NCBI RefSeq assembly: GCF_900104745.1
Contig: NZ_LT629732.1
Location: 4,389,981-4,453,980, forward strand
Source of the DNA: Actinopolymorpha singaporensis
GTDB lineage: Bacteria; Actinomycetota; Actinomycetes; Propionibacteriales; Actinopolymorphaceae
DNA length: 64,000 nucleotides
Direction of reading: 5' to 3'
Shown: piece after piece, positions 1 to 64,000 of the stretch
Numbering within the stretch: the stretch's first letter is position 1
Layout: each line of letters starts with the position of its first letter
Program-made: the position numbers and the translations under genes
The notes under the pieces: model-generated
Told to the model about the DNA's origin: nothing
Databases searched by the model: none
The model's input: the letters and a program-made list of their open reading frames with translations, nothing else

Positions 1-297
1 GATCCGCTGCTGCAGGGTGTCGAAGTCGAGGCGGCCGCGCGCGCGGTCGGGCACCACCAGCTCACCGTCGATCACGCACCGGTCGGGCAGCTTGGCCAGC
101 ACCGCCGCCACCACCTCGGGGAAGTAGCGCGTCATCGGCCGCTCGTTGCGGCTGCCGATCTCCACCTCGTCGCCGTCACGGAAGATGATCGACCGGAAGC
201 CGTCCCACTTGGGCTCGTAGCTGTGGTCGCCGTGGGGAATGTGCTTGACCGGCTTGGCGAGCATCGGTGCGACCGGTGGCATCACGGGGAGCTGCAT
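1..297 (-). CDS. ATP-dependent DNA ligase (N-terminal part; cut by window start)
   Basis: The first 99 codons of a ligase that seals DNA nicks through an enzyme-AMP intermediate on lysine. The nucleotidyltransferase motif I is visible as KWDGFR at about residues 29-34 (the lysine is the AMP acceptor), followed by GSRNERPMTRYFPE and IDGEL (motif III-like). The ATG at 297 is preceded by no in-frame extension that looks like ligase, and the first residues (MQLPVMPPVAPMLAKP) match how LigC/LigD-type ligase domains begin. The gene continues beyond the left edge, so whether it is a stand-alone LigC-type ligase or a longer protein cannot be seen. Confidence 0.88.
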   Translation of the reverse strand, partial: MQLPVMPPVAPMLAKPVKHIPHGDHSYEPKWDGFRSIIFRDGDEVEIGSRNERPMTRYFPEVVAAVLAKLPDRCVIDGELVVPDRARGRLDFDTLQQRI

Positions 298-334
298 TCG
301 CCCAGTCTGGCCGAACGCCGTACCGCCGCCCAGG

Positions 335-1099
335 TCACCCTGCCGTTTCGTGGTGCGAGCCGGTGAGCCACCGCTGGAACAGGAAGCCGTCCTCCTCCAG
401 CAGGGAGGCCAGGGTGAGCCGGGTGGGTTCGGCCAGCAGCGGCCCGTGCGTGATCCGCATGGCCGGCCCGGCCAGCAGCTCCGGCGACTGGGTGAGGCAC
501 ACCTCGTCGACCAGCGACCGGGCGAGCAGCTCCGCGAACAGGCTCGGGCCGCCCTCGGAAAGGATCCGCCGGTGTCCCCGGTCGGTGAGCGCGGCGACAG
601 CCGCGGTCACGTCCACCTCGGACTCGCCGGCGATCGCGACGTCGACCCGCCGCTCGAGCGCGGCCCGGCGCTCGGGGGAGCAGTTCCGGGAGGTGATCAC
701 GACGGTGCGCGGGTCTGCCAGCAGCTTGTCCGGCAGGTCGAGGGTATGGCTCACCACGGCGATCGGCGGGGTGGGCGCGAGGCCGAGCTTCTCCCGCAGC
801 GCGGTGAACGCGGGCCGGATGGTCGCCGGTCCGTAGCGTTCGGCGCGGGCGGTGCCGGCACCGACCAGGATCACGTCGCACAGCGCCCGCAGCAGGGCGA
901 GTACGTGCCGGTCGGGCCGTCCAGAGATCGTCCCCGACCGCCCATCGGGTCCCTGCGCGGCACCGTCCACCGAGGAGACGAAGTTGACCCGCAGCCAGGG
1001 CTGATCGGCGGGGTAGCGGTAGATCTCGGCAAGTTCGTCGTCGGTCAGGTCCGCGGACTCCCGCGCGGGCTCGGCCGGACCGGTGGTGAGGATGCGCAC
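335..1099 (-). CDS. RibD C-terminal-like pyrimidine reductase family protein
   Basis: A 254-residue NADPH-dependent reductase-like protein of the RibD C-terminal/dihydrofolate reductase fold. Family signatures are NFVSSVDGAAQG near residue 39, DVILVGAGTARAERYG, and the substrate/cofactor loop SEGGPSLFAELL near residue 182. No deaminase domain is present, so it is not a full bifunctional RibD. I chose the GTG at 1099 rather than the ATG at 1165 because the protein then begins MRILTTG followed by LTDDELAEIYRYP, as in homologues, and the discarded part is low-complexity. The in vivo substrate is not known for this family. It is divergent from the PPK2 gene. Confidence 0.85.
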   Translation of the reverse strand: MRILTTGPAEPARESADLTDDELAEIYRYPADQPWLRVNFVSSVDGAAQGPDGRSGTISGRPDRHVLALLRALCDVILVGAGTARAERYGPATIRPAFTALREKLGLAPTPPIAVVSHTLDLPDKLLADPRTVVITSRNCSPERRAALERRVDVAIAGESEVDVTAAVAALTDRGHRRILSEGGPSLFAELLARSLVDEVCLTQSPELLAGPAMRITHGPLLAEPTRLTLASLLEEDGFLFQRWLTGSHHETAG

Positions 1100-1216
1100 C
1101 CGGCCGATCCCACCAGACGCGCATGCCGCCGCCGACGCCAGGTCCTGGTCCAGGCGCCCTCGCACTCGCGCGTGGATGCGGGCAGACTGGCCCGGGCAGA
1201 CGTTGGCCGCCCGAAC

Positions 1217-1280
1217 GTCAGGACGTCAGGGGGTCAGGACGTCAGGGGGTCAGGACGTCAGAAGGTCAGAACGTCAGACG
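1217..1280. repeat. Four tandem 16-bp repeats upstream of the PPK2 gene
   Basis: Four head-to-tail copies of GTCAGGACGTCAGGGG start at 1217, 1233, 1249 and 1265; the first two are identical and the last two diverge at a few bases. Each unit is itself two 8-mers of the form GTCAGRRC/GTCAGRRG. The array lies between two divergent genes, 25 bp before the PPK2 start codon. Confidence 0.9.
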
Positions 1281-1304
1281 GCGGACGGACGGAACAGAGC
1301 GCGG

Positions 1305-2159
1305 ATGAGCAGGCACGACGTGGCGGAACGGCTGACTGAGGTACTCGCCTTGCCGCCGGGACCGGTGAATCTGGCGAAGCTGCCCACTGACGCCACCCCC
1401 GGGTTCGCGGGCGGCAAGCGCGCCGGCAAGCGGGCGCTCGCCGAACTGGCACCGACGGTCTCCGACCTGCAGGAGCGGCTGTTCGCCGAAGGCCATACCG
1501 GCGGCACTCGCAGCCTGCTGCTCGTCCTGCAGGGGATGGACACCTCCGGCAAGGGCGGGACGCTGCGCCACTCGGTCGGCCTGGTGGACCCGCAGGGCGT
1601 GCGCATCACGTCGTTCAAGGCACCCACCCGGGAGGAGCTTCGGCACGACTTCCTGTGGCGGATCCGCCGGGCGCTGCCCGAGCCCGGCTACCTCGGGATC
1701 TTCGACCGCTCCCACTACGAGGACGTGCTGGTCGCCCGGGTGCACGAGCTGGTTCCGCCGGAAACCTGGATGGTTCGCTACGACGTCATCAACGAGTTCG
1801 AGCGCGAGCTCACCGGCAACGGCGTGACCGTTGTCAAGTGCTTCCTGCACCTGTCGAAGAAGGAGCAGAAGAAGCGGCTGACCGCGCGGTTGGAGGACCC
1901 GACGAAGTACTGGAAGTACAACCCGGGCGACGTGGACGAGCGCGCCCGGTGGGAGGACTACCAGGCCGCCTACGCCGCGGCGCTGGAGCGCACGAACACC
2001 AGCGCCGCACCGTGGTACGTCGTGCCGGCCGACCGCAAGTGGTACCGCAACCTCGCCATCACCAAGCTTCTGGTGGAGCGGCTGTCCGACCTGGATCCGC
2101 AGTGGCCGCCCGCGGAGTTCGACGTCCAGGGCGAACTCGCCCGGCTGAACCGCACCTGA
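1305..2159 (+). CDS. ppk2: Polyphosphate kinase 2 family (polyphosphate:nucleotide phosphotransferase)
   Basis: A 284-residue cytoplasmic PPK2-type P-loop kinase that moves phosphate between polyphosphate and nucleotides. Walker A is GMDTSGKGGT at residues 77-86 and the catalytic Walker B/lid region is FDRSHYED at 133-140, followed by KKRLTARLEDPTKYWKY, a typical PPK2 lid stretch. The reading frame extends upstream to 1083 only through the tandem-repeat array, giving nonsense sequence, so I start at the ATG at 1305 (MSRHDVAERL), where family alignments usually begin. The single-domain form suggests nucleotide phosphorylation from polyP, but the direction and preferred nucleotide cannot be read from sequence. 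Confidence 0.93.
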   Translation: MSRHDVAERLTEVLALPPGPVNLAKLPTDATPGFAGGKRAGKRALAELAPTVSDLQERLFAEGHTGGTRSLLLVLQGMDTSGKGGTLRHSVGLVDPQGVRITSFKAPTREELRHDFLWRIRRALPEPGYLGIFDRSHYEDVLVARVHELVPPETWMVRYDVINEFERELTGNGVTVVKCFLHLSKKEQKKRLTARLEDPTKYWKYNPGDVDERARWEDYQAAYAAALERTNTSAAPWYVVPADRKWYRNLAITKLLVERLSDLDPQWPPAEFDVQGELARLNRT

Positions 2160-2174
2160 ACCCGCGGCTCAGCC

Positions 2175-2252
2175 GTACGCCCGGACCCCTGTACGCCCGG
2201 AACCCTGTACGCCCGGACCCTGTCACCCCCGGACCCCTGTCACCCCCGGACC
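2175..2252. repeat. Five tandem 14-17-bp repeats between convergent genes
   Basis: Three copies of GTACGCCCGGAMCCCT (2175, 2191, 2207) are followed by two of GTCACCCCCGGACCCCT (2222, 2239). They fill the space between the PPK2 stop and the MarR stop. The repeats do not form a clear stem, so there is no evidence that they act as a terminator. Confidence 0.85.
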
Positions 2253-2282
2253 GCGTCGGCGGCCGAGGAAGCCGCCCGGACC

Positions 2283-2747
2283 TCAGGCGGCGTCGTCGCC
2301 CACCAGAGCCTCCAGCGCGGGCAGCGCGGCGACCAACGCGTCGTGCTGCTCGGGTGTCAGCCGCTCGACCCGGCTCCGCAGGGCTTCGGTACGCAGCGAG
2401 CGCAGCCCCCGGGCGATCTGCTGGCCCTCCTCGGTGGCGGCCACGATACTCGCCCGGCGATCGGCCGGATCGGACGTGCGGACGGCGTACCCAGCGCTCT
2501 CCAGGGTGGCCACCACCCGCGACAGGGTTGGTGGTGCGACCTGTTCGCGGTTGGCGAGGTCGCCGAGCCGCATCGGTCCGGCGTGCGTCAGCGTCGCCAG
2601 AGCGGACATTCCGCCGTGCCCGAGATCACCGCGCTGGGACGCGCCCTGCCGGCGCATCCAGCGGGACAGCCGGGCGATTGCGAGGTAGAGCCGGGTGGCC
2701 TCCTCCCGGTCCATGGTGGCGGGTCGTGTCGTCGCGTGGCCTGTCAT
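2283..2747 (-). CDS. MarR family transcriptional regulator
   Basis: A 154-residue winged-helix DNA-binding protein. The recognition region reads RLGDLANREQVAPPTLSRVV followed by the wing DPADRRASIVAATEEG, the usual MarR layout. Its start overlaps the stop of the upstream MFS transporter by 4 bp (ATGA at 2744-2747), so the two are translationally coupled and the regulator very likely controls the transporter. A palindrome-like site upstream of the transporter (4587-4606) is the obvious candidate operator. The ligand is unknown. Confidence 0.9.
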   Translation of the reverse strand: MTGHATTRPATMDREEATRLYLAIARLSRWMRRQGASQRGDLGHGGMSALATLTHAGPMRLGDLANREQVAPPTLSRVVATLESAGYAVRTSDPADRRASIVAATEEGQQIARGLRSLRTEALRSRVERLTPEQHDALVAALPALEALVGDDAA

Positions 2748-4555
2748 GCGGCGGCACCCTCTTCCTCGATCGTCTGGCGTTCGCCGTGAACGTAGCGCTC
2801 ACCCCGCAGCAGCGAGGCGCAAGCACCGATGACAGTCATGATTGCAGCCGCGGCGAACACGATCACCAGCCCGTGGTGGAACGGTGTGGCGATCAGCCGC
2901 GGAAAGAACTCCTTGCCGGTGAGCGTCGCGACGTTCGAGGCGGGCAGGTGGTCCAGCGCGCCGGTGGGGCCGAGCAGCTTGGCCATCGGGTTGTAGCCGA
3001 GGAACGCCGCGAACAGGCTGCCCACCGGCGGCAGGTTGCCCACCGACTCCGCGACCGAGGAGGAGACGCCCTGCGCCTCCAGCCCGCGAGTGAGCGAGGT
3101 CGGCAGTGAGTTGGCCAGGCCGGCGATCATCAGCGAGAAGAAGATTCCGATGGACAGGGAGGTCCCGGAGTTGAAGAACGTCCCGCGCATCCCCGACGCC
3201 GCACCGCGCTGGCCTGCCGGGACGCTGTTCATGATCGCGGAGGTGTTGGGCGAGGAGAAGAGTCCCGAGCCGATGCCGTTCACCGCGATCAGCGCGGCGA
3301 ACGCCCAGTACGGGAACTCCACCGGCAACATCAGCAGGCCCACGAACGTCGCGGCCACCACCAGCAGTCCGCCGGTGGCGAAGGCCCGGGCGCCGTACCG
3401 GTCGGAGAGGTAGCCCGAGACCGGCCCGGCGAGCAGGAACCCGATGGTGAGGGGTACGAGGTAGATCCCCGCCCACAGAGGCGTCGCGGCGTAGTCGAAG
3501 CCGTGCAGCGGAAGCCAGATCCCCTGCAGCCAGATGATCAGCATGAACTGCATGCCGCCGCGCCCGATCGAGGCGAGCAGACCGGCGAGGTTCCCGGCGC
3601 TGAACGCGCGGTTGCGGAACAGCCCGAGGTGGAACATCGGGTCGGCCACCCGGGACTCGATCACGCAGAACGCGGCCAGCAGGGCCAGTCCGCCGAGCAG
3701 ACCGGTCAGCACCCACGGGCTCGTCCAGCCCATGGTGTGCCCGCCGTAGGGCTGGATGCCGTACGTGATAGCCGCAAGCAGGGCGGTGAGGCCGAGGGCG
3801 AAGGTGACGTTGCCGGCGACGTCGATCGAGCCGCGCCGGCGTTCGCCGAGTTCGTGCAGCGAACGGTAGGACCAGATGGTGCCGAAGATGCCGATCGGCA
3901 CGCTCACCCAGAACACCGCCCGCCAGTGCCACTCGGCCAGCAGCCCGCCGATGACCAGCCCGAGGAACGACCCGGCGATCGCTGCCACCTGGTTGATGCC
4001 GAGCGCCATGCCCCGCCGGTTGGACGGGAACGCGTCGGTGAGGATCGCGGTGGAGTTGGCGAACAGCATCGCCCCGCCCACACCCTGGACCACCCGCCAG
4101 CCGATCAGCCAGAGTGCGCCGGCGCTGTGCACGAACGGGTCCGCGGCGAGCAGGATCGAGGCGACGGTGAAGACCACGAAGCCGTAGCTGTAGATGCGGA
4201 CCCGGCCGTACATGTCGCCGAGGCGGCCGAGGGAGACCACCAGGACCGCGGAGACCAGCAGGAAGCCCATGATCATCCACAGCAGGTAGCTCACGTTTCC
4301 CGGCGCCAGCGGGTCCAACCGGATGCCGCGGAAGATCGCCGGCAGGGAGATGATCACGATCGAGGAGTTGATCGTGGCCATCAGGACGCCGAGCGTGGTG
4401 TTGGACAGCGCCACCCATGGGTACCGTGGGTGGTCGCGTTCGTACCGTGTGCGCCTGCCGGCAGTCCGGCGTACGGACGTCTCGTCTCGTTCCCGGATGG
4501 CCTGGACGGACCGGACGTCTCCGGCGTCACCCGGCGGGTTGCTCGGCAAGGACAC
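2744..4555 (-). CDS. MFS transporter, DHA2-like drug exporter
   Basis: A 603-residue membrane protein with about 14 predicted hydrophobic spans. The N-terminal cytoplasmic stretch (1-48) is charged; TM1 begins at VALSNTTLGVLMATINSS, with the DHA-type motif C-like NSTAILTDAFPSNRRGMALG in the middle and a long hydrophilic insertion near residues 480-530. It belongs to the DHA2 family that exports hydrophobic drugs or dyes by proton antiport. It is the first gene of a two-gene operon with the MarR regulator. The ATG at 4555 is used because an arginine-rich cytoplasmic head is common in this actinobacterial subgroup; a start nearer TM1 cannot be excluded. Confidence 0.9.
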   Translation of the reverse strand: MSLPSNPPGDAGDVRSVQAIRERDETSVRRTAGRRTRYERDHPRYPWVALSNTTLGVLMATINSSIVIISLPAIFRGIRLDPLAPGNVSYLLWMIMGFLLVSAVLVVSLGRLGDMYGRVRIYSYGFVVFTVASILLAADPFVHSAGALWLIGWRVVQGVGGAMLFANSTAILTDAFPSNRRGMALGINQVAAIAGSFLGLVIGGLLAEWHWRAVFWVSVPIGIFGTIWSYRSLHELGERRRGSIDVAGNVTFALGLTALLAAITYGIQPYGGHTMGWTSPWVLTGLLGGLALLAAFCVIESRVADPMFHLGLFRNRAFSAGNLAGLLASIGRGGMQFMLIIWLQGIWLPLHGFDYAATPLWAGIYLVPLTIGFLLAGPVSGYLSDRYGARAFATGGLLVVAATFVGLLMLPVEFPYWAFAALIAVNGIGSGLFSSPNTSAIMNSVPAGQRGAASGMRGTFFNSGTSLSIGIFFSLMIAGLANSLPTSLTRGLEAQGVSSSVAESVGNLPPVGSLFAAFLGYNPMAKLLGPTGALDHLPASNVATLTGKEFFPRLIATPFHHGLVIVFAAAAIMTVIGACASLLRGERYVHGERQTIEEEGAAA

Positions 4556-4586
4556 GGGTGCGGGCCTCCACGGGTCGGTTCAGAAA

Positions 4587-4606
4587 TAGTTGCTTGCAGC
4601 TAACTA
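4587..4606. promoter_or_regulatory. Candidate MarR operator upstream of the MFS-MarR operon
   Basis: TAGTTGCTTGCAGCTAACTA is an imperfect palindrome (outer arms TAGTT/AACTA, core TTGC..GC) in an AT-rich island 32 bp upstream of the transporter start. The adjacent TAACTAAACTAACC adds further half-sites. Sites built on TTGCnnGCAA are common for actinobacterial MarR proteins, so autoregulation is a reasonable inference. Confidence 0.55.
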
Positions 4607-4656
4607 AACTAACCGATGCCGTGGAGGTGGATGTTCCCGGCCGCCGAAACGACCTC

Positions 4657-4685
4657 GACCCGCCCCGATGGCATCGGGGCGGGTC
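4657..4685 (-). terminator. Intrinsic terminator-like hairpin after glgX
   Basis: Two perfect 14-base arms, GACCCGCCCCGATG (4657-4670) and its reverse complement (4672-4685), form a GC-rich stem with a tiny loop 45 bp past the glgX stop. There is no U-run, as is usual in high-GC actinomycetes. Confidence 0.7.
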
Positions 4686-4730
4686 GCGGGTGTGCGTCGT
4701 ACGAAGGTGGCGTACGGAGGCGAGGTGTGA

Positions 4731-6830
<2,100 letters not shown>

Positions 6831-7232
6831 TCGCGTTCCTTTCCTTGTCCTCTTGCGCGAATACTGCCAGGTCCGCAGTCGATCGGTGCGGCGCCTCCTG
6901 CCCGGTGGCGGTGAGCGTTTCCGGTCTGACCACGCTTCCGAGGCGGGTCACAGTGGGTAACCGGAGGCGCCGCGGGCGCGATTCCCAACCAGGTCAGCGA
7001 TGTAGGGCCCCGGGGACGGCGCGCAGACCTGCGCCGGCCACCGGGAGGGCGGGCCGGGGAGGGGACGCCGGACGCTGCGGGGCCTGGCGATCCGGCCGCC
7101 GGACGGTCCGCCGGTCACTCCGGACGCGTGGGCACGGGACTGCATCGGGACTGCATCGGGACTGGACGGGCTGGACGGGAGCGCACTGGACCCGTCATAC
7201 CCCGCGAGCAGTCCCGAACCCGGACGGCCGCG
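6831..7232. other. Gene-free 400-bp region with short tandem repeats
   Basis: It holds the glgX leader and, at 7136-7164, two and a half tandem copies of GGGACTGCATC, followed by short GGACGGGCT duplications. I see no credible ORF, tRNA or strong hairpin in the rest. Confidence 0.6.
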
Positions 7233-7994
7233 TCAATTCCCCGTTACGGGTTTTCCACCATCCGGGCGGCCCAGGCGATCATCCAGGCTCGCACGGTCGG
7301 CGACGATCGCCGCCACCTGCGGGCAGGCGCCCAGCGGCTCGGTGACCGCCACCGCACCTCCGGAGGCCGCAGCCGCACGGATCCGGTCGGCGAAGAAGCC
7401 TGGCGCCAGCAGGTACGTCGCGACGCCCACCCGGTCGGCGCCGCGCGCCCGAAGGTCACCGACCGCCTCCTCGACGGTGGGCGCGGCGGCGGAGGCGAAC
7501 GCCCACCGGGCCGGTACGCCGAGCAGGTGGCCGAGGTCTGCGGCCACCTCGGCCACCGTGTCGTTCGCCTGCCGGCTGCTCGACCCCGCGGCGGCGAGCA
7601 CCACCGCGTCGAAGGGCGGCTCCCCGGATGGTCGGGCCTCGGCGAGCCGGGCGGCCATCGCCTCCACCAGCCGGGGATCCGGGCCGAGCACCCGGCTCAG
7701 CCGGACTGTCCAGCCGCGCGACCGGGCGAGGTCCGCGACCGCCGGCAGGTCCTCCTGGGCGTGGTAGGCGTCGCTGAGCAGGAACGGCACGACGGCCAGG
7801 TCGGTGACGCCTTGGGCGGCGAGGCTCTCGACCGCCTCCTGCGGTGTCGGTGTGGCGAGCTCGAGGAACGCCGCGCCGGTGGCGAGGCCGGGACGCAGCC
7901 GCGCCACCGCCGCCGCGACCTCGTGGGCGACCGGCGCGGCGCGGTCGTCGCGGCTGCCGTGCGCGACCAGCAGCAGGCCCTCAGCCGTCGGCAT
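7233..7994 (-). CDS. Sirohydrochlorin chelatase-like protein (CbiX/SirB family)
   Basis: A 253-residue two-repeat chelatase that would insert Fe2+ into sirohydrochlorin to make siroheme. The N-terminal motif LLLVAHGSRD carries the metal-binding histidine and recurs in weaker form in the second half (VLAAAGSSSRQAND), as expected for a duplicated CbiX fold. It is the last gene of the sir-cysH-cysG operon, whose sulfite reductase needs siroheme, so iron chelation is more likely than cobalt. The start overlaps the cysG end by 14 bp. Three ATGs lie close together (8030, 8006, 7994), the last two created by a 12-bp tandem duplication; I use the last because homologues begin just before LLLVAHGSRD. 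Confidence 0.87.
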   Translation of the reverse strand: MPTAEGLLLVAHGSRDDRAAPVAHEVAAAVARLRPGLATGAAFLELATPTPQEAVESLAAQGVTDLAVVPFLLSDAYHAQEDLPAVADLARSRGWTVRLSRVLGPDPRLVEAMAARLAEARPSGEPPFDAVVLAAAGSSSRQANDTVAEVAADLGHLLGVPARWAFASAAAPTVEEAVGDLRARGADRVGVATYLLAPGFFADRIRAAAASGGAVAVTEPLGACPQVAAIVADRASLDDRLGRPDGGKPVTGN

Positions 7995-9300
7995 TCCCCT
8001 GGGCATTCCCCTCGGCCGGGCCGGCCGCACCGGCCGGCTCGACTGCCTCGGCTGGCTCGGCCGCTGCTGCGGTGAGCGCGGTGAGTTCGGCCGCGACGTC
8101 GACCACCTCGCCGACCACGATCACGGCGGGGGAGCGGACACCGCGGGCGGCGGCGACCTCGGCGATGGTGGCCAGGGTTCCGGTGGTGGTGCGCTGGTCG
8201 GGGAGGGTGCCGCGTTCGACCACGGCGACGGGGGTGGTGGCGGGCCGGCCGTTCCGGAGGAGCCCCTCGGTCAGGGCGGGCAGCTGACCGACGCCCATCA
8301 GGAACACCAGCGTGCCCTCCGTGGCGGCGAGCCCCGCCCAGTCGGGCGTCTCCCCGGCACGGGCGTAATGAGCGGACACCACCGTGAACTGCCGGGCCAC
8401 CGCGCGGTGGGTGACCGGGATGCCGACAGACTCGGGTACGGCAACCGCACTGGTCACGCCGGGTACGACCTCGCAGGGGACACCGGCCCGCGCACAGGCG
8501 AGCGCCTCCTCGGCTCCCCGGCCGAACACGAACGGGTCACCGCCCTTGAGCCGGACGACCCGCTGCCCGGCCCGGGCACGGGCCACCAGCAGGTCGTTGA
8601 TCTCCAACTGGGTGAGTGCGTGCGCCCGTGGCCCCTTGCCGGCCTCGACCACCTCGACCTCGGCGTCGAGCTCGTCCAGCAGCGCCCGGGGGGCGAGCCG
8701 GTCGACCACCACCACGTCTGCGTCGGCGAGCAGCCGCCGACCGCGGACGGTGATCAGTCCCGGGTCACCGGGTCCGCCGCCCACCAGCGCCACGTGGCCG
8801 GCGCCCGGCGTGCGGCGTACCCGGCGCAGCGGCAGCTCCCCGGACTGCAGCCAGGTCGCGATGCGGTCCTTCAGCCGGCGGGCCCGGCGCGGGTCGCGGC
8901 CTGCGGAGACCGCCACGGTCACGTCGTCGAACCGGACCGTGGCGGGCGTCCAGGCCGCGGACCGCTTCGCGTCGTCGGCGCGTACGCACCAGATGCCGGC
9001 AGTCTCGGCCTCGGCGGCCACCGCGGCGTTGGTGTCGGCGTCGTCGGTGGCGGCCTGCACCACCCTGGCACCGGCCAGGTCACCGACCAGATCTCCGGCG
9101 GCGTACTCCCGGGCCACCCACTCCACTCGTCCGGGCTCCACCAGGGCGGCCAGGTCCTCACACAACGCCGGCGCGACCACCGTGACCACAGCACCGGCGT
9201 CCAGCAGCCCGCCCACCCGCCGCGCGGCTACCGGCCCGCCGCCGACCACGACCGCACGCCTGCCGGCGAGGTCGAGCAGCAGCGGGTAACGCGGGCTCAT
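7981..9300 (-). CDS. cysG: Bifunctional precorrin-2 dehydrogenase / uroporphyrinogen-III C-methyltransferase
   Basis: A 439-residue fusion. Residues 1 to about 150 form the NAD-binding precorrin-2 oxidase (LLLDLAGRRAVVVGGG Rossmann start); residues about 190-420 form the SAM-dependent SUMT domain, with VALVGGGPGDPGLITVRG and VVRLKGGDPFVFGRG as signatures. It makes sirohydrochlorin from uroporphyrinogen III. Its ATG overlaps the cysH stop (ATGA, 9297-9300). The CysG ferrochelatase function is probably completed by the separate CbiX-like protein encoded next. The C-terminal 25 residues are an Ala/Glu/Gly tail without known role. Confidence 0.94.
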   Translation of the reverse strand: MSPRYPLLLDLAGRRAVVVGGGPVAARRVGGLLDAGAVVTVVAPALCEDLAALVEPGRVEWVAREYAAGDLVGDLAGARVVQAATDDADTNAAVAAEAETAGIWCVRADDAKRSAAWTPATVRFDDVTVAVSAGRDPRRARRLKDRIATWLQSGELPLRRVRRTPGAGHVALVGGGPGDPGLITVRGRRLLADADVVVVDRLAPRALLDELDAEVEVVEAGKGPRAHALTQLEINDLLVARARAGQRVVRLKGGDPFVFGRGAEEALACARAGVPCEVVPGVTSAVAVPESVGIPVTHRAVARQFTVVSAHYARAGETPDWAGLAATEGTLVFLMGVGQLPALTEGLLRNGRPATTPVAVVERGTLPDQRTTTGTLATIAEVAAARGVRSPAVIVVGEVVDVAAELTALTAAAAEPAEAVEPAGAAGPAEGNAQGNADG

Positions 9301-10013
9301 CTGTGGATGCCGCACTCGGTCTTCGCCCGGCCCGCCCACCGGCCAGCACGCGCGTCCTCGCCCTCGGCGACCCGGCGGGTGCACGGCCAGCAGCCGACCG
9401 ACGGGTACCCGTCGTCCAGCAGCGGGTTGGTGAGGACGCCGTTGTCGGCGACGTAGCGGTCCACGTCGTCCTGGGACCAGCGGGCCAGCGGAGCGATCTT
9501 CACCTTGCCGCGCCGGGCGTCCCAGCTGACCACGGGGGTGTTCGCCCGGGTCGGGCTCTCGTCCCGGCGGATCCCGGTCGCCCAGGCGTCGTAGTTGGTC
9601 AGCGCCCGCTCCAGCGGGGCGACCTTGCGGAGCTGGCAGCACAGTTCGGGGTTGCGGCGGTACAGCTCGGGCCCGAGGGTGGCGTCCTGCTCCGCGACGG
9701 TCTGGCGCGGCCGCACGGTCACCAGGTTGATCGGGATGGTGACCGACGCGGCGTCGGCCGTACCCAGCGTCTCGGGGAAGTGGTAGCCGGTGTCAAGAAA
9801 CACCACGTCCACCCCGGGCACCTGCTGGGAGACCAGGTGGGCGAGCGCGGTGTCCTGCATGGACGAGGTGACGGCGAACCGGTCGCCGAAAGTGTCGGCG
9901 GCCCAGCGCACGATCTCCGCGGCGCTGGCCTCCTCGAGGTCGCGGCCGGCCTGCCGGGCGAGCGCCTCCAGGTCGTCGCGGCACCGCCTGGGAGCCGTCG
10001 TCGCCAGCGTCAT
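9297..10013 (-). CDS. cysH: Phosphoadenylyl-/adenylyl-sulfate reductase
   Basis: A 238-residue reductase that converts APS or PAPS to sulfite with thioredoxin. The catalytic cysteine is in the C-terminal ECGIH motif (Cys234). Two pairs of cysteines, Cys125-Cys126 and Cys208/Cys211, give the [4Fe-4S] signature of assimilatory APS reductases, so APS rather than PAPS is the likely substrate. I start at the ATG at 10013, which overlaps the stop of the 48-residue gene (ATGA); the longer frame to 10070 has no homology-like sequence. Confidence 0.94.
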   Translation of the reverse strand: MTLATTAPRRCRDDLEALARQAGRDLEEASAAEIVRWAADTFGDRFAVTSSMQDTALAHLVSQQVPGVDVVFLDTGYHFPETLGTADAASVTIPINLVTVRPRQTVAEQDATLGPELYRRNPELCCQLRKVAPLERALTNYDAWATGIRRDESPTRANTPVVSWDARRGKVKIAPLARWSQDDVDRYVADNGVLTNPLLDDGYPSVGCWPCTRRVAEGEDARAGRWAGRAKTECGIHR

Positions 10014-10156
10014 GAACGCACCGCCATTCCGGCGAACTTCACCGAGAAGACCCGGGTGCAGCCCCGGCACTCCCAGGCGCCGTGTGGCTCCTCGGCCGGC
10101 CGCAGGTCCTCCTCGGCGCAGTACGGGCAGTAGAACGGGGTCGCGCGTTCGGTCAT
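10010..10156 (-). CDS. 48-aa double-CxxC zinc-ribbon-like protein in the sulfur operon
   Basis: A tiny protein, easily missed, with two knuckles: CPYC at residues 10-13 and CRGC at 30-33, separated by an acidic linker (EEDLRPAEEP), then RVFSVKF. It joins both neighbours by 4-base ATGA overlaps (10153-10156 with sir, 10010-10013 with cysH), which is strong evidence of translation. The four cysteines would bind zinc or an Fe-S cluster. Small proteins of this kind are found between sulfite reductase and cysH in other actinomycetes, but their function is not established. A role as assembly or electron-transfer partner of Sir or CysH is only a guess. Confidence 0.85.
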   Translation of the reverse strand: MTERATPFYCPYCAEEDLRPAEEPHGAWECRGCTRVFSVKFAGMAVRS

Positions 10157-11862
10157 GCCAAGGCCTCCTGCGGAGCTCGGGTGACCCACTGCGCGAACCG
10201 CTCCTGTGGCTCGCGCTGGTCGAGGTAGTGCCGTACGACGCGTTCGATGTAGTCGGGCAGCTCGGCGGAGGTGACCTTCAGTCCGCGCAGCTTGCGGCCG
10301 AAGCCCGCGTCCAGTCCGAGCCCACCACCGAGGTGAACCTGGTAGCCCTCGACCTGATTCCCGTCACGGTCCAGCACGATCTGGCCCTTCAGGCCGATGT
10401 CGGCCACCTGGATCCGGGCGCAGGAGTTCGGGCAGCCGTTGAGGTTGACGGTGACCGGGACGTCGAGCTCGGGGATCCGGCGTTCGAGCTCGTCGATCAG
10501 GTCGTGCGCGCGCTTCTTGGTCTCGACGATGGCGAGCTTGCAGTACTCGATGCCGGTGCAGGCCATGGTGTTGCGCCGCCACGCCGACGGGCGGGCGTGC
10601 AGGCCGAGGTCGGCGAACGCGGCCACCGCCGACTCGACCTGGGCCTCCTCGACGTCGAGGACGAGCAGCTTCTGGTGCGGCGTGGTGCGTACGCGGTCAC
10701 TGCCGTGCGCCTCCACCACGTCGGCGAACTTCCCGAGCAGGGTGCCCGAGACCCGGCCCGCGACAGGGGCCAGGCCGAGGAAGAACTTCCCGTCCTTCTG
10801 CCGGTGGACGCCCACGTGGTCGCCGGGTACGGCAGGGATGGCCGGCGCGGGCCCGTCGACCAGCTTCCGCTTGAGGTACTCGTCCTCGACCACCTGCCGG
10901 AACTTCGCAGGGCCCCAGTCGGACATGAGGAACTTCAGCCGGGCACGGTGCCGCAGCCGCCGGTAGCCGTAGTCGCGGAAGACGCTGGTGACCGCCCACC
11001 ACATCTCCGGCACCTCGTCGCGGGGCACCCACACGCCCAGCCGCTCGGTGAGCATCGGGTTGGTGGACAGCCCACCGCCGACCCACACGTCGAAGCCGGG
11101 CCCGTGCTCGGGGTGCACCACGCCGACGAACGCGACATCGTTGATCTCCGGCGCCACGTCGTGGTCGGGGTGCCCGGTGAGCGCGGTCTTGTACTTGCGG
11201 GGCAGGTTGGAGAACTCCGGGCTGCCGATGTAGCGGCGCGCGATCTCCTCCACCGCGGGTGTCGGGTCGATGATCTCGTCGGCGGCGATCCCGGCGACCG
11301 GGCTGGCGATGATCACCCGCGGGCAGTCACCGCACGCCTCCTGGGTCTGCAGGCCGACCGACTCCAGGCGTTCCCAGATGGCCGGGACGTCCTCGATCCG
11401 GACCCAGTGCAGCTGGATGTTCTGCCGGTCGGTGATGTCGGCGCTGTCCCTGGCGTACGTCGAGGAGACGTCGGCGATGGCCCGCAACTGGGCGACGGTG
11501 AGCTGGCCGCCGTCGATACGGACCCGGAGCATGAAGTACTCGTCGTCCAGTTCCTCCGGCTCCAGCGTGGCGGTGCGGCCGCCGTCGATCCCGGGCTTGC
11601 GCTGGGTGTAGAGGCCCCACCAGCGGAACCGCCCACGCAGGTCGGTGGGGTCGATGGAGTCGAAGCCGCGCTTGGCGTAGATCTGCTCGATCCTCGCGCG
11701 GACGTTCAGCGCGTCGTCGTCCTTCTTCAGCTGCTCGTTCTTGTTCAGGGGCTCGCGGTAGCCGAGCGCCCACTGGCCCTCACCGCGCTTCGGGCGCGGC
11801 TTTCGGGGCGCGGCGACGCGGCGGTCGGCGGTGCGGTCGGCGGCCTGGGACGCAATAGGCAT
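10153..11862 (-). CDS. sir: Ferredoxin-dependent assimilatory sulfite (nitrite/sulfite) reductase
   Basis: A 569-residue siroheme/[4Fe-4S] enzyme reducing sulfite to sulfide with six electrons. The cluster-siroheme ligands are Cys435 and Cys441 (ACTGIEYC) and Cys477 and Cys481 (NGCPNSC). The duplicated NiR/SiR half-domains are visible around WVRIEDVPAIWERLE and in the second half. The neighbourhood (cysH, siroheme synthesis genes, cysteine leader) argues for sulfite rather than nitrite as substrate. It is the first structural gene of the minus-strand operon and lies 131 bp downstream of the leader peptide. Confidence 0.95.
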   Translation of the reverse strand: MPIASQAADRTADRRVAAPRKPRPKRGEGQWALGYREPLNKNEQLKKDDDALNVRARIEQIYAKRGFDSIDPTDLRGRFRWWGLYTQRKPGIDGGRTATLEPEELDDEYFMLRVRIDGGQLTVAQLRAIADVSSTYARDSADITDRQNIQLHWVRIEDVPAIWERLESVGLQTQEACGDCPRVIIASPVAGIAADEIIDPTPAVEEIARRYIGSPEFSNLPRKYKTALTGHPDHDVAPEINDVAFVGVVHPEHGPGFDVWVGGGLSTNPMLTERLGVWVPRDEVPEMWWAVTSVFRDYGYRRLRHRARLKFLMSDWGPAKFRQVVEDEYLKRKLVDGPAPAIPAVPGDHVGVHRQKDGKFFLGLAPVAGRVSGTLLGKFADVVEAHGSDRVRTTPHQKLLVLDVEEAQVESAVAAFADLGLHARPSAWRRNTMACTGIEYCKLAIVETKKRAHDLIDELERRIPELDVPVTVNLNGCPNSCARIQVADIGLKGQIVLDRDGNQVEGYQVHLGGGLGLDAGFGRKLRGLKVTSAELPDYIERVVRHYLDQREPQERFAQWVTRAPQEALA

Positions 11863-11993
11863 GGAGTGCGATCCTCGCTGGAGAGCAGGTCACGGACGGG
11901 TGTGACAGAAAGCAGGTCTGGCGGCGGATCGGCGCGACCGGGCGCCCGGGTGGCCACCGGCAGAGAGTCGAGTGCGGCCAGAAGCGGGGCGCG

Positions 11994-12089
11994 TCAGCGC
12001 GCCCGGAGACAGAGCATGCTGCGCATTCGGCCGAAATCGAGGTGGCGCCGTCCGACGAGCAGTGGGCAGACGGGCGCAGTCATGGTCAT
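11994..12089 (-). CDS. Putative cysteine leader peptide upstream of sir
   Basis: A 31-codon upstream ORF ending GRRHLDFGRMRSMLCLRAR. The basic body and the C-terminal cysteine before LRAR match the 'putative leader peptide' family found ahead of cysteine and sulfur assimilation genes in actinomycetes. Cysteines are at positions 8 and 27. Such uORFs are thought to sense cysteinyl-tRNA supply by ribosome stalling and so control the downstream sulfite reductase operon. A second in-frame ATG at 12083 is equally possible as start, and no convincing ribosome site distinguishes them. GC-rich inverted repeats in 11863-11993 could supply alternative hairpins. Confidence 0.75.
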   Translation of the reverse strand: MTMTAPVCPLLVGRRHLDFGRMRSMLCLRAR

Positions 12090-12137
12090 CAGAGTGCGTG
12101 ATCGAGACCTCACCAGGCAACCGACGTGACCGGTATC

Positions 12138-12153
12138 CGAGACGATTGTCTCG
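12138..12153. promoter_or_regulatory. Perfect palindrome CGAGAC-N4-GTCTCG between leader and tetR
   Basis: CGAGACGATTGTCTCG has two perfect 6-base arms. It lies 49 bp upstream of the leader-peptide start and 106 bp from the TetR gene, where an operator for the sulfur operon promoter would be. The regulator is not known. The arms resemble the AGAC/GTCT arms of the corynebacterial McbR site, but the spacing differs. Confidence 0.5.
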
Positions 12154-12232
12154 AATTCGGCACGGTGTTCCCGGCTACTTCCTGGCTTCCGGCTTCCCGG
12201 CGCCGGCCTGGTTACAGGTTCGCGTACGACTG

Positions 12233-12258
12233 TACCTACTAGTACGTATAGTGGCTGC
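12233..12258 (+). promoter_or_regulatory. tetR promoter with near-palindromic operator; leaderless start
   Basis: TACCTACTAGTACGTA (12233-12248) is palindromic at 14 of 16 positions and overlaps a -10 box TATAGT (12247-12252). Six bases after the -10 comes the GTG start codon at 12259, so transcription should begin at the GTG itself and the TetR protein probably represses its own promoter. Confidence 0.65.
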
Positions 12259-12840
12259 GTGAGCAGCGCGGAACGCCTGATCGAGAGCACTCGGGAACTC
12301 CTGTGGGAACGCGGCTACACCGGCACCAGCCCCAGGGCCATCCAGCAGCGCGCCGGTGCCGGCCAGGGCAGCATGTACCACCACTTCTCCGGCAAGCCGG
12401 AGCTCGCCCGCGCCGCGATCGGCCGTACGGCGGAGGAGATGCGGGCGACGGCGGAGGCGGTGCTGTCCGCGCCCGGCCCGGCCCTGGAGCGGATCGCCGC
12501 CTACCTGCACAGGGAACGGGCGGTGCTGCGAGGGTGCCCGGTCGGGCGGCTCACCCAGGATCCGGACGTGATGGCCGACGCCACCCTCAGCGAGCCGGTG
12601 AAGCAGACCTTCGCCTGGCTGGTCGGACGCATTGCCGAGGTGCTCCGGGAGGGCCGGGACCGCGGGGAACTGGACGTCGCGCTGGACCCGGAGAGCACCG
12701 CCGCCACCGTGGTCGCCGTGGTGCAGGGCGGCTACGTGCTGGCCCGCGCCGCAGGCTCCTCCGAACCCTTCGACCGGGCGGTCTCCGGAGTGGCGAGCCT
12801 CCTCGCGGCACGCGGCACCTCCGCCCGGAACGACGACTAG
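12259..12840 (+). CDS. TetR/AcrR family transcriptional regulator
   Basis: A 193-residue repressor. The N-terminal helix-turn-helix spans about residues 18-48 (GYTGTSPRAIQQRAGAGQGS, then MYHHFSGKPEL), with the typical YHHF turn after the recognition helix. The C-terminal ligand domain is of the group with a single cysteine (LRGCPVGRL) after the first helices. The next gene, a DUF4865 protein, starts 26 bp downstream and is probably co-transcribed and controlled by it. The GTG start at 12259 fits a leaderless promoter. Confidence 0.92.
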   Translation: MSSAERLIESTRELLWERGYTGTSPRAIQQRAGAGQGSMYHHFSGKPELARAAIGRTAEEMRATAEAVLSAPGPALERIAAYLHRERAVLRGCPVGRLTQDPDVMADATLSEPVKQTFAWLVGRIAEVLREGRDRGELDVALDPESTAATVVAVVQGGYVLARAAGSSEPFDRAVSGVASLLAARGTSARNDD

Positions 12841-12866
12841 CGCACCGCGACCGGGAGGCGGCAACC

Positions 12867-13478
12867 GTGTATGCCATGCAGTACGAACTCACCCTGCCGG
12901 CCGACTACGACATGGACGTCATCCGCGAGCGGGTGGCGCTGGGAGGCCACCTGCTCGACGACCGCGCCGGGCTCGGGCTGAAGGCGTACGTCATCCGTGA
13001 ACGCGGCGTGGGTGGCTCGCCGGTGAACCAGTACGCGCCGTTCTACCTGTGGAACGACACCGGCGCGATGGCGCACTTCCTGCTGGGCGGCGGCGGATTC
13101 CAGAACATCGTCCGCGACTTCGGGCGCCCGCCCGTTCGACACTGGGTGGGCGTCGCCTGGCAGGCCGGCCCCGCCCGTGCGGAGGTTCCCAGGGCGGCCT
13201 CCCGGCTCGTCGCCCCCGCGCCCGTCGACGCGGACACCGACGGGACCGGCCTCGGCCTGGCAACGTGGGCCGAGCGGGAGACCGTGGTCCTTCGTGAGCT
13301 CGCCGGACGAGATGACGTCCACACCGCGGCTCTGGCGGTCGATCCGCACCACTGGCAGGCGGTGTGGTTCGTGCTGTGGAGGGACTCGGTGCCGGCGGAC
13401 GCCGAGATCGCCGAAACGGCCACGGCCACGGCCACGGAACGCTACGAGGTGCTGCACCTGTCCGCGCCAGGCCCATGA
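12867..13478 (+). CDS. DUF4865 family protein
   Basis: A 203-residue soluble protein of unknown function. It begins VYAMQYELTLPADYDM and contains LKAYVIRERGVGGSPVNQYAPFYLW, split here by position, features I recognise from DUF4865 proteins. These are often encoded beside TetR regulators, as here. The pattern suggests a ferredoxin-like small-molecule or monooxygenase-like fold, but that is inference only. GGGAGG lies 8 bases before the GTG at 12867, which fixes the start. It converges on the AidB-like gene with a 15-bp gap. Confidence 0.8.
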   Translation: MYAMQYELTLPADYDMDVIRERVALGGHLLDDRAGLGLKAYVIRERGVGGSPVNQYAPFYLWNDTGAMAHFLLGGGGFQNIVRDFGRPPVRHWVGVAWQAGPARAEVPRAASRLVAPAPVDADTDGTGLGLATWAERETVVLRELAGRDDVHTAALAVDPHHWQAVWFVLWRDSVPADAEIAETATATATERYEVLHLSAPGP

Positions 13479-13493
13479 CCCGAACGGAGAGGA

Positions 13494-15173
13494 CTAGCCG
13501 TCGTCCCCAGCGGGCAGAGGTGCGGGCGCGGCACGTTCGACGACCGCCGCCGCGTCGGTCCCTCGGGGGAGCGTCCCGAACGTCGCGCACCCGCCCGGGC
13601 CGAGCCGGGAGGCGCAGAAGGCGTCCGCCGCCTCGGCCGGGGCGTACCGCACGAGCAGGGCGCCCTGGAACACGACGGCGATACGCTCCGCCAGCCGGCG
13701 GGCGGCGTACTCCGGTTCGGACAGGTCCGCGAGCGAGGTCAGCAGGTCGTCCACCGCGTGGTCCAGCCGCGGGTCCGCGCCGCGGGCGGGGGCGATCTCG
13801 CCCAGCCAGGCGGTCAGCGCGTCGGGTTCGCGGCTCAGCGCGCGGAGCACGTCGAGTGCCTGGACCGAGCCTGCGCCCTCCCAGATGGAGTTCAGCGGCG
13901 ACTCCCGGAACAGCATCGGCATGCCGGACTCCTCGACGTAGCCGTTGCCGCCGAGGCACTCCAGCGCCTCCGCGGCCACTGCCGGGGCCCGCTTGCACAC
14001 GTAGTACTTCGCCGCCGGCAGGGCGATCCGCAGCAGCGCCCGCTCGCCCGGGTCGGTCGCGGCAGCGTCGGTCGCCGCCGCCAGCCGCATCGCCAGCGTG
14101 GTCGCGGCCTCCTGTTCCAGTGCCAGGTCGGCGAGCACGTTCGCCATCGCGGGCTGGTCGGCGAGGGAGCGGCCGAACGCCCACCGGTGCGTGGCGTGCC
14201 AGATCGCCTCGCCGACGGCCCGGCGCATCAGGGCGGCCGAGCCGAGTACGCAGTCCAGCCGGGTGGCGTTCACCATCGCAAGGATCGTCGCCACACCGCG
14301 CCCCTCCGGACCCAGCCGGGTGGCCAGGGCGCCCTCGAACTCCACCTCCGCGGAGGCGTTGGACCGGTTGCCGAGCTTGTCCTTCAGCCGTACCAGCCGG
14401 ACGGCGTTGCGGGTGCCGTCGGGCAGCACCCGTGGCAGTACGAAGCAGGTGAGCCCGCCCGGCGCCTGGGCGAGGACGAGGAACACGTCGCTCATCGGCG
14501 CCGAACAGAACCACTTGTGCCCGGTCAGGACGTACTCACCGTCCGCACCACCGGGGTCCGCCCTGGTGGTGTTGGAACGTACGTCGGAACCGCCCTGCTT
14601 CTCCGTCATCGCCATGCCGGCCAGCGCGCCCCGCTTGCCGGCGACCGGCCGCAGGCCCGGGTCGTACGCGGTGGAGGACAGCTTCGGCGTCCACGCGGCC
14701 GACAGCGAATCCTCGGCGCGCAGGGCCGGCACGGCGGCGTACGTCATCGACACGGGGCAGCCGTGGCCGGCCTCGGCCTGGCTCCACAGGTAGAAGCCGG
14801 CGGCCCGGGCCAGGTGGGGCGTGGCCTCGCCACTGGTCCAGGCCGCCCCGTGCAGCCCCCATCCGACCGCCCGGCCGAGGAGGTGGTGCCAGGACGGGTG
14901 GAACTCCACCTCGTCGGCGCGTTCTCCGTAGCGGTCGTGGGTGACCAGGCGCGGCGCGTGCCGATGGGCGTCGAACGCCCACTCCCGCGCCTGCTCCGAC
15001 CCGGCCAGCGCGCCGATCTCGGCGAGCCGCCCTCCGGCGGCGGCGAGGCCGGGCCGGCCCCAGCGGGTGAGCGCCTCGCCGAGCGCGCGGTCGGCGGCGA
15101 GCGCATCGTGTGGCGCCAGCGGCGGCGGCTGGTTGGACACCGCGTGGGTGGCGAACCGGCCAGTTGGGTTCAT
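13494..15173 (-). CDS. AidB-like acyl-CoA dehydrogenase family protein
   Basis: A 559-residue flavoprotein of the acyl-CoA dehydrogenase superfamily. Central motifs are GMAMTEKQGGSDVRSNT and GHKWFCSAP (FAD region) and the C-terminal LFRESPLNSIWEGAG, all characteristic of AidB/isovaleryl-CoA dehydrogenase-like proteins that bind DNA in the alkylation response of Escherichia coli. The dehydrogenase substrate of the family is unknown. The ATG at 15173 is preceded, at a distance of six bases, by TACCGT on the same strand, suggesting a leaderless start; the frame upstream to 15440 overlaps the yihY gene and is not supported. Confidence 0.9.
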   Translation of the reverse strand: MNPTGRFATHAVSNQPPPLAPHDALAADRALGEALTRWGRPGLAAAGGRLAEIGALAGSEQAREWAFDAHRHAPRLVTHDRYGERADEVEFHPSWHHLLGRAVGWGLHGAAWTSGEATPHLARAAGFYLWSQAEAGHGCPVSMTYAAVPALRAEDSLSAAWTPKLSSTAYDPGLRPVAGKRGALAGMAMTEKQGGSDVRSNTTRADPGGADGEYVLTGHKWFCSAPMSDVFLVLAQAPGGLTCFVLPRVLPDGTRNAVRLVRLKDKLGNRSNASAEVEFEGALATRLGPEGRGVATILAMVNATRLDCVLGSAALMRRAVGEAIWHATHRWAFGRSLADQPAMANVLADLALEQEAATTLAMRLAAATDAAATDPGERALLRIALPAAKYYVCKRAPAVAAEALECLGGNGYVEESGMPMLFRESPLNSIWEGAGSVQALDVLRALSREPDALTAWLGEIAPARGADPRLDHAVDDLLTSLADLSEPEYAARRLAERIAVVFQGALLVRYAPAEAADAFCASRLGPGGCATFGTLPRGTDAAAVVERAAPAPLPAGDDG

Positions 15174-15191
15174 GTCGTTACGGTATGCCTC
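15174..15191. promoter_or_regulatory. 18-bp divergent promoter with a shared palindromic -10 box
   Basis: Only 18 bp separate the AidB-like ATG (minus) and the yihY ATG (plus). They contain TTACGGTAT. On the plus strand TACGGT (15179-15184) lies 7 bases from the yihY ATG; on the minus strand TACCGT (15185-15180) lies 6 bases from the aidB-like ATG. The same TAnnnTA sequence can thus serve as -10 in both directions for two leaderless transcripts. Confidence 0.6.
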
Positions 15192-16244
15192 ATGAGGGCC
15201 GGACCCGTGGGGGCGCGAAGCGTGGTGAGGATCCGCCGCCGGGTCCGGCGGACGCTCCTGTGGCGGCTTGTCCATGGAACGGTCGCGACCTGCCTGCGCT
15301 ACCGCGTCACCGGCCTGGCGGCGGAGGGCGCGTTCTTCGCCATCCTGTCCCTTCCGCCCCTGGTCTTCGGGCTCGCCGGTTCCGTCGGGTATGTCGTGGG
15401 CGGATTCGGCCCGGAGGCCATCGGCGACGTCAAGGGCCAACTGGTCGACATCGCCCGCGGCGCGCTCACCGAGGACAGCGTTCAGCGGGTGATCGTTCCC
15501 ACGCTGGACGCCGTCCTGGACCGCGGTCGCGCCGACGTCATCTCCATTGGTTTCGTGCTCGCCCTGTGGTCGGGCTCACGGGCGCTGAACGTCCTCATCG
15601 ACACGATCACGATCATGTACGGCTTCGGCGGCCGCCGCGGCATCGTCCGGACCAGGGTGCTGTCGTTCTCGATGTACGTCGTGGCCCTGGCCATCGGCAT
15701 CGTGGTCATCCCGCTGGTGCTGGCGGGCCCCACCCTGGTCGACTCGATCCTCCCGGCGCGGCTGGAGTTCCTGGTCTCGTTGTACTGGCCGGTCGTGGTG
15801 GTGGCCTCCACCGGGTTCCTCGCCACGCTCTACCACCTGGCACTGCCGGAGCGGACCCCGTGGCGGCACGACTTCGGCGGCGCCGCCGTGGCCATGGTGA
15901 TGTGGCTTGCCGGTGGCTGGGTGTTGCGAACCACCCTCACCCGGACCATCGGCGGCACCTCGATCTACGGTCCGCTGGCCGCACCGATCGTGGTGCTGCT
16001 GTGGCTGTACGTCGTGGTGATCTCGCTGCTGGTCGGTGCGGCGTTCAACGCGACCCTGCACGCGCACCTGGAACGCCGTACCGAGGCCCGCCGCCGGGTG
16101 GCGGACGGGGCGGAGGCTCCGCGAGAGGTGTCGCCGCGCCCGGCCGAGGTGCTGCCCGGTGTGACGGTCGGGGAGCACCCGCTGGAGGCCCGCAGCACCG
16201 ACGACGTCACCGACGACGTGCCCGATCAGCCGAGGGCGAAGTAG
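15192..16244 (+). CDS. YihY/virulence factor BrkB family inner-membrane protein
   Basis: A 350-residue integral membrane protein with about six hydrophobic spans. Family features are the N-terminal YRVTGLAAEGAFFAILSLPP, the central FVLALWSGSRALNVLIDTIT and the C-terminal IYGPLAAPIVVLLWLYVV before a hydrophilic tail. The biochemical role of the family is unsettled; the earlier RNase BN label was in error. The 3' end overlaps the convergent transporter gene by 19 bp (16226-16244). Confidence 0.9.
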   Translation: MRAGPVGARSVVRIRRRVRRTLLWRLVHGTVATCLRYRVTGLAAEGAFFAILSLPPLVFGLAGSVGYVVGGFGPEAIGDVKGQLVDIARGALTEDSVQRVIVPTLDAVLDRGRADVISIGFVLALWSGSRALNVLIDTITIMYGFGGRRGIVRTRVLSFSMYVVALAIGIVVIPLVLAGPTLVDSILPARLEFLVSLYWPVVVVASTGFLATLYHLALPERTPWRHDFGGAAVAMVMWLAGGWVLRTTLTRTIGGTSIYGPLAAPIVVLLWLYVVVISLLVGAAFNATLHAHLERRTEARRRVADGAEAPREVSPRPAEVLPGVTVGEHPLEARSTDDVTDDVPDQPRAK

Positions 16245-17524
16245 CGCAGCCAGACGTAGGGCCAGGCCAGCGTCACCGTCACCACGGTGACGATCGCGCC
16301 GTACTTCGTGAACTCCCAGAAGCTGATGCGTTCACCGTTGCGGGCGGCGATGCTGAGGACCACGACGTTGGCGCTGGCCGCGACCGCGGTCGCGTTGCCG
16401 CCGAGGTCGGCGCCGAGCGCGAACGCCCACCACAAAGCCTTCCCCTGCTCGGGGTTCGGCGCCGCGTCCACCACGCCCTGAACGATCGGCACCATCGTCG
16501 CGACGTACGGGATGTTGTCCACGAACGCGCCGAGGACCGCCGAGCCGAACAGCAGCGCGGTCGCCGCGAGGAGGTACTCACCGCCGACCGCCGAGATCGC
16601 CGCCTCGCCCAGTCGTTCGATCACGCCGGTGCGCACCAGCCCGCCGACGAGCACGAACAGACCCATGAAGAACACCAGCGTGGACCACTCCACCTCCTCC
16701 AGGAACTGCTGGGAGGACGTTCCGGAGACCAGCACCATCACCCCGGCGCCGAGGAGCGCGACGATGGAGGGTTCGAGGTGGAACACGGAGTGCAGCGCGA
16801 ACGCCACCACCACCGCGAACAGCACGACGAGGCACCGGACGAGCATCTTCGGGTCGGTGATCGCCTCCCGTTCGTCGAGGTCCATCAGGTCCTCGGTGTG
16901 CTGCGGCGTACGGCGGAGGGTGTCCCTGAACAGCCACCGGCACATCAGGAGGAACACCCCGACCAGCACCACCACGATCGGTGCGAGGTTGAACAGGAAG
17001 TCGTTGAACGACAGGCCGGCGCGGGTGCCGATGATGATGTTCGGCGGGTCACCGATGAGGGTGGCGGTGCCGCCGATGTTGGAGGTCAGCGCCTCCGCTA
17101 TGAGGTACGGCGCGATGGGGAGGCCGAGCCGCCGGCAGACCAGCACCGTGACCGGAGCGATCAGCAGCACCGTGGTCACGTTGTCCAGGAACGGCGACAG
17201 CACGGCGGTGATCAGGACGAGCATGACCATCAGCCGGTACGGCCGCCCGCGCGCCCGCTTGGCCGCCCAGATCGCGAGGTACTGGAACAGCCCGGTCTGT
17301 TTGAGGATGCTGACGATGATCATCATCCCGAGCAGCAGGAAGATGACGTTCCACTCCACGCCGGTCTCCTCGGCGAAGAACGCGGAGTGGGCGTCGACGA
17401 TGCCGGCCAGCGCCATCAGGCCGGCGCCGGCCAGCGCCGCCGTGACCCGGTGCACCTTCTCGGTGGCGATGAACACGTAGGCGAGGACGAAGATGCCCAC
17501 GGCCAGTACTGCGGTCAGGGTCAT
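16226..17524 (-). CDS. ArsB/NhaD-type SLC13-like transporter
   Basis: A 432-residue membrane protein with roughly 11-12 spans in the ion-transporter superfamily. Signatures are LSPFLDNVTTVLLIAPV and ALTSNIGGTATLIGDPPN in the first half and the repeated FVDNIPYVATMVPI and GADLGGNATAVAASANVV in the second, the inverted-repeat hairpins of ArsB/NhaD permeases. It could move Na+/H+, arsenite or dicarboxylate; the motifs fit the NhaD/P-protein side best. It overlaps the antiporter gene by ATGA (17521-17524), which favours cation homeostasis as the common theme. Confidence 0.88.
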   Translation of the reverse strand: MTLTAVLAVGIFVLAYVFIATEKVHRVTAALAGAGLMALAGIVDAHSAFFAEETGVEWNVIFLLLGMMIIVSILKQTGLFQYLAIWAAKRARGRPYRLMVMLVLITAVLSPFLDNVTTVLLIAPVTVLVCRRLGLPIAPYLIAEALTSNIGGTATLIGDPPNIIIGTRAGLSFNDFLFNLAPIVVVLVGVFLLMCRWLFRDTLRRTPQHTEDLMDLDEREAITDPKMLVRCLVVLFAVVVAFALHSVFHLEPSIVALLGAGVMVLVSGTSSQQFLEEVEWSTLVFFMGLFVLVGGLVRTGVIERLGEAAISAVGGEYLLAATALLFGSAVLGAFVDNIPYVATMVPIVQGVVDAAPNPEQGKALWWAFALGADLGGNATAVAASANVVVLSIAARNGERISFWEFTKYGAIVTVVTVTLAWPYVWLRYFALG

Positions 17525-19188
17525 GAGATGTCCGTCCTGGTTCGCGGGCGGATCCGGCGCACGAGGCGCCCGGACGTCGAGGGCGGGCGGGAGTCGGCTG
17601 CCGAGATGGCTGGAGAGTCGGCGGCCGAGGTGGCCGGCGAGTTGCCTGCCGGGTCGGCAGCCGAGGTGGGAGCCGAGGTGGCAGCCGGTGGTGGGTCGTC
17701 GCCGTGTTCGCCGAACCACCGGGCCAGGCGGCCGGCCCTGGCCACGGCACGCAACCGGCGTTCGGTCTGCCGGCGCGCGCTCTCCGTGGTGACCACCAGC
17801 AGCTGGTCCCCGGCGCGGACGACGGTGTGGCCGGTGGGCACGAACGCCCGGCCGGTGCGGACGACGAGGCTGACCGCGGCGCCGGCCGGCAGCCGGAGTT
17901 CGTCCACGTAGACGCCGACGAGACGGGACCCCTCTGGTACGCCGACCTGGAGCAGTTCGGCGCCCGCCTCCTCCAGCGGGGCCGACTCCACGGTCAGGTC
18001 CAGCGCCTGCCCGGCGGCGGCGATCCCCAGCCGGCGGGCGAGGAACGGCAGCGTGGGGCCCTGGATCAGGGTGAAGACGACCACCAGGACGAACACCACG
18101 TCGAAGACCGTGCTGGCCGCGGGCAGGCCCGCACTCAGCGGGATGGTGGCCACCACGATCGGCACCGCGCCCCGCAGCCCGGCCCAGGACATGAACACCT
18201 GTTCACGCCACGGCACCCGGAACCCGGTCGTGCAGACGAGCACGGTCAACGGCCGGGCCAGCAGCAGCAGCGCGCCGCCGACGACGAGTGCGGGCACCAG
18301 GGCGGCGGCCAGCCGCCCCGGGCTGACCAGCAGCCCGAGCAGGACGAACAACCCGATCTGGGCCAGCCAGGCGGTGCCTTCGGCGAACCCGAGAGTGGCC
18401 CGCCGGTGTGGCAGTGGTGCGTTGCCGAGCCACAACCCGGTGACGTACGCCGCGAGCAGCCCGCTGGCGTTGATCATCCCGGCGCCGGCGTAGGCGAACA
18501 GCGCCATGGCGAGGGTCGCGATCGGATACAGCCCGGCGGCCGGCAGCGCGCTTCGGGACAGCACCCACTGGGCGACCCGGCCGACGACCAGGCCGACCAG
18601 GACACCGACGGCCAGCTGGTAACCCACCTGGCCGAGAGCGGTGACCGGGTTCGCCTGCGTCCAGGCGTCGGAGACCACCAGCGTCACCAGGATGACCACC
18701 GGCGGGTCGTTGAACCCGGACTCGGCCTCCAGGGTCGCTCCGAGCCGGCCCGCCAGCGGCAGCCTGCGGAGTACGGAGAACACCGCGGCCGCGTCGGTGG
18801 AGCCGACCGCGGCGGCGAGCAGGATCGACGTACGCCAGTCGAAGTTCAGGGCCGCGTGGGCGACGAACGCGGTGACGGCCACGCTGATCGCCACGCCCAG
18901 GGTGGCCAGCAGCGCGCTGACCCCGACGACCGGGCGGATCACCGACCAGCGGGTGGTGAGCCCGCCTTCGGCGAGGATCACCGCGAGCGCGATCAGGCCG
19001 AGGTTCTGGGTGAGCTGGGCGTCCTCGAACTCCAGGCCGAGGCCGGCCTCGCCGATCACCAGCCCGATCGCGAGGTAGACCAGCAGGGTGGGCAGGCCCG
19101 CCCTCGCCGACAGCCGGACGGCGGCTGTCGCGGCGAGCAGAACGATCATGGCGCCCGCGAGGACGACGTTGAGCTCAGCGGCGCTCAC
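17521..19188 (-). CDS. Potassium/proton antiporter (CPA1/NhaP2-like, with TrkA-C domain)
   Basis: A 555-residue protein with 12-13 membrane spans (about 1-395), then a cytosolic TrkA-C regulatory domain (about 400-490, with VYVDELRLPAGAAVSLVVR). The membrane part shows the CPA1 motifs VGSTDAAAVFSVL and LEAESGFNDPPVV. Residues 505-545 are a degenerate repeat of PATSAADSPA type. It likely exports K+ or Na+ in exchange for protons. Start is GTG at 19188 with GGAGGT five bases upstream. Confidence 0.9.
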   Translation of the reverse strand: MSAAELNVVLAGAMIVLLAATAAVRLSARAGLPTLLVYLAIGLVIGEAGLGLEFEDAQLTQNLGLIALAVILAEGGLTTRWSVIRPVVGVSALLATLGVAISVAVTAFVAHAALNFDWRTSILLAAAVGSTDAAAVFSVLRRLPLAGRLGATLEAESGFNDPPVVILVTLVVSDAWTQANPVTALGQVGYQLAVGVLVGLVVGRVAQWVLSRSALPAAGLYPIATLAMALFAYAGAGMINASGLLAAYVTGLWLGNAPLPHRRATLGFAEGTAWLAQIGLFVLLGLLVSPGRLAAALVPALVVGGALLLLARPLTVLVCTTGFRVPWREQVFMSWAGLRGAVPIVVATIPLSAGLPAASTVFDVVFVLVVVFTLIQGPTLPFLARRLGIAAAGQALDLTVESAPLEEAGAELLQVGVPEGSRLVGVYVDELRLPAGAAVSLVVRTGRAFVPTGHTVVRAGDQLLVVTTESARRQTERRLRAVARAGRLARWFGEHGDDPPPAATSAPTSAADPAGNSPATSAADSPAISAADSRPPSTSGRLVRRIRPRTRTDIS

Positions 19189-19570
19189 GGCGACCTCCGC
19201 GAGAGTCGCGGCGGTCTGGACGTAGGAGGCGGAGTCGGTGGAGTCGGCAGGCTCGGGAGTCTCGGCTGTCCCGGGAGTCTCGGCTGTCCCGGGAGTCTCG
19301 GGAGGCGTCGATGTGGGAGTGCGGACGGTCGGACGGACAGACAGGCGGACGGACGGACGTGGGTGGCGACGGTGGCGACGGCGGGGTCACGGCGCGGTGG
19401 TCGTGGCGGGAGACCACGAACGTGCAGGTGTCGGCGCGTGGCCTGCTGGCAGGCCGGCCGAGGTGCGCAACCACGCCGTGCACCGCGTACGAGCGGTTCA
19501 CGGGTCGGACCTCCGGATGGTTCGCACGCGCCGGGGCGTGCGGGGAACTCAGGCGGACGGAGTCGGCTCG
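19189..19570. repeat. Gene-free region with two blocks of short tandem repeats
   Basis: 19254-19302 holds nearly three copies of the 18-mer CGGGAGTCTCGGCTGTCC (internally 9-bp periodic). 19322-19361 holds repeats of the type CGGACGGA/CAGACAGG. An in-frame minus ORF across the first block would encode a run of Ser-Arg-Asp repeats, but it has no ribosome site and ends inside the antiporter gene. I see no other gene here. Confidence 0.7.
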
Positions 19571-20047
19571 TCAGGCCTGTGGAGGTGCGCGGCTCGCGTG
19601 GTGGTCGGTGTGTGCGGCGTGTACCTGCCGGGTCGCCCCGGGCGGGGGTGCGGAAGCGACGGTGGCGCCGAGCGTGGGTGCCTGGTCGGGGAGGGTGGAG
19701 TTGAGTCCGTGGACCCAGGAGACCAGGGGTGCGCCGGCGACCACGGCGGCATCGGGTCGCTCGCCTCGTTCGGGGACCGGCGCCACGGACGCGACGGTGT
19801 GCTCACCAGCGGTGTCCGTGGGGGAGGCGGTCGCAGGGGTGACGGCGTGGATGCCGGCTGCGGCGGAGGAGGGGACCGGTGGAGAGCCCGGAAGCTGTGG
19901 GCCGCTCAGCAGGTTGCCGGCCAGCACGGCAAGCACGCTCAGGAGGAGCAGGGCCGACGGTGCCGCGGGAACCCGCCGTCGCCGGTGACGGGCCGGTCGA
20001 GCAGCGGTGGCCGCGGTGACCAACGCAGCGGTGGCGGAGGAACGCAT
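19571..20047 (-). CDS. Hypothetical membrane-anchored or secreted protein
   Basis: A 158-residue protein I do not recognise. It has a basic N-terminus (RPARHRRRRVP), one hydrophobic segment at about residues 29-48 (ALLLLSVLAVLAGNLL), and a Pro/Ala/Thr-rich remainder consistent with an extracytoplasmic tail. The case for it being real is a strong GGAGGAGGT ribosome site 8-9 bases before the ATG, and AT-rich -10-like sequence upstream (TAAGGTAAAG). A longer frame runs antisense on the plus strand but has no ribosome site. Confidence 0.55.
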   Translation of the reverse strand: MRSSATAALVTAATAARPARHRRRRVPAAPSALLLLSVLAVLAGNLLSGPQLPGSPPVPSSAAAGIHAVTPATASPTDTAGEHTVASVAPVPERGERPDAAVVAGAPLVSWVHGLNSTLPDQAPTLGATVASAPPPGATRQVHAAHTDHHASRAPPQA

Positions 20048-20228
20048 GGTGCGGCACCTCCTCCGCTCGCTTTACCGTCCCTTTACCTTACGGGTCGTGG
20101 CAAGCGAGGGCGGGAGGCCAGTCGAGCGGCCCCGGTCAGGAGGCTGAGGCGCTGTACTGCTTCGGCGACGGCCGGGCGGGAGGAGCCCGTGCCGGGCAAT
20201 CGATGCCGGACAACCGGTCCGGACAAGC

Positions 20229-20252
20229 GAAAGGCCCCGCCGGAGCGGGGCC
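20229..20252 (-). terminator. Terminator of the tRNA cluster
   Basis: On the minus strand GGCCCCGC-TCCG-GCGGGGCC is followed by TTTCGC, 18 bases past the tRNA-Val 3' end. Confidence 0.8.
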
Positions 20253-20269
20253 CAACTGCGCATACGGGG

Positions 20270-20341
20270 TGGGCGATACTGGGATTGAACCAGTGACCTC
20301 TACCGTGTCAAGGTAGCGCTCTCCCACTGAGCTAATCGCCC
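20270..20341 (-). tRNA. tRNA-Val (GAC)
   Basis: A 72-base cloverleaf: acceptor GGGCGAT/ATCGCCC, anticodon stem CTACC/GGTAG with loop TTGACAC (anticodon GAC), and T arm CTGGTTCAATCCCAG. CCA is not encoded. Last member of the minus-strand Gly-Cys-Val cluster. Confidence 0.95.
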
Positions 20342-20360
20342 GCATGTGCGAGGAGTTTGG

Positions 20361-20431
20361 AGGTGGAGACGGGATTTGAACCCGTGTACACGGCTTTGCA
20401 GGCCGTTGCCTCGCCTCTCGGCCACTCCACC
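20361..20431 (-). tRNA. tRNA-Cys (GCA)
   Basis: A 71-base tRNA with acceptor GGTGGAG/CTCCACC, anticodon stem ACGGC/GCCGT and loop CTGCAAA (anticodon GCA). A CCA is encoded immediately after the discriminator (20358-20360). Confidence 0.95.
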
Positions 20432-20487
20432 AACGGCGCGCCGCCCTGCCGACCTGGATGAAAACCCAAGCCACCAGGCCCGCTCCG

Positions 20488-20560
20488 AGCGGACGACGGG
20501 ATTCGAACCCGCGACCCTCACCTTGGCAAGGTGATGCGCTACCAGCTGCGCTACGTCCGC
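20488..20560 (-). tRNA. tRNA-Gly (GCC)
   Basis: A 73-base tRNA with acceptor GCGGACG/CGTCCGC, anticodon stem TCACC/GGTGA and loop TTGCCAA (anticodon GCC). First tRNA of the minus-strand cluster, 58 bp past the CapA gene stop. Confidence 0.95.
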
Positions 20561-20618
20561 GTGTGCCCCGAGCTGTTTCCTCGACGCGCAGAGAACATTA
20601 TCGGATCCCTCGCCAGGC

Positions 20619-21821
20619 TCAAACCGGGGGTGTCCCTATCCGTCCCAAACCGGTGCAGGCGGTCAGATCCGCGAAGTCCCGGCGCAGGCGTTCAGCCTGG
20701 TCACCGGAGGTGAATCGGGGCAGTCCGTCGGCCCCGACCCGGCCCGGAGTCCAGCGAGCTTCCCGCACCGACCGCCCCGTCATGGTCAGGGTGAGGACGC
20801 CCGTCGTCGACTCCCGTCGGCTGTTCCGGGAGTACCACACGAAGTTGCCCAGGCCGTACGCCACGAACGTGTCGTCCAGCGTCCCCGCACCCAGCTGGAC
20901 GTGCGCGTGGCTGCCCACCACGACGTCGGCTCCGGCGCCGGCGAGCATCCGGGCGAGGTCGCGCTGGCCGGACGTCGGACAGCCCACCCGCTCCTGGCCC
21001 CAGTGGAGGTAGACGACCACGATGTCCGCCGTACGCCGGGCAGCCCGCACGGCGGCCAGCAGCCGCGCCGGCCGGACAGCGACCGCGATCCCGGCGGTGT
21101 CCTCACCCGCCGCGAAGTGCCGGGTGGTGGGATCGGGAACCGCGTCCGCGCCGATCACCGCGACCGTCGTACCCCGGATCCTCGCCACGTGCGGCGCGAA
21201 CGCCTGAGCCGCGTCGGCCCCGATGCCGACCACCGCCACCGGAGCGTGCGCGGCTGCGGCGAGGGTGTCCCGCAGCCCAACCGGTCCGTAGTCGACAGCG
21301 TGGTTGTTGGCCATGGTCACCACGTCGATCCCCGCGGCGGCCACCGCGTCGAACGCGCTCGGCGGCGCCCGGAACCGGTAGCGCTTGTCCTCCGGCGCGC
21401 CACGGGTCGTGACGGCCGTCTCGAGGTTCGCGACCGTGAGGTCGGCGGCGGACAGCTCCGGGCGCAGGGGAGCGAGCGCGGTGCCCGGGTCCGCCAGCCG
21501 CGACCTGAGCTGGTTCTGGAAGTGGATGTCGCCGGCGAACGCCAGCGTGATCGGCTCCGGCGCGGGAGGCGTGACCCGGGGCGCCGGGGTCCCCCCGCGC
21601 GGCGTGGCGGTCGGGGTCCGGTCCGCCGCGGGGTTCTCCGTCGAAGCGGGGGAGGTCGCCGGGTCTGCGGCCCGCGTGGCGCCGCCGGCCGGTTGACTCG
21701 GGTCCGCGCCGGGCGGTGCGGAACAGCCCGCACCGAGCGCGAGCGCCCCCACGGCGACGTACGACACGAACAGCTTCGTCCGGGCAGACGCGATCCGCCC
21801 GAACCCCCCATGGCCGGCCAT
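20619..21821 (-). CDS. CapA family lipoprotein (metallophosphatase-like)
   Basis: A 400-residue exported protein. A signal peptide ends in the lipobox LGAGC (Cys about 33), followed by a Pro/Thr-rich linker to about 80. The CapA/PgsA metallophosphoesterase fold then shows its metal ligands: FAGDIHFQ, VANLETAV, MANNHAVDYG and VGSHAHVQLG. CapA proteins are linked to polyglutamate capsule synthesis or anchoring, but single copies in actinomycetes have unknown substrates. No capB/capC neighbours are present, so a capsule role is not supported by context. Confidence 0.9.
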   Translation of the reverse strand: MAGHGGFGRIASARTKLFVSYVAVGALALGAGCSAPPGADPSQPAGGATRAADPATSPASTENPAADRTPTATPRGGTPAPRVTPPAPEPITLAFAGDIHFQNQLRSRLADPGTALAPLRPELSAADLTVANLETAVTTRGAPEDKRYRFRAPPSAFDAVAAAGIDVVTMANNHAVDYGPVGLRDTLAAAAHAPVAVVGIGADAAQAFAPHVARIRGTTVAVIGADAVPDPTTRHFAAGEDTAGIAVAVRPARLLAAVRAARRTADIVVVYLHWGQERVGCPTSGQRDLARMLAGAGADVVVGSHAHVQLGAGTLDDTFVAYGLGNFVWYSRNSRRESTTGVLTLTMTGRSVREARWTPGRVGADGLPRFTSGDQAERLRRDFADLTACTGLGRIGTPPV

Positions 21822-21931
21822 GCTTGGAGGGTAGGTATCCGAAGGTGCCCGTCGGGGGTCCTAGGCTGGCCATGTTGGCCTACGGCGGCGCAGGTCAGGC
21901 CGAAAGTCGCAGAAAGGGATGCGTGCGCAGA

Positions 21932-22753
21932 ATGAGAGTTTGGGTCGACGGCCGGCTTGTCGAGGATCCGTACGCGCCCGCGCTGGCGCCCCTCGACCAC
22001 GGCGTCACTGTCGGCGACGGCGTGTTCGAGACGCTCAAGGTCGTCGACGGCCGTCCGTTCGCGCTGACCAGGCATCTGGACCGGCTGGCCCGCTCCGCGC
22101 ACGGCCTCGGGCTCACCGGGCTCGACCTGGCCGCCGTCCGCCGCGGCGTCTCCGCCGTCCTGGAAGCGTGGGACCGGCCCGGCGGCAGGCTGCGCATCAC
22201 CGTCACCGGCGGCCCCGCACCGCTCGGGTCCGAACGCGGTGACCAGGGGCTGACCGTGATGGTGGCGATCGCCGAGCTGTCCGCACGACCCGACTCCACC
22301 GCGCTGGTCACCGTCCCGTGGCCGCGCAACGAGCGGGGCGCCCTCGCCGGGCTGAAGACCACGTCGTACGCGGAGAACGTCGTCGCCCTCGCCCACGCCC
22401 GTCAACACGGCGCGACCGAGGCGTTGTTCGCCAACACCGTCGGCAACGTGTGCGAGGGGACGGGCTCGAACGTGTTCGTCGTGCTCGGCGGTGAGGTCTA
22501 CACCCCGCCGCTGTCGGCGGGCTGCCTGGCAGGAGTGACCCGCGCGCTGGTGCTGGAGTGGTGCGGAGGGTACGAGAAGGACCTGCCGGCGAGCGCGCTG
22601 GAGGAGGCCGAGGAACTCTTCCTCACCTCGACGACCCGCGACGTGCAGGCGGTGAACTCACTGGACGGGCGGAAGCTGCCCGCTCCCGGTCCGGTGACCG
22701 CACGGGTCATGGAGGAGTTCGCACGAGCGGCGGCCGATCGGATCGACCCCTGA
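21932..22753 (+). CDS. Class IV aminotransferase / aminodeoxychorismate lyase-like
   Basis: A 273-residue PLP enzyme of fold type IV. Motifs: LDHGVTVGDGVFETLKV near residue 22, catalytic lysine in LAGLKTTSYAENVVA (about 145), and EGTGSNVFVV (phosphate loop). Actinobacterial members in this size range are usually annotated as 4-amino-4-deoxychorismate lyase (PabC, folate path) or branched-chain aminotransferase; the sequence alone does not decide. ATG at 21932 is used; a GTG nine bases upstream at 21923 is closer to an AAAGGGA site and possible. Confidence 0.88.
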   Translation: MRVWVDGRLVEDPYAPALAPLDHGVTVGDGVFETLKVVDGRPFALTRHLDRLARSAHGLGLTGLDLAAVRRGVSAVLEAWDRPGGRLRITVTGGPAPLGSERGDQGLTVMVAIAELSARPDSTALVTVPWPRNERGALAGLKTTSYAENVVALAHARQHGATEALFANTVGNVCEGTGSNVFVVLGGEVYTPPLSAGCLAGVTRALVLEWCGGYEKDLPASALEEAEELFLTSTTRDVQAVNSLDGRKLPAPGPVTARVMEEFARAAADRIDP

Positions 22754-22832
22754 TCCGATCCGGCCGTACGCATCGTCGGATCGACCCCTGATCCGTGCCG
22801 AGGCGACCGTAGGCAATGTCGGATCGACCCCG
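22738..22832. repeat. Three direct repeats of TCGGATCGACCCC overlapping a stop codon
   Basis: TCGGATCGACCCCTGATCCG occurs at 22738-22757, covering the last codons and TGA of the aminotransferase gene, and identically at 22776-22795; a third, shortened copy starts at 22819 and becomes the left arm of the hairpin at 22821-22863. Confidence 0.85.
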
Positions 22833-22863
22833 GGCCACCCAGGAGGTGGGCCGGGGTCGATCC
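22821..22863. terminator. Bidirectional terminator-like hairpin
   Basis: GGATCGACCCCGG pairs perfectly with CCGGGGTCGATCC over 13 bp, and pairing continues past a bulge. It lies between the convergent aminotransferase and SsgA-like genes and could serve both. Confidence 0.65.
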
Positions 22864-22876
22864 GCACGTAGCCTGG

Positions 22877-23314
22877 CTAGACCGCCGGGCCGGAGCTGCG
22901 GCGTAGTTCCTCGACCAGCAGGTCGAGGTCGACGTGCCCGCTCTCCTCACCCGGAGGGATGATCGAGTACGTGCTCTGCAGGAAGGTCGCGAGACCGTCC
23001 GCCGGAGCATGGAGCACCGCCTCCCCGTCGGGGGAGCGAAGCTCGATGAGCACGATGGCGCGCCCGGTCTCGTCCACGAGGGGCGAGACGTGCACGTCAC
23101 CGTCACCGGTGGGCCGGAACAGACCTTCGGACAGGAGTTCCCTGGCGAAGACCCAACGGACTCCGCGGGGTTCGCCAGTGTGAAACACCGCGTCGACGGC
23201 ATACGGGTCGGCGGCGTCATATCGGAGCTCTGCGGTCAGCCGCAGCGCGGCTCCCGTTCCGTCGATGAGGCGGAGCGGCAGCGCGTGGGTGACCGAAGCG
23301 GGTAGTGCATCCAT
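22877..23314 (-). CDS. SsgA-family (SALP) sporulation/cell division regulator
   Basis: A 145-residue protein with the SsgA/SsgB core: LPLRLIDGTGAALRLTAELR, then YDAADPYAVDAVFHTG, VRWVFARELLSEGLFRPTGDGD and GEAVLHAPADGLATFLQSTY. SsgA-like proteins steer septum site selection, FtsZ recruitment (SsgB) and spore wall synthesis in sporulating actinomycetes and are absent from simple rods, so this gene is a lineage marker. The ATG at 23314 is chosen because the additional 17 residues from 23365 are proline-rich and absent from homologues. No strong ribosome site is seen for either start. Confidence 0.9.
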   Translation of the reverse strand: MDALPASVTHALPLRLIDGTGAALRLTAELRYDAADPYAVDAVFHTGEPRGVRWVFARELLSEGLFRPTGDGDVHVSPLVDETGRAIVLIELRSPDGEAVLHAPADGLATFLQSTYSIIPPGEESGHVDLDLLVEELRRSSGPAV

Positions 23315-23615
23315 CGGGGGGCGGGGGCCTTTCCGTGGGTGGTGCGGGACCGGCGGTAGGGCCATAGCGCGAGAGTCTGCTACTCCAAAGTCCCTTGCAT
23401 CAAACCGGGGAGGCTGGTGCGTCCCGGTCTGGTCGAATTCGCCCCGGCAAACTTCTCAGCATGCGAGACGAGATCGCTGTTTTCCCTTCACCAGAAGGGG
23501 GTCGGACCTCAAGGTAGGCTCTGCGGCTATACCACTGGCAGCGGGGGCATTGTGTCTCCGGGCCCCGCGCTCAAACCATAACGGACGAAGCGCGGAGAAC
23601 CACGCAGGAGGATTC
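23315..23615. promoter_or_regulatory. Divergent intergenic region between SsgA-like and PGPGW genes
   Basis: About 300 bp, less GC-rich than its surroundings. A TAGGCT -10-like box lies at 23515-23520 for the plus-strand gene, giving a leader of about 90 bases. I find no clear -10 for the minus-strand gene and no small ORF. Confidence 0.45.
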
Positions 23616-24248
23616 GTGAACGCCTACCGACACACCGACCACGACGAGGGCGTGGCCGATGGCCGGCAGGCCGTCGCGCCCCCGCGACCGGACCGGCGCA
23701 CCGTGGACGACAGCGACGCCAACGCATCCGAAAGCGACACGCCGCCCCGGTCGGACGTTCGGGGATCAGCCGACCACGGCGACCACGAGCAGGACAAGCA
23801 CAGCGACGACCACGACGACGAGGACCACAAGAAGAAGCACCGGCCCTGGCGCCGGATCCAGTGGCACCACCGCGCGCGCCGCCGTATCCGCCGCCACCCC
23901 ACGCTCAACGCCACCTGGCGCGGCGCGGTCTTCGTGGTCGGCGTGCTGCTCATCGTTGCCGGACTCGTCATGTTCATCGCACCCGGTCCCGGTTGGCTGA
24001 CGGTCATCCTCGGGCTCGCCGTGCTGGCCACGGAGTTCGCGTGGGCGCACCGAACTCTGGAGTGGTCGAAGGACAAGGCGCGCGCGGCGGGCGAGAAGGC
24101 GATGGACCCGAGGGCCCGCCGGCGCAACCTCCTGATCGGGGCCGTCGTGGTGGTGCTCGTCGCCGCCACCGCGGCCGCGTGGGTGGTGACCCAGGGGTTG
24201 CCCGGCCCGGCGATGTCCACCTGGGAGTGGGTCCGGTCGTTGCGGTAG
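23616..24248 (+). CDS. PGPGW/TIGR02611-like transmembrane protein
   Basis: A 210-residue membrane protein. Residues 1-85 are very hydrophilic and rich in Asp/His (about 30 charged residues), then comes a hairpin of two membrane segments around the motif PGPGWLTVILGL, a short amphipathic stretch EFAWAHRTLEWSKDKA, and a third C-terminal span. The PGPGW family has no known function. GTG at 23616 is preceded by AGGAGG. tRNA-Val follows 47 bp downstream. Confidence 0.82.
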   Translation: MNAYRHTDHDEGVADGRQAVAPPRPDRRTVDDSDANASESDTPPRSDVRGSADHGDHEQDKHSDDHDDEDHKKKHRPWRRIQWHHRARRRIRRHPTLNATWRGAVFVVGVLLIVAGLVMFIAPGPGWLTVILGLAVLATEFAWAHRTLEWSKDKARAAGEKAMDPRARRRNLLIGAVVVVLVAATAAAWVVTQGLPGPAMSTWEWVRSLR

Positions 24249-24260
24249 ATGGCGATGCGC

Positions 24261-24266
24261 TAGGGT
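24261..24266 (+). promoter_or_regulatory. -10 box of tRNA-Val(CAC)
   Basis: TAGGGT 30 bases before the mature tRNA 5' end. A small CCCCG-TT-CGGGG hairpin lies between the two and could be a processing signal or the terminator of the preceding gene. Confidence 0.5.
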
Positions 24267-24295
24267 TTCTGTCGCCCCGTTCGGGGTGTGCAGAG

Positions 24296-24367
24296 GGGCG
24301 ATTAGCTCAGCGGGAGAGCGCTTCGTTCACACCGAAGAGGTCACTGGTTCGATCCCAGTATCGCCCA
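24296..24367 (+). tRNA. tRNA-Val (CAC)
   Basis: A 72-base cloverleaf: acceptor GGGCGAT/ATCGCCC, anticodon stem CTTCG/CGAAG, loop TTCACAC (anticodon CAC). It differs from the Val(GAC) gene at 20270 mainly in the anticodon arm, suggesting duplication. Confidence 0.95.
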
Positions 24368-24387
24368 CTCACAGCCATGCAGGGTCG

Positions 24388-24415
24388 GCCCCGGTTCTCA
24401 ACCGGGGCTTTACCT
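24388..24415 (+). terminator. Rho-independent terminator after tRNA-Val
   Basis: GCCCCGGTT-CTC-AACCGGGGC followed by TTTACCTTTTG, 20 bases past the tRNA. Confidence 0.88.
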
Positions 24416-24511
24416 TTTGTGCTGCGAATCAGTGCAGCGAAGTTGCCCGTCAGGGGGCAAGGTGAGGCGGCTTCGGGACTCCAGACGACGGGTCTGCGTC
24501 AGCGGTCCGCG

Positions 24512-25312
24512 TCAGACCGAGGCGACCACGACGTCCAGCCGCCAGGGCCGCCCGTGTTCGGGGCGCTCGGCTTCGACCTGGTAGCCCAGCCCTCGCAACA
24601 CGTCGACCAGGTCGTTCGGGCGGCGCGGGTTGTCCTCGCCGTTCAGCAGGTCACGGACCAGCCGGCCCTTGGTGGCCTTGTTGAAGTGGCTGACGACGGT
24701 ACGGCTGGAGGCGTCACCCGGCCGGGTCTCCTGCAGCACCCGCACCGTCGCGGTGCGGCCGGCGAGTTCGCCGGTGGGCGTCCAGACGGTGGCGTACGCC
24801 GAGGAGCGCAGGTCCAGCACCAGCCCGCGCCCGGCCGCGCCGGCGATCGCGGTCGGCATGCTCTCCCGCCAGAACGCGCCCAGCGGGCCGACGCCGGGCA
24901 ACCGGACGGTCATCGAGCAGCGGTACGGCGGGATGCGGTCGCGCAACCGGACCGCGCCCCACAGGCCGGAGCAGATCAGAAGGAAGCGCTGCGCCCGGCG
25001 CCGTTGCGCGGGCCCGAGCGAGGCCAGGTCGAGGGCGTCGTACAGCACTCCGGTGTACAGCCTGGCCGCCGGCAGCGTCGGCGCGTCCCGAAGTCGCGCG
25101 TCGCGTTCGACCTCGCCGCGCTGGCTCGCGGACAGCCCGAGCACGGCCATCGCCTCGTCGGTCCGGTCCGCGTCACCACACAGGTCGACGAGCGCGTCGA
25201 GGACCTTGGTGCGGGCGGGGGTGAGTTCGGGCAGCGACAGCGAATCCAGGTCCACCGGGCGGCCTCTGCCCGCGGCGGCCTTGCCCTCCGAGGGTGGCAA
25301 CAGGATGAGCAC
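24512..25312 (-). CDS. yaaA: YaaA family peroxide-stress protein
   Basis: A 266-residue YaaA/DUF328 protein. Diagnostic stretches are MLILLPPSEGK at the N-terminus, LLICSGLWGAVRLRDRIPPYR in the middle (shown across two halves) and VVSHFNKATKGRLVR near the C-terminus. In Escherichia coli YaaA lowers free iron under peroxide stress. Start is GTG at 25312 so that the family N-terminus is complete. No neighbours suggest an operon. Confidence 0.92.
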   Translation of the reverse strand: MLILLPPSEGKAAAGRGRPVDLDSLSLPELTPARTKVLDALVDLCGDADRTDEAMAVLGLSASQRGEVERDARLRDAPTLPAARLYTGVLYDALDLASLGPAQRRRAQRFLLICSGLWGAVRLRDRIPPYRCSMTVRLPGVGPLGAFWRESMPTAIAGAAGRGLVLDLRSSAYATVWTPTGELAGRTATVRVLQETRPGDASSRTVVSHFNKATKGRLVRDLLNGEDNPRRPNDLVDVLRGLGYQVEAERPEHGRPWRLDVVVASV

Positions 25313-25474
25313 GAACGGGAGAGTACGGGACGGGAACCGCCGGGGATGGCAGAGCCGGGACGCATGCTGCCGGGATGGCGGAACGCCACGAAGGTGAAGG
25401 TTCAGCTACGTTGGGTGGACCGGCACCGGTCCGGCCGCCGGTGTGGTGACTTGTGTCTTCGAAGGGACGGACTC

Positions 25475-27067
25475 GTGGGGCACACGATCGGCATCGACCT
25501 GGGCACCACCTACTCCGCCGCCGCGCGGGTGAACGAGCTCGGCAAGCCCGAGATCGTGGTCAACCGGGACGGCGAGCGCCTCACGCCGTCGGTCGTCCTC
25601 TTCCAGGACGAGCTGCCGATCGTGGGCACGATGGCGAAGCGCTCCGCGGTGACCGCGCCGCTGGACGTGGTGCAGTTCGTGAAGCGGTCGATGGGCGACC
25701 CGAGCTGGAAGTTCGAGACCAGCGGCGGGACGACGTACCGCCCGGAGGAGATCTCCGCGATCATCCTTCGTCGCATCAAGGACGACGTCGAGCTCGCTCT
25801 CGGTTCGCCGGTGACCGACGCGGTGGTGACCGTGCCCGCCTACTTCGACGACGCGCCGCGGCGGGCGACCATCGACGCCGGCCGGATCGCCGGGCTGAAC
25901 GTCGCCCGGGTCCTCAACGAGCCGACCGCGGCGGCGCTCGCCTACGGCGTCGAGCACGAGGTCGAGGGCACCGTGCTCGTCTACGACCTCGGCGGCGGCA
26001 CGTTCGACGTGACCGTGATGCGGGTGGGCGGCGGCGACTTCGACGTACTCGCCACACAGGGCGACCGCAACCTCGGCGGCTTCGACTTCGACAACCTCCT
26101 GATGCGCCTGCTGGACGAACGCTTCCAGGCCGCCGGTGGGCCGAGCCTGCTCGACGGCGCGGAGGCCGAGGCGGATCTGCGGGAGAAGGCCGAGATCGCC
26201 AAGCGCAGCCTCACCACGGTCGAGCAGACCCGGGTGGTGCTGTCCGGCGGCGGGGTGTCGAAGGTCGTGCCGCTCACCCGGGCGGAGTTCGAGGACGCCA
26301 CCTCCAGCCTGATCAGCCGCACCCGCGACATCGCCGAGATCGTGGTCGGCGACGCCGGCCTGGACTGGTCCGGTGTCGACCACGTGCTGCTCGCGGGCGG
26401 GTCGACCCGGATGCCGATGGTGCGCTCGATGATCGAGAAGGTCTCCGGCCGTGAGCCCATCCGTTCGGTCAACCCCGACGAGGTGGTCGCGCTGGGCGCC
26501 GCGATCCAGGCGCACCTGGTCGACCTCGACGCTGCCGACGCCGCCCGCGGCGGGACGAACGGGAGCGCGACCGGCACCGGCGACGGCGCGAGCGCGGAGC
26601 AGCTGCCGGTGCTGGCCTCGGCGGTGACCCGCCCCCGCATCCGGGACGTCACCTCGCAGGGGCTGGGCGCGCTGGCCGTGCGCCGCGGCGCAGCCTCACC
26701 CGAGGACGTCGAGAACGTCGTCATCATCCCGGCCAACACCAAGATCCCCGCCAAGCGCGGCCAGGTGTTCGAGACCATCGAGGACAACCAGACCCGGCTC
26801 AAGGTCGAGGTGACACAGGGCGACGACGACGACCCCGACTACGTACGCGCGATCGGTGAGCAGACGTTCGACATCCCGCCCTACCCGGCGGGTGCGCCGT
26901 TCGAGGTGGTCTACGCGTACGACATCGACCAGACCGTCTTCATCGAGGTGCACGACAAGACGTCGGGGGAGCGGATCGGCACCTTCGAGGTGAACAACGT
27001 CGCGACGATGGCCGAGGGCGAGGTCGCGTCGGCCACCGACCGGATGCGGCTGCTGGACATCAGCTGA
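25475..27067 (+). CDS. Accessory Hsp70 family protein (short DnaK-like)
   Basis: A 530-residue Hsp70. The ATPase domain (about 1-355) has all three signatures: GIDLGTTYS at 6-14, VYDLGGGTFDV near 168 and VLLAGGSTRMP near 303. The substrate-binding part is only the beta-sandwich (about 385-530, with VIIPANTKIPAKRGQ); the helical lid of DnaK is missing, making it about 90 residues shorter. A Gly/Ala linker replaces the DnaK VLLLDV linker. GTG at 25475 has AGGGACGG upstream. It is followed by a J-like protein and a GrpE-like protein, so it appears to be a dedicated chaperone set. Confidence 0.93.
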   Translation: MGHTIGIDLGTTYSAAARVNELGKPEIVVNRDGERLTPSVVLFQDELPIVGTMAKRSAVTAPLDVVQFVKRSMGDPSWKFETSGGTTYRPEEISAIILRRIKDDVELALGSPVTDAVVTVPAYFDDAPRRATIDAGRIAGLNVARVLNEPTAAALAYGVEHEVEGTVLVYDLGGGTFDVTVMRVGGGDFDVLATQGDRNLGGFDFDNLLMRLLDERFQAAGGPSLLDGAEAEADLREKAEIAKRSLTTVEQTRVVLSGGGVSKVVPLTRAEFEDATSSLISRTRDIAEIVVGDAGLDWSGVDHVLLAGGSTRMPMVRSMIEKVSGREPIRSVNPDEVVALGAAIQAHLVDLDAADAARGGTNGSATGTGDGASAEQLPVLASAVTRPRIRDVTSQGLGALAVRRGAASPEDVENVVIIPANTKIPAKRGQVFETIEDNQTRLKVEVTQGDDDDPDYVRAIGEQTFDIPPYPAGAPFEVVYAYDIDQTVFIEVHDKTSGERIGTFEVNNVATMAEGEVASATDRMRLLDIS

Positions 27068-27132
27068 GTCCGCGACCGAAGCCGACTGAACCCACCTGAA
27101 CCCGACTGAACCCGACTGAGGCCGCTGAAGCC

Positions 27133-28227
27133 ATGCCCGTCGACTACTACGAGATCCTCGAGGTCGCGCCCGGGGCGAGCACCGAGCAGATCCGGGCGGC
27201 GATCACCGCTCAGCGCCGGGTCTGGGTACGCCGTCAGTCCAGTCCCGATCCTGAGCGCCGGGCGTACGCCGAGCAGCGGGTCCGTGACGTCGACGCGGCG
27301 GAGAAGGCGCTGCTGGACCCGGCGGCGCGTTCGGCGTACGACGAGAAACTCGCCCGGACCCGGCAGGCCGCCGCGACGGCAGGCAGCGGCGCCGCGGCCG
27401 GCGGCCAGGGAAACGGGCCCAACGGCGGCGGCCTACGCGACCGGGTGCCGGCACCCGCTCCCGCGCCGGGTGGATCGAGGGGGCCCGGCACCCCCGGCGG
27501 GGCCGGCTCCGGCGGCCCGGGCACCTCCGGTCACCGCCGCGACCCCGACCTGCACGACCACCTGCGGCGGGGCGACCGTTACCTCGAGCAGGGCCGCTGG
27601 CGCCTCGCCCAGGCCGAGTACGACTACGTCCGCGAACGCGAGCCCGGCAATCTCCGCGCGCTCACCGGCCTCGGCGCAGCCCAGGTCGGTTCCGGTCGGG
27701 TGAAGGAAGGGCTGGCGGTCCTGCAACGCGCGGTCGAGGCCAACCCCGACGCGGAGGACGTCAAGGTCGCGCTGGCGACGGCGCTGTACGAGGTGGCCGT
27801 CACCAGCGTGGACCACTGGGGCGACGGCCGGGGAACTGACCGGCCGGTGATCACCTCCCGGCGGCAGTACACGCTGGTCCGCCGGCACCTGCGCCGGATC
27901 CGCAAGCTCGACCTGACCGACTGGAACGTGAGGATGTACGCCGAGGAGCTGAAGGACTTGCTCGCAGAGGCGCGCGCCCCGGTGTGGGTTCGCAGCCGCT
28001 CGCTGCGGCTGTACCTCGTCCCGCTGGCCGGCGCGATCCTGTTCGTCGCCCTGGCCCACGTGGAGAGCCTGCGCGTGGTGGGCGCGTGCTGGATCGTGCT
28101 GATCGTCGCGTTGTACGTCGTCCGCCATCGGCAGCCGGCCTGGAAGCAGCACCGGCGCGGATACGGCCGCGGCCGTGGCGGCGGCCGCGGTCCCACCCAC
28201 GGCGGGACCTTCCGGAAGGGGATCTAG
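27133..28227 (+). CDS. J-domain-like TPR membrane protein with SPD in place of HPD
   Basis: A 364-residue protein. Residues 1-75 align with a J domain (YYEILEVAPGAS... and AEKALLDPAARSAYDEKL) but the essential HPD tripeptide is Ser37-Pro38-Asp39. A Gly/Pro linker (80-137) leads to a TPR-like segment (about 138-205, YLEQGRWRLAQAEYDYVRE), then a charged region, two membrane spans near 295-331 and an Arg/Gly-rich tail. It lies 65 bp after the Hsp70 gene and 2 bp before the GrpE-like gene. It probably recruits this Hsp70 to the membrane; whether it stimulates ATPase without the histidine is doubtful. Confidence 0.85.
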   Translation: MPVDYYEILEVAPGASTEQIRAAITAQRRVWVRRQSSPDPERRAYAEQRVRDVDAAEKALLDPAARSAYDEKLARTRQAAATAGSGAAAGGQGNGPNGGGLRDRVPAPAPAPGGSRGPGTPGGAGSGGPGTSGHRRDPDLHDHLRRGDRYLEQGRWRLAQAEYDYVREREPGNLRALTGLGAAQVGSGRVKEGLAVLQRAVEANPDAEDVKVALATALYEVAVTSVDHWGDGRGTDRPVITSRRQYTLVRRHLRRIRKLDLTDWNVRMYAEELKDLLAEARAPVWVRSRSLRLYLVPLAGAILFVALAHVESLRVVGACWIVLIVALYVVRHRQPAWKQHRRGYGRGRGGGRGPTHGGTFRKGI

Positions 28228-28229
28228 GC

Positions 28230-28865
28230 ATGTCGGAACGAACCTCGCAGCGGGCCGAACACCCGTCCGAACCACCGTTCGAGCAGGCGAGCGAGCAAGC
28301 GGGCGAGCAGCCGTTCCAGCAGCCCGGCGGCCGGCCGGTCGGGTCGGCGGAAGTGGCCGAACTGGCGCAGGAGGTGGCCGCGCTGCGCGACCTGTTCCAG
28401 CGCCGCCTGCTGGAGGACCAGGCCCGGCAGCGGATGTACGACGAGCTGTACCGCCAGCTGGAGTTCGCCCGGCAGGGGCTCGTCGACCAGTTCGTGGCAC
28501 CGCTGGCCCGGGAGATCCTGCTGGTCGTGGACCGGATCGACGCGCTCACCGGCCAGAGGGGCGGGGGCGGGGCCGGACCACAGTCCGGAGAGAAGTCCGG
28601 AGCGGACGACGACGCCGGGAACCTCGGATCGGTGCGGGAGGAGCTGCTGGAGATCCTGCACCGGCGCGGCCTGCGCGAGGTCGACGCGTGGGGGCAGGAC
28701 TTCGACCCGCGGGTACACGAGGCGGTGGCCCGGGTGCCGGTCGAGGCGGCCGACCAGGTGGGCCGGGTGGTGGAGGTACGCCGGCCCGGCTACGCGCTGG
28801 CCGACCGGCTGCTGCGTCCGGCCCAGGTCGGGGTCGGCTACCGGCCGGCAGGACAGCGGTCCTGA
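28230..28865 (+). CDS. GrpE-like nucleotide exchange factor
   Basis: A 211-residue protein. An N-terminal Gln/Glu-rich region is followed by a coiled coil (about 38-95, ELAQEVAALRDLFQRRLLED) and the GrpE C-terminal beta domain, with FDPRVHEAVARVP near residue 158 matching the GrpE signature and VRRPGYALADRLLRPAQV the end of the domain. A low-complexity insertion (about 108-130) is unusual. It starts 2 bp after the J-like gene and would act on the adjacent Hsp70 rather than the main DnaK. Confidence 0.88.
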   Translation: MSERTSQRAEHPSEPPFEQASEQAGEQPFQQPGGRPVGSAEVAELAQEVAALRDLFQRRLLEDQARQRMYDELYRQLEFARQGLVDQFVAPLAREILLVVDRIDALTGQRGGGGAGPQSGEKSGADDDAGNLGSVREELLEILHRRGLREVDAWGQDFDPRVHEAVARVPVEAADQVGRVVEVRRPGYALADRLLRPAQVGVGYRPAGQRS

Positions 28866-28906
28866 CGGCGCGTGCGGCGGCTCCGGTGCGGCGGGGGTCA
28901 CCGCAT

Positions 28907-28912
28907 AGGATC
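28907..28912 (+). promoter_or_regulatory. thrS -10 box
   Basis: TAGGAT lies 56 bases before the thrS GTG, giving a leader of about 50 bases. That is too short for a T-box riboswitch. Confidence 0.5.
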
Positions 28913-28967
28913 GGCGGGTAGTCCACTCAGTCCACTCGCTGTCCCCGTACCCCCGGAGGAGCCCGAA

Positions 28968-30953
28968 GTGTCCGAGATCACCGTCACCGTCGTCCGTTCC
29001 GGCGAGCGCGCCGAGGCCGAGGTGACGACGGGCACGACGGCCGGTGAGGCGATCGGCGTCGAGCCCGGTGACCGCGCAGTCGTGGCGGCCCGTGTCAACG
29101 GCGAGCTGCGCGACCTCGCCTGGCCGCTGTCGGCCGGTGACGAGGTGGAGCCGGTGGCGATCGACAGCGCCGACGGCCGGGCGATCCTGCGCCACTCCAC
29201 CGCGCACGTGCTGGCCCAGGCGGTGCAGGAGCTCTACCCCGAGGCGAAGCTCGGTATCGGCCCGCCGGTGGAGAACGGCTTCTACTACGACTTCGACGTG
29301 GCCGAGCCGTTCCACCCCGACGACTTCAAGCGCATCGAGAAGCGCATGCAGGAGATCGTCAAGGAGGGCCAGACGTTCTCCCGCCGGGTCGTCGGCGACG
29401 ACGATGCCCGCGCCGAGCTGGCCGACGAGCCGTACAAGCTGGAGCTGATCGGCCTCAAGGGCGGTGCCGGCGCGGCCGCGGAGGGCGCCGGAGTCGAGGT
29501 CGGCGGCGGCGAGCTGACCATCTACGACAACCTGCGCCGCGACGGTGAGCTCGCGTGGAAGGACCTCTGCCGCGGGCCGCACCTGCCCACCACCCGAAAC
29601 ATCCCGGCGTTCAAGCTGATGCGGGTGGCCGCGGCGTACTGGCGGGGCAGTGAGAAGAACCCACAGCTGCAGCGCATCTATGGCACCGCCTGGGAGTCGC
29701 GCGACGCACTCAAGGCCTACCTCCAGCGGCTGGAGGAGGCCGAGCGGCGCGACCACCGCAAGCTCGGACGGGAGCTGGACCTGTTCTCCTTCCCCGACGA
29801 GCTCGGCTCGGGGCTCGCGGTGTTCCACCCCAAGGGCGGTGTCGTCAAGCGCGAGATGGAGGACTACGTCCGCCGGCGCCACCTGGAGGAGGGCTTCCAG
29901 TACGTCGGGACGCCGCACATCACCAAGGGCGGACTGTTCGAGACGTCCGGGCACCTGCCGTACTACGCCGACACGATGTTCCCGCCCATGGAGGTCGAGG
30001 GCGCGAACTACTACGTCAAGGCGATGAACTGCCCGATGCACAACCTGATCTACCGCTCGCGGGGCCGCTCCTACCGTGAGCTGCCGCTGCGGTTCTTCGA
30101 GTTCGGCGCGGTCTACCGGTTCGAGAAGTCCGGTGTCGTGCACGGGCTCACTCGGGTGCGCGGCATGACCCAGGACGACTCGCACTCCTACGTCGCCCCC
30201 GAGCAGGCCGCCGACGAGATCAAGCACCTGCTCGGGTTCGTGCTCGGGCTGCTCAAGGACTTCGGTCTGGACGACTTCTACCTCGAGCTGTCCACCCGCG
30301 ACGACTCCGACAAGTTCATCGGCAGCGACGAGCAGTGGGCCGAGGCCACCAAGATCCTCGAGGACACCGCCAAGGAGACCGGCCTGGAGCTGGTGCCCGA
30401 CCCGGGCGGTGCGGCGTTCTACGGCCCGAAGATCTCCGTGCAGACCCGGGACGCGATCGGGCGGACCTGGCAGATGTCGACCATCCAGTACGACTTCAAC
30501 CAGCCGGCCGGGTTCGGGCTGGAGTACCAGGCGGCTGACGGCTCGCGGCAGCAGCCGGTGATGATCCACTCGGCGAAGTTCGGCTCGATCGAGCGGTTCC
30601 TAGGCGTGCTGGTCGAGCACTACGCCGGTGCGTTCCCTCCCTGGCTGGCGCCGGTCCAGGTGGTCGGGATCCCGATCACCGACGAGCACGTCCCCTACCT
30701 GCAGGACGTGGCCGCCAAGCTCACCGGGCACGGCGTCCGGGTGGAGATCGACACCTCCGACGACCGGATGCAGAAGAAGATCCGCAACGCTCAGAAGCAG
30801 AAGGTGCCGTACATGCTGCTGGCCGGCGACGACGACGTCGCCAAGGGCGCGGTGTCGTTCCGGTACCGCTCCGGTGAGCAGAAGAACGGCGTACCGGTCG
30901 ACGAGGCGGTCGCGGAGATCCTGGACGCCGTACGCCGCCGCGTACAGGTCTAG
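28968..30953 (+). CDS. thrS: Threonyl-tRNA synthetase
   Basis: A 661-residue class II synthetase. Order: TGS domain (1-65), editing domain with [10 protein letters not shown] and a C-terminal HLP, catalytic core with the zinc cysteine in VKAMNCPMH, motif 2 [11 protein letters not shown] and motif 3 [17 protein letters not shown], then the anticodon-binding domain (about 545-661). GTG at 28968 has GGAGGA 8 bases upstream; the longer frame to 28872 runs through the promoter. It charges tRNA-Thr in the cytoplasm. Confidence 0.97.
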
Positions 30954-30974
30954 GTCCGGCCGGCGGCTCGGCGA

Positions 30975-31405
30975 ATGATCGCGGTCGTCGGGCACACCAG
31001 CGTCGAGACGACGGTGCCCGACGGCCTGCTGGCCGACGCCGACGCGTTCGGCGAGCACGTGCTGTCGACCTCGGTGTCCGGCGTCGGTGTCCGGCGTCGG
31101 TGTCAACGTGGCGTTGGCGCTGCACGCGGTGGGCCATGATGTGCGCTTCGCCTCGGCCGTCGGTCGCGGGGGTGGCCCGGACGGTGCACCTGCCCGCCGT
31201 AGGCACTCGTGAGGTGGTGAGCACGGTCGGCGCCGGCGACGCGTTGTTCGCCGCCTTCCTGGACGGCTGGACCCGCGGCCTGGAACCGCGGGCCGCGCTT
31301 CGCCGGGCGGCGTACCTCGCCTCCTGGAAGGTCGGCGCGGCCGGGGGAGCGGCGGGGTTCCTCGACCGCGCCGGCCTGGACGCGCTGGCCGCCGCTCGGT
31401 CCTGA
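30975..31405 (+). pseudogene. Broken PfkB-family sugar kinase gene
   Basis: The 5' part reads MIAVVGHTSVETTVPDG as in PfkB kinases, then shifts frame at a 13-bp tandem duplication of TCGGTGTCCGGCG (31071-31083 and 31084-31096). Removing one copy restores SGVGVNVALALHAVGHDVRF. About 160 residues are then missing, and the frame changes again before the 3' part, which has the PfkB C-terminal motif [18 protein letters not shown]. At least two lesions therefore inactivate it. It is downstream of thrS; its original substrate cannot be told. Confidence 0.88.
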
Positions 31406-31503
31406 CCGGCCCCGATCAGCCCCCGATCGGCACTGATCGACACAAGTGCGGCGGCCCGGCAGGATGGTCGGGTCGGGCCCTCGCTGGTGTCAGGAGACTG
31501 CGG

Positions 31504-32910
31504 ATGTACGACTACGACCTGCTCGTCATCGGATCCGGGCCCGGCGGCCAGAAGGCCGCGATCGCGGGCGCCAAGCTCGGCCGCCGCACGGCGGTGGTGG
31601 AGAAGCGGCACATGATCGGCGGGGTCTGCATCAACACCGGCACCATCCCGTCCAAGACGCTGCGGGAGGCGATCCTCTACCTCACCGGGCTCAACCAGCG
31701 GGAGCTGTACGGTTCGGCGTACCGGCTGAAGGACGACATCACCGTCGCCGACCTGTCCGCCCGCACCCAGCACGTCATCGGCCGCGAGATCGACGTCATC
31801 CGCAGCCAGCTCGCCCGCAACCGCGTGCAGATGCTGTTCGGCGTGGGCAGGTTCGCCGACGACCACACCGTCGCGGTCACCGGACCCGACGGCAGCGTGC
31901 GCACCGTCACCGCCGACCGGATCGTGATCGCGGTCGGCACCCGCCCCGCCCGGCCGTCCTCGGTGGCCTTCGACGGCCGCAGCATCGTCGACTCCGACCA
32001 GCTCCTGGAGATGGACCAGATCCCGTCGTCGATGGTGGTGGTCGGCGCCGGGGTGATCGGCATCGAGTACGCCTCGATGTTCGCCGCGCTCGGCACCAAG
32101 GTCACCGTGGTCGAACGCCGCGACCGGATGCTGGACTTCTGCGACCTGGAGATCGTCGAGGCACTGAAGTACCAGCTGCGCGACCTCGCGGTGACGTTCC
32201 GCTTCAACGAGACGGTGGCGCGGGTCGACCACCACGACGGCGCGACCCTGACCGTGCTGGAAAGCGGCAAGCGGATCCCCGCCGACACGGTGATGTACTC
32301 CGCCGGCCGGCAGGGTGTCACCGAGGCGCTCGAGGTCGGCAACGCCGGGCTGGAGGCCGACGCCCGCGGCCGGATCGCGGTCGACGAGCACTACCGCACC
32401 GCCGTACCCCACATCTACGCCGTCGGCGACGTGATCGGCTTCCCCGCGCTGGCGGCCACCTCGATGGAGCAGGGCAGGCGGGCCGCCTACCACGCCCTGG
32501 AGGAACCCGTCGGGACCGAACTGGGCGAGCTGCAGCCGATCGGCATCTACACGATCCCCGAGATCAGCTACGTCGGCCGTACCGAGGACGAGCTGACCGA
32601 GGCGAACGTGCCGTTCGAGGTTGGCGTCTCCCGGTACCGCGAGCTGGCCCGTGGCGCCATCCTGGGCGACAGCTACGGCATGCTCAAGCTGCTCGTGCAC
32701 GCGGAAGAGCGGAAACTGCTCGGCGTCCACGTGTTCGGCACCGGTGCGACCGAGCTGGTGCACATCGGGCAGACGGTGATGGGGTGCGGTGCCTCCGTCG
32801 ACTACCTCGTGGACGCGGTGTTCAACTACCCCACGCTGGCGGAGTCCTACAAGGTCGCCGCACTGGACGCGATGAACAAGATGCGGGCGGTGCAACGCTT
32901 CCTGACCTGA
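31504..32910 (+). CDS. sthA: Soluble pyridine nucleotide transhydrogenase
   Basis: A 468-residue flavoprotein that transfers hydride between NADPH and NAD+. FAD motif [10 protein letters not shown] at 10-19; the region that in related disulfide reductases has a CxxxxC pair reads [14 protein letters not shown] with only one cysteine, as is characteristic of SthA. NAD(P) fold [19 protein letters not shown] near 181; [20 protein letters not shown] near 307. Start ATG 31504. It is encoded alone, 98 bp after the kinase pseudogene. Confidence 0.95.
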
Positions 32911-32970
32911 CCCGGACGGGGTGGGTGCGGGGCGGGACGGGCGAGGCGCGCGTGGGGCGCACGCCGTCCG

Positions 32971-32983
32971 TAAGATCTGGTGG
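32971..32983 (+). promoter_or_regulatory. Promoter of the HIT gene with leaderless start
   Basis: TAAGAT (32971-32976) followed by 7 bases and the GTG start at 32984, consistent with a transcript beginning at or next to the start codon. Confidence 0.55.
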
Positions 32984-33583
32984 GTGGACGAGCCGGAGCA
33001 CCAGCACCAGCCGGATCAGCCCGGCGAGCCCGAGCGGCCCGCCGATCCCGAGCCGCAGGAAGGCGTCGGCATCCCCGACGCGTTCGAACGGCTGTGGACG
33101 CCCCACCGGATGGCCTACATCCTCGGCGAGAACAAGCCGCGCGGCGACGGGCCCCGCGACGGATGTCCGTTCTGCGACATCCCGCACCGCTCCGACGAGG
33201 ACGGGCTGGTGGTGACCCGCGGCAAGGTCGCCTTCGCGGTGCTCAACCTCTACCCCTACAACCCGGGCCACCTGATGGTCTGCCCGTACCGCCATGTCGC
33301 CGACTACACCGAGCTCACCGACGAGGAGACCGACGAGGTCGCCCTGCTCACCAAGCAGGCCATGCGCGCGGTGCGGGCGGCGTCGGGCGCGCAGGGCTTC
33401 AACGTCGGGCTGAACCAGGGCCCGGTCGCCGGCGCCGGCATCGCCGCCCACCTGCACCAGCACATCGTGCCGAGGTGGGCAGGCGACACCAACTTCATGC
33501 CGGTCGTCGGCCGGACCAAGGTGCTGCCGGTGTTGCTGCGCGAGACCCGGGCTCTGCTGGCGCAGGCCTGGCCGACCGACTGA
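32984..33583 (+). CDS. HIT family hydrolase/phosphorylase
   Basis: A 199-residue member of the histidine triad superfamily, acting on dinucleoside polyphosphates such as Ap4A. The triad is HLHQHIVPRW near residue 153; a Cys-x2-Cys (CPFC) near 64 and a later conserved LVCP-type stretch HLMVCPYRHV are common to actinobacterial Ap4A phosphorylase-like HIT proteins. An acidic Pro/Glu-rich head (1-30) is not part of the fold. In related genomes this gene lies between thrS and pgsA, as here. Confidence 0.92.
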   Translation: MDEPEHQHQPDQPGEPERPADPEPQEGVGIPDAFERLWTPHRMAYILGENKPRGDGPRDGCPFCDIPHRSDEDGLVVTRGKVAFAVLNLYPYNPGHLMVCPYRHVADYTELTDEETDEVALLTKQAMRAVRAASGAQGFNVGLNQGPVAGAGIAAHLHQHIVPRWAGDTNFMPVVGRTKVLPVLLRETRALLAQAWPTD

Positions 33584-33631
33584 CTGACCCGACCACCTGA
33601 TCCGTCCGAGCCGGTCGGCGGACCGGTCCGC

Positions 33632-34027
33632 TCAGGTACCCAGCTCGTGCCCGGTGGTGGCGTCCAGGTGGGCGGGCACCTCGTCGTGCCGGTCACCGAC
33701 GGACGACGTGCCGGTGGGTTCGAACAGCATGATCGACGCGCCCTTCGGTGCGGACGGCTTGTGCTCGGTGCCCCGCGGCACGGTGAAGACCGACCCCGGG
33801 CGCAGGACCACGGTCCGTTCGCCGGCGGGCTCGCGTAGGGAGATGTGCAGTTCGCCGTCGACGACCAGGAAGAACTCGTCGGTGTCCTCGTGGACGTGCC
33901 ACACGTGCTCACCCTCGGCCTTGGCGACCCGGACGTCGTAGTCGTTGACCCGGGTGACGACGCGCGGGCTCCACCGCGCGTCGAAGGATGCCAGCGCGTC
34001 GTTCAGCGCGATCGGATCTTTGCTCAT
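33632..34027 (-). CDS. Single-domain cupin protein
   Basis: A 131-residue beta-barrel protein. Cupin motif 1 is HVWHVHEDTDEFFLVVDGEL (metal ligands His, His, Glu) and motif 2 is PRGTEHKPSAPKG. The substrate is unknown; similar small cupins bind metal and often act on sugars or small acids. Start ATG at 34027 follows the AGTAGGTGC leader. It is encoded on the same strand as, and 135 bp downstream of, an esterase gene. Confidence 0.88.
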   Translation of the reverse strand: MSKDPIALNDALASFDARWSPRVVTRVNDYDVRVAKAEGEHVWHVHEDTDEFFLVVDGELHISLREPAGERTVVLRPGSVFTVPRGTEHKPSAPKGASIMLFEPTGTSSVGDRHDEVPAHLDATTGHELGT

Positions 34028-34162
34028 GCACCTACTGTGCCTGCTTACGCGACGGGGACGCAGGTACTGGTTCGGCCGGGGCCGAGCCGAGGGCGGTGGC
34101 GCCCCACGTCGCTCGTGCCCCGGCCCGAACCGGTGAACCACCGGCGAACGAACCCCCGAGTG

Positions 34163-35137
34163 CTACAGCTGCGCCAGGAACGTGTAGATCGCGTCGCCGT
34201 TGCCCGGCAGGCCCTCGTGGCCGTAGTCCGGGTAGATCCGCAGGGACTTCTCGCTGGTGATCTTGTTGTACGCCGCGAACTGCGTGGACGGCGGGCAGAC
34301 CTGGTCGCCGAGCCCCACGCCCATCAGGATCTCCGCCCGGATTCTCGGCGCGAGGTGCTGGACGTCGACGTACCCGAGGGTGGTGAAGACCTCGTCCTCG
34401 CGTTCGTGCAGCGGGTCGAAGCGGCGGAACCACTCCTGCAGTTCGGCGTAGGCGTGCTTGGCCAGGTCGAGGTCCCACACCCGCCGGTAGTCGGTCAGGA
34501 ACGGGAACGTCGGGGCGGCCCGCCTGATCCGGGGCTCCAGTGCTGCACAGGCGAGGGTCAGCCCGCCACCCTGGCTTCCACCGGTGGCGCCGACGCGGTT
34601 CTCGTCCACGTCGTCCATGTCCATGACGATCCGGGCCAGCAGGGCGGTGTCGAGGTAGACGTGGCGGTAGTACAGCTTCTCGGGCGCCTGTGCCAGCCCG
34701 TCGTCCAGGCCGCGGACGATGTGGCCGCGCAGGGTCCAGCCGGTCACCCCGCCGACGTCCTCCGACAGCCCGCCCTGACCGCGGCAGTCCAGCGCGGCGA
34801 CGGTGAACCCGAGTGCCACGTGGCCGAGCAGCTCCGACCAGTCGGCCGAGCGGCCGGAGTACCCGTGGAAGTGGACCACGCCGGGGTGCTGCCCGGAGGG
34901 GTTGCGGGGACGCAGCAGCTTGGCGTGCACCCGGGCGCCGCCGGTGCCCTGGAACCACAGGTGGAAGCACTCGGCGAACGACGTCTGGAAGTCGGCCGGC
35001 TCCAACTCGACCTTCGGGTCGAGGGTGTCCAGCTCGGCCAGCGCGGCGTCCCAATACTCGTCGAAGTCCGCGGGCCGGGGGTTGGTGCCGGTGTACGTCG
35101 CGAGCTTTTCCCTCGGCATGTCGAACGTCAGGGGCAT
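34163..35137 (-). CDS. Acetylxylan esterase / cephalosporin-C deacetylase family (AXE1)
   Basis: A 324-residue alpha/beta hydrolase that removes acetyl groups from xylo-oligosaccharides. The nucleophile elbow is [12 protein letters not shown] (Ser about 190), the acid lies in [10 protein letters not shown] and the catalytic histidine in YGHEGLPG near the C-terminus. No signal peptide is present, so it acts in the cytoplasm on imported oligosaccharides. ATG at 35137 has AGGAAGGA 7-8 bases upstream. Confidence 0.92.
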
Positions 35138-35316
35138 GGACGGTCCTTCCTGAGGCGGTGGAGCTGGGATGAGGCCGGCGCGGGTCGTCACCCGGGGCAC
35201 GTACGACGGCACCGCGCGCCACCCTGCGCCCGGCACCTCGGGTACGTGCCCTCGACCTGCCCAGCAGCGTAGTGACGCATCAGCCCACGCCGGGGCGCGC
35301 CTTCCTGCACTGGCCA

Positions 35317-35355
35317 CGGCGGTCCGCCGGCGCCCGGCTCACCGGCGGACCGCCG
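35317..35355. terminator. Terminator-like inverted repeat
   Basis: CGGCGGTCCGCCGG (35317-35330) and its exact reverse complement (35342-35355) form a 14-bp stem with an 11-base loop, just past the EF-G-like gene stop. Confidence 0.8.
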
Positions 35356-35361
35356 TACGGC

Positions 35362-37530
35362 TCATCCCTCCGCGGCGTGCTGCTCCTGCGCGAGCTTGCT
35401 CGCCAGCTGCGCCGGCATCGGCTCGTAGCGGACGAAGTCCCGGCTGAACGAGCCGTTGCCATGCGCCATCGACCGCAGGTCGACGGCGTACCGGGTGATC
35501 TCGATCTGCGGCACCTCGGCCTTCACCAGCGTCCGCCCCTGCCCGACGGGCTCGGTGCCGAGCACCCGTCCGCGCCGCCCGGACAGGTCGCCCATCACGG
35601 TGCCCACGAAGTCGTCGTCGACCAGCACCGACACCACGTCGACGGGTTCGAGGAGGCAGACCTGGCCCTGCGCGGCGGCCTCGCGCAGGGCGAGCGCCCC
35701 CGCGGTCTGGAAGGCCATGTCGGAGGAGTCGACGCTGTGCGCCTTCCCGTCCACCAGCGTCACGCGGATGTCGACGACGGGATAGCCGGCGCTGATCCCG
35801 CGTTCCATCTGCGTGCGTACGCCCTTCTCCACGCTCGGGATGAACTGCCGGGGGACCGCGCCGCCGACCACCTTGTCCACGAACTCCAGGCCGGAGCCCT
35901 GGGGGAGCGGCTCCACCTCGATCTCGCAGACGGCGTACTGGCCGTGGCCGCCGCTCTGCTTGACGTGCCGCCCTCGCCCGGTCGCCCTGCGGCCGAACGT
36001 CTCCCGCAGCGGGACGCGGACGGGAACCTGGTCCACCGACACGCCGTACCGGTTGGCGAGCCGGTCGAGAACGACGTCGGCGTGCGCCTCGCCCATGCAC
36101 CACAGCACCAGCTGGTGGGTCTCGGCGTTGTGCTCGATCCGAAGGGTCGGGTCCTCGGCCCCCAGCCGGGCCAGCCCGAGCGACAGCTTGTCCTCGTCCG
36201 CCTTGGCGTGCGCGGTGACCGCGATCGGGAGCAGCGGCTCGGGCATCGACCAGGGCCGCATCAGCAGCGGGCGTTCCCTGGCCGAGAGGGTGTCGCCGGT
36301 CTCCGCGCGGGACAGCTTGCCGATGGCACAGATGTCCCCGGCCACGCAGTGGTTCAGGGAGCGCTGCAGCTTGCCGAGCGGCGACGACAGCGAACCGACG
36401 CGTTCGTCCTCGTCGTGGTCCTCGTGGCCGCGTTCCTCGCCGAAGAACGCCGACGAGTGCCCGGAGACGTGCAGCACGGTGTCCGGCCGCACGGTGCCGG
36501 AGAAGACCCGCACCAGGCTGATCCGGCCGACGTACGGGTCGGAGGAGGTCTTCACCACCTCGGCGAGGAGGGGACCGTCGGGGTCGCAGGGCAGCCGCCC
36601 CTCGGACTTGCCCACCGGGGTGTAGACCTCGGGCTGGGGGTGCTCGAGCGGGGAGGGGAACGCGCTGGTCATCACCTCAAGCAGTTCGGCCATGCCCACG
36701 CCGGTGGTCGAGCACGCCGGGAGGGCCGGGAAGAACGACGCCTGCGCGACCGCCTTCTCCAGGTCGTCCACCAGGACCTTCGCGTCGATCTGTTCGCCGC
36801 CGAGGTAGCGGTCCATCAACGTCTCGTCCTCGGACTCCTCGATGACGCCCTCGATCAGCGTGCCCCGCGCGTCCGCCGCGGCGTCGGCGTACTCCGGCGG
36901 TGCCGCGCCCTCGGTGCGGGTGCCCGAGGAGTAGTCGAACAGCTTCTCCGACAACAACCCCACCAGCCCGGTCACCTGGCCCTGGCCGTCGACCGGGAGG
37001 TACAGCGGCAACACCTTCTCCCCGAACGCCGCCCGCGCCTGCGCCAGCACGCCCGCGTAGTCGGCACGGTGGTGGTCGAGCTTGGTGATCACCACCGCCC
37101 GCGGCATGCGCACCGACGCGCACTCCTGCCACAGGGCCTGGGTGGGACCGTCGACACCCTCGCTCGCGGCGATCACGAACAACGCGCAGTCGGCGGCGCG
37201 CAGCCCGGCCCGCAGCTCGCCCACGAAGTCGGCGTACCCGGGGGTGTCCAGGAGATTGATCTTGATGCCGTCGTGGACGACCGGTGCCAGGGACAGGCCG
37301 ACCGACCGCTGCTGGCGATGCTCCACCTCGTCGAAGTCGCTGACGGTCGCGCCGTCCTCCACCCGGCCGGGGCGGGGGATCGCTCCCGTGGCCGCCAGCA
37401 GGGCCTCGACCAGGGTCGTCTTGCCGGAGCCGGACGGGCCGACCAGCACGATGTTGCGGATCCCATCGGGCCGGTCGGCCGTCGGTGCCTGACCGGCGGC
37501 TCCACCGGGGTTGCTCTGTTTGTCCGCCAT
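35362..37530 (-). CDS. EF-G-like translational GTPase
   Basis: A 722-residue protein with EF-G domain order (GTPase, II, III, IV, V). G1 is GPSGSGKTT (31-39) instead of the GHIDAGKTT of true EF-G, G3 is DTPGYADF and G4 is TKLD in place of NKMD. Domain IV starts near GRGRHVKQSGGHGQYA, and domain V reads VSVLVDDDFVGTVMGDLSGRRG. This matches the second EF-G-like protein of actinobacteria, related to ribosome recycling or tetracycline-resistance-type factors; its exact role is not settled. ATG 37530 has GGAGG upstream. Confidence 0.92.
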   Translation of the reverse strand: MADKQSNPGGAAGQAPTADRPDGIRNIVLVGPSGSGKTTLVEALLAATGAIPRPGRVEDGATVSDFDEVEHRQQRSVGLSLAPVVHDGIKINLLDTPGYADFVGELRAGLRAADCALFVIAASEGVDGPTQALWQECASVRMPRAVVITKLDHHRADYAGVLAQARAAFGEKVLPLYLPVDGQGQVTGLVGLLSEKLFDYSSGTRTEGAAPPEYADAAADARGTLIEGVIEESEDETLMDRYLGGEQIDAKVLVDDLEKAVAQASFFPALPACSTTGVGMAELLEVMTSAFPSPLEHPQPEVYTPVGKSEGRLPCDPDGPLLAEVVKTSSDPYVGRISLVRVFSGTVRPDTVLHVSGHSSAFFGEERGHEDHDEDERVGSLSSPLGKLQRSLNHCVAGDICAIGKLSRAETGDTLSARERPLLMRPWSMPEPLLPIAVTAHAKADEDKLSLGLARLGAEDPTLRIEHNAETHQLVLWCMGEAHADVVLDRLANRYGVSVDQVPVRVPLRETFGRRATGRGRHVKQSGGHGQYAVCEIEVEPLPQGSGLEFVDKVVGGAVPRQFIPSVEKGVRTQMERGISAGYPVVDIRVTLVDGKAHSVDSSDMAFQTAGALALREAAAQGQVCLLEPVDVVSVLVDDDFVGTVMGDLSGRRGRVLGTEPVGQGRTLVKAEVPQIEITRYAVDLRSMAHGNGSFSRDFVRYEPMPAQLASKLAQEQHAAEG

Positions 37531-37772
37531 GGCGACGCCTCCTTGCGCGCGCGTGCTGTGTGTACAGCCGGACGCGCCCGGACGGCTGCCGTCCGTGACG
37601 GCGCCCTGACATGTGGTTTTCCACCTTTCACCCGGCCCGGCCAGCGCACAAGCCCCCCGCGCTGAGTAGCATCGGCGCGTCCTGCGAACCCGGACCGGAC
37701 CCAGACCGAACACCGGGCCCAGACGAAACGCAGACGGACGACCAGGTCACCGAGCGAGCGGGCTACCCCCAC

Positions 37773-38486
37773 ATGTTGCGAAGGTTCCACCAGTTCTGGC
37801 TACGACTACTGACCCCGGTCGCGCGCTTCTTCCTGCGTGTCGGCATCGGTCCGGACATCGTCACCGTGGTCGGCACCGCCGGGGTGTGCGTCGGCGCGCT
37901 CGCCTTCTACCCACGCGGAGTGCTCTTCTGGGGAACGGTGTTCATCACCGTCTTCGTGTTCTCCGACATGATCGACGGGCTGATGGCCCGGATGTCGCAG
38001 CGCTCGTCGAAGTGGGGCGCGTTCCTCGACTCCACCCTGGACCGGATCGGTGACGCCGCTGTGTTCGGCGGCCTGACGCTGTGGTTCGCCGGTGGCGGCA
38101 ACAGCTTCTGGCTCGCCTGCGTGGCGCTTTACGACCTGGTGATGGGCAACGTCACGTCGTACGCCAAGGCCAGGGCGGAGAGCCTGGGCATGACCGCCAA
38201 CGTCGGCATCGCCGAACGCGCCGACCGGCTGGTCGCGGTCCTGGTGGCCACGGGCCTGGCCGGACTGGGAGTGCCGTTCCTCCTGCCGGCCGTCCTGTGC
38301 CTGCTGGCCGTCGCGAGCACGGTGACCGTCGTGCAGCGGATCCTGGCGGTGCGCGCGCAGGCGCTGGCCAACGAGCGGGGCCCGGGCCGCGGTCCGGGCG
38401 GTGCCACGACGAGCGGGACCGCCACCGGAGCGGGCACCGAGCGGCCGGGCACCGGGCGACCGGGCGCGGAGAGGGAGGCCCGGTGA
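37773..38486 (+). CDS. pgsA: Phosphatidylinositol phosphate synthase (CDP-alcohol phosphatidyltransferase)
   Basis: A 237-residue membrane enzyme condensing CDP-diacylglycerol with inositol phosphate. The CDP-OH-P signature is DMIDGLMARMSQRSSKWGAF followed by LDSTLDR (pattern DxxDGxxAR, then GxxxDxxxD). Six spans, then a Gly/Thr-rich tail. It heads a four-gene operon for phosphatidylinositol mannosides; its TGA overlaps the next GTG (38483-38486). Confidence 0.93.
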   Translation: MLRRFHQFWLRLLTPVARFFLRVGIGPDIVTVVGTAGVCVGALAFYPRGVLFWGTVFITVFVFSDMIDGLMARMSQRSSKWGAFLDSTLDRIGDAAVFGGLTLWFAGGGNSFWLACVALYDLVMGNVTSYAKARAESLGMTANVGIAERADRLVAVLVATGLAGLGVPFLLPAVLCLLAVASTVTVVQRILAVRAQALANERGPGRGPGGATTSGTATGAGTERPGTGRPGAEREAR

Positions 38487-39526
38487 TCGCAGCCGGCCGA
38501 CCCGCCGCCGAGGACCCGGGTCGAGACCGTCCGCACACCGACCACCCTCACAGCCGTACGGACGACAGCCATAACGCCGACAGCCGTACCGCCGACCGTC
38601 TGTCGTTCCCGCTCCGCCTGAAGTACGCCGCGAGCTACCGCGCCTACGCCGCCGGCTGGAAGGTCCTGCGGCTGCTGCCCGCGCCCGCCGCGTACGGCCT
38701 GCTGCGCCTCGGCGCCGATCTCGTCTGGCGGCGCCGGTTCAAGGGCGTGCGGCGTCTGGAACGCAACCTCGCCCGCGTACGCCCCGAAGCCACTCCCGAG
38801 GAGCTCCGTCGGCTGTCCCGGGCCGGGATGCGCTCGTACTTCCGCTACTGGTGTGAGGCGTTCCGGCTGCCCGACCTCGACCCGGACGACATCAAGGGCG
38901 CGGTCGTCACCCATGGCGAGGACGCGTTCTGGGCGGCGATGCGGTCCGGCAAGGGCGTGGTGGCCCCGCTGCCGCACATGGGCAACTGGGACTTCGCGGG
39001 CGCGTGGGCCGCCGCCAACGGCGCTCCGGTGACCACGGTCGCCGAACGCGTGCGTCCCGAACGCCTCTACGACCGGTTCGTCGCCTACCGTGCCGCGCTC
39101 GGTATCCAGGTGCTCGCCGCCACGGGCGGCCCCGACCCGATGCGGGTGCTCGCCGACCGGCTGCGGGAGGGCGGACTCGTCTGCCTGGTCGCCGACCGCG
39201 ACCTGTCCGCCCGCGGCGTCGAGGTCGACTTCTTCGGCGAGCGCACCCGGATGCCGGCCGGCCCGGCGGCGCTGGCGCTGCGGACCGGCGCCACCCTGCT
39301 GCCGGTCACGCTGTGGTACGACGGACCCACCATGCACGTGCGCTTCCATCCGGCAGTGGCCAAGCCGCCCGGCTCCCGGCAGGCGATCCGCGACCTCACC
39401 CAGCAGGTCGCCGACGCCTTCGCCGCCGGGATCGCCGAGCACCCACAGGACTGGCACATGCTGCAGCGGATGTGGATCGCCGACCTCGAACCCGCCCGCC
39501 GCGCGGACCTCGACCGGGGGCGATGA
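38483..39526 (+). CDS. patA: Phosphatidylinositol mannoside acyltransferase
   Basis: A 347-residue lauroyl/lipid A acyltransferase-family protein that acylates the mannose of PIM. Catalytic motif PLPHMGNWDFAG (HxxxxD variant) near residue 155, and the second block RLREGGLVCLVADRDLSARG. A hydrophilic His/Asp-rich N-terminal 45 residues precede the fold. It overlaps pgsA (GTGA) and pimA (ATGA). Confidence 0.92.
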   Translation: MIAAGRPAAEDPGRDRPHTDHPHSRTDDSHNADSRTADRLSFPLRLKYAASYRAYAAGWKVLRLLPAPAAYGLLRLGADLVWRRRFKGVRRLERNLARVRPEATPEELRRLSRAGMRSYFRYWCEAFRLPDLDPDDIKGAVVTHGEDAFWAAMRSGKGVVAPLPHMGNWDFAGAWAAANGAPVTTVAERVRPERLYDRFVAYRAALGIQVLAATGGPDPMRVLADRLREGGLVCLVADRDLSARGVEVDFFGERTRMPAGPAALALRTGATLLPVTLWYDGPTMHVRFHPAVAKPPGSRQAIRDLTQQVADAFAAGIAEHPQDWHMLQRMWIADLEPARRADLDRGR

Positions 39527-40692
39527 TGCGGATCGGCATCGTCTGCCCCTACTCGCTGGACGCGCCCGGCGGGGTGCAGAACCACGTCCGCGACCTGGCC
39601 GAGGTCCTGCTCGCCGAGGGGCACGCCGTGTCCGTGCTCGCCCCGGCCGACGACGACACACCAGTGCCGCCGTACGTCGTGCCCGCGGGCCGGGCGGTCC
39701 CGGTGCCGTACAACGGCTCGGTGGCCCGGCTGGCGTTCGGCCCGGTGTCGGCTGCCAGGGTGCGCCGCTGGATCCGCGACGGGCAGTTCGACGTCCTCCA
39801 CATCCACGAACCGGCCACCCCGTCACTGTCGCTGCTCGCGCTGTGGTCGGCGGTCGGTCCCATCGTGGGCACCTTCCACACCGCCATGCCGCGGTCGCGG
39901 ATGATGAGCGTCGCCTCGTCGGTCCTGCGCCCGGCCCTGGAGAAGATCTCCGCCCGGATCGCGGTGAGCGAGCCGGCCCGGGCCACCCTCGTCCAGCACC
40001 TGGGCGGGGAACCCGTGGTGATTCCGAACGGCCTGTTCGTGGACCGGTTCGCCCGCGCCCGTCCCCGCCCGGAGTGGCAGGGCGCGGGCGGCACGATGTG
40101 CTTCCTGGGACGCCTGGACGAGCCGCGCAAGGGCCTCGCCGTCCTGCTGCGGGCGTTCCCGGCGATCTGGCGGGCCCGGCCCGGCGTACGCCTGCTGGTC
40201 GCGGGCCCCGGCGACGTCGAGGAGGCCCGCTCCGGGCTGCCCGCCGAGTGCCGGGACGCGGTCACGTTCCTCGGCCGGATCGACGACGAGGGCAGGGCCG
40301 ACATGTTCGCCAGCTCGCAGGTGTACGTCGCACCGCAGACCGGCGGTGAGTCGTTCGGCATCGTGCTGGTGGAGGCGATGGCGGCCGGCGCGCCGGTGCT
40401 CGCCAGCGACCTGGACGCGTTCCGGCTGGTGGTCGACGGCGGGCGGCTCGGCCGGCTGTTCGAGGTCGGCGACAGCGACGACCTGGCCACCGGTGCGCTG
40501 GAACTGCTGGGGGACGCGGCCTTCCGGGACCGGCTGCGCGATGCCGCCCGGGTCGCGGTCCGCCGCTACGACTGGAGCAGCGTCGCCAAGGAGATCGTCT
40601 CGGTCTACGAGATGGTGGCCGCGGGTTACCCGGGTGTCGGCGAGGCCGACGACCGGAGCCGCGGTGTCCGGCCGGGCGGGAGGCCCCGGTGA
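39523..40692 (+). CDS. pimA: Phosphatidylinositol alpha-mannosyltransferase
   Basis: A 389-residue GT4 glycosyltransferase adding the first mannose from GDP-mannose to phosphatidylinositol. N-terminal MMRIGIVCPYSLDAPGGVQNH, acceptor loop VLHIHEPATPSLSLLAL, and the donor site GESFGIVLVEAMAAGAPVLA with the EX7E pair. Starts ATGATG at 39523/39526; the first overlaps the acyltransferase stop. The C-terminal 20 residues are a variable tail. Confidence 0.94.
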   Translation: MMRIGIVCPYSLDAPGGVQNHVRDLAEVLLAEGHAVSVLAPADDDTPVPPYVVPAGRAVPVPYNGSVARLAFGPVSAARVRRWIRDGQFDVLHIHEPATPSLSLLALWSAVGPIVGTFHTAMPRSRMMSVASSVLRPALEKISARIAVSEPARATLVQHLGGEPVVIPNGLFVDRFARARPRPEWQGAGGTMCFLGRLDEPRKGLAVLLRAFPAIWRARPGVRLLVAGPGDVEEARSGLPAECRDAVTFLGRIDDEGRADMFASSQVYVAPQTGGESFGIVLVEAMAAGAPVLASDLDAFRLVVDGGRLGRLFEVGDSDDLATGALELLGDAAFRDRLRDAARVAVRRYDWSSVAKEIVSVYEMVAAGYPGVGEADDRSRGVRPGGRPR

Positions 40693-41228
40693 ACTGGAAC
40701 TGGCTGCTGCTCGTCCTGGCCGTCCTCGCGGTGGCCGGGGTCTACCTCTCCTGGACGGCGGGCCGGATCGACCGGCTGCACGCCCGGCTCGACGCCGCCC
40801 GGGCGGTCCTGGAGGCCCAGCTGTTCCGCCGGGCGGCGATCGCGCTGGAGGTCGCCACGTCGGGCATGCTCGACCCGGCCACCTCGCTGCTGGTGATCGA
40901 CGCCGCCCAGCGCTCCAGCGCCGCCGACGACGAGGAGGAACGCGAGGTCGCGGGCTCCGATCTGTCCAAGGCGCTGGCGGTCGTGTTCCCCGACGTGGAG
41001 ACCAGCCAGGAGATCGCCACCGAACCCGGCGCCGCCGAACTCCTGGCCGAACTCGGCGCGGCCTGCCGGCGGGTGGAGATGGCCCGGAGGTTCCACAACG
41101 ACACCGTGGCCACCACCCGTGCCCTGCGCGGCCGCCGGCTGGTCCGGTGGTTCCGGCTGGCCGGCCACGCGCGGATGCCCACCACCGTGGAGATGGACGT
41201 CACCCCGCCGGCCGGTCTCGCGCCCTGA
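40689..41228 (+). CDS. LemA-like small membrane protein
   Basis: A 179-residue protein with one N-terminal span (LLLVLAVLAVAGVYLSW) and a helical cytoplasmic or external domain. The end ARRFHNDTVATTRALRGRRLV resembles the LemA C-terminal helix. It overlaps pimA by GTGA, so it is the last gene of the PIM operon. Function unknown; similar proteins follow pimA in other actinomycetes. Confidence 0.78.
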   Translation: MNWNWLLLVLAVLAVAGVYLSWTAGRIDRLHARLDAARAVLEAQLFRRAAIALEVATSGMLDPATSLLVIDAAQRSSAADDEEEREVAGSDLSKALAVVFPDVETSQEIATEPGAAELLAELGAACRRVEMARRFHNDTVATTRALRGRRLVRWFRLAGHARMPTTVEMDVTPPAGLAP

Positions 41229-41309
41229 TCACCCGCCACGCGGCGGAACGTCACGCGCGGTCGCCTACCATGGATGTGCCGTTCCGTGCCCATATTCGCG
41301 AGGTAGACA

Positions 41310-42245
41310 GTGACCGAAGCACAGTCCGCACCCACCGACGCCACCAGCCGGCCCACGACCGCTCCCGTCACCGGGACCGCCAAGGTCAAGCGCGGCATGG
41401 CGGAGATGCTCAAGGGCGGGGTGATCATGGATGTGGTCACGCCCGAGCAGGCGAAGATCGCCGAGGACGCCGGCGCCGTCGCGGTGATGGCGCTCGAGCG
41501 GGTCCCCGCCGACATCCGGGTACAGGGCGGCGTCGCCCGGATGAGCGACCCCGACATGATCGACGGGATCATCAGCGCGGTCTCCATCCCGGTGATGGCC
41601 AAGGCCCGCATCGGCCACTTCGTCGAGGCGCAGGTCCTGCAGGCGATCGGCGTCGACTACGTGGACGAGTCCGAGGTCCTCACCCCGGCCGACGAGGCGC
41701 ACCACATCGACAAGTGGGCGTTCACCGTCCCGTTCGTGTGCGGCGCCACCAACCTCGGCGAGGCGCTGCGCCGCCTGTCCGAGGGCGCGGCGATGATCCG
41801 TTCCAAGGGCGAGGCCGGCACCGGCAACGTCGTCGAGGCGACCCGCCACATGCGGTCCATCCGCGCCGAGATCCGCCGGCTGGCCACGCTCGACGACGAG
41901 GAGCTGTTCGTCGCCGCGAAGGAGCTGCGCGCGCCGTACGACCTGGTGCAGGAGGTGGCCCGCGCCGGCAAGCTGCCGGTCGTGCTGTTCACCGCCGGCG
42001 GCATCGCCACCCCGGCCGACGCGGCGATGATGATGCAGCTCGGCGCCGAGGGCGTCTTCGTCGGCTCGGGCATCTTCAAGTCCGGTGACCCGGCCAAGCG
42101 GGCCGAGGCGATCGTGAAGGCGACCACCTTCCACGACGACCCCGACGTGGTGGCGAAGGTGTCCCGTGGCCTGGGCGAGGCGATGGTCGGCCTGAACGTC
42201 ACCGACCTGCCGGAGAGCCAGCGGCTGGCCACCCGCGGTTGGTGA
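41310..42245 (+). CDS. pdxS: Pyridoxal 5'-phosphate synthase, PdxS subunit
   Basis: A 311-residue TIM-barrel synthase making PLP from ribose 5-phosphate, glyceraldehyde 3-phosphate and ammonia. Conserved blocks: [20 protein letters not shown], the catalytic lysine in [15 protein letters not shown], and [20 protein letters not shown]. Works with PdxT, encoded 169 bp downstream. GTG start at 41310 is preceded by GAGG at a good distance. Confidence 0.97.
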
Positions 42246-42364
42246 CCATGCACGTGTGAGGGGCGCCGTCGGTGTCGGCGATGTCGTCGGCGCCGGCGCC
42301 CTTCTGCTCGTCCGCACGAGTTGGTACGACTCGGCACGACTCGGGGGAAGTTGGGCCGCCCTCG

Positions 42365-42370
42365 TAGACT
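42365..42370 (+). promoter_or_regulatory. -10 box ahead of pdxT
   Basis: TAGACT 44 bases before the pdxT GTG. pdxT may therefore have its own promoter in addition to readthrough from pdxS. Confidence 0.5.
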
Positions 42371-42413
42371 GGGACTTTGCCCTGAGTGTGCCCCCGAGTG
42401 CGCAAGGAACCCA

Positions 42414-43028
42414 GTGAGCGAACCCACCATCGGCATTCTCGCCCTGCAGGGCGACGTCCGCGAACACCACCGGATGCTGACGGAGTCCGGCGCGAAGCCG
42501 GTGAACGTCCGCCGGCCCGAGGAGCTCCTCGGCGTCGACGCCCTCGTCGTCCCGGGCGGGGAGTCGACCACGATGTTCAAGCTGGCGGCGGCGTTCGACC
42601 TGCTCGAGCCGCTGCGCAAGCGGGTGGCCGCGGGCATGCCGGCGTTCGGCACCTGCGCGGGGATGATCATGCTGGCCGACCGGATCCAGGACGGAATCGA
42701 GGGCCAGCAGACGGTCGGCGGGATCGACGTGACCGTACGCCGGAACGCGTTCGGCCGGCAGGTGGACTCCTTCGAGGCCGACGTACCGCTGGACGCCATC
42801 GACCCCAGCCCCCAGCCGCAGCCGTACCACGCGGTGTTCATAAGGGCACCGTGGGTGGAGTCGGTGGGCTCCGGTGCCGAGGTGCTCGCCCGCGTAGCCT
42901 CCGGTCCGGCCGCCGGTAGGATCGTTGCGGTCCGCCAGGGTCGCCTGCTCGCCACGGCCTTCCACCCAGAGCTTGCCGGCGACGCGCGCATCCACCGTTT
43001 CTTCGTCGAACTCGTGAAGGAGGCGTAG
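42414..43028 (+). CDS. pdxT: Glutaminase subunit PdxT of PLP synthase
   Basis: A 204-residue class I glutamine amidotransferase releasing ammonia for PdxS. Nucleophile Cys in [12 protein letters not shown] near residue 80, and the His/Glu pair in [11 protein letters not shown] near 185. GTG 42414, with AAGGAA upstream. yebC starts 7 bases after its stop, in the common order pdxS-pdxT-yebC. Confidence 0.97.
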
Positions 43029-43034
43029 CCCGCC

Positions 43035-43796
43035 ATGTCCGGCCACTCCAAGTGGGCGACCACGAAGCACAAGAAGGCCGTCGTCGACGCCAAGCGCGGC
43101 AAGCTCTTCGCGAAGCTGATCAAGAACATCGAGGTCGCCGCGCGCGTCGGCGGGGGAGACCCGGCCGGCAACCCGACGCTGTTCGACGCCATCCAGAAGG
43201 CGAAGAAGTCGTCGGTTCCCAACGACAACATCGATCGCGCGGTCAAGCGCGGCGCGGGCCTGGAAGCCGGCGGCGCCGACTACCAGACGATCATGTACGA
43301 AGGCTACGGACCGGCCGGGGTCGCGATCCTGATCGAGTGCCTCACCGACAACCGCAACCGCGCCGCCGGTGACGTACGCACCGCCACCACCCGCAACGGC
43401 GGGACGATGGCCGACGCGGGCAGCGTGTCCTACATGTTCAGCCGGCGTGGCGTCGTGGTCGTCCCCCGGGAGCAGGACGGCCGCGTCCTCGGCGAGGACG
43501 ACGTGTTGGGCGCCGTGCTCGACGCCGGTGCCGAGGAGGTCAACGACCTCGGCGAGGCGTTCGAGGTGATCTCCGAGCCGACCGACCTGGTGGCTGTGCG
43601 CACCGCGCTGCGCGACGCCGGGATCGACTACGACTCCGCCGACGCGAGCTTCGTCCCCAGCGTGACCGTGCCGCTGGACGAGGAGACCGCGCCGAAGGTC
43701 TTCCGGCTGGTCGAGGCGCTGGAGGACTGCGACGACGTGCAGAACGTCTACGCCAACTTCGACGTCTCCGACGAGATCATGGAGAAGGTCGGCTAG
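43035..43796 (+). CDS. yebC: YebC/PmpR family protein
   Basis: A 253-residue protein of the YebC family: [22 protein letters not shown] is the canonical N-terminus (first 20 residues diagnostic), with [15 protein letters not shown] and [20 protein letters not shown]. Family members have been described as transcriptional regulators and, more recently, as translation factors that relieve ribosome stalling. Length is typical. Confidence 0.95.
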
Positions 43797-43983
43797 CGGA
43801 CCTTCTACCGGGCGCGAGCGCGCCTTCCTGACACTCCGCCGCCGTCTTCGCCCGCGCAGCCGGGCGGGCGGGCGGCGGTTTGTCGTACGACCGGGTGTTT
43901 CGACCGGTTTTCCGGGTCGACCTCAGGGTTTCGTCAGGGTCGGCGGGGCACGCTTGCGCCCTACATACGCGACCGGCGGCGGT

Positions 43984-43995
43984 TACCGTGTTGGC
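43984..43995 (+). promoter_or_regulatory. Leaderless promoter of the Ser/Thr kinase
   Basis: TACCGT (43984-43989), six bases, then the GTG at 43996. No ribosome site is present. Confidence 0.55.
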
Positions 43996-45756
43996 GTGCG
44001 ACGCGACCTCGCCGACGAAGCCACCACAGTCGAGTCGGCCCGACTCGGCGGCTACGTGCTTCACGAGCGGGTCGGCCAGGGCGGCATGGGCGTGGTCCAT
44101 CGGGCCACCGACCCCCGTGGCCGGGTGGTGGCGGTCAAGCTCCTGCGCCCGCACATCGCCGGCGACGGCGAGTCCCGTGCCCGGTTCGCGCGCGAGGCGA
44201 GGGTGCTCGCCCGGGTGCGTGGGCGGCACGTCGCCCAGGTGCTCGACGCCGACGTGGCGGCGGCCACGCCGTACCTCGTCACCGACTTCGTGGCCGGCCC
44301 GGCGCTGTACGAGGTGGTCGACGCCGACGGTCCTCTGGCCGGCGCGGAGCTGGCCGACCTCGCCGGGGACCTGGCCGACGCGCTCTGCTCGATCCACGGC
44401 GCCGGCGTGGTGCACCGCGACCTGAAGCCGGGCAACGTCCTGCTGGCCGACGGGATCGCAGTGGTGATCGACTTCGGCATCGCCCAGATCGCCGACGACA
44501 CCCGGATGACCACGCCCGGCCTCGTGTACGGCACGCCCGGGTACGTCGCGCCGGAGATCCTCACCGGCGCCGACGTCACCGGCGCCGCCGACGTGCACGC
44601 CTGGGCGGCCACGGTGGCCTACGCCTCCACCGGCCGGCCGCCGTTCGGGCGCGGGCCGCTGGAGGCGGTCGCCTACCGCGTCCTGCACGAGGATCCCGAT
44701 CTCACCGGCTGCCCGGAGTGGCTGGAGCCGGTGCTCGTCCGGTGCTTCGCGAAGAACCCCGCCGAGCGCCCCACGTCCGCACAGTTGCTGCGCTGGCTGG
44801 AGACGGGGGAGGAGCCACCCGCGCCGGATCCGGGCGGCGGGTACGACGACGAGTACGACCCGGCCGGGGCGTACGAGACCGACGACCCCGATCACCCGGA
44901 GACCGTGCGCCTCGGCACCGGCGTACCAGTGGGGACGTTCGCGGACGGGACGTATGCGGACGACGGCCACTCCGGCGGCCCGTACGCCTCGTCCGGCGGC
45001 ACCGCCGTCTACCCTGCCGTCCCCCGTGAGGACGAGGAGGACGACCGGCAGGACGGGTACGACGAGACCTGTCCCGACCAGTGGTACGGCGAGGGCCGGC
45101 CCGAGGATCCCGGTCCGGACGGCGAGGGTGCTGCCGAACCCGCCGCCGCCCGGTCGTCGCACTCGGGCCTGCCGCGGGCGTCGTACCGCGTGGTGACCGC
45201 GCTCGGCTTCCTCACCGTCGGGGCGCTGGCGGCGGTTATGCCGTTCGGCGCACTCGCCGTGCTGGTCGGCTGGCTGCTGGTCGCGTGGACGGTGCAGGGC
45301 TCGGCCGGATTCGTCGAGCGCCGTCGCCACCAGCGGGGCCGCCGGCGGACGGATCCGTTCGCCGCCGCGGCCGTCCTGCCGTGGCATGTCGTCAGGGCGG
45401 CGGCGGTCACGGTCCTCACGGTCGCGGCGGCGCTCGTCGGCGCCGGCTTCCTGGCGGCGGTGCTGGTCCTGTTCTTCTACGTCGGTGCGATCAGCCCGCG
45501 CTGGGACCTGGCCTGCGGTGTCACCGGACTGGTCGTGTCCGCGCTGACCTGGTGGGGCATCCGCGGCGAAGGGCTGCAGGAGGGTTCCCGGCGGATCCTG
45601 CGCCGGGTCGTCGGCCGCCGCAGGGGAGTGCTGGTCGCCACGGGCGTGGTGCTCGCCGCGCTGACGTTGTTCCTGGTCGCGGTGGCGAGCGGTGAGCCCG
45701 TGTCCTGGTGGCCGCTGGAGCACAACCCGTTCCCGCGACTGGACTGGCCCGGCTGA
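43996..45756 (+). CDS. Membrane Ser/Thr protein kinase (no PASTA domains)
   Basis: A 586-residue kinase. Hanks motifs are complete: GQGGMG loop at 27-32, Lys48, HRDLKPGNV with Asp142, DFG at 159-161 and APE. The kinase domain ends near 280. A long acidic, Gly/Tyr-rich linker (about 280-395, with GGGYDDEYDPAG and DEEDDRQDGYDE) leads to four or five membrane spans (about 400-575). The domain order resembles other multi-span actinobacterial kinases. It is inserted between yebC and ruvC, an unusual location. Substrates unknown. Confidence 0.93.
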   Translation: MRRDLADEATTVESARLGGYVLHERVGQGGMGVVHRATDPRGRVVAVKLLRPHIAGDGESRARFAREARVLARVRGRHVAQVLDADVAAATPYLVTDFVAGPALYEVVDADGPLAGAELADLAGDLADALCSIHGAGVVHRDLKPGNVLLADGIAVVIDFGIAQIADDTRMTTPGLVYGTPGYVAPEILTGADVTGAADVHAWAATVAYASTGRPPFGRGPLEAVAYRVLHEDPDLTGCPEWLEPVLVRCFAKNPAERPTSAQLLRWLETGEEPPAPDPGGGYDDEYDPAGAYETDDPDHPETVRLGTGVPVGTFADGTYADDGHSGGPYASSGGTAVYPAVPREDEEDDRQDGYDETCPDQWYGEGRPEDPGPDGEGAAEPAAARSSHSGLPRASYRVVTALGFLTVGALAAVMPFGALAVLVGWLLVAWTVQGSAGFVERRRHQRGRRRTDPFAAAAVLPWHVVRAAAVTVLTVAAALVGAGFLAAVLVLFFYVGAISPRWDLACGVTGLVVSALTWWGIRGEGLQEGSRRILRRVVGRRRGVLVATGVVLAALTLFLVAVASGEPVSWWPLEHNPFPRLDWPG

Positions 45757-45826
45757 CCTCCGGAGCGCACGGTCTCGGCTCGCTCCGGCGCGTCGCCCGC
45801 TCCCGCTGATCAACCACCGCTAGGCT

Positions 45827-45842
45827 CCGAACAGGTGTTCGG
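45827..45842. promoter_or_regulatory. LexA/SOS box and promoter of ruvCAB
   Basis: CCGAACAGGTGTTCGG has perfect 6-base arms around AGGT and fits the actinobacterial SOS box (CGAAC-N4-GTTCG). It begins 1 base after a TAGGCT -10 box (45821-45826) and covers the expected start of transcription, so LexA would block the ruvC promoter. Confidence 0.8.
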
Positions 45843-45869
45843 TGAACGACGCGGGAGGTACGACGGCCG

Positions 45870-46553
45870 GTGCGGGTGCTCGGAGTCGACCCCGGCCTGA
45901 CGCGCTGCGGGCTCGGGCTGGTGCAGGGCGGGCATCCCCGCCAGCTGGCGCTGGTCGCCGTCGACGTCGTGCGCACCCGGCCCGACGAGGAGCTGGGCGC
46001 CCGCCTGCTGGCCGTCGACCGGGCGGTCGGTGACTGGCTGGACGAGCACCGGCCCGACGCGGTGGCGCTGGAGCGCGTGTTCAGCCAGCACAACGTCCGC
46101 ACCGTGATGGGAACCGCCCAGGTGAGCGGCGTCGTTCTGGCCGCGGCGGCCCGGCGCGGCATCCCGGTCGGCCTGCACACGCCCAGCGAGGTCAAGGCGG
46201 CGGTCACCGGCAGCGGCCGGGCCGGCAAGGAGCAGGTGACCAACATGGTGACCAGGATCCTCGCCCTGGCCAGCAAGCCTCGCCCGGCAGACGCCGCGGA
46301 CGCGCTGGCACTGGCCATCTGCCACCTGTGGCGCGGACCGGCGGCGGCCCGGATCGAGGCCGCGAAGGCCCAGGCGTCGAAGCTGCAGGCCGGGCGGACC
46401 GCGACTCGCGCCCGGCCGGCCAACGCCGCGTCCGGAGCGACCTCCGGTGCGACGGCCAAAACCTGGACCAACGCGACGACCAGCGCGACGACCGGTGCGG
46501 CCAGGTGGCAGACTCCACGCCGCGCCACCGACCCACCGAGGAGCAGCACGTGA
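45870..46553 (+). CDS. ruvC: Holliday junction resolvase RuvC
   Basis: A 227-residue RNase H-fold endonuclease that cuts Holliday junctions. Acidic residues: Asp in [12 protein letters not shown] (Asp6), Glu in [11 protein letters not shown] (about 67) and the C-terminal [12 protein letters not shown]. The core ends near 155; the remaining 70 residues are an Ala/Thr-rich tail with no known function. GTG start with GGGAGG 11 bases upstream. Overlaps ruvA by GTGA. Confidence 0.95.
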
Positions 46554-47263
46554 TCGCATTCGTCCGTGGAACCATCGCCTCCGTCGGGCTCGACACCGCG
46601 GTCGTCGAGGTCGGCGGTGTCGGCATGGAGGTCCGGGCCACCCCGGCCACGCTGGCCGAGCTGCGCGTCGGCGCGACCGCGAAGTTGCCGACCAGCCTGG
46701 TCGTCCGGGAGGACTCCCTGACGCTCTACGGCTTCGCCGACGACGACGAGCGTGCGGTCTTCGAGCTGCTGCAGACCGCCAGCGGCGTCGGGCCGCGACT
46801 GGCGCAGGCGATGCTGGCCGTGCACCGACCGGACGAGCTCCGCCGCGCGGTCGCCGCCGAGGACCTCGCCGCGCTCACCAAGGTTCCGGGCATCGGCCGC
46901 AAGGGCGCCCAGAGGATCGTGCTGGAGCTGAAGGACCGCCTCGGCGCACCGGTCGGCGGCTCGGCCCCCGCCGGTGCCGCGCTCCCGGTCGCGGGAGTGG
47001 CGCCGGGTGCCGCCTGGCGTGACCAGGTGCGCGGCGCACTGCTCGGCCTCGGCTGGTCCGCCCGGGAGGCCGAGTCCGCGCTGGACGCGGTCGCACCGAT
47101 GGCGGAGGAGATGGCCGGCGGAGCCGGGGCGAACGCTCCCGGGTCCACCAACGGAGCCGGCGGCAAAGTCAACGACAAGGGCGCGAACGGAGCCGCCGGC
47201 GCCGGCGCGCCCGACGTGGCCGCGCTGTTGCGGGCCGCTCTCCGAACGCTCTCCAGGGCCTGA
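46550..47263 (+). CDS. ruvA: Holliday junction branch migration protein RuvA
   Basis: A 237-residue DNA-binding subunit that holds the junction for RuvB. OB-fold domain 1 ([12 protein letters not shown]), helix-hairpin-helix pairs in domain II ([17 protein letters not shown] and [19 protein letters not shown]), and domain III from about 160. A Gly/Asn/Ala-rich stretch (about 188-218) interrupts domain III, making the protein about 35 residues longer than usual. Confidence 0.95.
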
Positions 47264-47353
47264 GGAAGACTCTCGAGCCGAGACCCGGCCGGGCAGCACA
47301 CCCACCACACCGGCCAGTGCGCACACCGCGATCCGACCATCCGAGGAGTCCGC

Positions 47354-48430
47354 ATGACGTCCCACGTCGACGACGGCGGCGACCACTCCGTCGGCCGTTC
47401 CCTGATCGCCGCGGAGGCCGCCGCCGACGAGAGCACTGTCGAGGCGGCGCTGCGCCCGCGCACCCTGGCGGAGCTGATCGGCCAGGGCCGCGTCCGCGAC
47501 CAGCTCGGGCTGGTGCTCGAGGCGGCCCGCAGTCGCGGTCGCCCGCCGGACCACGTGCTGCTCGCCGGTCCGCCAGGGCTGGGCAAGACCACCCTGGCGA
47601 TGATCATCGCCGCCGAGCTGTCCGCGCCGCTGCGGGTGACCAGCGGCCCCGCCATCCAGCACGCCGGTGACCTCGCCGCCATCCTGTCCTCCCTGGCCGA
47701 GGGGGAGGTGCTCTTCCTGGACGAGATCCACCGGATGAGCCGCCCTGCCGAGGAGATGCTCTACATGGCGATGGAGGACTTCCGGGTCGACGTCGTGGTC
47801 GGCAAGGGCCCGGGGGCGACCGCCATTCCCCTGGAGATCCCGCCGTTCACGTTGGTGGGTGCGACCACCCGCGCCGGACTGCTGCCGGGGCCGTTGCGGG
47901 ACCGGTTCGGCTTCACCGGCCACCTGGAGTACTACGAGGTGGACGAGCTGGACGAGATCGTCCGCCGGTCCGCCCAGTTGCTCGACGTACCCATCACCGA
48001 CCACGCCGCCCGGGAGGTGGCCAGCCGCTCTCGCGGCACGCCGCGGATCGCCAACCGGCTGTTGCGCCGGGTCCGCGACTACGCCCAGGTCCGCGCCGAC
48101 GGAGTCGTACGCACGAAGACGGCGCAGGCGGCGCTCGACCTGTACGAGGTGGACGAGGAGGGCCTGGACCGGCTCGACCGGGCCGTGCTCGACGCGCTGT
48201 GCCGCCGGTTCGGTGGCGGCCCGGTGGGGGTGTCCACCCTCGCCGTCGCGGTCGGCGAGGAACGCGAGACAGTGGAGGAGGTGGCCGAGCCGTTCCTGGT
48301 CCGGCGGGGGTACCTCGCCCGCACTCCGCGGGGCCGGGTGGCGACGCCGGCGGCCTGGCGGCAGCTCGGGTTGGCGCCACCGGCCGACGCGGCGTTCGGT
48401 CAGTCGCCCAGCCTCTTCGACGATCCGTGA
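47354..48430 (+). CDS. ruvB: Holliday junction branch migration ATPase RuvB
   Basis: A 358-residue AAA+ motor. Walker [11 protein letters not shown], Walker [10 protein letters not shown], sensor [19 protein letters not shown], and a winged-helix C-terminus ending [20 protein letters not shown] 47354 has GAGGAG upstream. It is 90 bp after ruvA. Confidence 0.97.
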
Positions 48431-48479
48431 GCGGCGCGGAGCCCGCCCCGTCGCCATGGCCTTCGCCGAGATCGTCACG

Positions 48480-48515
48480 GTGATCGTCGCAGTGATCGTC
48501 GCAGTGATCGTCACG
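48480..48515. repeat. Three tandem 12-bp repeats after ruvB
   Basis: GTGATCGTCGCA repeated at 48480, 48492 and (diverged) 48504. In the frame starting at ATG 48456 it encodes a hydrophobic VIVAVIVAVIV stretch. Confidence 0.75.
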
Positions 48516-48579
48516 GAGACCAACGGAAAGGCTCGCCCGTCACGGACAGGTCGCACGCCGCCGCGCCGGACAGCGCCGC

Positions 48580-48585
48580 TAGACT
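48580..48585 (+). promoter_or_regulatory. -10 box of the yajC-secDF operon
   Basis: TAGACT 71 bases before the yajC ATG; the promoter separates yajC-secD-secF-apt from ruvCAB. Confidence 0.5.
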
Positions 48586-48656
48586 CCGCCGGTGGCCGTG
48601 CGTGACATGGCCGTGGCCAGACGACCAAACCGACGATCCCGACGTCGGGGAAGGAA

Positions 48657-49034
48657 ATGACCTCCATGCTTCTCAGCCAGGCGGCCACCGGCGGCGGCTC
48701 CAGCTACTGGACGCTGCTTCTCCCGATCCTTCTGTTGGTGTTGTTCTGGGTCGTGGCGATTCGTCCGCAGCGACGCCGCCAGCGCGAAACCACGGACATG
48801 CAGAGCAAGCTCCGGCCCGGTCAGCAGGTCATGACCGGGGCGGGCCTGCTGGCCACCGTGCACGCCGTGGAGGACGACGCGGTGGTGCTCGAGATCGCGC
48901 CGGGGGTGTACGCCCGGCACGTACGCCAGGCCATCGTCCGCATCATCGAACAGCCGGAGCAGCCCTCGCAGCCGCAGGTCGGCGAAGGCACCACGCCGCC
49001 GCCGAGCGACCGCCCCGAGGACCCCACGGCATGA
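48657..49034 (+). CDS. yajC: Preprotein translocase accessory subunit YajC
   Basis: A 125-residue protein with a single N-terminal membrane span (WTLLLPILLLVLFWVVAIRP) followed by the conserved RPQRRRQRE and MQSKLRPGQQVMTGAGLLATV (20-residue core). Associates with SecDF. A second ATG at 48666 is better spaced from the GGGGAAGGA ribosome site and may be used. Confidence 0.94.
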   Translation: MTSMLLSQAATGGGSSYWTLLLPILLLVLFWVVAIRPQRRRQRETTDMQSKLRPGQQVMTGAGLLATVHAVEDDAVVLEIAPGVYARHVRQAIVRIIEQPEQPSQPQVGEGTTPPPSDRPEDPTA

Positions 49035-49066
49035 GACCCGCTTCACGGGGAGAGTGAGTAGACGAC

Positions 49067-50779
49067 GTGGCGACGAAGAGACCGCATCCCTGGCGTTCTC
49101 TCGCGGTGCTCCTGGTGGCGCTGCTGGTCGGTGTCGGGCTGATGGCCACGCTCGGTGCGTGGACACCGCGGCTCGGCCTCGACCTACGCGGTGGCACGTC
49201 CATCACGCTCACCGCGCGGCCGTCGGCGGGCCAGGGTCCGGTCACCCCGGAGAAGCTCGCCGAGGCGGTCCAGATCATCCGCAACCGCGTGGGCGCGATC
49301 GCCGAGGCGGAGGTGACGACCCAGGGCAACGACCACATCGTGGTCGAGGTGCCGGGCGTCGGTCAGGATCAGATCGTCCGGCTGGTCGGCAGCACCGCGG
49401 AGCTGCGTTTCCGGCAGGTGCTGGCCGCGGCACCGGTCTCCGCGGCGGCGCCGAAGCCGAAGGCCACGCCGTCCAGGTCGCCGGCCACGCCGAAGCCGAA
49501 GCCGTCGGTCTCCCCCTCCGCCAAGCCCTCGAAGAGCGCCAAGCCGCGCTCTCCCGGCCGGGCGGTGCCGCAGGCGTTCCGGCGGGACGCGGCGAAGCCC
49601 ACTCCCACGCCGACCCCCAAGACGGCCACCCCGAGCCCCAAGGCGACCACCCCTACGGTCGACAACGGCAAGGTGCAGGTCTCCACGACCGGGGCCTCGC
49701 CCCAGCAGATGGCCGAGCTGCAGAAGTTCAAGTGCGCCGACTACACACCCGGCAAGGACAACCCCAAGCAGGCGCTGTTCACCTGTGACCGCGAGGGCAC
49801 GACGAAGTTCGTCCTCGGCCCGGCGATCATTCTCGGCTCGGAGATCGCCGACGCCAGCGCCCAGCTGCCCCAGAACCAGCTCGCGTGGCAGGTGGGCCTG
49901 CGCCTCAAGGGCGCGGGCAAGAGCAAGTTCGCGCAGGCGAGCACGCAGATGTACCAACTGCAGCAGCCGCTGAGCCAGTTCGCGATCGTGCTGGACGGCA
50001 AGGTGGTGTCGTACCCCGTGATCCAGGGGCCGATCACCGACGGGCAGGCGAGCATCACCGGCAACTTCTCCCAGCAGGAGGCGACCGACCTCGCCAACAC
50101 GCTGAAGTACGGCGCCCTGCCGCTGAGCTTCGAGACCAGCCAGGTCTCCGCGGTGTCTCCCACGCTGGGAAGCGACCAGCTCACCGGTGGCCTGATCGCC
50201 GGGGCGATCGGTCTCGCGCTGGTGGTGCTCTACTCGTTCTTCTACTACCGGGGACTCGGCCTGGTGGTCGTGCTGTCCCTGGCGGCAGCCGGTGCTCTCG
50301 TCTACGCCTCGGTGGTACTGCTCGGCACCGCGCAGGGCTTCACCCTGACCCTGGCCGGGATTGCCGGCCTGATCGTCGCCATCGGCATCACCGCGGACTC
50401 CTTCGTCGTCTACTTCGAACGCCTGCGCGACGAGGTACGCGAAGGCCGAAGTCTGCGCACCGCGGTGGAGACCGGCTGGGTGCGTGCCCGGCGCACGATC
50501 CTCGCCGCCGACTCGGTGTCGCTGCTGGCGGCGGTGGTGCTGTACGCGCTGTCGGTAGGCAACGTCCGCGGCTTCGCGTACGCGCTGGGGCTGACCACGC
50601 TGATCGACATCATCATCGTGTTCGTCTTCACCAAGCCGCTGGTCACGCTGCTCGCCCGCACGCACTTCTTCGGCGAGGGACACCGCTTCTCCGGACTCGA
50701 TCCGTCCCGGCTCGGTGTGCCGCGCGAACGCCTGGCACCGCGCACCGCAACCCGCGCCTCGGCGCCGAAGGGGGCCTGA
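49067..50779 (+). CDS. secD: Protein translocase subunit SecD
   Basis: A 570-residue proton-driven export factor. TM1 at 10-30, motif LGLDLRGGTSITL, then an unusual Pro/Lys/Ser/Thr-rich stretch (about 122-205) inserted in the first periplasmic domain, the P1-head segment, and five C-terminal spans with GLIVAIGITADSFVVYFERLRDE. secF follows after one base. GTG start at 49067. Confidence 0.96.
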   Translation: MATKRPHPWRSLAVLLVALLVGVGLMATLGAWTPRLGLDLRGGTSITLTARPSAGQGPVTPEKLAEAVQIIRNRVGAIAEAEVTTQGNDHIVVEVPGVGQDQIVRLVGSTAELRFRQVLAAAPVSAAAPKPKATPSRSPATPKPKPSVSPSAKPSKSAKPRSPGRAVPQAFRRDAAKPTPTPTPKTATPSPKATTPTVDNGKVQVSTTGASPQQMAELQKFKCADYTPGKDNPKQALFTCDREGTTKFVLGPAIILGSEIADASAQLPQNQLAWQVGLRLKGAGKSKFAQASTQMYQLQQPLSQFAIVLDGKVVSYPVIQGPITDGQASITGNFSQQEATDLANTLKYGALPLSFETSQVSAVSPTLGSDQLTGGLIAGAIGLALVVLYSFFYYRGLGLVVVLSLAAAGALVYASVVLLGTAQGFTLTLAGIAGLIVAIGITADSFVVYFERLRDEVREGRSLRTAVETGWVRARRTILAADSVSLLAAVVLYALSVGNVRGFAYALGLTTLIDIIIVFVFTKPLVTLLARTHFFGEGHRFSGLDPSRLGVPRERLAPRTATRASAPKGA

Positions 50780-50780
50780 C

Positions 50781-52028
50781 ATGTCGCGCCTGGGTGCCGT
50801 CGGGCACAAGCTCTACACCGGCGAACTCTCGCTGAACTTCGTCGGCCGGCGGAAGCTGTGGTACCTCATCTCCGCGGTCGTCCTGCTGATCGCGATCGGC
50901 GCCGTGGTGTTGCGCGGACTGAACTTCTCCATCGAGTTCCGCGGCGGCGTGGACTTCCAGGCGCCGGTGACGTCGGGTTCGGCGCAGGCCGCCATTCCGG
51001 GCGTACGTACCGCCGTCGCCGACACCGGTGTCCTCCACAGCGCGGAGCCGGTCGTCACCTCGATCGGCAGCAACCAGGTGCGGGTCGAGACCCCGCCCCT
51101 GAGCACCGACGAGATCGCCAAGGCCCGCACCGCGATCGCCCAGCACCTCAAGGTCTCCGAGGGCCAGATCGACTACTCCAGCATCGGGCCGACCTGGGGT
51201 GCCCAGATCACCGACAAGGCACTCCTGAGCCTCGGGGTCTTCCTCGTCCTGGTGATGGGGGTGATCTGGCTCTACTTCCGCGAATGGCGGATGTCGGTGT
51301 CGGGTCTGGTCGCCCTGCTGCACGACGTGGCGATCACCGTCGGCATCTACGCCCTGGTCGGCTTCGACGTCACCCCGGCAACGATCATCGGCGTGCTCAC
51401 CATCCTGGGCTACTCGCTGTACGACACGGTGGTCGTCTTCGACAAGGTGCGGGAGAACACCCGGTCGATCTCCTCGGGCAGCCGGTGGACCTACAGCGAG
51501 GCGGCCAACCTCGCCGTCAACCAGACGCTCGTCCGGTCGATCAACACCTCGATCATCGCGCTGCTGCCGGTGGCCGGCATCCTGTTCGTCGGCGCCGGCC
51601 TGCTCGGTGCGGGGACCCTGAAGGACCTCTCCCTCGCGCTGTTCATCGGCATCGCGGTCGGTACGTACTCCTCGATCTTCATCGCCACCCCGTTGCTGTG
51701 CGACCTGAAGGAACGCGAGCCGGCGATGCGGGCGCTGGCCCGCCGGGTGGAACAGCGCCGGGCCGGTGCCGCGAAGAGCGCGGGTCCCACCCCTGCCGGC
51801 CCGACCGCAGCGGTCGGCGCGACCAGCACCGCCCCGAACGCCGCGGGGGAGGAGCCCGCCGGCGGCGAGGCGCCGGGGGCGAACGGCACCCGGCAGTCGG
51901 TGCCGGCGACCTCCCGCGCGCAGGGCCGCCCAGTCGGCAGGCCGCAGTCGACCAGCAGGTCGTCCGGGCGTACCCAACCGCAGCGCAAGCCGAGGTCGTC
52001 CCGGCGTCCGAAGGGGCACGGCCGATGA
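50781..52028 (+). CDS. secF: Protein translocase subunit SecF
   Basis: A 415-residue partner of SecD. TM1, then FSIEFRGGVDFQAPV, GPTWGAQITDKALLSLGVF and the catalytic span LTILGYSLYDTVVVFDKVRE. A 100-residue hydrophilic Ala/Gly/Arg-rich tail (from about 310) is specific to actinobacteria. Overlaps apt by ATGA (52025-52028). Confidence 0.96.
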   Translation: MSRLGAVGHKLYTGELSLNFVGRRKLWYLISAVVLLIAIGAVVLRGLNFSIEFRGGVDFQAPVTSGSAQAAIPGVRTAVADTGVLHSAEPVVTSIGSNQVRVETPPLSTDEIAKARTAIAQHLKVSEGQIDYSSIGPTWGAQITDKALLSLGVFLVLVMGVIWLYFREWRMSVSGLVALLHDVAITVGIYALVGFDVTPATIIGVLTILGYSLYDTVVVFDKVRENTRSISSGSRWTYSEAANLAVNQTLVRSINTSIIALLPVAGILFVGAGLLGAGTLKDLSLALFIGIAVGTYSSIFIATPLLCDLKEREPAMRALARRVEQRRAGAAKSAGPTPAGPTAAVGATSTAPNAAGEEPAGGEAPGANGTRQSVPATSRAQGRPVGRPQSTSRSSGRTQPQRKPRSSRRPKGHGR

Positions 52029-52567
52029 GCGAGATCCGCTCGGCGGACCGCCTGGTCGCGGACCTGGTCCGGGACGTACCGGACTACCCCAAGCCCGGCG
52101 TCCTCTTCAAGGACATCACGCCGCTGCTGGCCGACCCGGAGGCGTTCGGGCACACCGTCGAGGCACTCGGCGCGCCCTGGCGGGACGCCGCACCGCGCGT
52201 GGACAAGGTGGTCGGCATCGAGGCCCGGGGCTTCATCCTCGCCGCGCCGGTGGCGCTGGCCCTGGGCGCGGGGTTCGTTCCGGTCCGCAAGGCCGGCAAG
52301 CTGCCCGGCCCGACGTTCGCCCGCTCCTACGCGCTCGAGTACGGCCAGGAGACCCTCGAGGTGCAACGCGACGCCTTCGAGCCGGGTGACCGGGTGCTCA
52401 TCGTCGACGACGTACTCGCCACCGGTGGCACCGTCGAGGCGGCGAATACCCTCATCCGCGACGCCGGAGCGGAGGTGGCCGGGATCTCGGTGCTCCTCGA
52501 GCTCACTTTCCTCGCTCCGCGCACCAGGACCGGCGATCTCACCGTCCACTCGCTGCTGCCGGTCTGA
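52025..52567 (+). CDS. apt: Adenine phosphoribosyltransferase
   Basis: A 180-residue purine salvage enzyme making AMP from adenine and PRPP. PRPP motif VLIVDDVLATGGT near 125; N-terminal DVPDYPKPGVLFKDITPLL; GIEARGFILAAPVAL hood. Ends the secD-secF-apt unit, directly before relA as is usual. Confidence 0.96.
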   Translation: MSEIRSADRLVADLVRDVPDYPKPGVLFKDITPLLADPEAFGHTVEALGAPWRDAAPRVDKVVGIEARGFILAAPVALALGAGFVPVRKAGKLPGPTFARSYALEYGQETLEVQRDAFEPGDRVLIVDDVLATGGTVEAANTLIRDAGAEVAGISVLLELTFLAPRTRTGDLTVHSLLPV

Positions 52568-52751
52568 GGAATCGCACCCCGCGCCTGGCGGGCAGCGGGC
52601 CGGGGGTGGACACTGGAGGAGCGGGCCCAACCGGACCTGCCGGACAGCCCGGTCACCGGAGACGAACCGGACAGGGTGGTACGACGGTGGACGGGCGGGT
52701 CGACATCGGACGGGCTCGGACAGGGTTGACCGCGACCCGACTCGGTGCCCG

Positions 52752-52757
52752 TAAACT
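52752..52757 (+). promoter_or_regulatory. -10 box of relA
   Basis: TAAACT 30 bases before the relA GTG; a TTGACC -35-like hexamer lies 20 bases upstream, wider than the ideal spacing. Confidence 0.5.
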
Positions 52758-52786
52758 GGTTTCTTGCCGCCCCCGAGGAGACCGCA

Positions 52787-55258
52787 GTGGCCGACGAGAC
52801 CGCTCCATCCGCGCCGGCGCGCCGTGAGGTGTCCCCGGCGCCGCACCGCTCGGTGAGCGTGTCCAGGAGTCGCGCCGCGGCCCTGGAGGCAACCGCACCG
52901 GACTCCGACACTCGTCCGGCGCAGTCGCCCCAGGGGCCGAACGGCACCGCCGAGACCGTTCCGTCGAGCGGTCGGCGTGCGTCCTCTGGCGGGCAGGCCG
53001 CGGTCGGGCCGTTCTCCGCCTCGTCGCGACGGATGCGCCAGCGGCTCGCCCGGCTGGGCCGGACGCCGCAGGGCAACCCCGTGCTGGAGCCGCTGTTCCG
53101 GATCGTCCGCAGCACCCACCCCAAGGCCGACCTGGCGCTCATCGAGCGCGCCTACCACACGGCCGAGCGCTATCACCGGGGCCAGACCCGCAAGAGCGGC
53201 GACCCGTTCATCACCCACCCCGTCGCCGTGGCCACCATCCTGGCCGAGCTCGGCATGACGCCGCCCACCCTGTGCGCGGCGTTGCTGCACGACACGGTGG
53301 AGGACACGCCGTACACCCTCACCGAGCTCCGCAACGACTTCGGCGACGAGATCGCGCTGCTGGTCGACGGCGTGACCAAGCTCGACAAGGTCAAGTACGG
53401 CGAGAGCGCCCAGGCCGAGACCATCCGCAAGATGGTCATCGCGATGGCCAAGGACATCCGGGTGCTGGTGATCAAGCTCGCCGACCGGCTGCACAACATG
53501 CGGACGCTGCGATACGTCAAGCAGGCCTCCCAGGAACGCACCGCACGGGAGACCCTGGAGATCTACGCCTCGCTGGCCCACCGCCTCGGCATGAACACGC
53601 TGAAGTGGGAGATCGAGGACCTCGCCTTCGCCACGCTGCACCCCAAGCTGTACGACGAGATCGTCCGGCTGGTCGCCGAGCGGGCGCCCTCGCGCGACGA
53701 GTACCTCGCGAAGGTCATCGACCGGGTGCAGTCCGACCTGCGCGAGGCGAAGATCAAGGCGACGGTCACCGGCCGGCCCAAGCACTACTACTCGATCTAC
53801 CAGAAGATGATCGTGCGGGGCCGGGAGTTCGGCGACATCTACGACCTGGTCGGCATCCGCGTCCTGACCGACTCCGTACGCGACTGTTACGCCGCCCTCG
53901 GCGTCATCCACGCGCGATGGAATCCCGTGCCCGGGCGGTTCAAGGACTACATCGCGATGCCGAAGTTCAACATGTACCAGTCGCTGCACACCTCGGTGAT
54001 GGGGCCGGAGGGCAAGCCGGTCGAGATGCAGCTGCGGACGTTCGCGATGCACCGGCGGGCCGAGTACGGCGTCGCGGCCCACTGGAAGTACAAGGAGGAC
54101 CCGACCGCCGGTCCGGAGACCGACAACGGCGGCCCCAACGACATGGCCTGGCTCCGGCAGCTGCTGGACTGGCAGCGCGAGACCGAGGACCCCGGCGAGT
54201 TCCTGGAGTCGCTGCGCTTCGAGATCAACTCCACCCAGGTCTACGTCTTCACCCCGCGCGGAGACGTGATCGCGCTGCCCACCGGCTCGACACCGGTCGA
54301 CTTCGCATACGCCATCCACACCGAGGTCGGACACCGGTGCATCGGCGCCCGGGTCAACGGCCGACTGGTCCCGCTGGAGAGCCAGCTAGAGAACGGCGAC
54401 CTGGTGGAGGTGTTCACCTCCAAGGCCGAGGGCGCCGCGCCGAGCCGCGACTGGCTGACCTTCGTCCGCAGTCCGCGTGCCCGCAACAAGATCCGGCACT
54501 GGTTCACCAAGGAACGCCGCGAGGAGGCCATCGACCAGGGCAAGGAGCAGCTGGCCCGGATGGTCCGCAAGGAGGGCCTGCCGCTGCAGCGGATGCTCAC
54601 CCACGAGTCGCTGGCCGCGATCGCCCGCGAGCTGAAGTACTCCGACGTGTCGGCGCTGTACGCCGCGGTCGGGGAGGGCACCATCACCGCGCAGTCGGTG
54701 GTCCGCCGGCTGGTGGAGTCGGTCGGCGGCTCCGGCGAGGAGGCCGAGGACGTCTCCGAGGCGGTCATCATCTCTCCGGAGACCGGCCGCAAGGAGCGGT
54801 TGCCCCGGGGCGACTCCGGTGTGGTCGTGAAGGGCGTGACCGACGTCTGGGTGAAGCTCGCCAAGTGCTGTACGCCGGTGCCGGGCGACGCGATCGTCGG
54901 GTTCGTCACCCGCGGCGCCGGTGTGTCGGTGCACCGCGGCGACTGCGTCAACATCGGCCACCTGACCGCCCAGCCCGAACGCATGGTCGAGGTCGAGTGG
55001 GCGCCGACCGCGCAGAGCCTGTTCCTCGTCGCGGTCCAGGTGGAGGCGCTGGACCGCGCCCGGCTGCTCAGCGACATCACCCGGATCCTGTCCGACCAGC
55101 ACGTCAACATCCTGTCGGCGTCGGTGACCACCACCCGCGACCGCGTGGCGAAGAGCAGGTTCACCTTCGAGATGGGCGACCCCAAGCACCTGGGCCACGT
55201 GCTCCGCGCGGTGCGCAGCGTGGACGGCGTGTTCGACGCCTACCGCGTCACCAACTGA
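52787..55258 (+). CDS. relA: Bifunctional (p)ppGpp synthetase/hydrolase (RelA/SpoT)
   Basis: An 823-residue stringent-response enzyme. The HD hydrolase is intact ([22 protein letters not shown]), the synthetase has [13 protein letters not shown] and [13 protein letters not shown], followed by TGS ([20 protein letters not shown]), and a C-terminal ACT domain ([19 protein letters not shown]). A disordered N-terminal 80 residues is typical of the actinobacterial Rel. GTG 52787 with GAGGAG upstream; earlier frame crosses the promoter. Confidence 0.97.
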
Positions 55259-55441
55259 CTGACGAGCACGCCGGCTAGGCGGGGCGGTGCCTGGGACGAC
55301 GACAACGCGGTCAGGCGGGATGCGGAGCGGGAGCGGGTCGTCCGCGCCCGGCTGACAAGGCGGAGGAGGAAGCGCGTAGCGGTGTTCTACGCGTGACGAC
55401 GACAACGCGGTCAGGCGGGATGCGGAGGCCCGCTCAGCCGG
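55259..55441 (+). ncRNA. Tandem structured RNA-like element of unknown identity
   Basis: Two 33-bp identical segments starting GACGACGACAACGCGG lie at 55295-55327 and 55395-55427, exactly 100 bp apart. Each is immediately preceded by a hairpin: CTAGGC-N8-GCCTGG (55275-55294) and CGCGTAG-N7-CTACGCG (55373-55393). The stems differ in sequence but not in position, and each has CTGACRAG further upstream (55259, 55352). In copy 2 an outer stem CCGGCTGA/TCAGCCGG (55348-55355 with 55434-55441) closes the element. A G-U pair in the copy 1 stem favours the plus strand. I do not recognise it as a named RNA family. Confidence 0.45.
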
Positions 55442-56672
55442 AGAACTCGTCGAGGGTCTTCTCTACCTCGGCCAGCCACGCCCGCCGGGCGTCCAGAGCC
55501 TCCTGCGCGCGACGTTCGCCGGTGACGTCGCCCTTCGCCTGCTGGGCTTCGAGCTCGCGTTCGAGGTCGGCGATCGAGTTGCGCAGCTGGCTGAGTGTGT
55601 CGTTGGCGCGGGCGCGCGTCTCGGGGTTGGTCCGGCGCCACTCGTTGCTCTCCGCCGACCGGATGGCTTCCTCGACCTTGCGCAGCCGGCCCTCTACCGT
55701 ACGAACGGAATCGCGTGGGACCCGCCCGATCTGGTCCCAGCGAGCCAGCAGCGAACGGTAGGCCTCCCGGGCGGCACGGTGGTCGCGTACCGGCAGCAGT
55801 GCCTCCGCCTCGACCAGCAGCGCCTCCTTCTGCTCGAGGTTGGCGCGGTACTCCGCGTCCTGCTCGGCGAACGCCGCGTTGCGGGCGTTGAAGAACCGGT
55901 CCTGTGCTGCCCGGAACCGCTTCCACAGTTGGTCTTCCACGTCGCGCGCGGCGGGCCCGGCAGCCTTCCAGCGCTGCATGAGGGTGCGGAACTGCGTGGT
56001 GCCGCGGCCCCAGTCGGTGGAGTCGGCCAGCGCCTCGGCCTCGGCGGCGAGCGCCTCCTTGACCTGGCGGGCGTCCTCGCGGCGTACGTTCAGCTCCGAG
56101 AAGTGCTGCTTGCGCCGGCGGGTGTAGGACGTACGGGCACTGGAGAAGCGCCGCCACAGCTCGTCATCGGTCTGCTTGTCCAGCCGGGGCAGCGCCTTCC
56201 ACTGCTCAAGCAGCTCGCGGAAGCGCCCGACGCCGTGCCGCCAGTCCGAGCCGCTCGCCAGGGCCGCGGCCTCGTCGGCGATCGCGGACTTGGCCGACCG
56301 GGCCTCCTCGAGCTGCCGCTTGCGCTCGGTGCGACGCTCGGCGCGCCGCCCGGCGATCACTTCCTCCAGCTGGTCGAGCCTGGCCGACAGGGCACCGAGG
56401 TCACCGATCGCCTGGGCGCCTGCGAGGTTGCGGCGCTCGCGGCGCAGTGCGTTGTGGGCGTCGTCGGGGGCGAGGATGCCGCTCTCCACCCGGGAGGCGA
56501 GCAGGTCGACCTCCAGCGCGAGGGCGTCGTACTTGCGACGGAAGAAGGCCAACGCTCCCTCGGGATCGCCGACCTGCCAGGATCCGATGGCGCGCTCGCC
56601 CTCGTCGGTGCGGAGGTAGACCGTGCCGTCGTCCGCGACCCTGCCCCAGGGCTCCTCTGCCGTTCCGCTCAC
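55434..56672 (-). CDS. DUF349 domain-containing protein
   Basis: A 412-residue, mainly helical protein with three DUF349 repeats: WRHGVGRFRELLEQWKALPR (about 155), WGRGTTQFRTLMQRWKAAGP (about 233) and AAREAYRSLLARWDQIGRVP (about 307), then a C-terminal coiled coil. Function unknown; the gene is conserved next to relA in actinobacteria. GTG 56672 with GGGAG six bases upstream. Its 3' end reaches into the RNA-like element. Confidence 0.92.
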   Translation of the reverse strand: MSGTAEEPWGRVADDGTVYLRTDEGERAIGSWQVGDPEGALAFFRRKYDALALEVDLLASRVESGILAPDDAHNALRRERRNLAGAQAIGDLGALSARLDQLEEVIAGRRAERRTERKRQLEEARSAKSAIADEAAALASGSDWRHGVGRFRELLEQWKALPRLDKQTDDELWRRFSSARTSYTRRRKQHFSELNVRREDARQVKEALAAEAEALADSTDWGRGTTQFRTLMQRWKAAGPAARDVEDQLWKRFRAAQDRFFNARNAAFAEQDAEYRANLEQKEALLVEAEALLPVRDHRAAREAYRSLLARWDQIGRVPRDSVRTVEGRLRKVEEAIRSAESNEWRRTNPETRARANDTLSQLRNSIADLERELEAQQAKGDVTGERRAQEALDARRAWLAEVEKTLDEFSG

Positions 56673-56691
56673 TGCACGCTCCCGTCGCAGA

Positions 56692-57177
56692 TCACGTCGT
56701 CGTGACCTTGACATCTTTGCCGATGACCGAGGAAACCGCCCGCTCGGTCCCCGCTTCCCCGTGATCGAACGGGGACGAGTCACCGTAGCCAGTGAGGAAT
56801 CGCTCGGCACCGGGTTTTTCACCACCGACCGGCCCGGCCGGGCCCGGTTGGCCCGGCTCCACGCGTTGCTCGCCGTGGCGCGGACGATCGGTCCCGCTCC
56901 CAAGAATGTAGCCCGGCCCCGGCGTGGCGGGAGGTGCCGCGAGTACGCCGATCCCCGCCGAGGTGCCCGGCCTGGCGGAGGCGGAGGCGGAGGAGTTGTC
57001 GCCGCGAAGGAGGAAGAAGACGAGGTAGACCACCGCGGCCACGGCGAGCACTCCGAGGACGACCGCGACGACGACGGCGTTTCGCCGGGCTCGGCGCCGG
57101 CGGGTGGCACGGCGGACCTGCTGACGCTCCCAGTGCTGCCTGGCGAGGCGGCGTCGGCGCTGCTCTTTGGTGACCAC
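56692..57177 (-). CDS. Remnant of a membrane peptidyl-prolyl isomerase: anchor without cyclophilin domain
   Basis: A 161-residue protein. The first 60 residues (VVTKEQRRRRLARQHWERQQ, then an Arg-rich stretch and one span, [20 protein letters not shown]) match the N-terminus of the cyclophilin-type isomerase encoded at this exact place (between DUF349 and MBL genes) in other actinomycetes. The remaining 100 residues are Gly/Pro-rich and contain no cyclophilin motif. It may therefore be a degraded or repurposed gene. Start is GTG 57177. DUF349 starts 19 bp downstream on the same strand. Confidence 0.7.
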   Translation of the reverse strand: MVTKEQRRRRLARQHWERQQVRRATRRRRARRNAVVVAVVLGVLAVAAVVYLVFFLLRGDNSSASASARPGTSAGIGVLAAPPATPGPGYILGSGTDRPRHGEQRVEPGQPGPAGPVGGEKPGAERFLTGYGDSSPFDHGEAGTERAVSSVIGKDVKVTTT

Positions 57178-57388
57178 CGAAGGCCCCGTTCTCTCCGCTT
57201 AGCTGTCCGATGACCGGTGTGCCAGTCTAGGAGACGCCTTGGCCCCGGTAGGGGAGTGTGTCCCGGTAATCGCCAGGACCGGCCAGGTTCGCCGCGCCGG
57301 ACACGCCGCCGGTAGTCTTCGAAGGTCCCCCCGCCTCGTCCCGACCGCCCCAGAGCGCCCAGACCGCCACCCGACCGCAGAGGATTCC

Positions 57389-58126
57389 ATGCTCGTCGCC
57401 GGCTTTCCGACCGGAGTGTTCGCCGCGAACTGCTACCTCGTGGCGACGGGGCCGGGCGAGGACTGCGTGGTGGTCGATCCGGGCCAGGACGCGGCGAGCG
57501 CGGTGGACGAGGTCGTTCGCGAGCACCGGCTCCGGCCGGTGGCGGTTCTGCTCACCCACGGGCACCTGGACCACATGTGGTCGGTGCTGCCGGTGTGCGG
57601 GAGCTACGACGCGACCTGCTGGGTCCACCCGGCCGACCGGCCGCTGCTCGCCGACCCGTTGCGCGGCCTGCCGCCGGAGTGGGCCGGCGCGCTGCTCGGC
57701 GGCGGGCAGTCCTTCGCCGAGCCCGACGACGTACGCGAGCTCACCGACGGCGCCCGGGTCGACGTCGCCGGGCTGAGCTTCACCGTCGACCACACCCCGG
57801 GCCATACCAGCGGGTCGGTCGCGTTCCGTACTCCCGTCGAGGGGGACGTACGCGGGGCAGGTGCCCCCACGTGGACCGGCCAGGCGAGCGCGGCGCCCGA
57901 GCTCATGTTCGCGGGCGACCTGCTCTTCGCCGGGTCGATCGGACGCACCGACCTGCCGGGCGGTGACCATCCGACGATGCTGCGCAGCCTTGCCGACAAG
58001 GTGCTGCCGCTCGACGACCGGATCGTGGTCCTGCCCGGCCACGGTGACCAGACGACCATCGGCCGGGAACGCCAGACCAATCCCTTCCTGAGAGGGCTCG
58101 TGCCCGGCCCGGCACGGAGCGGGTGA
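57389..58126 (+). CDS. MBL-fold metallohydrolase (glyoxalase II-like)
   Basis: A 245-residue metallo-beta-lactamase-fold enzyme. Metal motif THGHLDHMW near 56, GHTSGSVAF near 137, FAGDLLFAGSIGRTDLPGG near 176 and PGHGDQTTIGRE near 222, all zinc ligands in the order typical of glyoxalase II-like hydrolases. Precedes hisS by 9 bp, a conserved pair in actinobacteria. Substrate unknown. ATG 57389 after AGAGGA. Confidence 0.93.
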   Translation: MLVAGFPTGVFAANCYLVATGPGEDCVVVDPGQDAASAVDEVVREHRLRPVAVLLTHGHLDHMWSVLPVCGSYDATCWVHPADRPLLADPLRGLPPEWAGALLGGGQSFAEPDDVRELTDGARVDVAGLSFTVDHTPGHTSGSVAFRTPVEGDVRGAGAPTWTGQASAAPELMFAGDLLFAGSIGRTDLPGGDHPTMLRSLADKVLPLDDRIVVLPGHGDQTTIGRERQTNPFLRGLVPGPARSG

Positions 58127-58135
58127 AGATCGCAG

Positions 58136-59491
58136 ATGAGTTTCCAGGCGCCCAAGGGCACCTTCGACGTCGTACCACCGAGATCGGCCACCTGGCTCGC
58201 GGTGCGGGAGGCACTGAGCCGACCGCCCCGGCTGGCGGGGTACGAGTACGTCGAAACACCGATGTTCGAGGACACCGGGCTGTTCGTCCGCGGCGTGGGT
58301 GAGTCGACCGACGTGGTGACGAAGGAGATGTACACCTTCGCCGACCGGGGGGGCCGCTCGCTGACGCTGCGCCCGGAGGGTACGGCCGGCGTGCTGCGCG
58401 CCATCGCTGAACGCGGCCTGCACCGCGGCCAGCTTCCGGTGAAGGTGTGGTACGTCGGGCAGAACTTCCGGTACGAACAGCCGCAGTCCGGCCGCTACCG
58501 CCAGCACACCCAGGTCGGGGTGGAGACGATCGGCGGCGACGACCCGGCCCTGGACGCCGAGGTCGTCTGGATGGCCTGGCAGGCCCAGCGGCAACTCGGC
58601 CTCACCGGCACCCGGCTGCTGCTCAACAGCCTGGGCTGCCGGGAGTGCCGTCCGGCCTACCGCGAGCTCCTCCAGGACTTCCTGCGCGGGATCGACCTGG
58701 ACGACGACACCCGCCGGCGGGCCGCGATCAACCCCATGCGGGTGCTGGACGACAAGCGCCCGGAGGTCCAGGCCCAGCTCACCGACGCGCCGATGATCAC
58801 CGACCACCTGTGCGGCGCGTGCAAGGAGCACCACGAGCAGGTCCGCTCCTACCTCGCCGATCTCGGCGTGGAGTGGGAGGACACGCCGCGTCTCGTGCGC
58901 GGGCTCGACTACTACGTACGCACGACGTTCGAACTCGTCCACGGCGGGCTCGGCGCGCAGTCCGCCATCGGTGGCGGTGGCCGCTACGACGGGCTGCTGG
59001 CCACGATCGGGGGCCCCGACCTCGGCGGGGTCGGCTTTGGGCTCGGCCTGGACCGCACCGTGCTCGCCGTCGAGGCGGAGGGGCTGACGGTCGGGGAGAC
59101 CAGCCGGTGCGACGTGTACGTCGTACCCCTCGGCGCCGCGGCCCGGCGGCGGACGGTCACCCTGCTGCGGGATCTGCGCGAGGCGGGCGTACGGTCCGAC
59201 ACGAGCTACGGTGGCCAGGGCCTCAAGGGCGCGATGAAGGCGGCCGACCGTTCCGGCGCGGCGTTCGCGCTCGTCCTCGGCGACCGCGACCTGGAGCAGG
59301 ACAGCGCCCAGCTGAAGGACCTGCGCAGCGGCGGACAGCGGGCCGTCCCGCTCGCCGACCTGGTCGACGTAGTGGCGGAAGCCCTGGCGACGGCGCACGC
59401 CGAACAGGACCGACCAGGCCAGAACGGACCAGGCCAGAACCCTTCAGGGCAGGACCAGACAGCACCGACAACGAAGGAGACGCACGGGTGA
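58136..59491 (+). CDS. hisS: Histidyl-tRNA synthetase
   Basis: A 451-residue class II synthetase. Motif 1 region, motif 2 [20 protein letters not shown], histidine-A motifs [15 protein letters not shown] and GGGGRYDGL, then motif 3 and the anticodon-binding domain. A 30-residue Gln/Pro-rich tail is extra. Overlaps aspS by GTGA (59488-59491). Confidence 0.97.
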
Positions 59492-61329
59492 TCCGTACGC
59501 ACGAGGCCGGCACGCTACGCGCCGACCATCTGGACGCGACCGTGACCCTGGCCGGCTGGATCGCCCGGCGCCGTGACCACGGCGGCGTGGCCTTCCTCGA
59601 CCTGCGTGACGCCTCCGGGACCGTCCAGGTGGTGATCCGCGACGAGGAGACCGCGCACGGCCTGCGTCAGGAGCACTGCCTGCGGGTGGTCGGTGAGGTC
59701 CGGCGCCGTCCGGAGGGCAACGCCAACCCCAACCTGCCGACCGGCGAGGTGGAGGTGGTGGCCACCGAGGTGGAGGTACTCAGCACCGCCGAGGCGCTGC
59801 CGTTCCCGATCGAGGAACACCACCAGACGCCGGTCAACGAGGAGGTCCGGCTCCGGCACCGCTACCTCGACCTTCGCCGGCCGGAGATGGCGGCCAAGCT
59901 GCGCACCAGGTCGCGAGTGACCCGGCTGATCCGCGACGTGATGGACGAGCACGGCTTCGTCGACGTGGAGACGCCCTACCTCACGCGGTCCACCCCCGAG
60001 GGCGCCCGCGACTTCGTGGTGCCGGTCCGGTTGCAGCCGGGCAGCTGGTACGCCCTTCCGCAGTCGCCGCAGCTGTTCAAGCAGCTGCTGATGGTCGCCG
60101 GCATCGAGCGCTACTACCAGATCGCGCGGTGCTTCCGGGACGAGGACTTCCGCGCCGACCGGCAGCCGGAGTTCACCCAGCTCGACGTGGAGATGTCGTT
60201 CTGCGACACCGACGACATCATCGCGCTGACCGAGCAGGTGCTCGCCCGGGTGTGGAAGACCGTTCTGGGGTACGACATCCCGCTGCCGATCCCGCGGATG
60301 ACCTACGCCGAGGCGATGCGCAGGTTCGGCATCGACCGGCCCGACCTGCGCTTCGGCAACGAGCTGGTCGACTTCACCGAGTACTTCGCGCAGACGCCGT
60401 TCCGGGTCTTCCAGGCCAAGGGCGAGGACTTCCACGTCGGCGCCGTCGTGATGCCCGGAGGAGCGGGGCAGGCGCGCAAGGAGCTGGACGCCTGGCAGGA
60501 GTGGGCCCGCTCGCGCGGTGCGAAGGGTCTGGCGTACGTGCTGGTCGGTGAGGGCGGCGAGCTCGGCGGCCCGGTGGCCAAGAACCTCTCCGAGGACGAG
60601 CGTGCGGGCCTCGCCGAGCACGCCGGTGCGAAGCCGGGCGACTGCGTCTTCTTCGCGGCCGGCCCGCGCACGGAGGCGCTGGCACTGCTGGCGGCGGTGC
60701 GCCTCGAGGTGGGCGAGCGCTGTGGGCTGATCGACCACTCCCGCTGGGAGTTCTGCTGGGTGGTCGACGCGCCGATGTTCGAGCCGGTGGAGACATTCGG
60801 CGGCGAGAAGGGGTGGACGGCGATCCACCACCCGTTCACCGCGCCGACGGCGGAATGGGCCGACCGGTTCGAGGAGGATCCCGGGCAGGCGCTGTCCCAG
60901 GCGTACGACATCGTGCTGAACGGAAACGAGATCGGCGGCGGGTCGATTCGTATTCACCGGGCCGACGTCCAGCAACGCGTCTTCGACCTGATCGGCCTGT
61001 CGCACGAGGAGGCGGCCAGCCAGTTCGGGTTCCTGCTGGAGGCGTTCAAGTACGGCCCGCCGCCGCACGGCGGCATCGCGCTCGGGCTGGACCGGCTGGT
61101 GGCGCTGCTGACCGGCGCGGAATCGATCCGCGACGTCATCGCGTTCCCCAAGAGCGCGTCCGGCGCCGATCCGCTCACCGGCGCGCCCACGCCGATCTCG
61201 CCGGCCCAGCGCCGGGAGGCGGGAATCGACGTGGTCCCGGGCAAGTCGTCCGGAACCGGACGCCACCGGGCAGACGACGCGAAAGTCACCGATAGGGTCG
61301 GCAGCGACGACGCTGCGTCAGGAGCCTGA
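59488..61329 (+). CDS. aspS: Aspartyl-tRNA synthetase (bacterial type)
   Basis: A 613-residue class II synthetase. OB-fold anticodon domain (1-110), catalytic motifs including [20 protein letters not shown] (motif 2), the bacterial GAD insertion (about 290-420) and motif 3 [16 protein letters not shown] hydrophilic C-terminal tail of about 40 residues follows. GTG start at 59488 overlaps hisS. A terminator follows 67 bp downstream. Confidence 0.97.
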
Positions 61330-61396
61330 CTTTCTTTCACTGCAGACGACCTGGGCGGAAAACGCCGTCAAGTACCCGTCGATGACGTTTGTGTTT

Positions 61397-61434
61397 CGGC
61401 GGCCGGCCCCTTCGGGCCGGCCGCCGTTTTAATT
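61397..61434 (+). terminator. Strong intrinsic terminator after aspS
   Basis: CGGCGGCCGGCCC-CTTC-GGGCCGGCCGCCG (13-bp perfect stem, UUCG-like loop) followed by TTTTAATT. Confidence 0.93.
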
Positions 61435-61456
61435 ACCCAGCGTGCCGTAGCTGCTG

Positions 61457-61491
61457 CAAATCGCTTACCTTTTGTCACGGCAAGCGTTTAC
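61457..61491. promoter_or_regulatory. Two LacI/GalR-type operators ahead of an ABC importer
   Basis: GCAAGCGTTTAC (61480-61491) fits the consensus GNAANCGNTTNC at every position; CAAATCGCTTAC (61457-61468) fits at all but the first. Their centres are 23 bp apart, about two helical turns, in an AT-rich promoter region 130-165 bases before the permease gene. A LacI-family sugar-responsive regulator is implied. Confidence 0.6.
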
Positions 61492-61622
61492 AAATCGTGA
61501 TCCAAACGGCGCTGTGTATATGCCCGATGTCGTTTATCGTCAGGCGTCACACACTTCGGACACAGCGCGTCGCCGACTGCTGTGTGTCGTGATTCGTAAG
61601 CCAGGAAGGCGTACGGCAACCC

Positions 61623-62600
61623 ATGGCGGACCCGACCCTGCTCGAGACCGGTAGCAGTACACCGGTCGCCCCTCCGGAGAACCCGGTCAAGAGCAAGTCT
61701 CCGACGCAGATCGCGCTGGAGCGGCTTCGTAAGGACAAGATCGCCATCATCTGCGCGGTCGTCGTCCTTTTCTTCGTTCTGCTCGCGGTCTTCGCCGACG
61801 TCATCACCGCCGTCACCCACACCGACCCGAGCACCCTGCACCAGGACCTCGTCGACGAGTACGGCTTTCCGACCGTCAACCCCAGTGCGGCGCACCCGTT
61901 CGGGCTGGAACCCCGCCTGGGCAGGGATCTGTTCGCCCGCTGGGTGGAGGGCAGCCGCCCGTCCCTGATCGTCGCAACCAGCGCGGCGGTCATCTCCACG
62001 GTCATCGGCACCGCGATGGGCCTGCTGGCAGGCTTTCTGGGCGGACGGATCGACCGGGCCATCTCCTGGCTGATCGACCTGATGCTGTCGATGCCGCTGA
62101 TTCTGTTCGTGTTCGCGATCGTCCCGGTCGTACAGGCACGGTTCCCCTCCGACGACGCCACCGTCTCGAAGGTGCGGCTGTGGTCGCTGGTGGCGATCTT
62201 CGCGATCTTCGGCTGGACCGGCCTCGGCCGGCTGGTCCGGGCACAGGTGCTGTCGCTGCGCGAGCGGGAGTTCGTCCAGGCGGCCCGGGCGATCGGCGTA
62301 CCGACGCACCAGATCCTGTTCCGCGAGCTCCTGCCCAACCTCACCGGCCAGATCATCGTGTTCCTGTCGCTGGCGGTGCCGAGCTACATCGCTTCCGAGG
62401 CAGGGCTTTCCTACCTCGGAATCGGGCTGACCGAGCCGACACCCTCGTGGGGGCGCACCATCAACTCCGCGCTCACCTATTACCAGACGTACCCCATCTA
62501 CTTCTGGCAACCGGCGCTGGCGATTCTCGTTCTGGTGCTGGCACTGAACCTTCTCGGCGACGCGATCCGCGACGCCTTCGACCCAACGACTCGTCGGTAG
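61623..62600 (+). CDS. ABC transporter permease, DppC/OppC type
   Basis: A 325-residue membrane subunit of a peptide/oligosaccharide importer. TM1 around 40-60, the N-terminal OppC domain (HPFGLEPRLGRDLFARWV near 95), and the EAA loop REFVQAARAIGVPTHQILFR near 217 that contacts the ATPase. Five further spans. It comes before the substrate-binding gene, and no DppB-type permease is encoded upstream, so that partner must lie beyond the right edge. Confidence 0.93.
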   Translation: MADPTLLETGSSTPVAPPENPVKSKSPTQIALERLRKDKIAIICAVVVLFFVLLAVFADVITAVTHTDPSTLHQDLVDEYGFPTVNPSAAHPFGLEPRLGRDLFARWVEGSRPSLIVATSAAVISTVIGTAMGLLAGFLGGRIDRAISWLIDLMLSMPLILFVFAIVPVVQARFPSDDATVSKVRLWSLVAIFAIFGWTGLGRLVRAQVLSLREREFVQAARAIGVPTHQILFRELLPNLTGQIIVFLSLAVPSYIASEAGLSYLGIGLTEPTPSWGRTINSALTYYQTYPIYFWQPALAILVLVLALNLLGDAIRDAFDPTTRR

Positions 62601-62636
62601 CACGTGCCGACGGCCCACTGCAAGGAAGGCAAGTAA

Positions 62637-64000
62637 GTGACTCGTATGCGATGGAGAAGGCTGGCTGCAGCCGCCGGCGTGCTCGCGCTCGGCGCGACGG
62701 CCGCCTGTGGGGGAGGCGCCTCGCCTTCGGAGAAAGCGCAGGAGCAGCAGAAGAAGCAGCAGCAGGGTGGTTCTTCTGCCGAGGCGCCCAAGGGCGGCGG
62801 TTTCGACGTCGTTCTCGACGCCCAGGCCAAGGCGCCGGCCAAGGACATCGCCGGTGCGCAGAAGGGCGGCACCGCGACCGTCCTCACCGCGGCGGCGCCG
62901 GAGACCTTCGACCCGACCCGGGCCTACTACATCGACTCCCTCGCGGTGCTGCGGCTGACCGCGCGCACCCTTACCGCGCTGGAACTTCGCGCGGACGGGA
63001 AGTACTACCTGGTCCCCGACCTGGCCACCGACCTGGGCCAGCACAACGCGGACTACACCGAGTGGAAGTTCACCCTCAAGGACGGGCTGAAGTACGAGGA
63101 CGGCTCTCCGATCAAGGCCCAGGACGTCGCCTATGCGGTGAAGCGGTCCTTCGCGACGGAGGAGCTTCCCGGCGGCCCGACGTACCAGCAGAGCTACTTC
63201 CTGGACGGCACGAAGTACAAGGGCCCGTTCAAGTCCAAGGCCAACGGCGGCGGACTGGACTACCCGGGCGTGTCCACCCCTGACGACAAGACGGTCGTCC
63301 TGAAGATGGCCAAGCCGTTCCCGGACCTCGCCTACTACGCGACCTTCCCGGTGTTCAGCCCGATCCCGCAGGCCAAGGACACCAAGGACGCCTACGGGAA
63401 CAAGCCGCTGGCGGCGGGCCCGTACAAGTTCGACAGCTACCAGAAGGGCAAGCGCCTGGTCCTGGTCAAGAACGACCAGTGGGACCCCAACACCGACCCG
63501 GTGCGCCACCAGTACGTCGACAAGTACGACTTCAAGTTCAGCCAGAACCCGATCAAGCTGCAGGAGCAGCTGATCGCGGACAACGGCCCGGACCAGACCG
63601 CGATCACCTACGACGGTGTCGACTCCTCGCTGCTGCCGAAGATCCAGGGCAAGGAGCCGGAGAAGCGGATGCTGACCGGTGACGGCACCTGCACCGACTT
63701 CATCTACCTGGACACCCGGCGGATCCCGCTCGAGGTGCGCAAGGCGCTGGTCACGGCGTGGCCGTTCGACTCGATCCACAAGGCGGGCGGCGACAGCCCG
63801 TTCACCTACACCCCGGCGACGACGATCCTGCCGAAGGTGACGCCCGGGTTCGTGAAGTACGACCTGTTCGGCAACGGCGGCAAGGGTGACGGCGACCCGG
63901 CGAAGGCCAAGAAGATGCTGGAGAAGGCCGGAAAGCTCGGCTTCGACGTCGTGTGGGCCTACTCAAACGACAACGACATCGCCGCGCAGGTCTCCGCGGT
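62637..64000 (+). CDS. ABC transporter substrate-binding lipoprotein (SBP family 5), 3' part cut
   Basis: The first 454 codons of a family 5 solute-binding protein. Lipoprotein signal: MRWRRLAAAAGVLALGATAA then Cys (about residue 24), followed by a Gln/Lys-rich linker and the SBP_5 start GGTATVLTAAAPETFDPTRAYY. Later motifs LVPDLATDLGQ, KFTLKDGLKYEDG and LAAGPYKFDSYQKG fit the family. GTG 62637 with AAGGAAGG upstream. With the LacI-type operators, oligosaccharides are as likely as peptides. The gene runs off the window. Confidence 0.94.
   Translation, partial: MTRMRWRRLAAAAGVLALGATAACGGGASPSEKAQEQQKKQQQGGSSAEAPKGGGFDVVLDAQAKAPAKDIAGAQKGGTATVLTAAAPETFDPTRAYYIDSLAVLRLTARTLTALELRADGKYYLVPDLATDLGQHNADYTEWKFTLKDGLKYEDGSPIKAQDVAYAVKRSFATEELPGGPTYQQSYFLDGTKYKGPFKSKANGGGLDYPGVSTPDDKTVVLKMAKPFPDLAYYATFPVFSPIPQAKDTKDAYGNKPLAAGPYKFDSYQKGKRLVLVKNDQWDPNTDPVRHQYVDKYDFKFSQNPIKLQEQLIADNGPDQTAITYDGVDSSLLPKIQGKEPEKRMLTGDGTCTDFIYLDTRRIPLEVRKALVTAWPFDSIHKAGGDSPFTYTPATTILPKVTPGFVKYDLFGNGGKGDGDPAKAKKMLEKAGKLGFDVVWAYSNDNDIAAQVSA

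What the first reader, a model, noticed from the sequence alone, without database searches (positions are those of the whole stretch)
55259..55441. Tandem, covarying RNA-like element between relA and the DUF349 gene
Two copies of a 33-bp identical core (GACGACGACAACGCGG...) sit exactly 100 bp apart, each immediately preceded by a hairpin. The stems keep position but differ in sequence (CTAGGC/GCCTGG versus CGCGTAG/CTACGCG), the hallmark of selection for structure. An upstream CTGACRAG box is shared, and copy 2 is closed by an 8-bp outer stem overlapping the DUF349 stop codon. The conserved core is not a plain terminator and I cannot match it to a known RNA family. It may be a 3'-end regulatory element of relA, a small RNA, or a dispersed structured repeat.
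Basis: partly seen in the sequence, partly recalled or inferred. Interest (0 to 1): 0.66.

Follow-up and report, generated by a model that had tools for sequence, protein, structure and literature searches.

The report
Actinobacterial mobile repeat with RNA core
A 107-base hairpin between relA and its neighbour is one copy of an apparently undescribed family of tiny mobile DNA repeats, spread through actinobacteria, that all carry the same unusual RNA fold; here it probably serves as the end-of-transcript hairpin for two genes that face each other.

Summary
Copy 2 (window 55332-55438) is a full 107-nt structured element. Copy 1 (55295-55327) is only the 3' half of a second copy; its "hairpin" does not exceed chance, and its "CTGACRAG box" is the relA stop region. 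The element is not relA-specific: this genome (genus Actinopolymorpha) has 8-9 copies, and covariance models find it in 65 of 394 genomes of the class and in other actinobacterial classes. No Rfam family and no paper held here matches it. The core has three tandem G.A/A.G mismatches separated by single Watson-Crick pairs that covary. Wobbles (31 G.U against 2 A.C) show that the + strand folds, so selection acted on RNA (or single-stranded DNA). Most copies lie inside ~165-bp MITEs whose terminal inverted repeats differ between lineages; one end type belongs to an IS5-family element. A second class, including the window copy, lacks such ends, prefers convergent gene pairs, and abuts the antisense gene's stop codon with its 3' end (27 copies, against 3 with a sense stop at the 5' end). 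Best reading: a MITE-borne RNA element, kept here as a two-way 3'-end hairpin. Termini and structure are shown; function is inferred.

The parts
55332..55438 (+). full-length copy of the structured element, class without terminal inverted repeats (whole hairpin)
   Evidence: R1 hit G000:C1:4445310-4445416, E 2.8e-22, which is window 55330-55436; fold z about -6
55332..55341 (+). 5' arm of the base stem (GAGCGGGTC)
   Evidence: pairs with about 55429-55437; the base stem is re-matched differently in other end-less copies
55350..55356 (+). lower stem next to the core (GGCTGAC), pairs with GTCAGGC
   Evidence: covariation of the homologous pairs
55357..55371 (+). conserved 5' core AAGGCGGAGGAGGAA (three GA units)
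   Evidence: nearly invariant in 57 diverse copies; pairing tested
55373..55394 (+). variable apical hairpin CGCGTAG-CGGTGTT-CTACGCG
   Evidence: 95.5% of cells paired, every counted pair with both-side changes; 31 G.U against 2 A.C
55395..55410 (+). conserved 3' core GACGACGACAACGCGG (three GA units and the AAC bulge)
55411..55438 (+). 3' arm, ending on the antisense DUF349 stop codon (TCA)
55295..55327 (+). 3' half-copy (5'-truncated), identical over 33 nt to copy 2
52745..55258 (+). relA/spoT-type (p)ppGpp synthetase gene, whose transcript would read the element's folded strand (sense)
55434..56672 (-). DUF349 gene, convergent, whose TGA stop abuts the element

Best explanation
It is one copy of a widespread family of small non-autonomous mobile elements of actinobacteria (MITE-like), built around an RNA core that is conserved in structure and sequence. 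SHOWN: the family, its fold, the strand that folds, the mobile termini of most copies, and the position rule of the end-less copies. INFERRED: the mobile form is moved in trans by IS5-type transposases that recognise its terminal repeats and insert it at TA/CTAG, which in GC-rich genomes often means stop codons. In its end-less form (the window copy) the long hairpin has been kept between convergent genes as a two-way 3'-end structure: the relA transcript folds the + strand and the DUF349 transcript the opposite strand, and the hairpin stops RNA polymerase or protects the 3' end. The strict core with three tandem G.A units is more than a terminator needs. It is presumably recognised by a host RNA-binding factor, not identified, that the mobile element exploits.
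For: Dispersed: 8-9 copies in the own genome, 27 in a congener, 56 in another genus of the family; 65/394 genomes and 25/138 genera of the class; other actinobacterial classes; many named genera. Mobile termini: 110 of 161 collected elements have inverted repeats giving a total length of 165.5 +/- 7 bp despite about 20 end-sequence clusters. The TAGGGYGTGTCTCCC end also bounds an IS with DUF4096 and DDE_Tnp_1 ORFs. Structure: 84.1% of cells paired against 64.7% shuffled and 28-51% slid; 298 double-change cells against 113; covariation score 0.51 against 0.17. Core pairs: X1-Y1 G-C 176, C-G 9; X3-Y3 also C-G, AG/CU, GG/CC and GG/CU. Strand: 31 G.U against 2 A.C in 111 unique apical stems, p 1.3e-7; 28 against 6 in lower stems. 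Two-way 3'-end role: 16/23 end-less copies of the genus lie between convergent genes (window baseline 5/36, p 2e-9); a congener lacking the element at this locus (L344, genome G002) has an ordinary hairpin there; no T-run terminator exists around the window copy.
Against: No transcript data, so transcription and termination are untested. The hairpin has no U-tract. The 3'-anchoring to an antisense stop (27 against 3) is not predicted by a symmetric terminator. Gene context rests on a simple codon-usage gene finder trained on this window. Some copies called end-less may have undetected ends. Only one of the end types was traced to a transposase; a search for a parent of the Micromonospora type found none. 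The scan of named genomes used an exact pattern, so core conservation in that subset is partly by selection; searches are free of that.
Confidence: 0.6

Rival explanations
1. Purely selfish MITE: the core matters only for the element's own spread (for example an RNA or single-stranded DNA structure bound by a host factor during transposition), and location between convergent genes reflects purifying selection against harmful insertions.
For: Near-identical copies in one genome; the MITE-borne class has fewer convergent sites, 8/25; the core is retained while the terminal repeats change.
Against: End-less copies have lost the mobile ends yet keep or rebuild the full base pairing, with different base-stem sequences, and are more often convergent than the MITE class (16/23 against 8/25, p 0.02).
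Confidence: 0.3
2. A dedicated 3'-UTR regulator of relA, or a small RNA made from this locus.
For: The element lies directly downstream of relA and its folded strand is the relA strand.
Against: Absent or truncated at this locus in relatives; copies lie elsewhere in the genomes, next to other genes. No promoter-like site nearby, though that scan covers sigma-70 types only.
Confidence: 0.05
3. Chance repeats or a coding artefact in GC-rich DNA.
For: The region is GC-rich and the core contains triplet-like repeats.
Against: Covariation, strand asymmetry and cross-genome recovery are all far beyond the controls.
Confidence: 0.01

Closest known systems
ERIC / IRU (RU) elements of enterobacteria and Correia (CREE/NEMIS) elements of Neisseria
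   Same: Short palindromic intergenic MITEs whose transcripts form long hairpins; insertion at gene 3' ends can affect mRNA fate (review PMC10969869, read). TA target preference is from memory.
   Different: Different hosts and sequences. Here an internal tandem-G.A core is kept while the terminal repeats differ between lineages; to my knowledge (not tested) the known families have characteristic ends and no such core.
REPs: GTAG- and CGTC-tagged palindromic repeats (PMC3733652)
   Same: Hairpins enriched downstream of genes and between convergent genes; many plausibly act as RNA.
   Different: REPs are 20-40 bp, tagged by an unpaired tetranucleotide, and some are linked to RAYT transposases; that paper's text does not mention actinobacteria. 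The present element is 107 nt or ~165 bp and its main class is bounded by transposon-type inverted repeats.
RUP, BOX and SPRITE repeats of Streptococcus pneumoniae
   Same: Small interspersed repeats; SPRITE resembles a Rho-independent terminator (review PMC10969869).
   Different: Host and sequence differ; no T-run here. Not compared computationally.
IS5-family insertion sequences (IS4/5, DUF4096 type)
   Same: Same terminal sequence TAGGGYGTGTCTCCC and CTAG/TA boundary in a congener.
   Different: The element carries no gene; the core was not seen in the IS read here.

Membership tests
Bacterial MITE | short (<500 bp), no coding capacity, terminal inverted repeats | tested here: met
   110 of 161 elements, ~165 bp, TIRs. 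Not met by the window copy itself, which lacks TIRs.
Bacterial MITE | multiple dispersed copies with different flanks | tested here: met
Bacterial MITE | ends shared with an autonomous element of the same genome or genus | tested here: inconclusive
   Met for one end type; no parent found for the Micromonospora type; others not sought.
Bacterial MITE | observed transposition | not testable with these tools
   needs an experiment
Any Rfam family | match to a covariance model of Rfam 15 | tested here: not met
   window at gathering scores, element region up to E 5, seven distant loci up to E 1: only unrelated weak hits
Intrinsic (Rho-independent) terminator | stable hairpin | tested here: met
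Intrinsic (Rho-independent) terminator | U-tract after the hairpin | tested here: not met
   so it is not filed as a canonical intrinsic terminator, only said to work like a 3'-end hairpin
REP / REPIN | 20-40 bp palindrome with an unpaired GTAG or CGTC tag at one end | tested here: not met
   The element is 107 nt with the conserved motif inside the hairpin; definition from PMC3733652
Kink-turn RNA motif | 3-nt bulge directly followed (5' to 3' on the same strand) by tandem G.A, A.G pairs | tested here: not met
   The AAC bulge lies 3' of the GA units on its strand; definition from general knowledge

The most novel reading that the evidence does not exclude
The end-less copies are not decayed MITEs but were inserted through the RNA: the folded + strand RNA was copied into DNA starting from its 3' end next to stop codons. 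This would explain the absence of terminal repeats, the 3' anchoring to antisense stops, the 5'-truncated copies and the single-strand fold, and would make this a bacterial SINE-like retroelement.
Probability: 0.06. Interest if true: 0.92.

Novelty: new variant of a known kind. Interest (0 to 1): 0.62.

Why it matters
Small palindromic mobile elements of bacteria are usually described one genus at a time. Here one RNA core is kept across a phylum, and perhaps beyond, while the transposon ends around it differ. That asks what in the cell recognises the core, and gives a covariance model with which to look for it. The tandem-G.A helix, with covarying single pairs between the mismatches, is an unusual RNA architecture. 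End-less copies at convergent gene ends are a testable case of a transposable element becoming a 3'-end signal in GC-rich bacteria, where intrinsic termination is poorly understood.

Tried and rejected
Rfam at gathering and lax thresholds: nothing relevant. Literature search for core strings: one unrelated hit; searches for actinobacterial MITEs gave no description of this family, but only the open part of PMC is held. Viral contigs: no exact match; phages: no match; plasmids: six Streptomyces records. Sigma-70-type promoter or T-run terminator at the locus: none. relA-specific regulator: rejected. Copy-1 hairpin and CTGACRAG box: rejected. First pairing register of the G.A zone, as drawn by RNAfold and used for R1: replaced by a register with three symmetric GA/AG units and a 3' AAC bulge, because L041, L077, L034 and L065 covary only in that one. 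Kink-turn: geometry does not fit. RNA retroposition: 3'-only copies outnumber 5'-only ones in the genus (about 7 of 28 against 2 of 29), and both 5'-only ones keep a mobile left end; suggestive but weak. Searches centred on the Oscillospiraceae and Byssovorax genomes were not possible.

Full report
WHAT IS THERE. The 33-nt direct repeat is real. The second copy is the 3' core of a 107-nt hairpin at about 55332-55438 that folds on the + strand at about -67 kcal/mol, z about -6. The first copy is a 3' half only: its upstream sequence is not related to the family's 5' arm beyond chance, the stretch does not fold better than shuffles, and both covariance models skip it.

FAMILY. The core occurs elsewhere in the same genome and in four of five congeners with up to 3 mismatches. 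A covariance model from 19 copies of the genus (R1) found it in 7 of 8 genomes of the family, with up to 56 copies per genome, and in 65 of 394 genomes and 25 of 138 genera of the class. A second model from 57 diverse copies (R2) found it in 31 of 396 genomes drawn across the phylum at a stricter threshold, including other classes. One scan hit, Actinopolymorpha rutila, has the contig length of congener G003, so the window's genus is Actinopolymorpha by inference. The bins outside the phylum may be mis-assigned; the Oscillospiraceae ones do carry AT-rich flanks and their own AT-rich ends.

STRUCTURE. Reading the + strand: lower stem, internal loop AAG/n, GC/GC, a 3' bulge AAC, then G-C, [GA/AG], G-C, [GA/AG], G-C, [GA/AG], G-C and a variable apical hairpin. 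In 57 diverse copies the named structure has 84.1% paired cells (shuffled 64.7; slid 28.6-51.0), 298 double-change cells (shuffled 113) and a covariation score of 0.506 (shuffled 0.174; slid at most 0.141). The single pairs between the GA units covary: X1-Y1 G-C 176 and C-G 9; X2-Y2 G-C 188 and C-G 2; X3-Y3 G-C 149, with C-G, AG/CU, GG/CC and GG/CU replacements. The apical stem has 31 G.U against 2 A.C among 111 unique stems, and lower stems flanked by Watson-Crick pairs 28 against 6. Wobble counts are not corrected for relatedness beyond removing identical stems. They indicate that the + strand is the one that folds. This favours RNA, although single-stranded DNA of the same strand is not excluded. 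That the G.A mismatches form sheared pairs is inference.

MOBILE CLASS. 110 of 161 collected elements have terminal inverted repeats that give a total length of 165.5 +/- 7 bp, although the repeats fall into about 20 clusters under a simple score (the cluster number depends on the threshold). Ends lie mostly at TA or CTAG (read by eye). The end type TAGGGYGTGTCTCCC also bounds a ~950-bp IS in a congener whose two ORFs match DUF4096 (IS4/5 transposase) and DDE_Tnp_1. For the Micromonospora end type no parent was found in the genome searched.

END-LESS CLASS, TO WHICH THE WINDOW COPY BELONGS. In the genus 16 of 23 such copies lie between convergent genes, against 5 of 36 gaps of at least 20 bp in the window (p 2e-9) and 8 of 25 for the mobile class (p 0.02). 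The element's 3' end lies within 12 bp of the stop codon of the antisense gene in 17 of 23 (genus) and 10 of 22 (other genera), while a sense stop lies that close to the 5' end in 3 of 23 and 0 of 22 (27 against 3, p 8e-6). In the mobile class of the other genera the corresponding numbers are 38 and 26 of 107. Gene calls come from a codon-usage finder trained on this window and checked only on its relA region; copies at one locus in several species are not independent. In many end-less copies the base stem is perfectly or almost perfectly matched although its sequence differs between copies.

THE LOCUS IN RELATIVES. At relA-DUF349 G001 keeps the 3' half, G004 a decayed 3' half, G003 about 20 nt; G002, G005, G006 and G007 have none. 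G002, which lacks it, has an ordinary hairpin in the gap. The DUF349 stop is at the same place in the close relatives, so the element abuts a native stop.

INTERPRETATION. The simplest account is a MITE superfamily with a conserved RNA core, of which end-less copies are retained at convergent gene ends as 3'-end hairpins. This explains the dispersal, the ends, the convergent bias and the rebuilt base stems. It does not explain why the 3' end, not the 5' end, meets the stop codon, nor why the G.A core is so strict. Those two points are the open questions. The retroposition reading would explain the first but has weak support (3'-only copies about 7 of 28, 5'-only 2 of 29).

KNOWN OR NEW. No Rfam family and no paper found here describes it. 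A 2024 review of prokaryotic MITEs does not mention actinobacteria, Streptomyces or Mycobacterium in its text; the large REP survey does not mention actinobacteria either. Subscription literature was not searchable, so an earlier description under another name cannot be excluded.

Noticed in passing
L011 (G002:C1:3496882-3499909), core at locus 1501-1528: A lone 3' half has become a new perfect palindrome (GCATCCCGCCTGACG-ACAA-CGCCGTCAGGCGGGATGC) next to a stop codon, as if a hairpin were being rebuilt.
   Followed up: partly
L071, L078, L085, L092 and L239-L254 (genome G007): A diverged subfamily with 56 hits in one genome seems to keep only two GA units, with ordinary pairs (GTGCA/TGCAC) in place of the third.
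   Followed up: no
L102, L125, L140, L150, L155, L185, L197: Copies with an AT-rich end type (TACTAATCTCAAATAAAA) in a bin labelled Oscillospiraceae: the family may extend outside actinobacteria.
   Followed up: partly
L106:5171-5269 (Byssovorax bin): A single end-less copy in a myxobacterial bin, with a long, nearly perfect base stem.
   Followed up: no
L021, L031 (G002:C1:3647104-3650347): Three tandem units 108 nt apart, the first 5'-truncated, as in the window; L023 and L034 show a truncated unit followed by a full one.
   Followed up: partly
L348 and L349: 5'-only copies that keep the left mobile end but lack the 3' half.
   Followed up: partly
window 20270-20560 (-) and 24296-24367 (+): Four tRNA genes (Rfam RF00005), three of them in a cluster.
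   Followed up: no
conserved 5' core, window 55357-55371: The GGAGGAGG stretch is complementary to the 16S anti-Shine-Dalgarno sequence although no reading frame was seen to follow; it is paired inside the hairpin.
   Followed up: no

Follow-up and report, generated by a model that had tools for sequence, protein, structure and literature searches.

The closest described relatives of the locus reported here are the PpiB-type membrane cyclophilins of actinobacteria, which place a basic N-terminus, a single membrane span and a linker ahead of a cyclophilin domain and are commonly encoded between a DUF349 gene and an MBL-fold hydrolase gene, and of which we take Mycobacterium tuberculosis PpiB (Rv2582) to be an orthologue. 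The M. tuberculosis protein is reported to occur in the membrane fraction, and it is cited as essential (PMC4794191). For the human family, Arg55 is described as the invariant catalytic residue and Gln63 is placed among the highly conserved ones, and PPIL2 as isolated is described as inactive on a standard peptide (PMC2911226). PPIL2 is comparable in its altered active site to the full-length cyclophilins of the bacterial family studied here, but PPIL2 keeps the whole domain, whereas the protein that is our subject has lost most of it. A narrow literature search covering titles and the beginnings of abstracts returned no description of such a cyclophilin truncation.

This protein is encoded by a short open frame in the window, by which we mean the whole 64,000-nucleotide stretch of the Actinopolymorpha singaporensis genome that was analyzed (contig NZ_LT629732.1, positions 4,389,981 to 4,453,980; Table 1). 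We consider it quite probable that the frame arose by stepwise, lineage-specific decay of a PpiB-type membrane cyclophilin, which left a translated anchor under selection. The frame runs from a GTG at 57177 to a stop codon ending at 56692 with zero internal stops; since other frames of the G+C-rich tail are also open over long stretches, openness is weak evidence on its own, and the same start, frame and stop in four other genomes are better evidence. The order DUF349, short gene, MBL hydrolase and hisS, from which the initial annotation had recognized the slot of the actinobacterial membrane isomerase, agrees with the gene calls.

Table 1. Features of the short frame and its neighborhood, in window coordinates.
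Feature	Coordinates	Strand	Basis
Short open frame of 161 aa, comprising the anchor and the degraded tail of the cyclophilin	56692..57177	-	ORF and alignment
Residues 1-33, Arg-rich, predicted cytosolic and helical	57079..57177	-	Alignment, structure prediction, codon model
Residues 34-58, predicted membrane span	57004..57078	-	Alignment, structure prediction, codon model
Linker, length differs between species	56950..57003	-	Species alignment
Cyclophilin remnant 1, residues 77-139, corresponding to family-profile positions 59-113 of 162	56761..56949	-	Alignment and profile
Cyclophilin remnant 2, residues 141-160, C-terminal end of the domain, corresponding to family-profile positions 142-161	56698..56757	-	Alignment and profile
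Leader 5' of the GTG, invariant in four species	57178..57222	-	Species alignment
DUF349 gene, starting 19 bases past the short-frame stop	55434..56672	-	Gene calls
MBL-fold hydrolase gene, divergent from the short frame	57389..58126	+	Gene calls
hisS	58136..59491	+	Gene calls

The N-terminal sequence and membrane span on which the initial annotation relied are both present: the protein opens with the Arg-rich MVTKEQRRRRLARQ, and hydrophobicity, judged by eye, places the span at about residues 34-58. As in PpiB-type proteins, this amounts to a basic N-terminus and one span, and full-length relatives can be aligned with the first 60 residues without a gap; a Gly/Pro-rich tail of about 100 residues follows. 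Structure prediction returned a helix over residues 4-62 and a low-confidence tail, and the full-length A. alba protein, run from a single sequence as a control, failed to fold (mean pLDDT 39.8), so that the predicted models are uninformative about the tail. The short frame is probably cotranscribed with DUF349, and a TAGACT just 5' of the leader is a candidate -10 box picked out by eye; a promoter and terminator scan returned no site, and a plasmid search returned no match. Between relA and DUF349 lies a perfect 33-base direct repeat (55295-55327 and 55395-55427, 100 bases apart), the 32-base core of which matches two more places in the genome with 3 mismatches.

With DUF349 and MBL on either side, the short gene occupies the PpiB-type slot, which is common across the class and not universal. 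Both genes flank a cyclophilin in 3/3 Streptomyces loci and in 14 of the 30 best-scoring class loci, and MBL alone does so in 9 more of those 30, many class loci being cut off because the flanks extended for only 1.5 kb. In two families of the same order, f3 and f4, no cyclophilin is found beside DUF349 at any of 22 loci (22/22) by a profile check that recovered the known copies in 7/8 loci of the window's family and missed the copy in G004; MBL adjoins DUF349 in these two families, and the f3 cyclophilin sits elsewhere in the genome, e.g. in G039.

We searched for the window protein in 57 genomes, that of the window included, and in eight genomes of its family, the Actinopolymorphaceae (Propionibacteriales). 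The same short protein is found in three genomes of the genus (G001, A. rutila G003 and G004; identities, in descending order, 83, 80 and 71% over 161 residues), and A. pittospori (G002) encodes a 43% identical protein in a 196-residue open frame, so that the short form is present in 5/6 genus genomes when that of the window (G000) is counted. Its presence in four other genomes rules out an assembly deletion, an explanation that the initial annotation had left for checking. Full-length proteins are encoded by A. alba (G005) and by members of two further genera of the family (G006 and G007), with 277, 298 and 282 residues as aligned, and these orthologues occupy the slot that the initial annotation had ascribed to a membrane isomerase. 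Between A. alba (L043 and L008) and the window, the slot is the same and the N-terminus, the start of the linker and the C-terminal end align; the difference is that the A. alba domain is complete, though without the equivalents of Arg55 and Gln63.

In a FastTree tree of the RelA, HisS, AspS, MBL and DUF349 proteins, with the two other family genera as outgroup, A. alba falls outside A. pittospori plus the window's clade with a support of 1.000, and two nucleotide trees of four of these five neighbor genes agree on this placement. The simplest reading is a single truncation after A. alba had split off. Two independent truncations, one in A. pittospori and one in the window's clade, are possible, because the A. 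pittospori protein has dropped the GPGY part yet has retained a middle part that is missing in the window's clade.

Loss of catalysis probably preceded that of the domain, as indicated by the full-length copies of the family, which lack the catalytic Arg and Gln. Equivalents of Arg55 and Gln63 are both missing from these copies (0/3), which carry Thr, Gly and Glu at the Arg position and Gly, Glu and Arg at the Gln position. Both residues are kept in 7/7 f3 proteins, in 3/3 Streptomyces proteins and in 30/30 class loci, this last set being the best-scoring 30 loci of the 58 genomes with a match (60 searched), with slot identity not established for all. Frames for this count were chosen by profile, under which 5 of 45 loci (L014-L018) have no cyclophilin match, and an earlier choice of frames, aided by motifs in which the tested residues themselves occur, gave the same result. 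Asn102, considered as a third active-site marker, varies in the class set too and was dropped. Judged by these residues, decay had begun before the domain was truncated, and the domain seems to have diverged faster in this family, with identities over the full-length domain, each from a single pair, of 33% between this family and Streptomyces, 36% between this family and f3, and 47% between Streptomyces and f3. In the window protein the region that would bear the two residues is missing from the alignment, and we expect prolyl isomerase activity to be absent.

The initial annotation held that the cyclophilin domain was absent and that the C-terminus was Gly/Pro-rich. The composition is as described, and cyclophilin is not among the Pfam matches of the window protein at E<=10; a genome-wide PF00160 search likewise gives no match at the short-frame locus, which thus falls below the curated domain cut-off. 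Judged by alignment and profile score, however, the tail is what decay has left of the C-terminal part of this domain and no unrelated sequence. Its segments GPGYILGSGTDRP, GGEKPGAERFLTGYGDSSPFDH and the terminal GKDVKVTTT align, in order, with GPGYIFGNEND, AGAENHAGSRFFITSGDSSTFEH and IQDVKVTTK of the A. alba protein, the full-length domain of which scores above the PF00160 cut-off (21.7 bits); positions 92-158 of PF00160 match the A. pittospori protein at 17.3 bits (E=0.0059). A family profile of 162 positions, built from the cyclophilin domains of the family's three full-length proteins, scores 23.5 bits against the window tail (best shuffle 7.0, with 1798 of 2000 shuffles reported), 93.6 bits against the clearer remnant of the A. 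pittospori tail (best shuffle 8.6, with 1771 of 2000 reported), and 28.0, 32.1 and 11.3 bits against the tails of G001, G003 and G004, respectively. Nothing in the window protein corresponds to profile positions 1-58 and 114-141, and its domain, compared with that of PpiB-type cyclophilins, is down to about 75 aligned positions of 162 with the catalytic half missing. The tail score and the slot shared with full-length relatives together indicate homology by descent to the PF00160 cyclophilins and rule out a gene that was never a cyclophilin. According to the initial annotation, the latter would follow if close relatives also lacked the domain and shared the C-terminal sequence; four relatives in the genus do lack the full domain and share the tail. 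Relatives one branch further out, however, have the domain from which the tail derives, which makes the gene a descendant of a cyclophilin gene.

Remodeling of the short protein into a new functional one, with the anchor carrying a new exported, unstructured tail, would also account for several properties of the tail, and we regard this as quite unlikely. In three species the indels of the tail come in multiples of three, and the in-frame species are near-identical around GYGDSSPFDHG and at the terminal KDVKVTTT. The fourth species, G004, has lost one base and later gained one, so that the frame is restored and the stretch between encodes the shared residues in another frame; regaining of the frame agrees with remodeling, but the shift alters about 24 residues of the best conserved stretch of the tail, and the amino acids there are thus not needed. 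Together, the in-frame indels and the repair in G004 hint at pressure on the whole frame.

There is good support for purifying selection on the anchor, both over codons 2-60 as a whole and over codons 2-32. Codon models for the four short-form species G000, G003, G001 and G004 give a maximum-likelihood ω of 0.21 for codons 2-60 (p=1.6e-5 versus 1) and of 0.12 for codons 2-32 (p=3.5e-5), while the span codons 33-58 alone give 0.29, which is not significantly below 1 (p=0.10); ω for DUF349 in the same analysis is 0.042. G004 was left out of the tail counts and of the separate-region tail estimate because of its frameshift, and the remaining three species give a tail ω of 0.66 (p=0.17 versus 1). 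A model with shared branch lengths, in which G004 was included with the frameshifted stretch masked, yields an ω of 0.34-0.39 for the anchor (p 7.9e-5 to 5.2e-4 versus 1) and of 0.52-0.61 for the tail (p 0.004-0.03). The tail is thus not cleanly neutral, as remodeling would have it, although its variable sites are spread over codon positions 1/2/3 (13/16/19 in three species), unlike the 11/2/11 of the anchor (Fisher p=0.023). Tighter constraint on the anchor than on the tail is suggested by these counts and by NG86 ratios (anchor 0.22-0.56, tail 0.66-0.86), the difference in ω being not significant in the shared model (p 0.10-0.15) and at p=0.07 with three species. Over the deeper split to A. 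pittospori the constraint on the anchor looks weak (NG86 0.57-0.65, against 0.15-0.17 for DUF349). Synonymous divergence is similar for the anchor and DUF349 (dS 0.15-0.25 and 0.16-0.23), and the anchor as a whole is therefore not simply slow; MBL of G003 and DUF349 of G007 are missing from the divergence comparison.

Constraint is also seen at the DNA level. Among the four species, 3 of 99 columns vary across the leader and gene start (57222-57124) and 0 of 66 vary across the junction with DUF349 (56701-56636), and in all four the short frame stops 19 bases before the DUF349 start. Leader and junction may therefore be constrained as DNA or RNA too, which leaves room for a coupling role. Two further explanations draw on this pattern. 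The whole frame could be an ordinary pseudogene, its N-terminus conserved through overlap with the place where the DUF349 transcript has both its leader and its translation start, and with too little time elapsed; near-invariance that extends to synonymous sites of the first codons, the frameshift pair in G004 and the ease with which frames stay open at this G+C content all speak for it. We nevertheless think it unlikely, given that four model fits place the anchor ω below 1 (p 1.6e-5 to 5.2e-4), and given the DUF349-like dS and the sparing of second codon positions in the anchor. The frame could instead serve as a leader cistron whose translation is coupled to that of DUF349 or keeps transcription from ending early, with amino acids that hardly matter. 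The short, invariant junction and the regained frame of G004 fit such a role, but coupling requires an open frame and not a conserved Arg-rich segment, and the observed amino-acid constraint makes this improbable.

Stepwise decay of a membrane cyclophilin, the reading that we prefer, probably proceeded as follows in this group of soil bacteria. The exported cyclophilin domain of the family's ancestor would first have lost the catalytic Arg and Gln, presumably along with its activity; after the A. alba split, the stretch that joined the linker to the GPGY motif, about 95-100 residues, was deleted, as the alignment shows, in one event or two. The C-terminal piece then decayed further: the window's clade lost some 27 additional residues, and one species acquired a frameshift pair in what was left. 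The Arg-rich segment and the span are probably still translated and, over codons 2-60 as a whole, are held by purifying selection. Their product would cross the membrane once, with the N-terminus inside and about 100 unstructured tail residues outside. The anchor may have been kept because it binds something at the inner membrane face, or because it forms a first cistron before DUF349 that must be translated, in which case it would have to stay a harmless membrane segment. The pattern suggests that the anchor matters by itself or at least must stay harmless. Decay and a function of the anchor, which the initial annotation had set out as alternatives, do not exclude each other: decay is borne out and the anchor is under purifying selection. 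Beyond that annotation go the derivation of the tail, the catalytic residues lost earlier, the distribution of the short form across the genus and the selection on the anchor.

It is conceivable, though doubtful, that in actinobacterial membrane cyclophilins the basic segment together with the span has a separate function, independent of the isomerase and older than the loss of the domain. In one pair between this family and Streptomyces, identity is higher in the anchor (52%) than in the domain (33%); among full-length relatives, anchor identity is below domain identity in 5/6 within-group pairs, which argues against the anchor as the main conserved part of the full-length proteins. If the anchor does have its own function, a lineage can drop the enzyme and keep the anchor. 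Living species show each step, from the catalytic motif kept in other families, through full-length proteins without it and a truncated domain, to the remnant, and provide a natural experiment on the role left to a membrane-cyclophilin anchor once the enzyme is gone, and on whether cells that retain FKBP-type isomerases can do without an exported cyclophilin.

A check for a cyclophilin elsewhere in the window's genome, as the initial annotation had proposed, gave one PF00160 match, a PpiA-like protein at another locus, and relocation of the lost domain is therefore unsupported. A frame of 332 residues is also kept in the genome; it has two FKBP matches and begins with what looks by eye like a lipobox. 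An FKBP-like protein of Streptomyces lividans is reported to be involved in the folding of overproduced secreted proteins (PMC6833217). Exported prolyl isomerization is presumably left to other enzymes, e.g. this tandem-FKBP lipoprotein-like protein. A. pittospori carries an extra cyclophilin in a 247-residue open frame (L029), and no second full cyclophilin match of this kind is found in the genomes of the window, G001, G003 and G004. Finally, G007 encodes a second, apparently exported cyclophilin (L030), located outside the DUF349 slot, which keeps an Arg and LQCGD at the catalytic motif.
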